From assembly GCA_009773565.1 (NCBI GenBank), contig WSXY01000013.1, forward strand, positions 1 through 42,829: a DNA stretch of 42,829 bases. The letters are read 5' to 3'. Source of the stretch: Actinomycetota bacterium. Its GTDB lineage: Bacteria; Actinomycetota; Coriobacteriia; Anaerosomatales; Anaerosomataceae. Shown in pieces: positions 1 to 42,829 of the stretch (positions within the stretch are counted from its first letter, which is position 1; the number at the start of each line of letters is the position of its first letter). A program made the translations under genes and the position numbers. Under the pieces are notes generated by a model. The model searched no databases and was not told the DNA's origin. It was given only the letters and a program-made list of their open reading frames with translations.

Positions 1-106
1 GACCATCGGAACACCTCCGTGCCGCAGGTTCTCCTACGTACACGGAATCATGCTCCGTTAGGTCACTAAAGTGTCTCGTATGTATCTGAACCTGGACAGC
101 GCTGAA

Positions 107-892
107 TTACCAGCCCAGTAGGCGTGCCGCGGTACCGCCGAGCATCGCCTCAAGCTCGCTTCCGCTAAAGGGTAGCGATCGCAAATGCGCGATCTCCGCG
201 GCGGGGTCGGTCCAGGGGCTGTCGCTCCCGAACAACACGCGCTCCGGCCCGTGCGAACGCACGATGGCGACGAACTCCTCGTCCGGTAGATGACCGAGCG
301 TGAACGCGGTATCGAGGTACACATCGCGGCCGGCCAAGTGAGCGGGCACGTCATGCCACTGCTGAAAGCCACCGAGATGCGCGAGCACGACTGTAAGCGT
401 CGGATACAGGTCGAGCATGCGCGCAAAGACCTCGGGCGTGCCGTTGACCGTCTGTGGCCCGATGTCCGCTCCCGCATGCGAGAAGAGGATCAGCCCGAGT
501 TCCGCGGCGGCATCAAAGAGGGACGCGAGTCGCGGGTCGTCAGGAACAAACGACTGATACTCGGGATGCATCTTGAAGCCGCGAAGTCCGAGGTCAGCCA
601 TCCGTTCGAGCTCGCTAACCGGGTCCTCGAGGTCGGGGTGCATCGCGCCGAACGGCACGACATCATCGCTCGCAAGCGTGGCGACCCAGTCGTTGATGAC
701 GCGGACCTGTGACGGCTTGGTTGCAACCGGCTGCACGACAGAGCGGCCAAGCCCTGCGGCCCGCATGGCGGAACGCAACCCCGCGACGGTACCGTCGTGA
801 AAGCCGGGGACGCCGCCCTCGGCACTGAGTGTTGCCATCGCATCCGGCGCAAGCGTGTCCGGCCAGATGTGGGCATGGAAGTCGATCAGCAT
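107..892 (-). CDS. Amidohydrolase-2 family metal-dependent hydrolase
   Basis: A 261-residue TIM-barrel hydrolase of the amidohydrolase-2 (ACMSD-like) family, cytosolic, substrate unknown. The protein opens with the metal-binding motif FHAH (residues 5-8) and carries GFKMHPEYQ near residue 115, FSHAG in the middle, LAHLGG, and a late FGSDSPWTDP that supplies the metal-binding Asp. These are the usual landmarks of the family. I chose the ATG at 892 because the family motif begins at once; an in-frame TTG at 910 would add six residues, and neither has a convincing ribosome binding site. It lies 34 bp downstream of the cytochrome gene on the same strand and may be read through from it. A weak hairpin (ACGGA/TCCGT, 42-58) follows the stop. 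Confidence 0.85.
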   Translation of the reverse strand: MLIDFHAHIWPDTLAPDAMATLSAEGGVPGFHDGTVAGLRSAMRAAGLGRSVVQPVATKPSQVRVINDWVATLASDDVVPFGAMHPDLEDPVSELERMADLGLRGFKMHPEYQSFVPDDPRLASLFDAAAELGLILFSHAGADIGPQTVNGTPEVFARMLDLYPTLTVVLAHLGGFQQWHDVPAHLAGRDVYLDTAFTLGHLPDEEFVAIVRSHGPERVLFGSDSPWTDPAAEIAHLRSLPFSGSELEAMLGGTAARLLGW

Positions 893-926
893 TCGCGAAG
901 TGTAGCGCAACGGGGTACGAGCGTGC

Positions 927-2084
927 CTAATTCAACTGGCTTCCCACGTGGCAGTTGAGACAGAGATCGTCATCGTAGTACGTCGGCTTCGCCTCGACGA
1001 GGAGCCGGAAGCTGAGCGTCTCGTGCGGGAAGTTCTGGAACCGCGGATTATCGGCCGGAACAAGACCGTCGGTTGCGGTTATCGAGAACGGCGTGGCATC
1101 GCCGATGTTCTCATTGAGCGTCCCTACATTGCGAGAGTCCTCATGACACTGCTGGCAGATGGGAAGATGCGCACCCTGCTGCGTAGTACGCGGGAACGGG
1201 ATCAGGTAGCCGCGGTTGGTTGCAGCAAGCGTTCCCGTGGTGGTCACGGAAGTTGCGTCATCGCTTGCGAGACGCGCGACGTTCGCGTACGTGAACGGCG
1301 TCGACGTGGTAGCAGAGCTCTCAGACGGGTGATTATGTGCCACGCTCGAGCCACCGCGACCCTTGTGGCATGCGAGACACCAGTCAGAACCGTACTCGGT
1401 CACCGGGGTACCCGTGGTGTCTCCCGGACGCTGACGCAGGAGCTTGTTCGATTTGAAGCCGGTGATGACGTTAAGCCGCCAGGACGAACGCCACCGCTCA
1501 GACGGGAATCCTGTCACCGTCTGTGAGTCGTGGGGGCTATGGCAGTCATCGCAGCCGAGTGTGCCGCCTACACCGGTCAGCGCCATGGTCGCGCTTCCGC
1601 CCGTCTCGAAGTTACCTCCGGGTACGACAGAAGTCGTATCAATAGCATGCATTCCACCGGCGACGACCGGATCGGTACCCGTTCGAGCCATGATCGCGCC
1701 GTAGACACCCCGGCCGCCGGTACCGTCATGACACGCGTTACACGATGCTGTGGTAGTCGCACCGGGTAGCAGCTTTGTGCCACCAGCGTCGTGCACGGCG
1801 TGGCATGCGTCACACCGCTTTGTTGCTGTCGAGTAGGAGCCGTGAGGCCCCTTTACGCTGGTATTAACGTCAGTAGGACGCGGCCAGTGACACATATTAC
1901 AGGCGGTCTTTCCCGACGCATCGGGCATGTGGCACGAGATGCAGTCGTGAACAACGCCGTCTGCGTCTTTGTGATGCTCGGATAGGCCCCCGGGCTCATC
2001 GTAGGCAACGGCGACTGATGCAAGCGCAAACAAGACCACCGCAGTGGTCGCCAACACTATGAAAGCTCTTGCAGGTGCGCGCAT
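927..2084 (-). CDS. Secreted octaheme c-type cytochrome
   Basis: A 385-residue exported multiheme cytochrome. An N-terminal signal peptide (Arg-rich start, hydrophobic stretch about 8-27, likely cleavage after AVA at 27) is followed by eight CXXCH heme-binding motifs, with their first Cys at residues 48, 62, 91, 115, 178, 236, 310 and 375. There is no C-terminal membrane anchor, so it is probably a soluble or wall-associated electron carrier outside the membrane. Long Thr/Gly-rich linkers separate the later hemes, unlike the compact octaheme nitrite, tetrathionate or hydroxylamine enzymes, and I see no CXXCK or other atypical heme motif. The start at 2084 is chosen because GAGGA lies about 11 nt upstream; an in-frame GTG at 2102 lies upstream of that site. 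Electron-transfer function is certain at family level; the redox partner is unknown. Confidence 0.92.
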   Translation of the reverse strand: MRAPARAFIVLATTAVVLFALASVAVAYDEPGGLSEHHKDADGVVHDCISCHMPDASGKTACNMCHWPRPTDVNTSVKGPHGSYSTATKRCDACHAVHDAGGTKLLPGATTTASCNACHDGTGGRGVYGAIMARTGTDPVVAGGMHAIDTTSVVPGGNFETGGSATMALTGVGGTLGCDDCHSPHDSQTVTGFPSERWRSSWRLNVITGFKSNKLLRQRPGDTTGTPVTEYGSDWCLACHKGRGGSSVAHNHPSESSATTSTPFTYANVARLASDDATSVTTTGTLAATNRGYLIPFPRTTQQGAHLPICQQCHEDSRNVGTLNENIGDATPFSITATDGLVPADNPRFQNFPHETLSFRLLVEAKPTYYDDDLCLNCHVGSQLN

Positions 2085-2159
2085 TCGGCGGCGATTCCTC
2101 ACTGGTTCGATTCGTCTCTCGCGATTAATGCATGTTCACCCAGCGAATGGCAAGCCATC

Positions 2160-3299
2160 CTACTGCCTGGCGTGGAGGAATCTTCCAAGCGGTGGGACTC
2201 TGACATCGATCGCTCGCTCTGGACAAAGCTCCTGACAGCAATAACAACGAATGCACCTGCCGTAGTCGTGCACCGGCGGAACGCCTTTGCCATTTGCCCA
2301 ATCGACTGCCTTGGGATCGACCGGACACACGCTCACACACGTGCCGCACGCCGTACACTTCGTTGGATCGATAACGGGTCGGGGTACGATGAGCCGCTTC
2401 GCTAGCGTCCCGCCGCCGGTGCTACCTGTTGTCGACTGCGGGCTGCGGTTGACGTCGTAGTCGGCAACCACGAACTCCTCGATCGGGTCGCCCACATAGG
2501 TGATGTCATCAGCGTCGCCGAGGCCCCAGGCGGTACCGTACGTGACCGTTCCGACGAGCGCGGTATCGAGATTCATGATGCGACACACCGTCGCATCCAC
2601 GGCGACCAGGTCATCCGAAACGATGATCGCGCCGATTTGTCGGGGATCGCCTCCACGTGGACCGTTGCCCTGCATGCCCACGATGCCATCCACGATCGCA
2701 AGCCGGGGGCGCAGGAGCCGGTTGAGGTCGACAAGCATCTGCGCGAAGCGGTCCACATCCGGCATTCGCATATGGAACTCGCCTTTGAGCATGCCGGGGA
2801 TGCACCCGAACTGGTTCTTCACGGCTCCGGTCATGCGCGTGAGCGCGTGCGTCTTGAGCTTCGGGAGTGTGACGAGCCCATCTGAGTCGAGCACCGCTGA
2901 GGCGATCGTGAACTGCTTGATGAGCTCGCCTTCCGCGAACGACACTTGCCGACCCTCGGAGAAGTCGGCGTAGGTCACGCCAAGCGTCTCGGCGACCTGT
3001 GCGATGCCAATCTTGCGCGCGGCGGCGAGCGCGTTCCCGAAGCCCGGCGAATCGCCGTAGCTGAGCTTCGCGCTGGCGGCCTGGAGATGACGCGCAGCCG
3101 CCGAGAAGACCATCGGGTGCGTGTTTACGACCTTGTCCGGCGTCGCGCCGACCAGGAAGTTCGGCTTAAGCACGATACGCTCGCCATCGCGGACAAAGCG
3201 CTCCGCGCCTCCCAGAAGCTCAAGCGCGCGGCCGACGGCGTCGAAGACCGAAGACTCATCGTAGGAATCGCAACGTATGATGGCGACGGTTGCGGGCAT
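2160..3299 (-). CDS. DUF362 domain protein with C-terminal 2x[4Fe-4S] ferredoxin domain
   Basis: A 379-residue cytosolic iron-sulfur protein. The first 290 residues or so match the DUF362 family (KPNFLVG, GDSPGFGNA, LPKLKTHALTRMTGAVKNQFG). The C-terminus carries two ferredoxin-type motifs, CTACGTCVSVCP and CIRCYCCQELCP, each giving four Cys ligands for a [4Fe-4S] cluster. The ATG at 3299 has an AGGAAGGGA ribosome binding site about 9 nt upstream. The cytochrome gene follows 75 bp downstream on the same strand, so the two may be co-transcribed. No enzymatic role is established for the family; a redox role is inferred from the clusters and the neighbour. Confidence 0.9.
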   Translation of the reverse strand: MPATVAIIRCDSYDESSVFDAVGRALELLGGAERFVRDGERIVLKPNFLVGATPDKVVNTHPMVFSAAARHLQAASAKLSYGDSPGFGNALAAARKIGIAQVAETLGVTYADFSEGRQVSFAEGELIKQFTIASAVLDSDGLVTLPKLKTHALTRMTGAVKNQFGCIPGMLKGEFHMRMPDVDRFAQMLVDLNRLLRPRLAIVDGIVGMQGNGPRGGDPRQIGAIIVSDDLVAVDATVCRIMNLDTALVGTVTYGTAWGLGDADDITYVGDPIEEFVVADYDVNRSPQSTTGSTGGGTLAKRLIVPRPVIDPTKCTACGTCVSVCPVDPKAVDWANGKGVPPVHDYGRCIRCYCCQELCPERAIDVRVPPLGRFLHARQ

Positions 3300-3424
3300 G
3301 TCGCGTAGTCCCTTCCTCGGCAAACGATCCAGGTTCGAGTCTACACCCGTATCCCGGGGAAACGCGCCGCGATGCCCGCCGCTACCCGGAGCTTTCCACC
3401 TGGTTCACGTACACGAATACAAGG

Positions 3425-3453
3425 CGGCCGGATGGCATCGCGCCACCCGGCCG
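3425..3453 (-). terminator. Strong hairpin downstream of bipA
   Basis: Arms 3425-3436 and 3442-3453 pair over 12 bp around a 5-nt loop. The single non-Watson-Crick position (A3432/C3446) becomes a G-U wobble only in a minus-strand transcript, which suggests it works on that strand. It lies 122 bp after the bipA stop and 126 bp before the DUF362 start. The tail is only mildly T-rich (CCTTGTATT), so it may be an inefficient intrinsic terminator. The rest of 3300-3574 shows no gene. Confidence 0.5.
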
Positions 3454-3574
3454 TCTATGGATTCTCGCTACGGAAACAAAGCCGCCCGACCAACGATCGA
3501 GGCGCTGAGCGGCTGCGCGAGCTGGCCGGTCACGAAGGCCCGGACACAATCTACACCCGCTGCCGACCCAATAG

Positions 3575-5383
<1,809 letters not shown>

Positions 5384-5386
5384 AGG

Positions 5387-6616
5387 TTATCTCCGTCCGA
5401 TGCGACGACCGCCGCCGCCACGCCGACCCATGACGCCGCTTGAGAAGACAGCGCGTGACTTGGTGTTGACGGTGCGATCCGCCATCGGCACGACACGATC
5501 CTTGTAGTCGAAACCGTGATGATCCTCACACACGAGCACTTCGCCGAGCGCGCGCTCGATCTCGTGCAGGGTGCTGGTCTCTTCTGCGGCGAGGAAGCTG
5601 ATCGCGCTTCCCTCGGCGCCGGCACGAGCGGTACGACCGATGCGGTGGACGTAATCCTCCGCAGAGTTGGGCATGTCGTAGTTGATGACGTGCGAGATCT
5701 CCTCGACGTCGATGCCGCGGGCGACGATGTCGGTCGCGACAAGAACGCGAGTGGAGCCGCGCTTGAAGCCGTCGAGCGCGTTCTGGCGCTGCGACTGGCT
5801 GCGGTCACCGTGGATGGCGGCAGCGGAAATGCCGGCCTTGTCGAGAATGCGATGCACGCGGTCGGCACGATGCTTGGTGCGCGTGAAGACGAGCACGCGG
5901 TTGAGCTCGCCGCCCTTGAGGAGCTCAACGAGCAACTCGGCCTTCTGCATCTGGTTGACCGGGTAGATCGCCTGATGGATCTTCTCGACCGGCTTGGTCG
6001 TCGGCGATGTCTCGATGTGAACGGCATCCTTAAGCGTGGAGCCCGCGATACGCATCACATCAGATGACATCGTTGCCGAGAAGAGCAGGTTCTGGCGCTC
6101 GGTCGGGAGGAGCGCGATGATCTTGCGGACATCGGGCCAGAAGCCCATGTCGAGCATGCGGTCGGCCTCATCGAGGACAAGGATCTTGACCTTCGAGAGG
6201 TTGATCGAGCCGCGGTTCTGGATGTCGAGCAGGCGGCCCGGCGTGGCGACGACGAGATCGACGCCTCTGCGGAGCTTCTGCAGCTGCGGCTCGTAGCCGA
6301 CACCACCGTAGATGACCACCGAACGGTGGCCGGTGAACTTGCCAGCGTCACGGGCGACGTCGCCGATCTGCACCGCAAGCTCACGGGTGGGCGTCACGAC
6401 AAGCGCCTGGATGCCGCCCTGCGGCTTGATGCTCTGCAGGAGCGGCAGAACGAAAGCGGCGGTCTTACCGGTTCCGGTCTGCGCACAGCCGACAACGTCG
6501 CGGCCGGCGAGGACGTGCGGAATGGCTTCGTTCTGGATGGGAGTGGGTACGGTGTACCCCATTGCGGCCACGCCTTTGAGAAGGCGCGGCTCAAGGCCGA
6601 GCGATTCGAAACTCAA
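5387..6616 (-). CDS. DEAD-box ATP-dependent RNA helicase
   Basis: A 409-residue RNA helicase of the RhlE/CshA-like DEAD-box group. The Q motif (GYTVPTPIQ, residues 20-28), motif I AQTGTGKT (45-52), PTRELAVQ, the DEAD box, SAT, a helicase C domain with ARGID, and HRIGRTAR are all present. The C-terminal tail is short and rich in Gly/Arg (GRRGGGGRRIGRR), a likely RNA-binding extension. I place the start at a TTG at 6616: AGGAG lies 5 nt upstream and the protein then begins SFESLGL, as homologues do. The longer reading to 6688 would add an unlikely Cys/Arg-rich leader. It is transcribed from the promoter at 6730-6758 and leads directly into typA. Confidence 0.94.
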   Translation of the reverse strand: MSFESLGLEPRLLKGVAAMGYTVPTPIQNEAIPHVLAGRDVVGCAQTGTGKTAAFVLPLLQSIKPQGGIQALVVTPTRELAVQIGDVARDAGKFTGHRSVVIYGGVGYEPQLQKLRRGVDLVVATPGRLLDIQNRGSINLSKVKILVLDEADRMLDMGFWPDVRKIIALLPTERQNLLFSATMSSDVMRIAGSTLKDAVHIETSPTTKPVEKIHQAIYPVNQMQKAELLVELLKGGELNRVLVFTRTKHRADRVHRILDKAGISAAAIHGDRSQSQRQNALDGFKRGSTRVLVATDIVARGIDVEEISHVINYDMPNSAEDYVHRIGRTARAGAEGSAISFLAAEETSTLHEIERALGEVLVCEDHHGFDYKDRVVPMADRTVNTKSRAVFSSGVMGRRGGGGRRIGRR

Positions 6617-6729
6617 TTGTTCTCCTATGCTGGGCGCTTCCACGCCACGATTGCAGACGCAGCTGATCCGAACGTCTGCGAACCGCACAGCACAAGGACA
6701 ACCGGGTCTTCGTTTGGGATTGCTGAGGG

Positions 6730-6758
6730 ATTATAGCAGGTAGTGGGCCAATTGCGAA
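6730..6758 (-). promoter_or_regulatory. Housekeeping sigma-70-type promoter of the helicase-typA operon
   Basis: On the minus strand a perfect TATAAT -10 box (plus 6730-6735) lies 17 bp from a TTCGCA -35 box (plus 6753-6758, 4 of 6 matches to TTGACA). It sits just downstream of the dusB stop and predicts a transcript starting near 6723, leaving a 5' leader of roughly 107 nt before the TTG start. Confidence 0.7.
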
Positions 6759-6791
6759 CCTGGGCGGCCCACGGGGTCGATATCGACGGTG

Positions 6792-7811
6792 CTATCCCCC
6801 TGAATCTTCTCCTACGTCACGGCACTCGAGAAACGCCCGGTACTCCTCCAGCATCTCATCGAGCTCCGCGAAGCTGCCGACAGTATTCGCGCGATCGCGC
6901 ACGTATGTTGCGCCCGGCATATCTCGGATATACCACGCGACGTGCTTGCGCATGCGTTTGAAAGCGTGCTCGCCGCCAAAGCCCACGAGCGCGGCCGCGT
7001 GCTCGCGCGCCATATCGATGCGCTCGAACGCCGAGGGCGGTGCGAGCACCTCGCCCCGGTCAATGAGCGCTCGAGCCGCCGCAAAGATCCACGGGTTGCC
7101 CTGCGCGCCCCGGGCGATCATGACCGCATCGACGCCGGTGCACTCGAGCATCGCGACCGCGTCGTCCGCCGAGAAGACGTCCCCGCTGCCGATGACCGGC
7201 ACAGCTACGGCCGCCTTCACGGCTGCGATGACGTCCCAGTCAGCACGACCGTGATAGAACTGGTCGCGCGTACGTCCGTGCACGGCAATCGCTGACGCGC
7301 CCGCCGCCTCCATCGTCCGCGCGAACTCGACGGCGTTGATGCTTTCGGCGTCCCAGCCGCTGCGGAACTTCACCGTCACCGGGACGCCAGTCGCGCTAGC
7401 GACGCGCGTCACGATCTCCGCCGCAAGCTCCGGCGTGCGCATGAGCGCGCTCCCCTCGCCCTTCGCGACGACCTTCGTGACCGGGCACCCCATGTTGATA
7501 TCGATGAGCGCGACGTCATCGCCATATCGCTCGACGATGCGCGCGGCCTGCTCGGCCATGAGCTGTGGCTCCGCACCGAAGAGCTGCACGCCACAGGGCG
7601 TCTCAGCGGGGTCGAACGTCAGAAGCGCGCGCGAGATAGCGGCGTCCGGGTTGTAGTGGAGCCCCTTCGCGCTGACCATCTCGGTGTACGTGAGCCCGGC
7701 GCCCAGGCGCTTGCAGATGCCGCGGAACGGCGCTTCGGTGATGCCCGCCATCGGCCCCAGCACCACGTTGGCCTGGGACAGAAGCGTGCGCATATCGGGA
7801 CGAGGGGTCAT
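6792..7811 (-). CDS. dusB: tRNA-dihydrouridine synthase (DusB family)
   Basis: A 339-residue FMN-dependent enzyme that reduces uridine to dihydrouridine in tRNA. It starts with the family signature GPMAGITEAPFR, has NMGCPVTKVVAKGEGSALMR with the catalytic Cys in NMGCP, then VKFRSGWD, AVHGRTRDQFYHG and IGSGDVFS, the phosphate-binding region of the TIM barrel. The C-terminal helical domain is present. The ATG at 7811 is the best family-consistent start although no good ribosome binding site precedes it; another ATG six codons later is possible. The gene stands upstream of the helicase-typA promoter. A fragment resembling its first 21 codons recurs at 13486-13551. Confidence 0.94.
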   Translation of the reverse strand: MTPRPDMRTLLSQANVVLGPMAGITEAPFRGICKRLGAGLTYTEMVSAKGLHYNPDAAISRALLTFDPAETPCGVQLFGAEPQLMAEQAARIVERYGDDVALIDINMGCPVTKVVAKGEGSALMRTPELAAEIVTRVASATGVPVTVKFRSGWDAESINAVEFARTMEAAGASAIAVHGRTRDQFYHGRADWDVIAAVKAAVAVPVIGSGDVFSADDAVAMLECTGVDAVMIARGAQGNPWIFAAARALIDRGEVLAPPSAFERIDMAREHAAALVGFGGEHAFKRMRKHVAWYIRDMPGATYVRDRANTVGSFAELDEMLEEYRAFLECRDVGEDSGG

Positions 7812-7880
7812 GGAGTGATGATACGACGAGCGGGAAGCGGGGGCGCCAACACCTTCACAAGAAGCACACACGCACGAGCA

Positions 7881-7973
7881 GTCTCTGGCGCACAGGTTGC
7901 GTATTGGAGGGTACGAGACGGCGGACCCGGCCGAGAAGGAAGAGTCCGCCCGCTCTGGGCGCAACGTTGGAGG
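7881..7973. other. Intergenic segment with pseudoknot-like pairing
   Basis: The 278-bp gap between dusB and the ABC permease holds three exact complementary pairs: GTCTC 7881-7885 with GAGAC 7915-7919; GGCGGAC 7920-7926 with GTCCGCC 7944-7950; and GTTGCG 7896-7901 with CGCAAC 7960-7965, which crosses the first pair. An imperfect direct repeat (CTCTGG(G)CGCA...TTGGAGG) covers 7883-7910 and 7953-7973. Pairing is symmetric, so it could fold as the dusB 5' leader (minus) or as an RNA on plus leading to GGAGG and ATG at 7979. I do not recognise it as a known riboswitch. The rest of 7812-8089 shows no gene beyond the tiny frame listed separately. Confidence 0.35.
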
Positions 7974-7978
7974 ATGAC

Positions 7979-8047
7979 ATGAACGTATACACCAGACTCA
8001 CTTCTACGGCTTTCCGCGTGAGTCTCCATTTGTGCTCGGGTTCGTGA
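7979..8047 (+). CDS. Possible 22-codon leader peptide
   Basis: A very short frame (ATG at 7979, TGA at 8045-8047) with a full GGAGG ribosome binding site 5 nt upstream, directly after the structured segment. The peptide has no recognisable feature (starts MNVYTRL, one Cys near the end) and no gene follows on the plus strand. The strong ribosome binding site and the preceding structure are the only reasons to list it; it may be chance. Confidence 0.15.
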   Translation: MNVYTRLTSTAFRVSLHLCSGS

Positions 8048-8089
8048 TTAGCATACCCCGACAGCGAGCCTGCCCTGAAACGAGGTCCT

Positions 8090-8827
8090 CTACCCCGCGA
8101 AGTCCGCCCGTACGAACGTCACAAGCCCACCGATCATCGCCACAACAAACCCCCCGACAATCACGACCCAAAGCGTCATCGGCGATACGTTGAGCACGGA
8201 ATCACCTCCCAGCCCGCCAGCAAAGGGCGACATTGCAAGCACCGGCTGCGCCCACGGGTACCACGGACCGTACTCGGACGACTGCGCGGCAAAGATCGCC
8301 GGCAACGTGAAGCACACATTGAGCGCCAGTGAGGCACCGAAACTCTTCCACCGGCTCGAAACCCACAGCTGCACCGCTGCGAGCGGCAACACCGCGACCA
8401 AGCCGGCCAGGAGCGACAGGCCAATCGTAGAGAACGGGATACCCTCGCCGAGGCCTGTCGCCAGTCCGGTGAGCACGAAGATCCCGCCGAATGCGAGATT
8501 CGTCGCCGCCAGAACCCCTGCAAGCACGACGTACTTCGCGAGGTAGACATTCGATCGCGATACCGGCAGCGCGAGGAGTTGTTTCCACCCACCACCCATG
8601 TGCTCGGGACGGCACAACAGCGCGGCGAGCACGCCGGCGAGCAGCGGGTAGAACAGCCACGCATACTGCACCGTCACCTGGCCCCAGGCGATCTGCCACG
8701 CATCGACCCCGGTCTCCTGGTCCGGCCTTGCGTCGAGAAGAACCGATACGCCCGGTCCCGCCACGATGAGCAGCCCGACAAGCCACCACTGTAGCTTCAT
8801 GAGTTCAACCCTGAGCACCTTGAGCAT
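8090..8827 (-). CDS. ABC-2 type permease (second membrane subunit)
   Basis: A 245-residue integral membrane protein with about six hydrophobic helices (WWLVGLLIVAG, YAWLFYPLLAGVLAALL, VVLAGVLAATNLAFGGIF, LSLLAGLVAVLPLAAVQL, LNVCFTLPAIFAA, TLWVVIVGGFVVAMIGG), of the ABC-2 / lantibiotic-immunity permease type (LanE/LanG-like). GGGWKQLLALPVSRS between helices 2 and 3 is the typical coupling loop, shared with the next gene (TWKQMFGLPVSRA). I chose ATG 8827 (GAGGAG 7 nt upstream). It is the last gene of the two-component/ABC operon reading from 12844, 12 bp after the other permease. Confidence 0.85.
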   Translation of the reverse strand: MLKVLRVELMKLQWWLVGLLIVAGPGVSVLLDARPDQETGVDAWQIAWGQVTVQYAWLFYPLLAGVLAALLCRPEHMGGGWKQLLALPVSRSNVYLAKYVVLAGVLAATNLAFGGIFVLTGLATGLGEGIPFSTIGLSLLAGLVAVLPLAAVQLWVSSRWKSFGASLALNVCFTLPAIFAAQSSEYGPWYPWAQPVLAMSPFAGGLGGDSVLNVSPMTLWVVIVGGFVVAMIGGLVTFVRADFAG

Positions 8828-8839
8828 CACAACGCTCCT

Positions 8840-9661
8840 CTATCTAATCTCGCGGCGCGCCAGCACCACGGCGCCGACGGTCACGAACACGAGCACCCAC
8901 GCGCCGCTAGCCGCAGCGATCTGCGTCGGCGAGAGCCCCGACAGCGTCTCGCCAGGTCCGACCGCACCCGCGCCGCCGACGGCAACCGTCATTGCCTCGG
9001 ACACGAGCCTCCACGGCAGCCACGCCGGAATCTCCGACATAACCATCCCGAACATGGGCGCGATGATCCCGACCGCCAGCGGCAACGCCTGGTTCTTCAT
9101 CAACGCCGAGAGCAGGAGCTGCAAAGCGAAGAGGGGAAGCACCGCAACCCAGGGCATCCACGCAACGCGCGCCAGGTTGCCCCAGGGAAGCGGCCCGAGA
9201 TCCTGCCACACCATGATTCCTGCATAGCCGACCGCCATGAGCGCCGAGGAGACCGCGAGCAGCCCTGCGCCCCATGCGAACTTCACCGCATACGAACGAG
9301 CGCGCGAAACCGGCAGCCCGAACATCTGCTTCCAGGTGTCCGAGCGGTGCTCAACGTCGACGATCATCGACGCGATGAGCGCAGCTCCCAGCGCGATAGC
9401 GAATACGTGCACCATGTCGATCTGGTCGATCACGACCTGCCAGCCGGTCTTCTCCCCTGAGATGAACGAGCCGACCATATACTCACCCCTCAGAAGGAAC
9501 AAGACGACGCCGAGGAGCGTCACGCCGAGCGGTCCTAGCACCGTCAGCGGCAGCAGCCATGTGCCGCGCATCCGGCGCCAGTCGGCGTGCACCAGCGCGA
9601 GCGTCGAAGCCCTGCCGGCCGCGGGCGCGGCGGCACGCGTCGCAGACACCGCGCCGCTCAT
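8840..9661 (-). CDS. ABC-2 type permease (first membrane subunit)
   Basis: A 273-residue membrane protein with about six transmembrane helices and an Ala-rich cytosolic N-terminus. Like its neighbour it has the loop TWKQMFGLPVSRA. The ATG overlaps the ATPase stop by 4 bp (ATGA), showing translational coupling. With the ATPase and the second permease it forms a LanFEG/BcrAB-like exporter, a group known to remove peptide antibiotics from the membrane. The actual substrate is not evident. Confidence 0.86.
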   Translation of the reverse strand: MSGAVSATRAAAPAAGRASTLALVHADWRRMRGTWLLPLTVLGPLGVTLLGVVLFLLRGEYMVGSFISGEKTGWQVVIDQIDMVHVFAIALGAALIASMIVDVEHRSDTWKQMFGLPVSRARSYAVKFAWGAGLLAVSSALMAVGYAGIMVWQDLGPLPWGNLARVAWMPWVAVLPLFALQLLLSALMKNQALPLAVGIIAPMFGMVMSEIPAWLPWRLVSEAMTVAVGGAGAVGPGETLSGLSPTQIAAASGAWVLVFVTVGAVVLARREIR

Positions 9662-10572
9662 GCCGCCGCCCCCTCGCCGGTAAGCTCAAGGAAGATCTCC
9701 TCCAGCGTTCGTTGGCGCTCCTCCACCCGGTAGACTGCCACGCCGCCGCCCACGAGCGTGCGCACCAGACGCGCAGCGTCGCCCGGCAGCGTCGAATCAA
9801 GCAGGAGTCCGCCGTCGCTGTCGTCACGTGTAAGCGGGAACCCTTCGGCGATCGCGATTGCCGCCTCGGGTCGGTCGACCTCGATCCGAACGTGCCCGTG
9901 GCTGCGCGCACGCAGGTCCTCGATTGGCCCCTGGAAGAGCAACCGCCCGCCGTGAATGACACCGACGGTAGTTGCCATCTGGTCGATCTCGGCCAGCAGA
10001 TGACTCGAGACCAGCACGCTGATGCCATGCTCACGCGGCATACTGCGGATGAGATCGCGGATCTCGTGGATGCCGGCCGGATCGAGGCCGTTCGTTGGCT
10101 CATCGAGAACCACAAGCTCGGGCGAGCCGAGGAGCGCGGTGGCGATGCCGAGCCGCTGCTTCATGCCAAGTGAGTAGTCGCCCGCCTTGCGCCCCGCATC
10201 GGCTGTCAGCCGTACGATTTCGAGAACCTCGCTGACGCGCTTGGCGGACACGTCGAGCAGCGTTGCGACTACTCGCAGATTGTCTCGGCCACTCAGGTGC
10301 GCGTAGTAGCTCGGGCTCTCGACGAGCGCGCCCACGCGCCGCATCACCTTCATGCGCTCGGCAGGAATCGGGTGCCCGAAGAGCCGTGCGGAGCCGGACG
10401 TCGGACGGATGAGTCCCATCAGCATCCGGATGGTCGTCGTCTTTCCCGCACCGTTCAGGCCAAGGAACCCGTAGATCTGCTCGCGCTCCACGCGCAGGTC
10501 GAGCCCGTTCACAACGTTGCGCTTTCCGTAGCGTTTCGTGAGTCCGGCCGTCTGTACGACGAGATCTTTCAC
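9658..10572 (-). CDS. ABC transporter ATP-binding protein (antibiotic-peptide exporter type)
   Basis: A 304-residue ATPase. Walker A is GLNGAGKTTT (about residue 39-48), signature LGMKQRLGIATAL, Walker B LVVLDEPTNGLDP, and the H-loop LVSSHLL. The Glu in YGFLGLNGAGKTT context and the C-terminal 80 residues resemble BcrA/LanF proteins. The GTG start at 10572 has GGAGGT 8 nt upstream. It follows the histidine kinase by 71 bp on the same strand and overlaps the first permease by 4 bp. The partnership with the kinase/regulator pair upstream suggests induction by the exported compound. Confidence 0.93.
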   Translation of the reverse strand: MKDLVVQTAGLTKRYGKRNVVNGLDLRVEREQIYGFLGLNGAGKTTTIRMLMGLIRPTSGSARLFGHPIPAERMKVMRRVGALVESPSYYAHLSGRDNLRVVATLLDVSAKRVSEVLEIVRLTADAGRKAGDYSLGMKQRLGIATALLGSPELVVLDEPTNGLDPAGIHEIRDLIRSMPREHGISVLVSSHLLAEIDQMATTVGVIHGGRLLFQGPIEDLRARSHGHVRIEVDRPEAAIAIAEGFPLTRDDSDGGLLLDSTLPGDAARLVRTLVGGGVAVYRVEERQRTLEEIFLELTGEGAAA

Positions 10573-10643
10573 GTCGCATCACCTCCGAGAACAAGCGTGA
10601 TACGACAGCCTGAAGTGCGGCGAAACGGGAGCTGAACTCGGGC

Positions 10644-12125
10644 TTAACTCGACTTGAGCGGGATGCGTACCCGCACGGTCGTGCCACTGCCCGGTTCGCT
10701 CGTCACGTCGATGGCACCTGCATGCGCTTCTATGACCTGCCGCGCAATCGCCATGCCGAGTCCCGTGCCCTCGACGTCAACGCCGGTCGCTGTGCCCCGG
10801 AAGTAGCGATCGAATAGCCGCGCGCGCGTGTCTCCATCCATACCCACGCCGTTGTCGGAGACTCTGATCGTTGCCGAGGAACTGTTGCGCACGAGTGCGA
10901 CTTCAATCGTGGCGCCTGTCGGATTGTGCACCGCAGCATTCACAAGGAGGTTCATGATGCTGCGCCGAAGCATCACCGGGTCGACATCTGCGTTGATGAC
11001 ACCCTCGCCCGGCGGTTCGACGAAAACGACTCCGTGACCGGCGGCTCGCGGATCATTGGCAAGCTCAACCGCCATATCCCGGATGAGCTCGACCAGGTCA
11101 GCGCGCTCGCACTTGAGCGGGAGTGCGTCTGCGCTCAGCCGGAACGACAGATTCAAGTCGTCGAGCAGCGCATCCATGTGTCCGGCCTGCCGCGCGATTA
11201 CCTGCGCCTGGCGACGGACTTCTTCAGGCGTAAACTCATAGTCACTCGCGAGCACGTCCGCATACCCCTGTATAGATGTGAGCGGCGTGCGCAAGTCGTG
11301 CGAGACACCGGCAATCCACTCGTTGCGTGCGTCATCCAATCGCCTGCGCTCATCAGTCGTGGAGCGAAGCTCCGTTGTGAGCGAGTCAAGCGAGTCGAAG
11401 ACCTCGCGGTAGGTCGAATACGGGAGCTTGCGCGGCCCCTCGGGCGACGTTCGACTCGCGGGCAGCCCATTGCGCCCGCGTGGCTCAGCGTAGGTGCCCT
11501 CAGCCAGTGCAGAGAGCCACATCATCATGTGAACGAGCGGCCGCGAGAGCCCGCGCCCGAACAGCCACGCCGAGCCGAGGACGACGAGCGCGCCGCCGAC
11601 AAGCAGGCAAACGAGAAGGACCCACAGCGTTCGCTGCGAGACCGGACGATCGCCTCCCAGGTAGACTTGTGGACCGCCAGGTATCTGGCTCACTTCCTTG
11701 CCGAGAACAAACGTGAGTTCGCGCCCGCCAATCGTATCGACCCAGGTCGAGATCTTCGCCTGTCCGATAGAGGCGGGCCGCTGACGCGCAAGCACGAGTC
11801 CCCCGGGCGTGAAGCGCCTGGGCGCGTCGGCGGGTCGGTCCACCTGCGTGACTTCGTCGCCGTGTTCGTCGAGGACCTGCAGCCAGTAGCCTTCTGCTCT
11901 CACTGCTGACACGGTCGTGGCGCCGAGTACCACGGATCCGTTGGTGACGTGCGTGTCAACCGCCGCATCGCCTAGAATGGATGCCGGGTAGACCTCACCC
12001 TGTCGCTCCTGCAACGCCGTGAACACAAGCCCGCCCAGCCACAGCAAGAAGACGAGACCGAGCGCACCCACGAGCAACGCAACGCGCGCAAGGAAGTGCC
12101 CGCTCAGGCGACCTTCGAGCTTCAT
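10644..12125 (-). CDS. Membrane sensor histidine kinase
   Basis: A 493-residue kinase. One helix at about 13-37, an extracytoplasmic sensor of about 125 residues, a second helix at 167-190, a HAMP-like linker, then HisKA with EWIAGVSHDLRTP (phospho-accepting His276) and HATPase_c with NLLVNAAVHN (N box), VSDNGVGMD (G1) and GTGLGMAIA (G2). Its start overlaps the response regulator stop by 4 bp, so the two are a cognate pair. The large extracellular domain separates it from the intramembrane-sensing BceS type; it is closer to NisK/VanS-like kinases. The stimulus is inferred to be an envelope-active compound from the downstream ABC genes. Confidence 0.93.
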   Translation of the reverse strand: MKLEGRLSGHFLARVALLVGALGLVFLLWLGGLVFTALQERQGEVYPASILGDAAVDTHVTNGSVVLGATTVSAVRAEGYWLQVLDEHGDEVTQVDRPADAPRRFTPGGLVLARQRPASIGQAKISTWVDTIGGRELTFVLGKEVSQIPGGPQVYLGGDRPVSQRTLWVLLVCLLVGGALVVLGSAWLFGRGLSRPLVHMMMWLSALAEGTYAEPRGRNGLPASRTSPEGPRKLPYSTYREVFDSLDSLTTELRSTTDERRRLDDARNEWIAGVSHDLRTPLTSIQGYADVLASDYEFTPEEVRRQAQVIARQAGHMDALLDDLNLSFRLSADALPLKCERADLVELIRDMAVELANDPRAAGHGVVFVEPPGEGVINADVDPVMLRRSIMNLLVNAAVHNPTGATIEVALVRNSSSATIRVSDNGVGMDGDTRARLFDRYFRGTATGVDVEGTGLGMAIARQVIEAHAGAIDVTSEPGSGTTVRVRIPLKSS

Positions 12126-12844
12126 GCGCGATCACCGGCCTCGGGCGGCACAAGCTTGTAGCCGAGCCCGCGCATCGTAATCAGGTAGAGCGGTTGTCCC
12201 GGCTTCGGCTCGATCTTCTCGCGCAGGCGATGGATATGGACCTGCACGGTGTTGTCGTCCGATTCGCCGAGAGCGTCTTCTCCCCAAACCTGACGGTATA
12301 GCTGCCGCTTCGAGAACACGTGACCCGGATGTCGGCAGAGAAACGCCAGGAGCTGGAACTCGCGTGCCGGAATCGCGACATCGCGCCCCAGGACCTCGAG
12401 CACACCCTCGGCTTCGCAGAGGCGGAAAACGCCCCAGTCGTGCGTCTCGGCGGCGCGGACTTCCGACGTCACTACCGCCCCCGCCCGGCGTAAGTGCGCT
12501 TTGATGCGCGCGACGACTTCAAGCGGGTTGAATGGCTTTGTGACGTAGTCGTCGCCTCCGACGCCAAAGCCCGTAAGCTTGTCGAGGTCGCCACTTCGAG
12601 CCGTCAGGAACAGGATTGGCGCCGAGGTGACCCGCCGAAGCTGCCCCGCGAGTGCAAACCCGTCGCCATCCGGCAGCATGACGTCGAGCACGATGAGCGC
12701 GGGCGCGCCGACGCTGACCGAGGCAAGCGCGGCCGCGACGGTGGTCGCCTCGGTAATGTCCGAGAAGCCCTCACGCTCGAGTACGAGCCGCAGCAGATCG
12801 ACAATCGGCTGCTCGTCTTCGACGATGAGGATGCGGTCAGTCAT
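12122..12844 (-). CDS. OmpR/PhoB-family response regulator
   Basis: A 240-residue regulator: receiver domain with acidic pocket EDE (residues 9-11), phospho-acceptor Asp54 in LIVLDVMLPDG, conserved Thr81 and Lys103 (YVTKPF), then a winged-helix DNA-binding domain with LYRQVWGE and NTVQVHIHRLREKI. ATG 12844 has GGAG 5 nt upstream; the GTG two codons earlier is less likely. It is the first gene of the five-gene unit (regulator, kinase, ATPase, two permeases) and probably controls it. Confidence 0.95.
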   Translation of the reverse strand: MTDRILIVEDEQPIVDLLRLVLEREGFSDITEATTVAAALASVSVGAPALIVLDVMLPDGDGFALAGQLRRVTSAPILFLTARSGDLDKLTGFGVGGDDYVTKPFNPLEVVARIKAHLRRAGAVVTSEVRAAETHDWGVFRLCEAEGVLEVLGRDVAIPAREFQLLAFLCRHPGHVFSKRQLYRQVWGEDALGESDDNTVQVHIHRLREKIEPKPGQPLYLITMRGLGYKLVPPEAGDRA

Positions 12845-12967
12845 GTGCACTCCGTACTCCGGCTTCGTCGATTGTATGCGACGAAACGCATCGCACCGCC
12901 CGATTTCAGGCGGAGTTCAAGGAAGCCGCGACCTCGGACAGTACGATTTGCGAATCTGACGCGTCCA

Positions 12968-13221
12968 CTACCCGGGCTTCCGGGCCGTAAGGCTGAACAT
13001 GAGCCGGATGTCGCTGGCGCCATCCGGCATCCGCCAGAGACTCTAGACATCCTCGACGAGGAACTCGAGCGCCTTCAACGCAACGACCGGGTACTCCCGC
13101 AGCGACTCAATCACGAGTCCTCGACGGGCGAGAACCCTTCGACGTCGTAGGCTGTGCCGGCCATGTGCAGGTCGGTCCAGCTACTCCACAAATGCAGATT
13201 TGCCTCAGCTTCGTGCCCCAT
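12968..13221 (-). pseudogene. Methyltransferase remnant with large internal deletion
   Basis: The first 30 residues (MGHEAEANLHLWSSW to YDVEGF) align without gaps to the start of the intact methyltransferase at 23027-23836 (MDDRMTANRDLWNAW to YDTEGF). They are joined, out of frame, directly to a second block reading LVIESLREYPVVA and then WRMPDGASDIRLMFSLTA, matching its last 50 residues (LRITSLREYPYLA; WRMPEGGPDLPLMFSLTA). About 190 codons, including the whole SAM-binding core, are gone, and a TAG lies between the last two motifs. A good ribosome binding site (GGGAGG, 6 nt before ATG 13221) survives. A non-functional relic. Confidence 0.85.
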
Positions 13222-13243
13222 GTCGATCCTCCCGAAAGTGACG

Positions 13244-13489
13244 CTACTGTTCGCTGATGGCCCGTCCGCCGACCCAGCCGACGCTCGTGCCGCTGGCGAC
13301 GTAGACGCGGCTCGCCAGCCGCGCCTCGTTGAGTTGAATGTGACGGATGCTTGCGATCCGGTGCTTGACTTTGGTCCTGACCGGGTAATGCCAGCTGAAT
13401 CCGCTCGTCGGGGCGAGGAGGTCAAGCACGTCAATGGCGCCGTCGACCATCCGGTCACACAGACTCCAGTACTCGAGGAGTTCCTCGCC
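13244..13489 (-). pseudogene. 3' fragment of a DinB-like gene
   Basis: 81 codons, from GEELLEYWSLCDRMVDG to the stop, correspond to the C-terminal half of the intact DinB-like protein at 14372-14956 (GEILAYWDICERMVDAD; SGFSWHYP versus TGFSWHTP; IASIRHIQ versus IDSIRHIQ). The N-terminal half is missing, and the sequence upstream switches at about 13486-13492 to a dusB-like start. The reading frame is open to its natural end, so the loss is by truncation, not decay of the remaining part. Confidence 0.85.
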
Positions 13490-13551
13490 ATTGGGCCGAG
13501 AACGACGTTCGCTGACGCAAGGAGCGCCCGGATGTCGGGACGAGCGCTCAC
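13486..13551 (-). pseudogene. dusB-like 5' fragment, 22 codons
   Basis: Starting at a GTG that overlaps the nucleotidyltransferase stop (GTGA), the frame reads RPDIRALLASANVVLGPMA, closely matching the DusB N-terminus at 7811 (RPDMRTLLSQANVVLGPMA). The match ends abruptly where the DinB-like fragment begins in another frame. The nucleotide match to dusB is diverged, so it is not a recent copy; it may be the remains of a second dus gene. Confidence 0.75.
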
Positions 13552-14111
13552 GATTTGGCAGCAGCTCGAACGTCATCGAGAATGCCGCTGACACCGAGTT
13601 CGCGCGCCCAGTGATCGAGGTATTCCTCGTCGAGAATGCCCCGCTGAAGCTCGTATACGCCAACTGCATCCCGAATCTGACGCTCGCTCCCGCCACTCGC
13701 AGCAGCCCATTTGAGTTTCTGCAGGATGGTGTCCTCGGGCGCCGAGACAGAGATGTCAGCACCGAACGCAGCCGTCTTGATCCGCCGAACAAACCGGCTT
13801 GTATCGAATGGCTCTTCCGTCAGCGTCCAGAAATCGATCTTATCGCCAGATGTGGTATCGATGAGGTTGAACATGCCGCGACGCGCGAGAGCATCTTTGG
13901 CAGCTCGACCGTCGAAGAAGTACGCGTCGGCGCCGAACGCTTGTGCGAGCGCATCGACAACGCAGGCATCGAGTTCGATGACCAGATCGATGTCATGCGT
14001 CGCGCGCGGCTCGCCCTGAAGGCTTGACGCCAGTGATCCGCTGAGGAAATAGCCGATTCCGGCAGATTCGAGCGCCGCGATAGCCTCTCTTAGGAGTTGC
14101 GCTTGCGACAC
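13548..14111 (-). CDS. Predicted nucleotidyltransferase (AbiEii/DUF6036-like)
   Basis: A 187-residue protein of the nucleotidyltransferase superfamily. The active-site pattern is visible: GS at residues 25-26, THDIDLVIEL with Asp40 and Asp42, and a third acidic residue Asp93 in GDKIDFW. A C-terminal helical region (PEDTILQKLKW, SERQIRDAVGVYELQ) matches proteins often paired with a small upstream gene in toxin-antitoxin or defence contexts. The GTG start at 14111 lies inside the end of the small upstream gene (22-bp overlap), so the two are translated together. Substrate and toxicity are unknown. Confidence 0.75.
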   Translation of the reverse strand: MSQAQLLREAIAALESAGIGYFLSGSLASSLQGEPRATHDIDLVIELDACVVDALAQAFGADAYFFDGRAAKDALARRGMFNLIDTTSGDKIDFWTLTEEPFDTSRFVRRIKTAAFGADISVSAPEDTILQKLKWAAASGGSERQIRDAVGVYELQRGILDEEYLDHWARELGVSGILDDVRAAAKS

Positions 14112-14311
14112 CGCTCAAGCCTTTCGAGATAGAGGGCGTGCAGAGCTTCATCCGATGCCTCCGGATACCGCGCCCGCAGCCCGACACGTAGTGCTTCATG
14201 CGTCATTTCCGAAAGCTCGAACGCCTTATCGAGGCGCTGCCCGGGCGTCATTGAACGCAGCGTCTCCAAATAGATACGCCTGTTCGGCTGTGATTTGAGT
14301 TGGTTTCCCAT
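14090..14311 (-). CDS. Small partner protein of the nucleotidyltransferase
   Basis: A 73-residue charged, helical protein (MGNQLKSQ..., MTPGQRLDKAFELSEMTHEALRVGLRARYPEASDEALHALYLERL). Proteins of this type commonly sit directly before nucleotidyltransferase genes; I do not know an established function. ATG 14311 has GGAGG about 9 nt upstream, and the stop lies 22 bp inside the next gene. Its position makes it a candidate antitoxin or cofactor of a two-gene module; this is inference. Confidence 0.7.
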   Translation of the reverse strand: MGNQLKSQPNRRIYLETLRSMTPGQRLDKAFELSEMTHEALRVGLRARYPEASDEALHALYLERLERCRKRNS

Positions 14312-14371
14312 CGCGATTCGCCTCCGCGCTGAGTGTAGCATCCAAAGACGACACCGCTCCCCGACCAAACC

Positions 14372-14956
14372 CTACCGGCTCGCGACCCATTCAACGCTGT
14401 CCCCGGTCGCCGCGCGCACGCGCACAGCAAGCTGCGAGGTGTGATGTTGGATGTGCCGGATGCTGTCGATGTGCTGCTCGACTTTTGACCTACGGGGCGT
14501 ATGCCAGCTGAACCCGGTGTCGGGATTCAGCACATCAAGCGCATCGATATCGGCGTCGACCATCCGCTCGCAGATGTCCCAGTACGCGAGAATCTCTCCG
14601 CGGGTATAAGGAACCCCGGTCTGCCGGGGTCGGTCGGGTAATTCCAGAAGATCCTGCAATTCTGGAGGTGCCGGGATGTCGTCAAGGTCCTGAAGCCCCG
14701 TCTGGTGCCACTTCCAGGGAGTGAAAGAGTGCTCATCACGCATCAGATAGAGATGCGTGTAATAGAGCGTGTGGTAAGCGACCCGCCAGAACGGCGCGCC
14801 TCCGAGGTTGGTCGCCACCCATAAATCGTCCGGACAGAGCTCTATAGCACGCCGCAACATAGTGAGAGCCCCGTGATACTGACCTTTAAGAGCGCTGCGC
14901 AGGATCGCGTCGAGAGAGGCCGGCTGCTCTCCGACCGTGCTTCGCGGCTCGCTCAT
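14372..14956 (-). CDS. DinB-like four-helix-bundle protein
   Basis: A 194-residue DinB/YfiT-superfamily protein. The Trp/His-rich helices (PFWRVAYHTLYYTHLYL, TGFSWHTP, HIDSIRHIQHHTSQLAVR) carry His residues at the positions where the fold binds a metal ion. Members act as thiol-dependent transferases in detoxification or have no known reaction. The start overlaps the kinase stop by 4 bp (ATGA), so it is translated with the sensor kinase upstream. A truncated paralogue lies at 13244-13489. Confidence 0.83.
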   Translation of the reverse strand: MSEPRSTVGEQPASLDAILRSALKGQYHGALTMLRRAIELCPDDLWVATNLGGAPFWRVAYHTLYYTHLYLMRDEHSFTPWKWHQTGLQDLDDIPAPPELQDLLELPDRPRQTGVPYTRGEILAYWDICERMVDADIDALDVLNPDTGFSWHTPRRSKVEQHIDSIRHIQHHTSQLAVRVRAATGDSVEWVASR

Positions 14957-17025
14957 GCCAGGCTCTCCTTGGACTCGACTACCGGCGCTACGGGCGCTAT
15001 TGCAGGCAGTGTAAGAGTGAATGTCGAACCGACACCCAGTTCACTTCGCACCTTGATCTCGCCCCCGAGGAGGTGCGCAAACTCCCTCGAGATGCTCAAA
15101 CCGAGGCCGGTACCCGGCGGCTTGATGATGTCGGGCGTGTCGATCTGCGTAAAGGCCTCGAAGATGCGAGAAAGATTGGTCTCGCTGATGCCGTAGCCGG
15201 TGTCCGAAACGGCTATGCACAGCGCGCGATCAGGAGCGCGTTCTACCGCGACTACCACCTCGCCGGCCTCGGTGAATTTGACGGCGTTGCTGATCAGGTT
15301 CAGGAGGATCTGCCGCACTTTGTAGCCATCCGACTCAAGGGTCCAATCACCCCCATCGACGTCGATACAGAGGCCCAGGGCTTTGCTCGCGGCCATAGGG
15401 CGCACGATCTCGGCCGCCTCGCGAACGAGTGCCGCCACATCCAGGGCCTCAATACGCAACTCGACCCTGCCCGCCTCGACCTTGGACAAGTCGAGCACCG
15501 CATTGATAAGCGTCAGCAGATGTAGTCCGGACTCATGGATCATCCCGATCTGTTTGCGCTGTTCCTCGGTGAGCTCTCCGGCCATACCGCGGCGCATTAT
15601 GTCCGAGAAACCGATGATGGAGTTCAGTGGCGTTCTCAGCTCGTGGCTCATCGACGCAAGGAAATCACTCTTGGCGGCAGTGGCTTCGCGCAGCTCTTCA
15701 TTCGCGGTCAGGAGCTCAGTCGTTCGATACTCGACAAGCGCCTCAAGGGTCTGATGCTGTGCCGCCAGCTCAGCTTCGATATGCTTTCGCTCCGTGATGT
15801 CCAGGATGATCGAATGGATCACCTCGCGACCGCCAAGTTGCACGACGCTGGATGACACGTCCACATCACGCTCCGCACCATCTGCAAGCCGATGGCGAAA
15901 CTCGAATCGTCCGCCGCCCCGCTCCTTGTCGCCGGCCATGGTCGTTGAGACCGCATCAATAGGGTCGGTACTGAGATCGGCGGTGCTCATCTCCATCATG
16001 ATCTCTCGGGGGTAGCCGTAGAAGCTGGCTGCGGCCGCGTTAGCGTCGAGGATTCGACCGTTCACTGGACCAACAAGCAGCATAACGACGGCGTTTCCCG
16101 CGAATTGATTGCGATACGACCACTCGCTCTCGCGAAGCGCGTCCTCGGCCACCTGTCGATCTGCCTCGACCGCATCGAGTCGCGCACCGATGCGCGATGC
16201 TGATTGGAGAATGACCACCGTGACGACGAGGATGACAAGGATGACAGCAAGCGACGTCGGAATCGGTCCGACAGCCAGTCCGAACCGCAAATCGACAACC
16301 CCGAGTGCAGCGAAGGCCAGCGCGGCGAACACCGTCGCAGGCATTGCCGCGCGCATGAGCTGGGCCTGAACCGAGTCTCCCAGGAAGAGCGCGAATGGTC
16401 GTTGTTCAAGGCCAAGTGCCGCTATCCCAAGCCCCATCACGAACATGCCGATGGACGCGAAGACCGACGGCGTGAAGGGACTCAGTGAATAGAGCAGCGG
16501 GGCATCATACGCATAGCCGACACAGAGGGTGAAGCCGACAACAGCGACAACCATAGACACGCTTACTGCGATTGATCGCTTTCGCAGGTCTATCGATTCA
16601 TAGAGCACCAGCGCTGTCGCCAAAGCGGCGAACAGAAGGGCGACCACCGGTGACATCCTGCCCATCTGACGGCCTTGCACCATGTCAGCTGCCGTCACGA
16701 ACAGTCGGTCAGGAGAAATCGGGATTCCGGCCAAGAAGTCGACGATCTCGGCTACGACAACAAGCCAGATGGAGAGGGCTGTACCCCAGATCAGACGTCG
16801 TGCCCTTGGACGCTCGAACCGCAGACGCACGACAAGCGCTATACACAAAGCCAAGAACACGAGTGCTGTGACCGGCACCATCGGGTCGTAACGCACCACA
16901 CGACCGGCGAGGTCCAGATTTCCTGCGAGCCAACCGACCAGGGAGACAAGCGAGATCACGCTCATCAGCAACGCGGCCGCGTACTGAAGGCCGCGAATCT
17001 GCGCCGTCGTGCGGCTCGTGCTCAC
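14953..17025 (-). CDS. Orphan multi-TM PAS sensor histidine kinase
   Basis: A 690-residue kinase with an N-terminal membrane domain of about eight helices (from about 15 to 273), a PAS domain (about 300-415: RNQFAGNAVVML to ILDITERK), a coiled-coil linker (VEYRTTELLTANEELREA), HisKA with SHELRTPLNSIIGFSD (His461) and HATPase_c (NLISNAVKFT, VSDTGYGIS, GTGLGLSIS). No response regulator is adjacent; instead it is coupled by a 4-bp overlap to the DinB-like gene. The kinase core strongly resembles that of the kinase at 29032-30825. GTG start at 17025. Confidence 0.92.
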   Translation of the reverse strand: MSTSRTTAQIRGLQYAAALLMSVISLVSLVGWLAGNLDLAGRVVRYDPMVPVTALVFLALCIALVVRLRFERPRARRLIWGTALSIWLVVVAEIVDFLAGIPISPDRLFVTAADMVQGRQMGRMSPVVALLFAALATALVLYESIDLRKRSIAVSVSMVVAVVGFTLCVGYAYDAPLLYSLSPFTPSVFASIGMFVMGLGIAALGLEQRPFALFLGDSVQAQLMRAAMPATVFAALAFAALGVVDLRFGLAVGPIPTSLAVILVILVVTVVILQSASRIGARLDAVEADRQVAEDALRESEWSYRNQFAGNAVVMLLVGPVNGRILDANAAAASFYGYPREIMMEMSTADLSTDPIDAVSTTMAGDKERGGGRFEFRHRLADGAERDVDVSSSVVQLGGREVIHSIILDITERKHIEAELAAQHQTLEALVEYRTTELLTANEELREATAAKSDFLASMSHELRTPLNSIIGFSDIMRRGMAGELTEEQRKQIGMIHESGLHLLTLINAVLDLSKVEAGRVELRIEALDVAALVREAAEIVRPMAASKALGLCIDVDGGDWTLESDGYKVRQILLNLISNAVKFTEAGEVVVAVERAPDRALCIAVSDTGYGISETNLSRIFEAFTQIDTPDIIKPPGTGLGLSISREFAHLLGGEIKVRSELGVGSTFTLTLPAIAPVAPVVESKESLA

Positions 17026-17096
17026 CCTGCGCCCCCGCTCAGCGATTTCTCCTGTGCGTCGTCGAGTATCGTACCCCTCGTAGAACAGTCTACTCG

Positions 17097-17633
17097 CTAC
17101 TTCACGACCCCTTGCACGCTGACGAACCCAAATCCGTCGCTGCCGTCGTTCTTGGCCCAGGTCTTCGGATCACTGTCGACGACCGTGTACTCACCTATCG
17201 GAAGCACAGCGTTCGGCACGCAGGACCAGTAGGTGTTCCCGTCGGGCGCGTCAGAAACCTGCGCTGCCCAGGGACCCCACGTCTTACCGGTAGCGTCCTT
17301 GAGCGCGATCGATCCGGCGGGTACGTTCGCACCCACATGCATCGTCACGACGACGGTGACCTTCATCGGTTCTACCAGCGGGAATGTAGGGCCGCTGGCA
17401 CCAGCCGTCACCGCGGTATCATCGGCGTTCCCGAAGATGTCTTGCACGGCGGCCGCAGCAGCGAGTTCCTCGGCGGTGGGCGCGGAGCCCTGTGTGGAAG
17501 CGACCGCGGCGGTATCGGATACAACAGCGGCGACCGGAACGGCCTCCGGCTCGGCCTTCTTGCACGCGCTCGTCCCCGCGAGTACGAACGCAAAAGCAAC
17601 CACGACGGTCGCGAGCTTTCGGAGAAGCATCAT
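17097..17633 (-). CDS. Putative lipoprotein
   Basis: A 178-residue exported protein with a signal peptide and a likely lipidation site at Cys24 (sequence AGTSAC followed by KKAEPE), a slightly non-canonical lipobox. A low-complexity Ala/Val/Pro linker follows, then a beta-rich domain of about 100 residues (MKVTVVVTMHVGANVPAGSIALKDATGKTWGPW, ending in QGVVK). I recognise no family. It overlaps the ABC permease stop by 4 bp, so it is the last gene of that transporter unit and may be an extracytoplasmic accessory. Confidence 0.75.
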   Translation of the reverse strand: MMLLRKLATVVVAFAFVLAGTSACKKAEPEAVPVAAVVSDTAAVASTQGSAPTAEELAAAAAVQDIFGNADDTAVTAGASGPTFPLVEPMKVTVVVTMHVGANVPAGSIALKDATGKTWGPWAAQVSDAPDGNTYWSCVPNAVLPIGEYTVVDSDPKTWAKNDGSDGFGFVSVQGVVK

Positions 17634-18427
17634 GCAACGTCCCTTCGAGAGAAAACGATAACGCTACCCACGAGCGTAGCAAGTGCCACGCCGCCAAGCA
17701 CCCACCAGGTGCTGGCGGCCACGATTCCCTTATCAAGAATGACTGCCGAGTCCCAATACTTGAAGAGATTGACCGGCTCGAGCGCTTCCGCCCACTTCGC
17801 ACTACCTGCCAGGAAGTTCAGGACCCACATCGCACCCAGCAGACCGCCCACAATACCTGCGGGCTTGCCGCTCTCGCGTGATGCCGCCGCGGCGAGCATC
17901 CCGACGCCAGAGATTGCCAGCGACATCAGCAGACCCACTCCCGCAAACAACCACACGTGGCTGACGCTGTACTTGATATCCATCGCGATGGCCGTGATCT
18001 GGATTGGCACCACAGTCGCCAGCACGAGCACCCCGAGATAGATGGTGAGCGCGACAGAACGCGTCACGGCGAGTGCCTGACGCGAGATGGGCTGCGCAAG
18101 TAAGAGCTCCATGGTGCCGGCGCTGATCTCGCTCGAGTAAGACTTCGTTGCGAACGTGATGCCGGCCGCCGCCATGATGAGCACCCAGATGAAGCCGGTG
18201 TATTCAGTTGCGAGGAATCCGCCGAACGTGAAGAGCGACACGTCGCTGCCGGCGAAGAATTTGATCATCTCGGGCGGAAACGCGTCCAGCATCCCCTTGA
18301 GGTCCGTCTTCGCAATGATCGGGTAGTACCACACGATCATGACCGAGTACGAGATAAGACTGATCGAGTACCACAGCAGCGCCGTCCTGCGCTGGTAGAG
18401 CGTCGCTTTCAGCAGGTGCCAGCTCAC
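17630..18427 (-). CDS. ABC-2 type permease
   Basis: A 265-residue membrane protein with about six helices, of the ABC-2 subfamily with the SSEISAGTMELLLAQPISRQALAVTR coupling loop (the 'GT.E.LL..P.sR' signature seen in YhgE/NatB-like exporters). It overlaps its ATPase by 4 bp upstream and the lipoprotein by 4 bp downstream. The substrate is not evident. Confidence 0.88.
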   Translation of the reverse strand: MSWHLLKATLYQRRTALLWYSISLISYSVMIVWYYPIIAKTDLKGMLDAFPPEMIKFFAGSDVSLFTFGGFLATEYTGFIWVLIMAAAGITFATKSYSSEISAGTMELLLAQPISRQALAVTRSVALTIYLGVLVLATVVPIQITAIAMDIKYSVSHVWLFAGVGLLMSLAISGVGMLAAAASRESGKPAGIVGGLLGAMWVLNFLAGSAKWAEALEPVNLFKYWDSAVILDKGIVAASTWWVLGGVALATLVGSVIVFSRRDVA

Positions 18428-19338
18428 GACTGCTCACCGCCTTCCGGCTCGCCATCGCGGTAGAACTCCATGAAGACGTCCTCGAGAGATGCGTGCGTGA
18501 TCTGCAGGTCGCGCACCGGGTGTGACGCGAGCGCGGCGAGAAGGGCGTTCATGTCGCCGCCCTTGATCGTGGCACGCAGCATGGTCGGTGACGGCTGCTC
18601 GGCGGTCTTGACGCCGGGTATCTCTGAAAGGAGCGAGAGCGGGACCTCCTCGCCGAACGTCACTTCCACGTCGCGCATGCGTCTACTGAGGAGACCGGCC
18701 ACCGATTCTTCGGCGACGAGGGTGCCCTCACGCACGATCGCGACGCGCTCGCAGAGGCGCTCGACCTCCGTGAGGATGTGGCTTGAGAGGAAGACGGTGG
18801 CGCCAGCGCGTACGCGCTCCTCAACGACCTCGAAGACCGTTTGCTGGTTGAGGGGGTCGAGTCCACTTGTGGGCTCATCAAGAACGAGAAGCCCCGGGTC
18901 GTGCGCCATGCCGATGATGAGCGCGAGCTTCTGCTTGTTGCCCTTGGAGAGCTCCTTCACCTTGCGCGAGGGGTCGTACTCGAAGCGCTCGATGAGTTCC
19001 TTCTCAAGCAGGCGCTTGCCGCCACGGAAACCGGCGACGTAGTCGAGGTGCCACTGCCCGGTCTCGCGATCGTAGAGGTGCACCTCGCCGGCGACGTACC
19101 CGATGCGCTTCCTAAGCTTTGCGCCATCGAGGGTGACGCGCTCGCCAAGCACACGCGCCTCTCCACTCGACGCTTTGAGCATGCCGAGAAGGCACCGGAT
19201 GGTCGTCGTCTTCCCGGCACCGTTGGGGCCGAGGAAACCAAAGGTCTCGCCCTTGTCGACGGAGAGCGTGAGATCCGAGATCCCCCGGTTCTTGCCGTAG
19301 AACTTCGTAAGTCCCGAACACTCGATGACCGCGGTCAT
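18424..19338 (-). CDS. ABC transporter ATP-binding protein
   Basis: A 304-residue ATPase: Walker A GPNGAGKTTT, signature LSKGNKQKLALI, Walker B LLVLDEPTSGLDP, H-loop LSSHILTEVERL. The C-terminal extension (about 220-300) is typical of ABC-2 drug/antibiotic exporters. ATG 19338 has AGGAG 6 nt upstream. First gene of a three-gene unit with the permease and lipoprotein. Different in sequence from the ATPase at 9658. Confidence 0.93.
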   Translation of the reverse strand: MTAVIECSGLTKFYGKNRGISDLTLSVDKGETFGFLGPNGAGKTTTIRCLLGMLKASSGEARVLGERVTLDGAKLRKRIGYVAGEVHLYDRETGQWHLDYVAGFRGGKRLLEKELIERFEYDPSRKVKELSKGNKQKLALIIGMAHDPGLLVLDEPTSGLDPLNQQTVFEVVEERVRAGATVFLSSHILTEVERLCERVAIVREGTLVAEESVAGLLSRRMRDVEVTFGEEVPLSLLSEIPGVKTAEQPSPTMLRATIKGGDMNALLAALASHPVRDLQITHASLEDVFMEFYRDGEPEGGEQS

Positions 19339-19415
19339 CGTGGCTCCTCTCGGCGGAAGAACGCATCAGCGTATGACGATACTGCACAAAGCGAGACGGC
19401 GCACCGGCAGACGCG

Positions 19416-19808
19416 CTACCGGTTCGCGAATGTGATCGTCACCTGGAGCACCGAAGCCGTGCTGACCCATATCAGGTACGGGATCAGCGCGAGCGACGCG
19501 ATTCTCGCATACGGCCAGAACGCGATCATGGCCCACACGATCGTCACGAGCACGAGCAGGATGTCGACGGTCGCAAGTGGCAGGTTCTGCAGCCCGAACT
19601 GGATCGGCGTGAAGGCGATGTTCGTGATCATGTTGATGATGATCGGCACAAGCAGCGCCTTCGGCATGTCTCCCTTGAAGACACGGAACGCGATGTAGCC
19701 GAAGACCACGAGGATGATCGGATACAGGACCGTCCAGATGGTACCGATGACACCCGGCGCAGGCGTCCACGACGGCTTCACGAGCGTGTCGTACCAGGTG
19801 AGGTTCAT
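19416..19808 (-). CDS. tspO: TspO/MBR-family membrane protein
   Basis: A 130-residue, five-helix membrane protein. Family landmarks are visible: WYDTLVKPSWTPAPGVIGTIWTVLYP at the start, NMITNIAFTPIQFG in place of the usual N.AWSP.FF, and LALIPYLIWVSTASVLQVTI at the end with the PYL.W motif. Members bind porphyrins or cholesterol-like ligands and influence stress responses. ATG 19808 has AGGAG 5 nt upstream. It diverges from the toxin-antitoxin-like pair and is read toward the ABC unit 77 bp away. Confidence 0.88.
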   Translation of the reverse strand: MNLTWYDTLVKPSWTPAPGVIGTIWTVLYPIILVVFGYIAFRVFKGDMPKALLVPIIINMITNIAFTPIQFGLQNLPLATVDILLVLVTIVWAMIAFWPYARIASLALIPYLIWVSTASVLQVTITFANR

Positions 19809-19881
19809 GAGACTCCTCGCGAAGAGATGGTCGCTTCAGGCGAGTATATGCCCGCGCACCCTTCCCGTGTCAGTAGCGCGT

Positions 19882-19902
19882 GGTATATAACTGTTATTAA
19901 CC
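19882..19902. promoter_or_regulatory. Near-palindrome, probable RHH operator
   Basis: A 21-bp AT-rich near-palindrome: arms GGTATATAAC (19882-19891) and GTTATTAACC (19893-19902) about a central T, with 8 of 10 base pairs symmetric. It ends 18 bp before the GTG start of a protein whose N-terminus is a ribbon-helix-helix domain, a placement typical of autoregulated toxin-antitoxin operators. The TATTAA/TATATA elements inside it may be the -10 region. Confidence 0.6.
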
Positions 19903-19920
19903 GTTTACAAAGGAGCCATC

Positions 19921-20436
19921 GTGCCAAGAACCGCCAGAGTGGTCGCCTTCTCAACCACACCGATCATGGCAGCTGAGATAGACCGCATGGCCGAGCTCGA
20001 GGGCCGTACGCGAAGCGAACTCATCCGTGAGGCGGTGCGGTCGTACAGCGCGATAATCAGCGGCTCCATTGCCCGAGAGCCCTCAGTGGCGTACACGACC
20101 CAACGAACAACACCGTCAGCCGGGTTCGACGTCGTGCGAAATGCGCGTACGCGAATCAGTCACGTGTGTCGGAAACACAAGGTGCGTCGGCTCTGGCTCT
20201 TCGGCTCGGCGATTCGTAGCGACTTCAATCCTGGACAGAGCGATTTCGACTTCCTCGTGGAATGGATGCCCGACGCGCCGAAGGGCCCATGGCTCTCGCA
20301 TCTACTCGACCTCGAGGAGGACCTGGCTACCGCGCTCGGCGCACCGGTCGACGTGGTTGAGTCGGGCTCGACGGCGAACCCGTATGTTCAAGAGTCGATC
20401 GAGTCCGACAAGGTGCGGATCTATGGGTCGGCGTGA
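19921..20436 (+). CDS. RHH-MntA fusion: DNA-binding nucleotidyltransferase antitoxin candidate
   Basis: A 171-residue protein with two parts. Residues 1-45 form a ribbon-helix-helix (CopG/Arc-like) domain (RVVAFSTTPIMAAEIDRMAELEGRTRSELIREAV). Residues 75-171 are a minimal nucleotidyltransferase of MntA type with LFGS (Gly95-Ser96), DFD (Asp108, Asp110) and PVDVVES (Asp144), so all three metal-binding acids are intact. Known MntA antitoxins AMPylate and neutralise HepT toxins; here a DNA-binding domain is attached, combining repression and modification in one chain. GTG 19921 has AAAGGAG 5 nt upstream. The stop overlaps the next gene by 14 bp. Confidence 0.85.
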   Translation: MPRTARVVAFSTTPIMAAEIDRMAELEGRTRSELIREAVRSYSAIISGSIAREPSVAYTTQRTTPSAGFDVVRNARTRISHVCRKHKVRRLWLFGSAIRSDFNPGQSDFDFLVEWMPDAPKGPWLSHLLDLEEDLATALGAPVDVVESGSTANPYVQESIESDKVRIYGSA

Positions 20437-20773
20437 TGCACGATCGCACTTGCTCGACATCGTGACCGCGTGCGAAAACGCTCTGGCTCACGTCGGAGAC
20501 ATGTCCGAGGCCGGGTACGTAGCCGATCGCAAGACCCGCTCGGCGGTCGAGCGGGAGCTGGAGGTCGGCGCGGAGGCGCTCGGACGCCTTCTTAGGGACC
20601 AGTCAAGTTTGCTCGACGAGTGGCAGACCGACGCTCGAGCCGTGGCTGGCTTCAGGAATCGGCTCGTCCACGAATACCAACACATCGATGACCGCGAGGT
20701 CTACCGAATTGTGCGCGAAGACGTGCCCGTGCTGCTGGTTGAGGCTGCTGAGACGCTGCGTCGCCTCAGCTGA
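20423..20773 (+). CDS. HepT-like HEPN-domain (DUF86) toxin candidate
   Basis: A 116-residue helical HEPN protein of the DUF86/HepT family. The catalytic RNase motif RX4HXY is complete: Arg78, His83 and Tyr85 in FRNRLVHEY. Known HepT proteins cleave RNA and are silenced when their partner MntA attaches AMP to the Tyr of this motif. The ATG at 20423 lies inside the upstream gene (14-bp overlap), so the pair is translationally coupled. The gene ends 3 bp before the stop of the convergent rlmKL gene. Confidence 0.88.
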   Translation: MGRRDARSHLLDIVTACENALAHVGDMSEAGYVADRKTRSAVERELEVGAEALGRLLRDQSSLLDEWQTDARAVAGFRNRLVHEYQHIDDREVYRIVREDVPVLLVEAAETLRRLS

Positions 20774-20776
20774 GAC

Positions 20777-22975
20777 CTACCGCCGCCGCACCTCGTAGCA
20801 GACATGAATCCTCGGGTTCCGCTCGAAATCCGGGGGAATCGTCGCGGCGGAGATGTTCTGAATGTCGAGTTCGGGCAACTCCTCGAACGCGAGCTTGAAC
20901 TTGCGGTAGTTGTTGGAGAACAGCAGCACACCATCCGGCGCGAGAAGCGCGGTGGCGTCGCGCAGGAGCGCCACGTGGTCGCGCTGCACATCGAAGGTGC
21001 GCTCCCCCATCTTCTTTGAGTTCGAGAATGTCGGCGGATCCAGGAAGATGAGGCCGTATGGCTGGACGTGACCGACTTCGACGCGCTTGCGTTCGTCGGT
21101 CAGCCACGCGAGCACATCGACGCGCTCGAAGCGGACGGTGTTGCTCTCGGCAAAGCCATTGAGGGCCATATTGCGGCGTGCCCAGTTCAGGTACGTCGAC
21201 GACATGTCGACGGTCGTGACCGACGTCGCACCGCCGTCGGCCGCATAGACGCTCGCCGCACCGGTATACGCGAAGAGGTTGAGGAAGCGACGACCGAGCG
21301 CGAGGTTGCGGATGCGGTCGCGCGTGAGCCGGTGATCAAGGAAAAGTCCCGTGTCGAGATAGTCGTGCAGGTTCACGAGCAGACGCAGCCCGCCTTCGGC
21401 GACCTCGACCTGCGTGCCAAGTGAATCCTCTCGCCGCTCGTACTGCGACTCGCCGCGTTGACGTCGGCGCACCTTGAGCGCGATGTCTTCAGGCGCCACG
21501 CGAAGGAACTCCGGAGCTGCAGCGACGATCTCGGCGAGACGCTCCTCGGCACGACCTGAATCGATGTGGGGCGGCGGCGCGTACTCCTGGATATGCGCGA
21601 AGCGGCGACCCTCATCGGGACCGGCGCCTTCGTAGACGTCGATCGCGACCGCGTACTCGGGAAGGTCAGCACCGTAGACGCGCCAGCACGTGACGTTCTC
21701 GCGTCGTGCCCACTTACCGAGGTGTCGCTGGTTCTTGCGCAGGCGGTTCGTGAACATCTCGGCACCTGCGGAGAGGCCGAGCGGCGCCGGGCGAACCTCC
21801 GCACGCACGACACTCGGCGAGATCTCGAAGAGGTAGAGCTTCGTCTCGACGGCGCCGTTCATGAATGCGTACGCCTTGTGCGAGCGAAGCTTGGTCGCGC
21901 GCGCCAGGTCGGATTCGCTGGTGAGGACGGCCGCTGTCCAGCCGTCGAATGCGGCAACGAGCTGCTCGCCGAGACGCCCGTAGAGCGCGGCGAGATCCTC
22001 GCCGGCGCCAAGTCGCACGCCGTACGGCGGGTTGGTGACGACAAGTCCGGGTGTCGCGTCCACGGCCGGGCGCGCATGCGCGAGCTCGCGCACGTCCACG
22101 CGCACCGCACTGCCGAGGCCAGCGCGCTTGATGCACCCGCGCGCAAGCTCGATGGCAGCCGGGTCACTGTCGCTGCCGCCGATGAGCGGCAGGAGATCTG
22201 CTCCCGCCTCGGCACGAGTATCGGCCTCGTCGATCAGCCGCTCCCATACCGCGGGATCGTGCCCGAGCCAGCCTTCGAAGCCCCAGCGCTGACGGAGCAA
22301 TCCGGGCGCTCGATCGGCGGCCATGAGCGCGCCCTCCAACAGCAACGTGCCGGAGCCACACATCGGGTCGAAGAGCGAGCCGCCAGCCGCTGCGATCGCG
22401 GGCCAGCCAGCGCGCACGAGAATCGCGGCCGCAAGGCTCTCCTTGAGTGGCGCCTCGGCCTGCTCGCCCGGCGCGCGATACCCGCGACGGTGGAGCGGCT
22501 CGCCGCTCAGGTCGATTGAAAGCGAGCCTGCGCCCTTGTGGAGCCGCAGGTTGAGACGCACGTCCGGCGCCTCGAGGTCGACCGAGGGTCGCTCGCCCGT
22601 TCGCTCCCGCACCTGGTCGACGACCGCGTCTTTGACCTTGAGTGCGGCAAAGCCCGAGTGCGTGATACCCGGCGTCCGTCCGACCGCGTCGACCGCGATC
22701 GTAAGCGTGGCCGAGAGGTGCTCCTCCCACGCCACGGTCGAGACGCCGTCGTAGAGCTCCTCGGCGGTCATCGCGGGAAATGTAGCGAGCGTCAGCAAGA
22801 TGCGGCTGGCGAGACGCGACCAGAGGCACGCGCGATACGCGGTCTCAAGCGTGCCCGAGAACGCAACGGCCGCGCGCGACTCACGGACCTCGGCGGCACC
22901 GAGTGCGCGAAGCTCGTCGGCGAGCAGCGGCTCGATACCGATGGGGCATGTGGCGATCAAATTAAGTGTTGTCAT
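20777..22975 (-). CDS. rlmL: Bifunctional 23S rRNA guanine methyltransferase RlmKL
   Basis: A 732-residue two-enzyme fusion. The N-terminal half has a THUMP domain and an N2-methyltransferase domain (DPMCGSGTLLLEGALMA, VTNPPYGVRLG) corresponding to RlmL, which modifies G2445. The C-terminal half has an RlmK/RlmI-type domain (FLNLFAYTGAASVYAADGG, LDPPTFSNSKK) that makes m7G2069. The length matches the fused E. coli enzyme (about 700). I chose ATG 22975 because MTTLNLIATCPIG fits family starts; a GTG two codons earlier is possible, and no clear ribosome binding site is seen. Last gene of a unit with the methyltransferase and MoaD/ThiS-like gene. Confidence 0.95.
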   Translation of the reverse strand: MTTLNLIATCPIGIEPLLADELRALGAAEVRESRAAVAFSGTLETAYRACLWSRLASRILLTLATFPAMTAEELYDGVSTVAWEEHLSATLTIAVDAVGRTPGITHSGFAALKVKDAVVDQVRERTGERPSVDLEAPDVRLNLRLHKGAGSLSIDLSGEPLHRRGYRAPGEQAEAPLKESLAAAILVRAGWPAIAAAGGSLFDPMCGSGTLLLEGALMAADRAPGLLRQRWGFEGWLGHDPAVWERLIDEADTRAEAGADLLPLIGGSDSDPAAIELARGCIKRAGLGSAVRVDVRELAHARPAVDATPGLVVTNPPYGVRLGAGEDLAALYGRLGEQLVAAFDGWTAAVLTSESDLARATKLRSHKAYAFMNGAVETKLYLFEISPSVVRAEVRPAPLGLSAGAEMFTNRLRKNQRHLGKWARRENVTCWRVYGADLPEYAVAIDVYEGAGPDEGRRFAHIQEYAPPPHIDSGRAEERLAEIVAAAPEFLRVAPEDIALKVRRRQRGESQYERREDSLGTQVEVAEGGLRLLVNLHDYLDTGLFLDHRLTRDRIRNLALGRRFLNLFAYTGAASVYAADGGATSVTTVDMSSTYLNWARRNMALNGFAESNTVRFERVDVLAWLTDERKRVEVGHVQPYGLIFLDPPTFSNSKKMGERTFDVQRDHVALLRDATALLAPDGVLLFSNNYRKFKLAFEELPELDIQNISAATIPPDFERNPRIHVCYEVRRR

Positions 22976-23026
22976 GCGCACACGGTACCACGGCGCGGCC
23001 CGGAGCTGCCGCCCGCCGGCACCCCC

Positions 23027-23836
23027 TCACTCATCTGCGACTGCTGTGAGCGAGAACATGAGCGGCAGATCGGGACCGCCTTCAGGCATGCGCCAGAAGC
23101 CGTCCTCGCCGCGAACCATCGTCGGGAACCACTGGAATGCGAGGTAGGGATACTCGCGAAGTGACGTGATGCGCAGGCCTGCCGCAACGAGCGCACCGAC
23201 TATCTCCTCGAATGTGTGCTGCCACGAGTACGACACCGCCTTGATACCCGAGTTCGGCGCCGCATAGGAACCGTCCTCGTCCCAGCGAAGCGCTTTCGAG
23301 TCGAAGTAGGAGTAGAGGAACGGCGGGACGATCTCCTCGGATACATCGTCAAAGACCCAGAGATACGGATGGTGCTCGGCGATGAAGAAGCGGCCGCCCG
23401 GCTTGAGCGCGCCGGCGATGACTTCGGCCCACGGCTTCAGGTCCGGCAGCCAAGAGATGGCGCCGTACGAAGTGAACACGACGTCGAACCGCTCGCCATC
23501 CAGGTGCGCAAGCGTGTCGTAGACGTCCGTGCAGATGAACCGCGCGTCGAGTTCGAGCTGCCCGGCAAGGTCGCTCGCAAGCGCGACAGCACGTTCCGAG
23601 AAGTCGACACCGACCACCTTTGCACCATGCCGCGCCCACGAGAGCGTGTCCTGCCCGAAGTGACATTGCAGATGCAGGAGCGACTGACCGCTGACGTCAC
23701 CGACACCCTCAAGCTCTACCGAGTCGAGCGAATCCCGACCGGCGAGAAAGCCTTCGGTGTCGTAGAACTCTGAACCGACGTGGGCGTCTGCCCATGCGTT
23801 CCAGAGGTCGCGGTTAGCGGTCATGCGGTCGTCCAT
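23027..23836 (-). CDS. Class I SAM-dependent methyltransferase
   Basis: A 269-residue methyltransferase. Motif I is LLHLQCHFGQDTLSWARHGAKVVGVD, followed by ICTDVYD (acidic loop), FDVVFTSYGAISWL (motif IV) and LKPGGRFFIAEHHPYLW. The rest is a family-specific C-terminal domain rich in aromatics (SYSWQHTFEEIVGAL, LREYPYLAFQWFPTM, FWRMPEGGPDLPLMFSLTA). Substrate unknown. ATG 23836 has AAGGGAG 5 nt upstream. A deleted relic of a paralogue is at 12968-13221. It lies between rlmKL and the MoaD/ThiS-like gene on the same strand. Confidence 0.9.
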   Translation of the reverse strand: MDDRMTANRDLWNAWADAHVGSEFYDTEGFLAGRDSLDSVELEGVGDVSGQSLLHLQCHFGQDTLSWARHGAKVVGVDFSERAVALASDLAGQLELDARFICTDVYDTLAHLDGERFDVVFTSYGAISWLPDLKPWAEVIAGALKPGGRFFIAEHHPYLWVFDDVSEEIVPPFLYSYFDSKALRWDEDGSYAAPNSGIKAVSYSWQHTFEEIVGALVAAGLRITSLREYPYLAFQWFPTMVRGEDGFWRMPEGGPDLPLMFSLTAVADE

Positions 23837-23858
23837 GATGCTCCCTTGATCGCCGTCG

Positions 23859-24170
23859 TCATCGTGCGTTTGTATCGACCTTGCCCGCGGCGTACAGACC
23901 AAGCGAGAACCGGTGCGGCCCCGGTGTGCCATACGGCACGAACGCCGCACGGTCTCCCGGAAGCACGACGTGCTCAACCGGATACACGGTGCCGTTGCAG
24001 AAGACGCCTTCAATCAGATCGAGCGGCAGACCGAGCTGCCGTGCGATCTCACTTGCAGGCAGCCCCTCTTCCGGGACATCGAGATGTACTGTCGTCGGCT
24101 CCTCGCGCTCGCACAGGAGGTCGTGGAGGCAGCCGAAAGCCCTGATCGTTGCCGTGCGCTCCTCGGCCAT
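23859..24170 (-). CDS. MoaD/ThiS-like ubiquitin-fold protein
   Basis: A 103-residue protein with the beta-grasp pattern of MoaD/ThiS carriers or the Mut7-C ubiquitin-like domain: TIRAFGCLHDLL, LDVPEEGLPASEIARQLGLPLDLIEGVFCNGTVYPVEHVVLPGDRAAFVPYG. It lacks the C-terminal GG needed for classical sulfur transfer and instead continues into GTPGPHRFSLGLYAAGKVD. ATG 24170 has AGGAA 6 nt upstream. It is divergent from the desulfurase-like gene 122 bp away, which could supply sulfur, but the missing GG argues for a regulatory or binding role. Confidence 0.7.
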   Translation of the reverse strand: MAEERTATIRAFGCLHDLLCEREEPTTVHLDVPEEGLPASEIARQLGLPLDLIEGVFCNGTVYPVEHVVLPGDRAAFVPYGTPGPHRFSLGLYAAGKVDTNAR

Positions 24171-24292
24171 GAAGGTTCCTCTCGGCGACAATGCGGAATG
24201 GTATACAGAGTACTTCCCCATAAGGTCCGCGAGAACGCTACCATTCTGTGCATGCCGAAGACCAGCACGCCGCACGCGCAAGGGAGCAGCAC

Positions 24293-25726
24293 ATGTCGCT
24301 GATTGAGACCGAGCAAGACGCAGCGCTCAAGAAGTTTCTCGGCCAGTTTCCGGCCTACCGCGAGACCAACCGCATCGACGAGCTGCGGGCTATCGACTAC
24401 GCGCGGCTCGACAAGCGCGGATACGTGTACCTGGACTACACCGGTGGCGGACTGTACGGGCAATCGCAGATCGACGCACACCGCGACCTCCTGACCGAGG
24501 GGATCTTCGGCAATCCGCATTCACACAACCCGACCTCGATGGCGAGCGCCAACCTCGCCGAGCAGGCGCGCGCAGCAGTCCTCGACTTCTTCCGCGCGTC
24601 GCCGGACGAGTATGAGGTGGTCTTCACCGGGAACGCGAGCGGTGCCCTCAAGCTCGTCGGCGAGGCATACCCGTTCACGCCAGAGAGTTGCTACCTCGTG
24701 TCGTACGACAACCACAACTCCGTCAACGGCATCCGCGAGTTCGCCCGCAGCAAGGGTGCGCAGGTCACATACGTGCCCGTGCACAACCCCGATCTTCGTC
24801 TGGACCCCGACCTCATCATCCGGGGCCTCGCATGCGCGAAGCCAGGGAGCGACAACCTGTTCGCCTACCCGGCGCAATCGAACTTCAGTGGGGTGCTCCA
24901 TCCGCTCGAGTGGGTCGCCGAGGCGCAAGCGGCCGGCTGGGACGTGCTACTTGATGCAGCCGCCTTCGCCCCCACGAATCGCCTCGACCTGTCGGTCGTG
25001 AAGCCGGACTACGTGCCGCTTTCGTTCTACAAGATGTTCGGATACCCCACGGGTACCGGAGCGCTCATCGCCCGGCGCGAGAAGCTCGCGAAGCTGCGCC
25101 GTCCCTGGTTTGCCGGCGGGACGATAACCCTGGCAAGCGTGCAGGGAACCGGCTGGCATCACCTCGCGGCGGGAGCGACCGGCTTCGAAGACGGCACGCT
25201 CGACTACCTGGGGCTCCCCGCCGTTACGATCGGGCTCAATCACCTCTCGGCCATCGGTATGGAGACCATCCACGCGCGGGTCGCAGCGCTGGCAGCGTGG
25301 CTCCTGCGCGAGATGACCACCCTCCGCCATCGTAACGGCGCGCCCATGGTGCAGATCTTCGGGCCCGAGACGATGGACCGTCGCGCGTCAACGATCGCCT
25401 TCTATCTACTCGCGCCAGACGGGTCTGTTTACGACGTGTACGAGGTGGAGCGGCTGGCTGGTCTGGAGAACATCTCGGTACGCACGGGCTGCTTCTGCAA
25501 TCCGGGTGACGGCGAGGTCGCGCACAACATCACACAGGCGGAGATGGCAGCGTGTTTCGCGGAGCCCGAGGTTCCCGTGACGCTCCAGCACTGCCAGAGC
25601 CTCATCCAGGATTCCAGCGGCGTCGCCCCGAACACCATCCGCATCTCGCTTGGCATCGCGTCGAACTTCGCCGACGTGTATCGCTTCATCGAGTTCGCGC
25701 GCAGCTTCCGCGACCGAGAACGGTAG
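24293..25726 (+). CDS. Class V aminotransferase, molybdenum-cofactor-sulfurase-like desulfurase
   Basis: A 477-residue PLP enzyme of the cysteine-desulfurase superfamily. Its start (GYVYLDYTGGGLYGQSQI, 43-60), the PLP Asp221, the Schiff-base Lys247 in SFYKMFGYPTG and the RTGCFCNPGDGEV segment (398-409) match the N-terminal domain of eukaryotic molybdenum cofactor sulfurases better than IscS/SufS. The MOSC domain is absent. Cys400 and Cys402 are candidate persulfide carriers. ATG 24293 has AAGGGAG 6 nt upstream; longer in-frame starts lack one. It is divergent from the MoaD/ThiS-like gene and ends 6 bp before the convergent YgjP-type gene. Confidence 0.88.
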   Translation: MSLIETEQDAALKKFLGQFPAYRETNRIDELRAIDYARLDKRGYVYLDYTGGGLYGQSQIDAHRDLLTEGIFGNPHSHNPTSMASANLAEQARAAVLDFFRASPDEYEVVFTGNASGALKLVGEAYPFTPESCYLVSYDNHNSVNGIREFARSKGAQVTYVPVHNPDLRLDPDLIIRGLACAKPGSDNLFAYPAQSNFSGVLHPLEWVAEAQAAGWDVLLDAAAFAPTNRLDLSVVKPDYVPLSFYKMFGYPTGTGALIARREKLAKLRRPWFAGGTITLASVQGTGWHHLAAGATGFEDGTLDYLGLPAVTIGLNHLSAIGMETIHARVAALAAWLLREMTTLRHRNGAPMVQIFGPETMDRRASTIAFYLLAPDGSVYDVYEVERLAGLENISVRTGCFCNPGDGEVAHNITQAEMAACFAEPEVPVTLQHCQSLIQDSSGVAPNTIRISLGIASNFADVYRFIEFARSFRDRER

Positions 25727-25732
25727 GACGCT

Positions 25733-26452
25733 CTACTCGACCCAGCCTGGAACGTGCAGCCACGAGGCTCTCAGCTCGCGACGATGTCGCTGCCACAGGG
25801 GATCGTGCTCGCCGAGAAACGCCCAGAAGCGCGCCGAGTGGTCCATGACACGGGTATGGCAGAGTTCGTGGAGCATCACGTAACGCACGAGGTGCGGCGG
25901 CAGGAAGAGCAGCTTCGCATTCAGGCTGATCGCGCCCTTCGCCGAGCAACTCCCCCACCGCGTGCGCTGCCAGCGAAAACGCACCGTTGTGTGTGGGAGA
26001 TCCCGGGATGCTGAGATCTCCTCAAGCATCGGCGCGAGTTGTTCGCGTGCATGTCTGAGCACCCAGCGGCGAAGGGCGGTGGTGCAGGCGTCGTGATCAT
26101 CGATCGCACCGGAAAGCGTCAACAGGTTGCCGGAGGACGCTCGCGCGGTCACAGAGACAGCTGCAGTCGCGCGGTATGCGAACCGCCACGTCTCGCCGGT
26201 GGCCTGCAGCACGACCTCCGCTGGCAGGCCCTCCCCGTGCGCGGCCGCGAGCATCGCGCGACGCTCGAGCGCGCGGGTGCGAGCCAGCGCGATCCAGTCA
26301 GCGCGGTCAGCGACGATGGCGGGTACTCGCTTCACGCTGAATCGCCGCGGGACGACAACGACGACCTCACCGTCGCGCGACACGGTCAACCGAACGTGCT
26401 TCGCACGGGGGCTTACGCGCACGGTGTATGCGATCGATTCCGGGGCCGACAC
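25733..26452 (-). CDS. YgjP-type (DUF45) zinc metalloprotein
   Basis: A 239-residue protein of the YgjP/DUF45 metallopeptidase-like family. The zinc motif HELCH is in MLHELCHTRVMDHSARFWAFL near residue 190, with the family block FRWQRTRWGSCSAKGAISLNAKLLFLPP just before it. The N-terminus is a beta-rich region (VRVSPRAKHVRLTVSRDGEVVVVVP). The substrate is unknown for most members. The GTG at 26452 is three bases after the upstream stop; last gene of a four-gene unit from tdk. Confidence 0.88.
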   Translation of the reverse strand: MSAPESIAYTVRVSPRAKHVRLTVSRDGEVVVVVPRRFSVKRVPAIVADRADWIALARTRALERRAMLAAAHGEGLPAEVVLQATGETWRFAYRATAAVSVTARASSGNLLTLSGAIDDHDACTTALRRWVLRHAREQLAPMLEEISASRDLPHTTVRFRWQRTRWGSCSAKGAISLNAKLLFLPPHLVRYVMLHELCHTRVMDHSARFWAFLGEHDPLWQRHRRELRASWLHVPGWVE

Positions 26453-26455
26453 TCG

Positions 26456-27445
26456 CTACCGGGCCTGACCGAGTTCGCCAGCTTCGTTCATGATCTCGAT
26501 GCCCGCAGTGCGCCCGGTTCCTTCAAAGAGCACAGACGCACGACCTCCGCGCACCACTCTGAGCGTGGCATGGATCGTCCCGTCGAGCGATTCGTCAGTC
26601 CGACCCTCCATTGAGCCCAGCGTCGGTGACTTGAGGGCGCCGGGCGTGGCACCGCTGAGGTGAAGCTCGAGCTCCCGATGCCGGTCTCGAATGACGATCT
26701 CAGCGCCGTCAGGGCGAGTCGCGACGCTCTCAAGCCTTGCACCTGTGTAGGTCGCGAACCGATACAGTTCGCCGTCTAGAAGCATTCCCGCGATGTGACC
26801 CACGAACGCACCGGTCATCCAGGGGATGCGCGCTACGGACGCAGTGACCGAGACGCCCGTCCGCTCAAACCGGTTCGACTGCGCCCATACCCAGGAACTC
26901 GGGAAGCTACGTCCCCAGTCCTTCTCGATATAGCCACGACCACCGTCGAAGCCGAGAACCCTCTCGCCGATCGTTATGACTCCGCTCGTGCCGTGGTCCA
27001 TCGAGAGAACCCCGTGGTATGTCTCCATGCCGGGCACAAAACGGAACGGTCCCATGATGCCGGGTGACGACAGCGTCACGGGCCACGGCGACCATGGGCC
27101 GAAGTCGATGCTGCCGGTGACCACACCGTACTCATCTGCAAGATCCAGGGTCACCCCGGTGCGCGAGAACGAGTTGCCAGCGATACGCACCGCGAACTCA
27201 CGCTGGTCGAACGAGAATGCGGACGAAGGATACGCGAAGTAACGTGTGCGCCCGCCGGACTCGATCAGCTGCACGAACGCGTGTGACGCCGTGCCATCCG
27301 CCGAGAACGAAACCCCGGGGATGATCGCCAGCGCATGTTCGCCGCCGGCAGCGACGAGCTTGAAGTACCAGCCCTCAAAGTACCGCCGGGACCGAGACCC
27401 GCCCTGATACAGGGCAGGCGTCCAGATTCGTCGAAGTGGATACAC
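26456..27445 (-). CDS. Tocopherol-cyclase-like protein
   Basis: A 329-residue beta-rich protein matching the tocopherol cyclase/AttH-like family: RRYFEGWYFKLV near the start and GYIEKDWGRSFPSSWVWAQSNRF around residue 175. Plant and cyanobacterial members close the chromanol ring of vitamin E; in non-photosynthetic bacteria the reaction is unknown, so the name marks fold only. The GTG start at 27445 has GGGAG 8 nt upstream, lying across the end of the rlmA-type gene. It ends 3 bp before the YgjP-type gene. Confidence 0.85.
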   Translation of the reverse strand: MYPLRRIWTPALYQGGSRSRRYFEGWYFKLVAAGGEHALAIIPGVSFSADGTASHAFVQLIESGGRTRYFAYPSSAFSFDQREFAVRIAGNSFSRTGVTLDLADEYGVVTGSIDFGPWSPWPVTLSSPGIMGPFRFVPGMETYHGVLSMDHGTSGVITIGERVLGFDGGRGYIEKDWGRSFPSSWVWAQSNRFERTGVSVTASVARIPWMTGAFVGHIAGMLLDGELYRFATYTGARLESVATRPDGAEIVIRDRHRELELHLSGATPGALKSPTLGSMEGRTDESLDGTIHATLRVVRGGRASVLFEGTGRTAGIEIMNEAGELGQAR

Positions 27446-27449
27446 GGTT

Positions 27450-28322
27450 TCAGCTCCCGGCCGTCGGGGTCGAGTCGTCGCCGGCCTTCACCTTATACGT
27501 TCCGACGGTTACCGAGAACGTGACCTCTACGGGCTCTTCAAGGGCGCTTATCCGGACCTGCAGCGTTGCTCCATCGGTGTGCCACGCACTCGGCCCCATA
27601 CTGGCGACTGCGCTCACATCTTCATGACTCAGCGTCGTCACACCCTCGACACCAGTCGATGAGACACGCTCAAACCGGGATCCGAGTTGGTCTTCCAGCC
27701 GCTGCGCTTTGTCCTCGTCCACACGGAGCAGCCCGAGCGGTTCGATCAGCTCCTGCAGGTGTTTCGCGGTCGGCGTGACGCTGATGAGAACGCCCCCGGG
27801 CCGCAGAATCCGCTGGAACTCTGCCGCGTTGCGAGGCGCGAAGATGTTGAGAACAGCGGCGGCGGAACCGCTCCGCACCGGAAGCGTACGCCAGGCGTCG
27901 CACACGGCCGCGCCCATGCGCGGGTGCGCGCGGGCTGCGCGGCGCATCGCGAACTTGGAGATATCGAGCGCGAGACCCGTGTGTCCGGGAAGGTGGTCCA
28001 GCACCTGCGCGAGATAGTAGCCAGTGCCCGCACCAACGTCGACAACGCAACCTGATGCTTCGCCGACCGTGCGCGAAACGGCATCAGTCACCGCCTCGGC
28101 GACGGGCGCGAAGTGTCCGGCGCCGAGGAACGCGCCACGCGAATCGGTCATCGCCTGGGTGTCAGCAGTTCCGGTATGTGCATCGCCCGGGAGAAGACTC
28201 GCGTAGCCGTGACGGGCGATGTCGAACGAATGGCCCGCTAAACAGCCCAGCGCGTCGTCAGCCGCAGTGAGGTCTGCTCCGCACAGAGGACATGCCAGCA
28301 CTTCGACGATGTCCGAAAGCAC
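27450..28322 (-). CDS. rlmA: 23S rRNA (guanine-N1)-methyltransferase, RlmA type
   Basis: A 290-residue methyltransferase. An N-terminal zinc ribbon (LACPLCGAD then LGCLAGHSFDIARHGY) precedes a class I SAM domain (VVDVGAGTGYYLAQVLD, LALDISKFAMRRAAR, VLNIFAPRNAAEFQRILRPGG). This layout is that of RlmA, which methylates G745 or, in Gram-positives (TlrB/RlmAII), G748 in domain II of 23S rRNA and can confer tylosin resistance. The zinc ligands and FAPRN motif are intact. The GTG at 28322 is 4 nt after the tdk stop; the upstream extension to 28499 overlaps tdk and is rejected. Confidence 0.9.
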   Translation of the reverse strand: MLSDIVEVLACPLCGADLTAADDALGCLAGHSFDIARHGYASLLPGDAHTGTADTQAMTDSRGAFLGAGHFAPVAEAVTDAVSRTVGEASGCVVDVGAGTGYYLAQVLDHLPGHTGLALDISKFAMRRAARAHPRMGAAVCDAWRTLPVRSGSAAAVLNIFAPRNAAEFQRILRPGGVLISVTPTAKHLQELIEPLGLLRVDEDKAQRLEDQLGSRFERVSSTGVEGVTTLSHEDVSAVASMGPSAWHTDGATLQVRISALEEPVEVTFSVTVGTYKVKAGDDSTPTAGS

Positions 28323-28326
28323 GCGC

Positions 28327-28881
28327 CTAACCGACTTCGTGGCAGTCGGGACAGCGTGCTTCGTAGTAGTCGGCGCCACCGACAAGCACCGTCGGTGAGT
28401 CCTTCGACGCGGGCTTCCCGTCGATAAGTCGCTGCGTGCGAGTCGCGACGCCGTGACAGCGCTGGCAGATGGCTGTGAGCATCGATATCTCGTCGGCAAG
28501 CGCCATGATGACCGGCATGACGCCGAACGGCTCGCCGCGGAAGTCCTGATTCAGTCCCGTGATATAGACCAGCCGACCATCGTTCAGCAACTGACGCACG
28601 ACCGGCACAAGCCCGTCGCCAAAGAACTGCGCCTCTTCGATCGCCACGACTTTGCAGTCAGTGCACGCTATCTCAGCCGGGTCAGAGACGACGATCGCCT
28701 CTCGCTCTGTGCCAAGTCGCGAGCGTGCCTTCGTGCCGTCACGTGTGTCCACCGAGTGCTTGTAGATGACGATCGAATCGCCAATCACCTGATGGCGAGA
28801 AAGAAGGCGGATAAGCTCGCCGGTCTTACCGCTGCTCATGCAGCCAGCGATGACGTGCAGACGACCTTGCTTGTCGGTCAC
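28327..28881 (-). CDS. tdk: Thymidine kinase
   Basis: A 184-residue type II thymidine kinase that salvages thymidine to dTMP. P-loop GCMSSGKTGELIRLL (about 13-27), the Asp/Glu site CKVVAIEEAQFF, the lasso-domain zinc ligands CQRCHGVATRTQR and CPDCH at the C-terminus are all present. GTG 28881 is preceded by GGGAGG with about 5 nt spacing. First gene of the unit tdk, rlmA, tocopherol-cyclase-like, YgjP-type. It diverges from the sensor kinase at 29032. Confidence 0.96.
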   Translation of the reverse strand: MTDKQGRLHVIAGCMSSGKTGELIRLLSRHQVIGDSIVIYKHSVDTRDGTKARSRLGTEREAIVVSDPAEIACTDCKVVAIEEAQFFGDGLVPVVRQLLNDGRLVYITGLNQDFRGEPFGVMPVIMALADEISMLTAICQRCHGVATRTQRLIDGKPASKDSPTVLVGGADYYEARCPDCHEVG

Positions 28882-29031
28882 CGTACCTCCCTCGGTTCGA
28901 TATTGGCACCCTCAGAATAGCGCGTAGAACCCACCCGTGCAGGAGTCATCGGCCGAACCCGGCGAAAGTCCCGAGGGGTTCGTGTATTCGCGCACGATTC
29001 GTGGGAGTATCATCAGCGCAGGAGGTGCCGG

Positions 29032-30825
29032 TTGATCGTCCTAGAGCTCGCCCAGAATATTGCGCTGCTCGTCATGCTCAGTGTGGTGCAGCAGCTCATA
29101 CTTCGCCGCTGGAAGCGACACAGCACGTGGTATCGGGTCTTCTCCGGCCTCCTGTTTGGAAGCGTCGCGGTCATTGGCATGATGGCCGGCGTGCACCTCT
29201 TCTCGGGCACCGTCTTCGATGGTCGATCCATCGTTCTTGGCGTCGCTGGCATCTTCGGCGGACCTGTCGTCGCCCTAACCGCAGCTGCAATGGCCGGCGC
29301 CTACCGGCTGTATCTTGGCGGGGGCGGCACCCTCATGGGCGTCTCGGTCATCATCGAGTCAGCACTCCTCGGCGTCGTGTTCTACTACTGGCGACGTCGC
29401 GACGCGAGAGTCACCAGCCTGCCCGCGCTCTGGGGTTTCGGGCTCGTCATCCACGCGATCATGCTGGCGCTCACCCTCACGCTCCCTGCTGAGATCCGTA
29501 GCGACACCTTCCGTCAGATCGCGCTGCTGGTAATGGTCTTGTATCCCATCGCGACACTCCTCGTATGCCGCCTCATGCTCGACCAGGAAGAGCGGCTTGA
29601 ATCCGACCGCAGGATCAAAGAGAGCGAAGCGAACTACCGATTCCTCGCCGAGAACATGGTCGAATGCATGTGGACGGTCGACACGAACATGGTCTACACG
29701 TACGTGAACCCCGCCCTGAAGCGGCTCACGGGATACCTTCCGGAGGAGTGGATCGGCAAGTCGGCCCTGGACTTCTACAACGAGGAGAACCAGGCCATTA
29801 TCATGGCGGCGGCTCAGGCGGGTCTTGATCAGCAGCCTGACTTCCGGCCAGTCACTGTCGAAGTCGAGTTGACGTCCAAGGCCGGCCTCCAGGTTCCCGC
29901 CGAACTCACCGGTACGGTCATGGCTGACAGCATCGGCAAACCCATCGGCTTCCTCGGAACAACCCGTGACATAGGCGAGAAGAAGCGGTCGCAACTCGAG
30001 ATACTCCATCTGAATGAGTCGCTTGAGCAGACGGTCAACGAGCGAACAGAAGAGTTGCAGGCGACAAATGAGGAACTGGAGTCTGCCAACGAAAGCCTTG
30101 CTGAGGCAAGCGAGGCGAAGACGCGCTTCCTGCGCGCGATGAGCCACGAATTACGCACGCCGCTCAACTCGATCATCGGCTTCTCGGACATCCTGGGTAA
30201 AGGTATGGCCGGCGAGATGACCGAGGAGCAGCACCGGCAGGTCGAGATGATCAACAACTCGGGCCGTCATTTGCTCGATCTCGTCAACGACATCCTGGAC
30301 CTTTCACGAATCGAGGCAAACCGCCTGGAGTACCGGTTCGAGCGGATCGACATTCCCGCACTTGCGACGGAGGTGCTTCACACCGTCACTCCCGATGCCG
30401 AAGCAAAGGGCGTCTCGGTCGTACTGGAACTGGCTGAGCCCGACCTGACACTCTTCTCGGATGCCCGGAAGGTGCGGCAGATCCTGCTGAACCTCCTCAG
30501 TAATGCCGTGAAGTTCACTTCATCTGGCGCCGTGACATTGCGCGCCCGGCAGTCGGGTCTTGGTATCGGGACCATGACCTTCGACGTCGCGGACACCGGA
30601 CCGGGAATCGCGCCGGACCGTCTTGAGAGCATCTTCGGCGAGTTTGTCCAGGGCGATTCCGACGGCTACTCGCCACAGGTTGGAACCGGCCTCGGCCTCG
30701 CCATCTCACGCGGGCTGGCCTTGCGGCTCGGCGGGATACTCAAAGTCGAGAGCGTCGTCGGACGTGGTTCGACGTTCACGCTGTCGTTGCCGGATCAACC
30801 GCTGACGGATTCGACGCACCAGTAG
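29032..30825 (+). CDS. Orphan 5TM-LYT PAS sensor histidine kinase
   Basis: A 597-residue kinase. The N-terminal 180 residues are a 5TMR-LYT-type membrane sensor (DGRSIVLGVAGIFGGPVVALTAAAMAGAYRLYLGGGGT), followed by PAS (about 200-315, ending FLGTTRDIGEKK), a coiled coil, HisKA with SHELRTPLNSIIGFSD (His372) and HATPase_c (NLLSNAVKFT, VADTGPGIA, GTGLGLAIS). The 5TM-LYT domain is found in sensors of the LytS type. It starts with TTG, with GGAGG 6 nt upstream. No response regulator is adjacent. Its 3' end overlaps the convergent peptidase gene by 50 bp. Confidence 0.92.
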   Translation: MIVLELAQNIALLVMLSVVQQLILRRWKRHSTWYRVFSGLLFGSVAVIGMMAGVHLFSGTVFDGRSIVLGVAGIFGGPVVALTAAAMAGAYRLYLGGGGTLMGVSVIIESALLGVVFYYWRRRDARVTSLPALWGFGLVIHAIMLALTLTLPAEIRSDTFRQIALLVMVLYPIATLLVCRLMLDQEERLESDRRIKESEANYRFLAENMVECMWTVDTNMVYTYVNPALKRLTGYLPEEWIGKSALDFYNEENQAIIMAAAQAGLDQQPDFRPVTVEVELTSKAGLQVPAELTGTVMADSIGKPIGFLGTTRDIGEKKRSQLEILHLNESLEQTVNERTEELQATNEELESANESLAEASEAKTRFLRAMSHELRTPLNSIIGFSDILGKGMAGEMTEEQHRQVEMINNSGRHLLDLVNDILDLSRIEANRLEYRFERIDIPALATEVLHTVTPDAEAKGVSVVLELAEPDLTLFSDARKVRQILLNLLSNAVKFTSSGAVTLRARQSGLGIGTMTFDVADTGPGIAPDRLESIFGEFVQGDSDGYSPQVGTGLGLAISRGLALRLGGILKVESVVGRGSTFTLSLPDQPLTDSTHQ

Positions 30826-32026
30826 CAATCGCGTCGATCACGTCTCGCAGGAAGCGCGCCGCGTTCGCAAGTATCCCCGGGTCGGCAAGCTCGATCGTAT
30901 CCCGCTCCGAGTGCGCGTACTTCGCCATGAAGCCGGCGATATCGGCCGACGCGAGCGCGATGGCCGGTCGGCCGTAGATGCCGAAGATGGCGTGGTCGCT
31001 CTGGAACCACTTGAGTCCCTCGGAGATGCCGACACGCCCGCCCATGGCCTGGCGGACGGCCGCCTCAAGCCGATCGTCGCACGAGTAGAACGACACATGC
31101 GTATCTTGGCCACGCATTCCCGCGTCATCGATGTTGATGCCGAGAATGATGTCGTCCATCCGGTCCTCGTTCGCTCCGACCCACAGCATCTCGCCGGGGT
31201 TCGCGTAGTTGTCCTCGCCGTTGAGCGGGACGATCTCGATCGTGGGCCCGTGGGTGTAATCGGCGAGCAGCTCCGCCAGACCGAGCAGCGTGGCGACACC
31301 ACTCGCATTGTCGAGCGCTCCGGGCGAGCCCTTGCGGCTGTCGATGTGTGCGAAGACGACGATGCGACCGGGCGCGTCGCCCTGCAGCGTTGCGACAACA
31401 TGCTCTGCTGTCGTCGGCACCCGGCGCGAATCGATGCGGAGTGATGCGATGCTTCCGGCGTGTGCAAGGAGCCGCTCGCCCTCGATGTCTGTCATGTATG
31501 CGTTCGGGACATCGAGGTCGCCATCCTCGAAGAGCGGGAACGGATACTGGCTCCCCACCATCTCGGGATCGCGCCCGGTGGCAGCGATAACGGCGACCGG
31601 GGCATATGCGTCGAGGGCGCGGATGATCCGGCGATGGCTTTCCGGGTTGTAGAACGTGAAGTTCCTGGGCATGATCTGCCCCGCCGCGATCGATCCGTGG
31701 AGGACGACGATGCATCCACGAATCGCCTCCGACTCGAGTTCCTCGACGCACGACACGCCGACAAGCGCCGCCCGCCCGTCGAACGGAAGCGAGTACGGGC
31801 CCACGAGCAGTTCGAACCGCTCACCATCCATCTCGAGAACGGCCTCGCCGTACTTCCACTCGATACAGTCGAACCTGGTGCGCGCAACATCGAAGCCGAA
31901 CCCCGCGATACGCTCCGCGAACATCGCGGTCGCCGCATGATTGCCGGGGGCGCCAACGTGCCGGTCGGGGTGCGACGTCAGCTCGCGCAGATACCGCCCG
32001 ATACGCACGTCCAGCGTCTCACTCAT
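30776..32026 (-). CDS. M28-family zinc peptidase
   Basis: A 416-residue cytosolic aminopeptidase-like protein. The dinuclear zinc site of M28 is recognisable: HIDSRKGSPGALDNASG (His and Asp ligands), LNGEDNYANPGE (Glu catalytic/ligand), INIDDAG (Asp) and FQSDHAIFG near the C-terminus (His ligand). A PA-like insert (residues 95-200) interrupts the catalytic domain as in many M28B/M28 members. ATG 32026 has AAAGGA 8 nt upstream. No signal peptide. It ends inside the 3' end of the sensor kinase gene on the opposite strand. Confidence 0.9.
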   Translation of the reverse strand: MSETLDVRIGRYLRELTSHPDRHVGAPGNHAATAMFAERIAGFGFDVARTRFDCIEWKYGEAVLEMDGERFELLVGPYSLPFDGRAALVGVSCVEELESEAIRGCIVVLHGSIAAGQIMPRNFTFYNPESHRRIIRALDAYAPVAVIAATGRDPEMVGSQYPFPLFEDGDLDVPNAYMTDIEGERLLAHAGSIASLRIDSRRVPTTAEHVVATLQGDAPGRIVVFAHIDSRKGSPGALDNASGVATLLGLAELLADYTHGPTIEIVPLNGEDNYANPGEMLWVGANEDRMDDIILGINIDDAGMRGQDTHVSFYSCDDRLEAAVRQAMGGRVGISEGLKWFQSDHAIFGIYGRPAIALASADIAGFMAKYAHSERDTIELADPGILANAARFLRDVIDAIATGASNPSAVDPATTA

Positions 32027-32077
32027 CAGGACATCCTTTCCCCCGAGAATCCCCGCTGAGATTGTACGCCAATATGT

Positions 32078-32096
32078 AGCCCCTCCCGCAGGGGCT
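32078..32096. other. Perfect hairpin before the marR promoter
   Basis: AGCCCCT (32078-32084) and AGGGGCT (32090-32096) form a 7-bp perfect stem with a 5-nt loop, touching the first base of the marR -35 box. There is no T-run on either side, so it is unlikely to terminate transcription alone; it may insulate the divergent peptidase and marR promoters. Confidence 0.4.
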
Positions 32097-32125
32097 TGAC
32101 GTGACACTATCGTCGCTCTTATAGT
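32096..32125 (+). promoter_or_regulatory. marR-ABC operon promoter
   Basis: TTGACG (32096-32101, 5 of 6 matches to consensus) and TATAGT (32120-32125, 5 of 6) are separated by 18 bp, a strong housekeeping promoter. The -10 box overlaps the operator at 32121-32141, so repressor binding would block RNA polymerase. Confidence 0.75.
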
Positions 32126-32141
32126 TAGCCACCCTAACTAT
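32121..32141. promoter_or_regulatory. Perfect inverted repeat, MarR operator
   Basis: Arms ATAGTTAG (32121-32128) and CTAACTAT (32134-32141) are perfectly complementary around a 5-bp spacer CCACC. Size, symmetry and overlap with the -10 box are what MarR-family repressors use for autoregulation; the marR start is 14 bp further on. Confidence 0.75.
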
Positions 32142-32155
32142 TAGGAAGGCAAAGT

Positions 32156-32689
32156 ATGTTCCACGCATCATTCGACGATTCCTCGGAAGCAGGCCTCACA
32201 CAGCGTCAGCGCGTGGCGCGCGAAACCGCACGCACGATTCCGCGGGTCATGGGAACGCTCGCTGCGGGATTCCGCGAATCCGGCGAGGGAATCCACCCGT
32301 CACAACTCCGTATGCTCATGATGATGCACGGCGGTGCGATGAGCCCGAGCGATCTGGCCGAACGCATGGAGGTCTCGCTCCCCACGATCTCCAAGTCGCT
32401 CACCGGCCTCGAACGTCGCGGCTGGGTGGAGCGCACGGCCGACGTAACCGACCGTCGCCGCGTGCAGCTCGACCTGACCGGAGAGGGACGCACGAAGATG
32501 TGCGAGTCCTTCGACGCGGGAATCGCGCAACTGGAGACAGCCCTCTCAGCGGCAAGCGACGAAGAGCTCGAACGAATCGAAGTCGGGCTTCGGAGCCTGA
32601 CAGCGGTATTCGCGCGATCGATGCCGGAACACTCGCACCGAGAACGACCCTGCCGTCGAGCCGAGAAAGGGAGCGATCAGAGCCGATGA
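32156..32689 (+). CDS. MarR-family transcriptional regulator
   Basis: A 177-residue winged-helix repressor: GIHPSQLRMLMMMHGGAMSPSDLAERMEVSLPTISKSLTGLERRGWVERTADVTDRRRVQLDLTGEG is the classic MarR DNA-binding core, here residues 45-115, with the wing DRRRVQL. Flanking helices form the dimer interface. It has AGGAAGG 6 nt before ATG 32156 and its stop overlaps the first ABC gene by 4 bp (ATGA). It probably represses itself and the exporter from the operator at 32121-32141, released by a ligand. Confidence 0.94.
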   Translation: MFHASFDDSSEAGLTQRQRVARETARTIPRVMGTLAAGFRESGEGIHPSQLRMLMMMHGGAMSPSDLAERMEVSLPTISKSLTGLERRGWVERTADVTDRRRVQLDLTGEGRTKMCESFDAGIAQLETALSAASDEELERIEVGLRSLTAVFARSMPEHSHRERPCRRAEKGSDQSR

Positions 32690-34419
32690 TTCGACTTCTC
32701 ACCAAATACCTCAAACCATACCGACTGCAGGTCGCGCTTGTATCGACGCTCGTCTTGATACAGTCGATCGGCAACCTCTACCTGCCGGAACTCAACGCCG
32801 AGATCATCAACAACGGCGTGGCTCTCGGTGACACCGCATACATCCTGCGCACCGGCGGCTTCATGCTGCTGGTGACCCTGCTCCTGGGAGTGACATCCAT
32901 CATCGCCGTGTACTGGGGCTCGAAGACGGCGATGGGGTTTGGCCGTGACGTCCGCCATGCGATCTTCCGTCGCGTTGAGAGCTTCTCGCTGGCCGAGGTG
33001 AACACGTTCGGCCCCCCGTCGCTCATCACCCGCAACACGAACGACGTGCAGCAAGTTCAGATGCTTGTACTGCTCGGACTCAACATGATGCTGGCGGCGC
33101 CGGTCATGTCGATCGGCGGCGTCATCATGGCGCTCCGCCAGGACGTGCCACTGTCCGGGTTGCTCGTGGTGATCATCCCGCTCATGGCCATCATCATCGG
33201 CAGCCTCATGCGCAAGGCCATCCCGCTGTTCAAGGCGATGCAGGTCAAGATCGACCGCGTGAACCAGGTCATGCGCGAGAAGCTTTCGGGCATTCGGGTC
33301 ATCCGCGCGTTCGTACGCAGCGACTACGAGGAAGCCCGCTTTGACGAAGCGAACCTCGATCTGACGGACACCTCGCTCAAAGTCGCACGCCTGTTCGCGA
33401 TCATGATGCCGTCGGTCATGGCGATCTTCAACCTGTCACTCGTTGCCGTCATGTGGTTTGGCGGGCTTCGTATCGACAGCGGCGCAATGCCGATCGGTAA
33501 CCTCACCGCGTTCCTCACGTACATCATGCAGATCCTCATGTCCGTCATGATGGCCGTCGTCATGTTCGTGATGGTGCCCCGCGCAGCAGCTTCAGTGGAG
33601 CGCATCAACGAGGTTCTCGATACCGAGCCGCAGATCTGCGATCCGGCGGCACCGGCGGCAGACACAGGTGCATGCGGGATCGTCGAGTTCCGCGATGTCG
33701 AGTTCCGCTACCCCGGCGCTGAAGACCCGGTGCTCTGCGGCATCTCCTTCAAAGCAGAGCCCGGTCAGACGACGGCGCTTGTCGGTAGTACCGGCAGTGG
33801 TAAGTCAACGCTCATCAACCTCATCCCGCGCTTCTACGACGTCACCGGCGGGAGCATCTTGGTCGACGGCGTCGATATCCGCGAGATGACGCAGGAGCGA
33901 CTCTGGGACAAGGTCGGCTTCATCCCGCAGAAGGCGTTCCTCTTCAGCGGCACCGTGGCGAGCAACCTGCGCTACGGCAAAGAGGATGCTACCGATGAGG
34001 AGCTCTGGCACGCGCTCAAGGTCGCGCAGGGCAAAGCGTTCGTCTCGGCTATGCCCGAGGGGCTCGACGCGCCGATCGCACAGGGCGGCACGAACGTCTC
34101 CGGTGGGCAGCGCCAACGACTCGCGATAGCGCGTGCGCTCGTGAAGCGGCCCGAGGTGTACATCTTCGACGACTCGTTCTCGGCGCTCGACTTCAAGACC
34201 GACTCCGCGCTGCGCAACGCGCTCAAGAACGACATCACGGACGCGACCGTCATCATCGTGGCCCAGCGCGTCAGCACGATCATGCACGCAGACAACATCA
34301 TCGTCATGGATAACGGCACGATCGTGGGAACCGGCACGCACGACTCGCTCATGGAGAGCTGCGAGACGTACCGCGAGATTGTCCATTCGCAACTCACCGA
34401 GGAGGAGATCGCATCATGA
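32686..34419 (+). CDS. Heterodimeric ABC exporter half-transporter, degenerate-site subunit
   Basis: A 577-residue half-transporter: six-helix ABC exporter domain (about 15-300) then a nucleotide-binding domain with Walker A GSTGSGKST (367-375), signature VSGGQ (471-475) and Walker B VYIFDD (491-496). Position 496 is Asp where the catalytic Glu is expected, and the H-loop His is Gln527 (VAQRVST). These are the changes seen in the degenerate subunit of heterodimers such as TM287/288, BmrCD and LmrCD. The ATG at 32686 overlaps the marR stop; the stop overlaps the partner gene by 4 bp. Likely multidrug or lipid export. Confidence 0.94.
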   Translation: MIRLLTKYLKPYRLQVALVSTLVLIQSIGNLYLPELNAEIINNGVALGDTAYILRTGGFMLLVTLLLGVTSIIAVYWGSKTAMGFGRDVRHAIFRRVESFSLAEVNTFGPPSLITRNTNDVQQVQMLVLLGLNMMLAAPVMSIGGVIMALRQDVPLSGLLVVIIPLMAIIIGSLMRKAIPLFKAMQVKIDRVNQVMREKLSGIRVIRAFVRSDYEEARFDEANLDLTDTSLKVARLFAIMMPSVMAIFNLSLVAVMWFGGLRIDSGAMPIGNLTAFLTYIMQILMSVMMAVVMFVMVPRAAASVERINEVLDTEPQICDPAAPAADTGACGIVEFRDVEFRYPGAEDPVLCGISFKAEPGQTTALVGSTGSGKSTLINLIPRFYDVTGGSILVDGVDIREMTQERLWDKVGFIPQKAFLFSGTVASNLRYGKEDATDEELWHALKVAQGKAFVSAMPEGLDAPIAQGGTNVSGGQRQRLAIARALVKRPEVYIFDDSFSALDFKTDSALRNALKNDITDATVIIVAQRVSTIMHADNIIVMDNGTIVGTGTHDSLMESCETYREIVHSQLTEEEIAS

Positions 34420-36413
34420 GCGACCGCCCCGAGAACACCAAATCAGTCACCCCTCCCGCCGGTGGCCCCGGCCGCGGACCCGGTGGCGGAGGCCCCTTCG
34501 GCGGGCACGGCATGATGCCGCCCGCTAAGACAAAGGACTTCAAGGGTTCGGCAAAGCGCCTCGGTTCCTACCTCAAACCGCACGCGGTGATGCTGACGAT
34601 CGTCGTACTCCTCGCGATTGTGAGCGTGGCGTTCAGCATCATGGGCCCGAAGATCCTCGGGAACGCGACCAACCTGCTCTTCGAGGGCGTCATCAGTAAG
34701 CAGATGCCGGCTGGCATCACGCAGGACCAGATGATTGCGGGCCTGCGCGCGTCGGGGACGACCAAGGATGCGCAACGCGCGGACATGCTTGCGAAGATGG
34801 ATCTGAAGCCAGGCGCCGGAATCGACTTCACGGCCATTGGCAAACTGCTCATCTTGCTGACCGGCGTGTATCTTCTGAGCGCACTCTTCGGCTGGCTGCA
34901 GCAGTACCTTATGGCCGGCGTCGCGCAAAAGACGGTGTACGGCTTGCGAAGCCAAGTCGATCAGAAGCTCGCGCGCCTGCCGCTCAAGTACTTCGACGAC
35001 AACGCGCGCGGCGACACCCTTTCCCGGGTCACGAACGACATCGACAATATCGCCAACACGCTTTCGCAGAGTGCCACGCAGATCATCACCTCGGTGCTGA
35101 CGATTATCGGCGTGCTCATCATGATGTTCACGATCAGCCCGCTCCTTGCTTCGATCTCACTCCTCGTGATACCGCTGAGCGTCGTCGTGACGATGTTCAT
35201 CGCCAAGCGCTCGCAGAAGCAGTTCGTCGCGCAATGGGACCGCACCGGAAAGCTCAACGGCCACATCGAGGAGATGTTCTCGGGCCACAGCGTTGTGAAG
35301 GTCTTCGGTCGCCAGCAAGAGGCTATCGATATCTTCGATCGTGAGAACGAAGGTCTCTACGAGGCAAGCTTCAAGGCGCAGTTCATCTCGGGAACGATCA
35401 TGCCGTCAGTGAACTTCCTCAACAACCTGAACTACGTGGGTATCGCGGTCATCGGAGGCCTGCGGGTCGCACAGGGTCGCATTTCGCTCGGCGACGTCCA
35501 GGCGTTCATCCAGTACTCGCGCCAGTTCACACAGCCGATCGCGCAAACAGCGAGCATCGCCAACACGCTGCAGTCCGCTGTCGCCTCGGCCGAGCGCGTC
35601 TTCGAGTTGCTCGATGCAGCCGAGGAGCGCCCGGAAACCGCCACGCCGCAGGTACTTGCTGACGCGACCGGCCACGTTGAGTTCCGCGACGTCTCGTTCC
35701 GCTACAAGGATGACGAGCCACTCATCGAGAGCCTCAACCTTGAGGCACGACCCGCGCAGACGGTCGCGATCGTCGGCCCGACCGGCGCCGGGAAGACGAC
35801 GCTCGTGAACCTGCTCATGCGCTTCTACGAGATCGACGCCGGTAGCATCCTCGTTGACGGCATCGACATCCGTGAGCTCACGCGCGATAACCTGCGCCAC
35901 ACATTCGGCATGGTGCTGCAGGACACCTGGCTCTTCAAGGGCACCATCCGCGAGAACCTCGCCTATGGCCGAGAAGATGCCACCGAGGAGCAGATCCAGG
36001 CGGCTGCGGCGGCTGCGTACGTCGACCACTTCGTGCGCACGTTGCCCGAGGGATACGACACCGTCTTGAACGACGACAGTTCGAACATCTCGCAAGGCCA
36101 GCGTCAGTTGCTCACCATCGCGCGCGCGTTCCTCGCCGACCCGGCGATCCTCATCCTCGACGAGGCGACGAGTTCGGTCGACACCCGTACCGAGGCGCTC
36201 ATCCAGAAAGCGATGACGGGCCTCATGAAGAACCGCACGAGCTTTGTCATCGCGCACAGGCTCTCCACGATTCGCGATGCCGACCTCATCCTGGTGATGA
36301 ACGAGGGACAGATCATCGAGTCCGGAACGCATACTGAACTGCTCGCGCAGCAGGGTTTCTACTTCAGCCTCTACAACAGCCAGTTCACCGACGCGCTCGA
36401 CGAAGCGGTGTGA
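34416..36413 (+). CDS. Heterodimeric ABC exporter half-transporter, catalytic subunit
   Basis: A 665-residue half-transporter with a Gly/Pro-rich, disordered N-terminus (1-40), a six-helix ABC domain with a longer first extracellular loop (about 85-140), and a nucleotide-binding domain with Walker A GPTGAGKT (454-461), Walker B LILDE with catalytic Glu583 and H-loop His614 (IAHRLST). Its signature is the variant ISQGQ (558-562), which in the dimer faces the degenerate site of the partner. The ends overlap its neighbours by 4 bp each side, so all four genes are one operon. Confidence 0.95.
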   Translation: MSDRPENTKSVTPPAGGPGRGPGGGGPFGGHGMMPPAKTKDFKGSAKRLGSYLKPHAVMLTIVVLLAIVSVAFSIMGPKILGNATNLLFEGVISKQMPAGITQDQMIAGLRASGTTKDAQRADMLAKMDLKPGAGIDFTAIGKLLILLTGVYLLSALFGWLQQYLMAGVAQKTVYGLRSQVDQKLARLPLKYFDDNARGDTLSRVTNDIDNIANTLSQSATQIITSVLTIIGVLIMMFTISPLLASISLLVIPLSVVVTMFIAKRSQKQFVAQWDRTGKLNGHIEEMFSGHSVVKVFGRQQEAIDIFDRENEGLYEASFKAQFISGTIMPSVNFLNNLNYVGIAVIGGLRVAQGRISLGDVQAFIQYSRQFTQPIAQTASIANTLQSAVASAERVFELLDAAEERPETATPQVLADATGHVEFRDVSFRYKDDEPLIESLNLEARPAQTVAIVGPTGAGKTTLVNLLMRFYEIDAGSILVDGIDIRELTRDNLRHTFGMVLQDTWLFKGTIRENLAYGREDATEEQIQAAAAAAYVDHFVRTLPEGYDTVLNDDSSNISQGQRQLLTIARAFLADPAILILDEATSSVDTRTEALIQKAMTGLMKNRTSFVIAHRLSTIRDADLILVMNEGQIIESGTHTELLAQQGFYFSLYNSQFTDALDEAV

Positions 36414-36916
36414 AAAGCATGCCGAGATCTGTTCGCGCGACCCAGAATGTGAGCCGCATGTGCATGGTGTGCGGTCGGGACAACCCGTCAAGCCTCAAAG
36501 CGCGCTTCTACGAGCTGGAAGGCGCCGAACTCCTCGGCATCTTCGAGCCGCTTGAGGAACACCAGAGCTACCCGGGACGACTCCACGGTGGGATCTCCTC
36601 GGCGATTCTCGATGAGACCATCGGACGGGTGATCAACATCACCGACCCCGACGCGTTCGGTGTGACGGTCGAGCTCACCCTGAAGTTCCGCAAGCCCGTG
36701 CCGCTTGATGGCGAGGTGCGTGCGATTGCCCGCCTCACCCGCGACTCGAAGCGGCTGTTCGAGGGCACCGGCGAGATCGTGCTCGCGGACGGCTCGGTGG
36801 CGGTAGAGGCGACCGGCAAGTACATGAAGATGCCGATCGAGAAGATCGCCGAGGGTGACTTCCACGCCGAGTGGTTCGCTGATGTCCGCGCAACGCCGGA
36901 TGAGGTTGAGATCTAA
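36410..36916 (+). CDS. PaaI-like hotdog thioesterase
   Basis: A 168-residue hotdog-fold protein with LHGGISSAILDETIGRV, the PaaI/YigI-type active-site segment, and LTLKFRKPVPLDGEVRAIAR forming the core sheet. An N-terminal CMVCGRDNPSSLKARF motif is typical of a PaaI subgroup. Probably hydrolyses acyl-CoA or acyl thioesters. The GTG start at 36410 overlaps the ABC stop (GTGA); an ATG three codons later is also possible. Last gene of the marR operon; how thioesterase and exporter cooperate is not evident. Confidence 0.88.
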   Translation: MKSMPRSVRATQNVSRMCMVCGRDNPSSLKARFYELEGAELLGIFEPLEEHQSYPGRLHGGISSAILDETIGRVINITDPDAFGVTVELTLKFRKPVPLDGEVRAIARLTRDSKRLFEGTGEIVLADGSVAVEATGKYMKMPIEKIAEGDFHAEWFADVRATPDEVEI

Positions 36917-36918
36917 GA

Positions 36919-36955
36919 CGCCCTGACGACCGAACGCGTAGGGGCTCCCAGGGCG
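36919..36955. terminator. Inverted repeat between convergent genes
   Basis: CGCCCTG (36919-36925) and CAGGGCG (36949-36955) are exactly complementary, with a 23-nt loop, in the 45-bp gap between the stops of the thioesterase and the membrane protein. Position suggests a bidirectional terminator, but the loop is long and no T-run follows. Confidence 0.35.
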
Positions 36956-36961
36956 AGACGT

Positions 36962-37855
36962 CTAACGCACCTGCGGCGTGCAATTGAGGACCCGCACCGA
37001 GAAGACAGCGTCGGAACACATCGCGGAGGACGGCGAAGTGCGCCGAACGTCATCTCGTGCCCGTGCGAGCCATGCCTTCCGGTCGACGTCGCGCGCAGCG
37101 GCCTGAAGCCGAAGTGCGGCCGTCCCGGCAAGCACGGCCGCGATCACTGCAACCGCATACGTGACCGCCGGAGCCACGGTACCGACAAGCAACACGACCG
37201 CCGAGAAGAACGCAACGCCACCCCAGGACCCAAACACTGTGCCGCGCAATAGACTATGCACCGCTTCGCTCCCTTCGTGCCGATGGGACGACGCCGCCAT
37301 GATCGCCGCCAGAACAGGCAACGGGGCGAGAAGGCCACTGACCTCGGCCCCTAAGAATTGAGCGCTAGTGGTCATCAACAACACCATTGAGGCCGCGATG
37401 ACCATACGCATCGCAAGGATTCGCTTACGCGGGACAGGTGTCACAGCTGTGGAATCCTCGGGAGCGTCAATTGCAAAAGCAAGCACGGCAAGCGCGAGCA
37501 AGACGAGAGCGATTACCCATCCAAAACCCAGGTGGACGAAGGAAAGTACGACCGCTGCCACCATGAACGCGACATAGGCGGCAATAAGCGATAGCCACCA
37601 CGAGCGTGTGCGCGAGAGAAGTGCGTAGCAGGCGCAGAACACGCCGGCTGCAACGAAGCCTAGCAGCGTCCCGTATGCCGCGTCAGCAGCGAAACGCGAG
37701 CCGTACTGCGCGAAGAGGAGTATCGATACGGGACCGGAGATAAGCGGCAAGCCCAACAGGAGGCCGCCGAGGGTGATGCCCCATCTTTGTACAGCAAACG
37801 TACAAGCCACCAGAAGCAGCGGGCTGATCAGAACTTTGGCGAGTACGAGTGTCAC
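36962..37855 (-). CDS. Multi-pass membrane protein of unknown function
   Basis: About 297 residues with eight or nine hydrophobic helices (VLISPLLLVACTFAV, ITLGGLLLGLPLISGPVSILLFA, AAYGTLLGFVAAGVFCACYALL, WWLSLIAAYVAFMVAAVVLSFV, WVIALVLLALAVLAFAI, and four more after residue 150) and a charged tail. I do not recognise a family with certainty. A Pro/Gly-containing second helix (GLPLISGP) recurs in small transporters. GTG 37855 has GGAG 5 nt upstream; the GTG at 37888 would add 11 residues without a good site. Divergent from the LysR gene, which may control it. Confidence 0.7.
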   Translation of the reverse strand: MTLVLAKVLISPLLLVACTFAVQRWGITLGGLLLGLPLISGPVSILLFAQYGSRFAADAAYGTLLGFVAAGVFCACYALLSRTRSWWLSLIAAYVAFMVAAVVLSFVHLGFGWVIALVLLALAVLAFAIDAPEDSTAVTPVPRKRILAMRMVIAASMVLLMTTSAQFLGAEVSGLLAPLPVLAAIMAASSHRHEGSEAVHSLLRGTVFGSWGGVAFFSAVVLLVGTVAPAVTYAVAVIAAVLAGTAALRLQAAARDVDRKAWLARARDDVRRTSPSSAMCSDAVFSVRVLNCTPQVR

Positions 37856-37976
37856 CGGAACTCCAAGACGTAAACTCAGAAACAACACCTCTTCATCTTG
37901 GGGCCTGATAAGAGTAGAGTCTATTTGTTCTTAGTTTCGGTAAGCATCGTATTTTGTTATCCTCATGGAGCAGACA

Positions 37977-38903
37977 ATGCTGAACACCACCCGGCTACGC
38001 ATTCTGCGTGAAGTCGCCGCACGTGGAACGATCATCGCGGCGTCAGAAGCGCTCTACCTCACGCCGCCGGCGGTATCCCATCAACTCAAGGTCCTCGAGC
38101 AAGAGATGGGCATCCCCCTTCTCGAGCGCACCGCCCGGTCGATCCGGCTCACGGACGCGGGACGACGCCTTGTGGAGCACGCCGAGACGATCCTGGCCGA
38201 ATGCGAAGAAGCGTACGCCGACGTCGTGTCCTTCTCCATCGAGATCTCCGGGCACATCAGACTCTCAACATTCCAGACGGCAGCTCAGAGCTTCGCGCTT
38301 CCGGCGGTGGCGGATATTCTCAAGAAGTACCCGCAACTCGATGTCGTCGTGAGCGAACTTGAGCCGTTGCGCGCCATCCCCGCACTAAAAGCAGGGCAGA
38401 TCGATATCGCCCTCTCACATGAATGGGACTTCGTCCCGCTGCCGAAGGACAGAGGCGTCGATCGCTATGACTTGCTCTTCGAGCCGATCGTCGTGGTGCT
38501 GCCCGTGGGCCATCCCCTCGCCTCGGGGCCGGTCCGGTTGAAGGATCTGTCGGAGGAGCGCTGGTGCGTCGCGCACGAAAGCGCGGCAAGCCGTCTGGCA
38601 GTCGACCGGGTCGCGCAGTCCGCGGGATTTGAACCGCGTATCATCCTCGAGAGCAACTACTTCCGCGCAATCGGGTCGGCGGTGGAGGCACGACTTGGCG
38701 TAGGCATCGCCCCGCTGATGACTGACCTCCGGGGGCTCGACATCGTTATTCAACCACTCATCGAGCCGACCATGGAACGCCGCATCTTCGCCGCGGTCCG
38801 GCGTGGCTCCGGTAGATCCCCCGCCATGCGAGCAGTACTTGATGCTCTCGAGACGGTCGCAGGTACGCTCGGCCCCGAGAGCCTTCCGGAGTTCCGACCC
38901 TGA
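37977..38903 (+). CDS. LysR-family transcriptional regulator
   Basis: A 308-residue regulator: N-terminal winged helix (LRILREVAARGTIIAASEALYLTPPAVSHQLKVLEQEMGIPLLERTARSIRLTDAGRRLV) and a C-terminal periplasmic-binding-like effector domain from about 88. ATG 37977 is chosen because GGAG lies 6 nt upstream, inside an earlier ATG-started leader at 37965. It diverges from the membrane protein, whose promoter it probably shares, and its stop abuts the hutI stop exactly (TGA|TCA). Either the membrane gene or the hut genes could be its target. Confidence 0.92.
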   Translation: MLNTTRLRILREVAARGTIIAASEALYLTPPAVSHQLKVLEQEMGIPLLERTARSIRLTDAGRRLVEHAETILAECEEAYADVVSFSIEISGHIRLSTFQTAAQSFALPAVADILKKYPQLDVVVSELEPLRAIPALKAGQIDIALSHEWDFVPLPKDRGVDRYDLLFEPIVVVLPVGHPLASGPVRLKDLSEERWCVAHESAASRLAVDRVAQSAGFEPRIILESNYFRAIGSAVEARLGVGIAPLMTDLRGLDIVIQPLIEPTMERRIFAAVRRGSGRSPAMRAVLDALETVAGTLGPESLPEFRP

Positions 38904-40079
38904 TCAGAGCGCGTGCTTTGCGCCCCCGCGCCAAGTCTGCGAAACGGCAGGCGCTCCCGGCCGGTACGCAAGGTGCACATACGATGGCGCGTCGAGGACG
39001 ACCAGGTCCGCGCGCATCCCGGGTGCAAGACGGCTGATGTCGTCTCGCCGGAGTGCGGCTGCTCCACCAGTCGTCGCGGCGAAGAGCGCCTCGGCTGGCG
39101 TAAGGCGCATCTCGCGAACCGCGAGTGCGATCATGAGCGGCATCGACGTCGTGTACGACGACCCCGGGTTACAGTCAGTCGCAAGCGCAATGGTCACGCC
39201 AGCATCCAGCAGACGTCTCGCGTCGGCATACGGCGCGCGCGTGCTGAAGTCCGCACCGGGTAGGAGCGTCGCCACCGTGGTGCTCGCGGCGAGCGAGTCG
39301 ATATCGACGCTTGAGAGATACGTGCAGTGATCGACGCTGGCTGCGCCGAACTCCACGGCAAGCCGCACGCCGGGGCCGTGCTCAAGCTGGTTGCCGTGCA
39401 GCCGCGGCAGGAGCCCGGCGGCGATGCCGGCGGCGAGGACGCGGCGGGTCTCGGCCTCATCAAAGGCGCCGGTGTCGCAGAAGACGTCGATCCAGCGCGC
39501 GAGCGGTGCGCATGCGACGAGCATCTCGCCGCAGACGAGATCGACGTATGCGGCACGGTCGTTCGCGTACTCAGCGGGAACGACGTGTGCACCGAGGAAG
39601 GTCGTCTCGTCGGTGAACTCGCTCGCGACTTCAAGCAGGCGGCGCTCGTCGGCAATGGTGAGGCCGTAGCCGCTCTTGATCTCGACGGTGGTGGTGCCCG
39701 AGGCGGTCGCCTCGGCGAGCAGGCGTCGGGTGTTCTCGCGAAGCTCGTCGGTCGAAGCGGCTCGCGTGGCCGCGACGGTCGTCATGATGCCACCGCCGGT
39801 GTACGGCTCGCCCGCCATCCGCGCAGCGAACTCGGCGGACCGCTCGCCAGCGAAGACCAGGTGCGTGTGGCTGTCGACGAAGCCAGGCACGACGGCGCGG
39901 CCCTCGACATCCACGCGGGTGTCCGTCGCCGGAGCGTCTGTGGCGCGTCCGACCCACGCCACGCGATTGCCGTCGAGCACGATGGCCGCGTCGCGCAGGA
40001 TGCCGAGACGCGAACCGTCTCCGATCTCGCTGTCGTTCGTGACGAGCTCGCCGATGTTGGTGATGAGTGTGGCGGTCAT
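38904..40079 (-). CDS. hutI: Imidazolonepropionase
   Basis: A 391-residue amidohydrolase that opens imidazolone propionate to formiminoglutamate, step 3 of histidine degradation. Zinc ligands HTH in [17 protein letters not shown] (family signature), [15 protein letters not shown], and ATDCNPGSS with the late Asp are all in place, and the length is normal. Its ATG overlaps the hutU stop by 4 bp. Confidence 0.96.
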
Positions 40080-41758
40080 CGGGCGGACCCGTCCGCGTCT
40101 AGGCCCTCGCGCATGGGGATGCGAACGCCTCGCTCGTCGGCAACCTCAAGCGCCCGATCGTAACCAGCGTCCGCGTGGCGGATGACGCCCATCGCGGGGT
40201 CGTTCGTGAGCACACGGGCGAGCTTCTCGGCCGCAAGCGGTGTCCCGTCGGCGACGCTCACCTGCCCGGCGTGGAGTGAGCGGCCGATGCCGACTCCCCC
40301 GCCGTGGTGGAACGACACCCACGACGCACCGGACGCCACGTTCACGAGCGCGTTCAAGATCGGCCAGTCGGCGATCGCGTCGCTGCCGTCGATCATCGCC
40401 TCGGTCTCTCGATACGGACTTGCGACACTGCCGCAGTCGAGGTGATCGCGGCCGATCACGATCGGTGCTTTGAGCGTGCCGTCGGCAACCATCTCGTTGA
40501 AGCGCACTCCGGCGAGATCGCGCTCGCCCTGACCCAGCCAGCAGATGCGCGCCGGAAGTCCCTGGAACGCGATCTTCTCGCGCGCGTTGCGAATCCAGCG
40601 GTGGAGCGGCTCGTTCTCGGGGAAGAGTTCGAGAATCGCTTCGTCGGTCGCGTGGATATCGGCTGGTTCACCGGAAAGCGCGGCCCAGCGGAACGGGCCT
40701 CTCCCCTCGCAGAAGAGCGGGCGAATGTATGCGGGCACGAATCCGGGGAACTCCCAGGCGCGGGTGTAGCCGCCGAGTTCGGCCTCGGCACGGATCGAGT
40801 TGCCGTAATCGAAGACTTCCGCACCGGCGTCCATGAAGCCGACCATCGCTTCAACGTGCGCCGCCATTGACGTCCGGGCGCGCGCGGTGAACTCCTCGGG
40901 AGAGCGCTCGGCGTACAGGTGCCACTCCTCGAGTGAGACGCCGATCGGCAGGTACGACAGCGGATCGTGGGCCGACGTCTGGTCGGTCACGATGTCGACC
41001 TCGATGCCACGGCGCAGGAGCTCCGGCAGCACCTCGGCACAGTTGCCCTGCAGGCCGACCGATAGCGGCCGACGTTCGCGCTTGGCGGCAAGCACGCGCT
41101 CGATCGCGTCGTCGAGGTCGGCCGTCCACTCGTCCATGTAGCGCTGCGAGACGCGCCGCTCCAGACGCGACGGGTCCACATCCACGACGAGCACGACGCC
41201 ATCGTTCATCGTGACGGCGAGCGGCTGGGCGCCACCCATGCCGCCGCAACCGCCGGTCACCGTGAGCGTGCCGGCGAGCGTACCTCCGAAGCGTTTCTCG
41301 GCAATGGCGGCGAAGGTCTCGTACGTGCCCTGGACGATCCCCTGCGTGCCGATGTAGATCCACGAGCCGGCCGTCATCTGGCCGTACATCGTGAGGCCGA
41401 GATGCTCGAGACGGCGGAACTCGGGCCACGTCGCCCAGTCCGGCACGAGGTTGCTGTTGGCGATGAGCACGCGCGGTGCCCACTCGTGCGTCTGCATGAC
41501 GCCGACCGGGCGTCCCGACTGCACGAGCATCGTCTCGTCGGCCTTGAGCGTGGAAAGTGTGCGGACGAGCGCGTCAAACGACTTCCAGTCGCGGGCAGCC
41601 TTGCCGGTGCCACCATACACGACGAGGTCATCGGGCCGCTCGGCCACATCCGGGTCGAGGTTGTTCATGAGCATGCGCAGCGCGGCTTCCTGCTGCCAGC
41701 CCTGTGTGTTGAGTGCGGTTCCGCGCGGGGCGCGAACCGGGCGTGCGCCTTCGGTCAT
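40076..41758 (-). CDS. hutU: Urocanate hydratase
   Basis: A 560-residue NAD-dependent urocanase, step 2 of histidine degradation. The NAD-binding [16 protein letters not shown], the region [26 protein letters not shown] and [12 protein letters not shown] are conserved family blocks with the active-site Cys. Length is typical (about 555). ATG 41758 has AAGGAGG 5 nt upstream, a strong site. It forms an operon with hutI; hutH (histidine ammonia-lyase) and the final hydrolase are not in this window. Confidence 0.97.
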
Positions 41759-41816
41759 GACGGCCTCCTTGTTAGAGCGTTTACGAAGACGTCAGCTCCG
41801 GGCGGTGCCTGCGCTG

Positions 41817-42665
41817 CTACTCATCCCCGCCCTCCATCCGCTTCTGCTCGCGCTCGAGCTCCTTCGCGCTGCGGTCGGGCGTGGGCAGGTCCTCGGGCAT
41901 GGTGCCGCCAAGATCGGCGATCGTCTCACGCACCCGCTTCCCTACATCGTAGTGCGTCTGGTTGGCGACGTGCTTGCCGTTGACGTTATCACGGCGAATC
42001 TTCTCCTCGGCTTGCGTCGCGCGGAACAGGTTGGCGGCCAGCTCCGTACTTCCCATGTGGTCGAGAATCGCCTCGCGCTCCTTCAGGTCCTTGCGCGCGT
42101 GGATGTCGCGCGCCCCAAGACCTCCGTACAGCCCGCGATAGCCGTGGTCCTGAAAGACGGCGAAGTCCTGCGGTGTCTCCACGCCGGCACGCTGCGCGGT
42201 CTCCACGAGCAGCTTATTGTGCTCCCGGACTTCGCCTCGCAGGAACACGCGCTTCTGGTCTTCGGTCAGCTGACGGAACTGCTCGTCGTCCGCGAGTTCG
42301 GCGCGCCTCGTTTGGATGGCAAAGTAGGTCTGGCCGTTGGCAATGACCGGCTTGGACGGGTCACCGTTCTGGACAATGAGGTAGCAGGCGTAGCGAGACA
42401 GCTCGAAATCCTCGATCTCGCGCTCAGTGCCAAGGCCCAGCTCGACCATTTTTCCCACGCGGGAAATATGGTTCTGAGCAGGCATTTTCGACTGTTCGGC
42501 GGCGACAATGGCCCTCTCGATGACACGCTTGAACTTGTCCCAGGTGCCATACTCAAGCACTGGCTGCAACTCGCGAGCAAGCCAATACTCGGTGCCGCCG
42601 TCATCGACGTGTCTCAGCGACTCGAAGGTCACCTCGTGTGTGTTCTTGATCTCCCCCACGCTCAC
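41817..42665 (-). CDS. dinD: DNA-damage-inducible protein D (DinD)
   Basis: A 282-residue DinD-family protein. The N-terminal half is a Bro-N/antirepressor-like domain (FESLRHVDDGGTEYWLARELQPVLEYGTWDKFKRVIERA) and is followed by the family core (LSRYACYLIVQNGDPSKPVIANGQTYFAIQTRRAEL, RGEVREHNKLL, FQDHGYRGLYGGLGARDIHARK, MGSTELAANLFRATQAEEK). E. coli DinD inhibits RecA filaments and is SOS-regulated; no LexA box is seen here. The GTG at 42665 overlaps the upstream TGA (GTGA); it is read with the gene at the window edge. DinD often accompanies type I restriction genes. Confidence 0.93.
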   Translation of the reverse strand: MSVGEIKNTHEVTFESLRHVDDGGTEYWLARELQPVLEYGTWDKFKRVIERAIVAAEQSKMPAQNHISRVGKMVELGLGTEREIEDFELSRYACYLIVQNGDPSKPVIANGQTYFAIQTRRAELADDEQFRQLTEDQKRVFLRGEVREHNKLLVETAQRAGVETPQDFAVFQDHGYRGLYGGLGARDIHARKDLKEREAILDHMGSTELAANLFRATQAEEKIRRDNVNGKHVANQTHYDVGKRVRETIADLGGTMPEDLPTPDRSAKELEREQKRMEGGDE

Positions 42666-42829
42666 TTCACCGTCTCCTTGATCATCTTGGCCATCTTGAC
42701 GCGAATCTCAACAGGCTTGCCCTCCAGCTGCTCGATCTCGGTCTGCGTGCGCTATTCGAGCTCTCCGACGGCGGCTTCGACTGCCCGCACGATCGCACCG
42801 GACGCGACGAGCCCGTGTGCGGCCTCGAT
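42662..42829 (-). pseudogene. Interrupted 3' end of an upstream gene (partial)
   Basis: The minus-strand frame entering from the window edge reads AAHGLVASGAIVRAVEAAVGELE, meets an in-frame TAG (42752-42754), then continues TEIEQLEGKPVEIRVKMAK to a TGA at 42662-42664 that overlaps the dinD start. The coding character continues past the TAG and the coupling to dinD uses the later stop, which suggests a nonsense mutation or sequencing error in a longer gene. The family is not recognised from 50 residues; a restriction or helicase subunit would fit the neighbour. Confidence 0.5.

Follow-up and report, generated by a model that had tools for sequence, protein, structure and literature searches.

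A probable operator of tandem GTTnnnAAC boxes before a gene that fuses a ribbon-helix-helix domain to an MntA antitoxin

In the type VII pair SO_3165–SO_3166 of Shewanella oneidensis, the gene for a minimal nucleotidyltransferase (MNT) antitoxin, MntA, precedes and overlaps the gene for its HepT toxin, and HepT is reported to be neutralised through adenylylation by MntA (PMC7641770). According to published descriptions, MntA antitoxins do not have the kind of DNA-binding domain that ordinary type II antitoxins possess (PMC7641770, PMC4621449). In gel shifts Shewanella MntA (SO_3165), a protein in which no DNA-binding domain has been recognised, reportedly bound its own promoter. Promoter activity rose 1.6-fold in a double-deletion strain, and palindromes of dissimilar sequence lie near -10 and near -35 (PMC4621449). 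RelB of Escherichia coli is an antitoxin of the ribbon-helix-helix (RHH) type. Two RelB dimers bind neighbouring half-sites, on the same DNA face, of relO, which is bipartite and partly palindromic; its 12-bp half-sites are unspaced, and it contains four hexads [A/T]TGT[A/C]A (PMC2812701). RelB neutralises its toxin by binding, whereas MntA is thought to act by modification. A 2009 survey describes RHH fused to HEPN in paREP1 of Thermoproteales, with no MNT operon (PMC2701414), and the term RHH is absent from a 2013 survey (PMC3710099). Our literature search, in which coverage of subscription journals was thin, found no description of an MNT–RHH antitoxin.

The window (the whole 42,829-nt stretch analysed, contig WSXY01000013.1 of an Actinomycetota bacterium) contains a module in which the MNT antitoxin does carry an RHH domain (Table 1). 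The last 14 bp of the antitoxin gene are shared with the HepT-like gene that follows. The order of the two genes, their overlap and the MNT fold are as in SO_3165–SO_3166; the differences are the fused RHH and a putative operator made of a tandem of equal boxes that is common to other RHH proteins. The antitoxin resembles paREP1 in joining RHH to one of the HEPN/MNT components, but paREP1 has it on HEPN and the window on the MNT antitoxin.

Domain searches and a fold match agree with the gene order and domains read from the sequence beforehand, RHH-MntA and then HepT. The RHH domain was matched by PF01402 at residues 16–42, with 31.8 bits against a cut-off of 20.5. In the MNT domain, which is of the polymerase-beta type, the spacing read from the sequence is GSx11DxD, and G95, S96, D108, D110 and the third acid, D144, are invariant in the three fusions (alignment A1). 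Because the MNT half keeps its catalytic residues, adenylylation of the toxin is likely to be a separate function. The toxin retains the HepT motif Rx4-6H with its target tyrosine, RNRLVHEY here and RNRLAHEY at one of the other fusion loci (L035). A structure predicted from a three-row alignment had a mean pLDDT of 65. Its MNT half best matched solved MntA (7bxo, E 4.4e-6), with 6m6u and 5yep also among the top folds; residues 1–12, which include the RHH strand, were below 50, and as a monomer model it cannot represent a dimer. The prediction is useful for the MNT half, not for the RHH. Scores against the NCBIfam equivalog models were 35.7 bits for MntA (NF047752) and 50.1 bits for HepT (NF047751), where the cut-off is 60 for each; by the NCBIfam rule the two proteins are divergent relatives, not equivalogs. 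The archaeal RHH cell-cycle regulator aCcr1 gave a weak match of 25.7 bits, against a cut-off of 60.

Table 1. Coordinates of the antitoxin–toxin module and of the candidate operator in the window
Feature	Position	Strand	Evidence or remark
Operator core (putative), 21-bp near-palindrome GGTATATAACTGTTATTAACC	19882..19902	.	8/10 pairs; conserved before 2/2 other fusion genes; top matrix match in window
Box 1, GTATATAAC, GTTnnnAAC type	19883..19891	+	
Best -10-like hexamer, TATAAC, within box 1	19886-19891		putative -10; no sigma-70 match
Box 2, GTTATTAAC, 10 bp after box 1	19893..19901	+	
Candidate box 3, GTTTACAAA, another 10 bp on	19903..19911	+	overlaps first bases of ribosome-binding site
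Ribosome-binding site, AAGGAG	19910..19915	+	sequence
Antitoxin gene RHH-MntA, 171 aa, N-terminal ribbon-helix-helix and minimal nucleotidyltransferase	19921..20436	+	
RHH domain, residues 2-43, strand TARVVAFST	19924..20049	+	PF01402 1.2e-7
MNT domain, residues 71-168, GS..DxD (G95, S96, D108, D110) and D144	20131..20424	+	PF01909, PADLOC PDC-S09
HepT-like toxin gene, 116 aa, RNRLVHEY motif	20423..20773	+	PF01934 1.9e-18
Divergent neighbour, TspO/MBR family, outside module	19416..19808	-	PF03073

The sequence-only reading had proposed that an AT-rich near-palindrome in GC-rich DNA, GGTATATAACTGTTATTAACC, is the operator of the fused domain. The element is as described: 8 of its 10 pairs are symmetric, only 6 of its 21 bases are G or C in surroundings of about 60–63% G+C, and the GTG start at 19921 lies 18 bp past it. 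We rejected palindromy alone as evidence. Among the 42,809 21-mers of the window, 31 have at least eight symmetric pairs, and 29.5 are expected from base composition. Within the 60 bp before the RHH-MntA gene GGTATATAACTGTTATTAACC is the sole such 21-mer. It is also among the 10 very AT-rich clusters of the window (at most 7 G/C in 21). The largest of these clusters is at 37905–37970, and positions 37001–38000 show a strong A-over-T skew. GGTATATAACTGTTATTAACC rises above chance because it is conserved: the same element occurs at the same distance before both other full-length fusion genes that we found in the order.

Those two genes are L035 (in genome G132) and L036 (in genome G138), with 55% and 48–49% identity to the window fusion. 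Together with the window gene they are the only full-length fusions of this type that we found in the order, for which 69 genomes were covered. GGGTCATAACGGTTATAAACC lies 18 bp before the ATG of L035, and the perfect palindrome TGTTTATAACGGTTATAAACA lies 17 bp before the TTG of L036. Conservation of the palindrome in orthologous loci had been suggested as a check, and the palindrome is present in both; the element also turned out to be common to RHH relatives that lack MNT (see below). Neighbouring genes are TspO and ABC at the window, Ppx/GppA-like at L035 and serine-dehydratase-like at L036 (the latter two labelled by inspection). Since the neighbours differ among the three loci, conservation follows the module and not the locus. 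At L036 (G138:C288) the HepT frame is broken after the fusion gene: its start and its RNxLVHxY end are in different frames and the middle is missing, with the antitoxin and operator intact. This may be an assembly fault. With the toxin frame broken, the site there cannot be maintained by toxin control.

Wider searches for the fusion added none. When 396 genomes sampled evenly across the phylum were searched, a full-length fusion was found in 0 of 395 besides the window's own (E 1e-15), the other matches covering the MNT part only, and 396 genomes of the class held no full-length fusion beyond these three. Alignment A1 gave zero relatives in viral contigs, and the window protein had no match in plasmids at 1e-8. 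At one mismatch the pattern TATAACNGTTATNAAC, which was built from the three fusion sites themselves, matched only the three fusion genomes of the 69, at one place each, and its reversed control matched 3 genomes. The window's own genome has it at one place even with two mismatches.

A scan with a pattern from L036 only, allowing up to three mismatches, led beyond the fusions. It matched 7 of 69 genomes at one site each (reversed control, 1 of 69). Every site lies 12–21 bp before the start of a gene; three of these genes are the fusions and four are standalone RHH genes. The four, in G130, G088, G128 and G056, are perfect GTTTACAACNGTTGTAAAC sites before RHH genes of type MARTATTIGFS, three of which had already turned up as the window protein's closest RHH relatives, at 57–60% over about 43 residues. 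Overall, the closest standalone RHH relatives share 56–60% identity over about 43 residues; against the standalone RHH of L099, RHH residues 2–43 of the window protein show 57% identity.

With a single standalone RHH as query, 18 matches came up in 16 of the 69 genomes. We scored 15 of the 18, leaving out the window itself (L118), a gene whose N-terminus is missing (L117) and one whose contig ends 25 bp before the start (L104). All 15 evaluable genes are preceded by GTTnnnAAC-n-GTTnnnAAC with at least 10 of the 12 fixed positions, and 13 of them with at least 11; the three fusions score 11, 11 and 12. Dinucleotide shuffles of the same upstream regions reached a score of 10 in 0.37% and of 11 in 0.02%. 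By contrast, 13 upstream regions of MNT antitoxins with other DNA-binding domains scored at most 8. Seven positions are invariant in all 18 sites: G1, A8, C9, G11, T12, A18 and C19. The tandem-box pattern was drawn up after several of the scored sites were known, a circularity that the L036-only scan and a matrix built solely from standalone sites largely avoid. That matrix contains no fusion site and was made from 14 standalone sites, L107 having been dropped as identical in its site to L106. Over both strands of the window it ranked 19883–19901 first (17.6) and boxes 2 and 3 second (15.4), with 10.9 the best score elsewhere. The strict operator pattern also occurs in four viral contigs, with an RHH gene downstream in 0 of 4.

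L036 and the four GTTTACAACNGTTGTAAAC sites have a perfect overall inverted repeat. It is weak in several relatives, at 6 of 9 pairs (for example GTTGTAAACCGTCTGAAAC), and L113 has an exact 9-bp direct repeat. Judged from these sites, the conserved unit is a pair of 9-bp boxes at a 10-bp pitch, each partly symmetric, and the 21-bp palindrome is a special case of it. The boundaries 19882–19902 are slightly off relative to the conserved boxes. What stands of the original proposal is, by conservation, a probable operator of the fused RHH domain, and hence probable autoregulation; the palindrome gives way to tandem GTTnnnAAC boxes. The sequence-only reading also took autoregulation as a departure from classical HepT/MntA modules, and this does not hold, since Shewanella MntA is reported to bind and repress its own promoter (PMC4621449). 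Autoregulation as such is not new for HepT/MntA; it is the fused domain and the shared operator that differ.

In the window's own genome, the gene after the standalone RHH gene L109 encodes a PIN toxin (PF13470, TIGR00305), and the downstream reading frames of most other standalone RHH genes looked similar by eye. In these VapBC-like pairs of the same order, the operator is of the same type and its position is almost unchanged. In the matrix scan, sites from an RHH family with PIN partners predicted the site before an MNT gene. VapBC membership goes by a PIN-domain toxin partner and the partner here is HepT-like, so that only the RHH and the operator are common to the window module and the RHH-PIN pairs. 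The proteins differ in that the standalone antitoxins have a short C-terminal tail and the fusions the MNT domain. They differ also in the RHH strand, with V7 and A9 in 3 of 3 fusions and T7 and G9 in 15 of 15 standalone relatives. RHH strand residues face the DNA in RHH proteins generally. By analogy, our hypothesis is that these two residues set the specificities of the fusion and standalone proteins apart.

L109 (20334–20576) lies on a 33.8-kb contig of this genome, G000:C22, and its related RHH-PIN pair has the operator GTTGTAAACGGTTTGAAAC. The same contig also holds an XRE-MNT antitoxin, L002 (31516–31695). Cross-talk of these modules with the window module is possible.

We consider it very probable that GGTATATAACTGTTATTAACC serves the antitoxin's RHH half as its operator and that RHH-MntA represses its own mntA-hepT operon. 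A symmetric or repeated element before the antitoxin gene is conserved with the RHH in all three fusions and all 15 evaluable standalone relatives. In the mechanism that we propose, RHH-MntA would dimerise via its N-terminal ribbon-helix-helix. One dimer would sit on each 9-bp box, side by side on one DNA face, an arrangement for which RelB on relO is the precedent, here with 9-bp boxes at a 10-bp pitch in place of unspaced 12-bp half-sites. The dimers would cover the -10/+1 region at 19883–19901, near the ribbon-helix-helix gene's ribosome-binding site, and would thereby block the transcription start of the operon and repress it. Box 3 is perhaps a third operator box, which would extend the covered region to 19911. 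Boxes 2 and 3 score 11 of 12 fixed positions; both other fusion loci, L035 and L036, lack the box 3 unit. Separately, the MNT half would neutralise HepT by adenylylation.

No sigma-70 promoter was recognised before any of the three fusion genes, so the suggestion that the dimers cover the promoter rests on the -10-like TATAAC, which is found in box 1 of both the window and L036 and may serve as the -10. The same hexamer could be taken to mean that the element is a conserved core promoter, a -10 with its start region, AT-rich as promoters are and palindromic by accident; its place some 20–40 bp before the start codon would suit this too. We find that account very unlikely. In standalone relatives the boxes do not resemble a -10 (GTTGTAAACCGTCTGAAAC), and 7 of the 15 have a promoter of the form TTGAnn-N17/18-TAnnnT that ends 7–9 bp before the boxes. 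Conservation extends to both arms and both boxes, more than a -10 box requires, and the 13 other MNT antitoxin genes lack the element upstream. Where a promoter lies upstream, as in those 7 of 15, the palindrome would be at least partly transcribed, and in the window 7 bp separate its end from the ribosome-binding site; an RNA hairpin in the 5' leader, serving attenuation or translational control, might then be considered. Since several relatives keep the tandem boxes without the inverted repeat (6 of 9 pairs, or the exact direct repeat of L113), there is no common hairpin, and the seven letters invariant in 18 of 18 sites fit a DNA site that is read twice. A hairpin function is therefore extremely improbable.

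It is also conceivable that another regulator binds the site, such as the standalone RHH protein from the RHH-PIN pair on G000:C22, or that the site serves the divergent TspO gene. The genome does have this related protein with its related operator, and the boxes of the window and of L109 differ mainly in the inner bases. Even so we rate this as quite unlikely: the element accompanies the fusion gene into loci with different neighbours and occurs at a single place in the genome at up to two mismatches, and the strand residues, if they contact DNA as the analogy predicts, suggest a separate specificity for fusions and standalone proteins. Control by RHH-MntA itself is the reading that we adopt. 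As the RHH and the operator are common to the standalone antitoxins of PIN pairs, the most likely origin of the fusion is from a VapB-like RHH gene: an MNT domain would have been joined to the start of such a gene together with its promoter-operator, the direction of the swap presumably being this one. Going by the sequences, the RHH part and its site seem to be passed on as one unit.

Other MNT antitoxins of the order have other N-terminal domains: HTH_17 (L023), HTH_3/XRE (L033) and a second RHH type (L031). For the second RHH type we noted, by eye and with no statistics, a direct repeat of 10-bp pitch, ATACrCAyNNATACACAC, before the start in 6 of 6 located loci (of eight such loci, L120 and L130 were not located). 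These are L119, L121, L129, L131, L132 and L133; a TGCTA element comes next in most, and L119 and L121 are MNT fusions. Before HTH_17-MNT genes, TTTCCTrTAGrTTCCTAT or a form one letter off is present in 3 of 4 and one unit only in the fourth, again by eye and with no statistics. Upstream repeats like TTTCCTATAG-ATTCCTAT were seen at L071, L138, L139 and L140 (HTH_17-MNT) and at L148 and L149 (HTH_17 genes judged by the N-terminal HTH_17 alone); of this set of eight, L153 was not located and L154 was disregarded because of a wrong frame. XRE-type helix-turn-helix MNT antitoxins (L002, L026, L027, L028 and L033, of which L033 was tested) have AT-rich upstream regions with ATAAC/GTTAT-like pieces.

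Such pairings suggest that domain and operator move together. Slightly short of an even prospect, in our estimate, is the broader idea that repressor and operator form an exchangeable cassette and that MntA antitoxins of this order have repeatedly acquired such units, each with a 10-bp pitch: the RHH from RHH-PIN pairs, the second RHH with GATACACAC, and HTH_17 with TTTCCTATAG. If this is true, an enzymatic antitoxin would thereby have gained classical autoregulation, and RHH-PIN may be insulated from RHH-MntA in one genome by two residues of the strand together with the boxes' inner bases.

An MntA with a DNA-binding domain and an operator links type VII modules to ordinary RHH-controlled pairs. 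It amounts to a natural domain swap, in which the same RHH-operator pair serves two different toxin partners. The swap makes the determinants of RHH operator specificity testable, and likewise toxin-dependent repression in an antitoxin that modifies its toxin.
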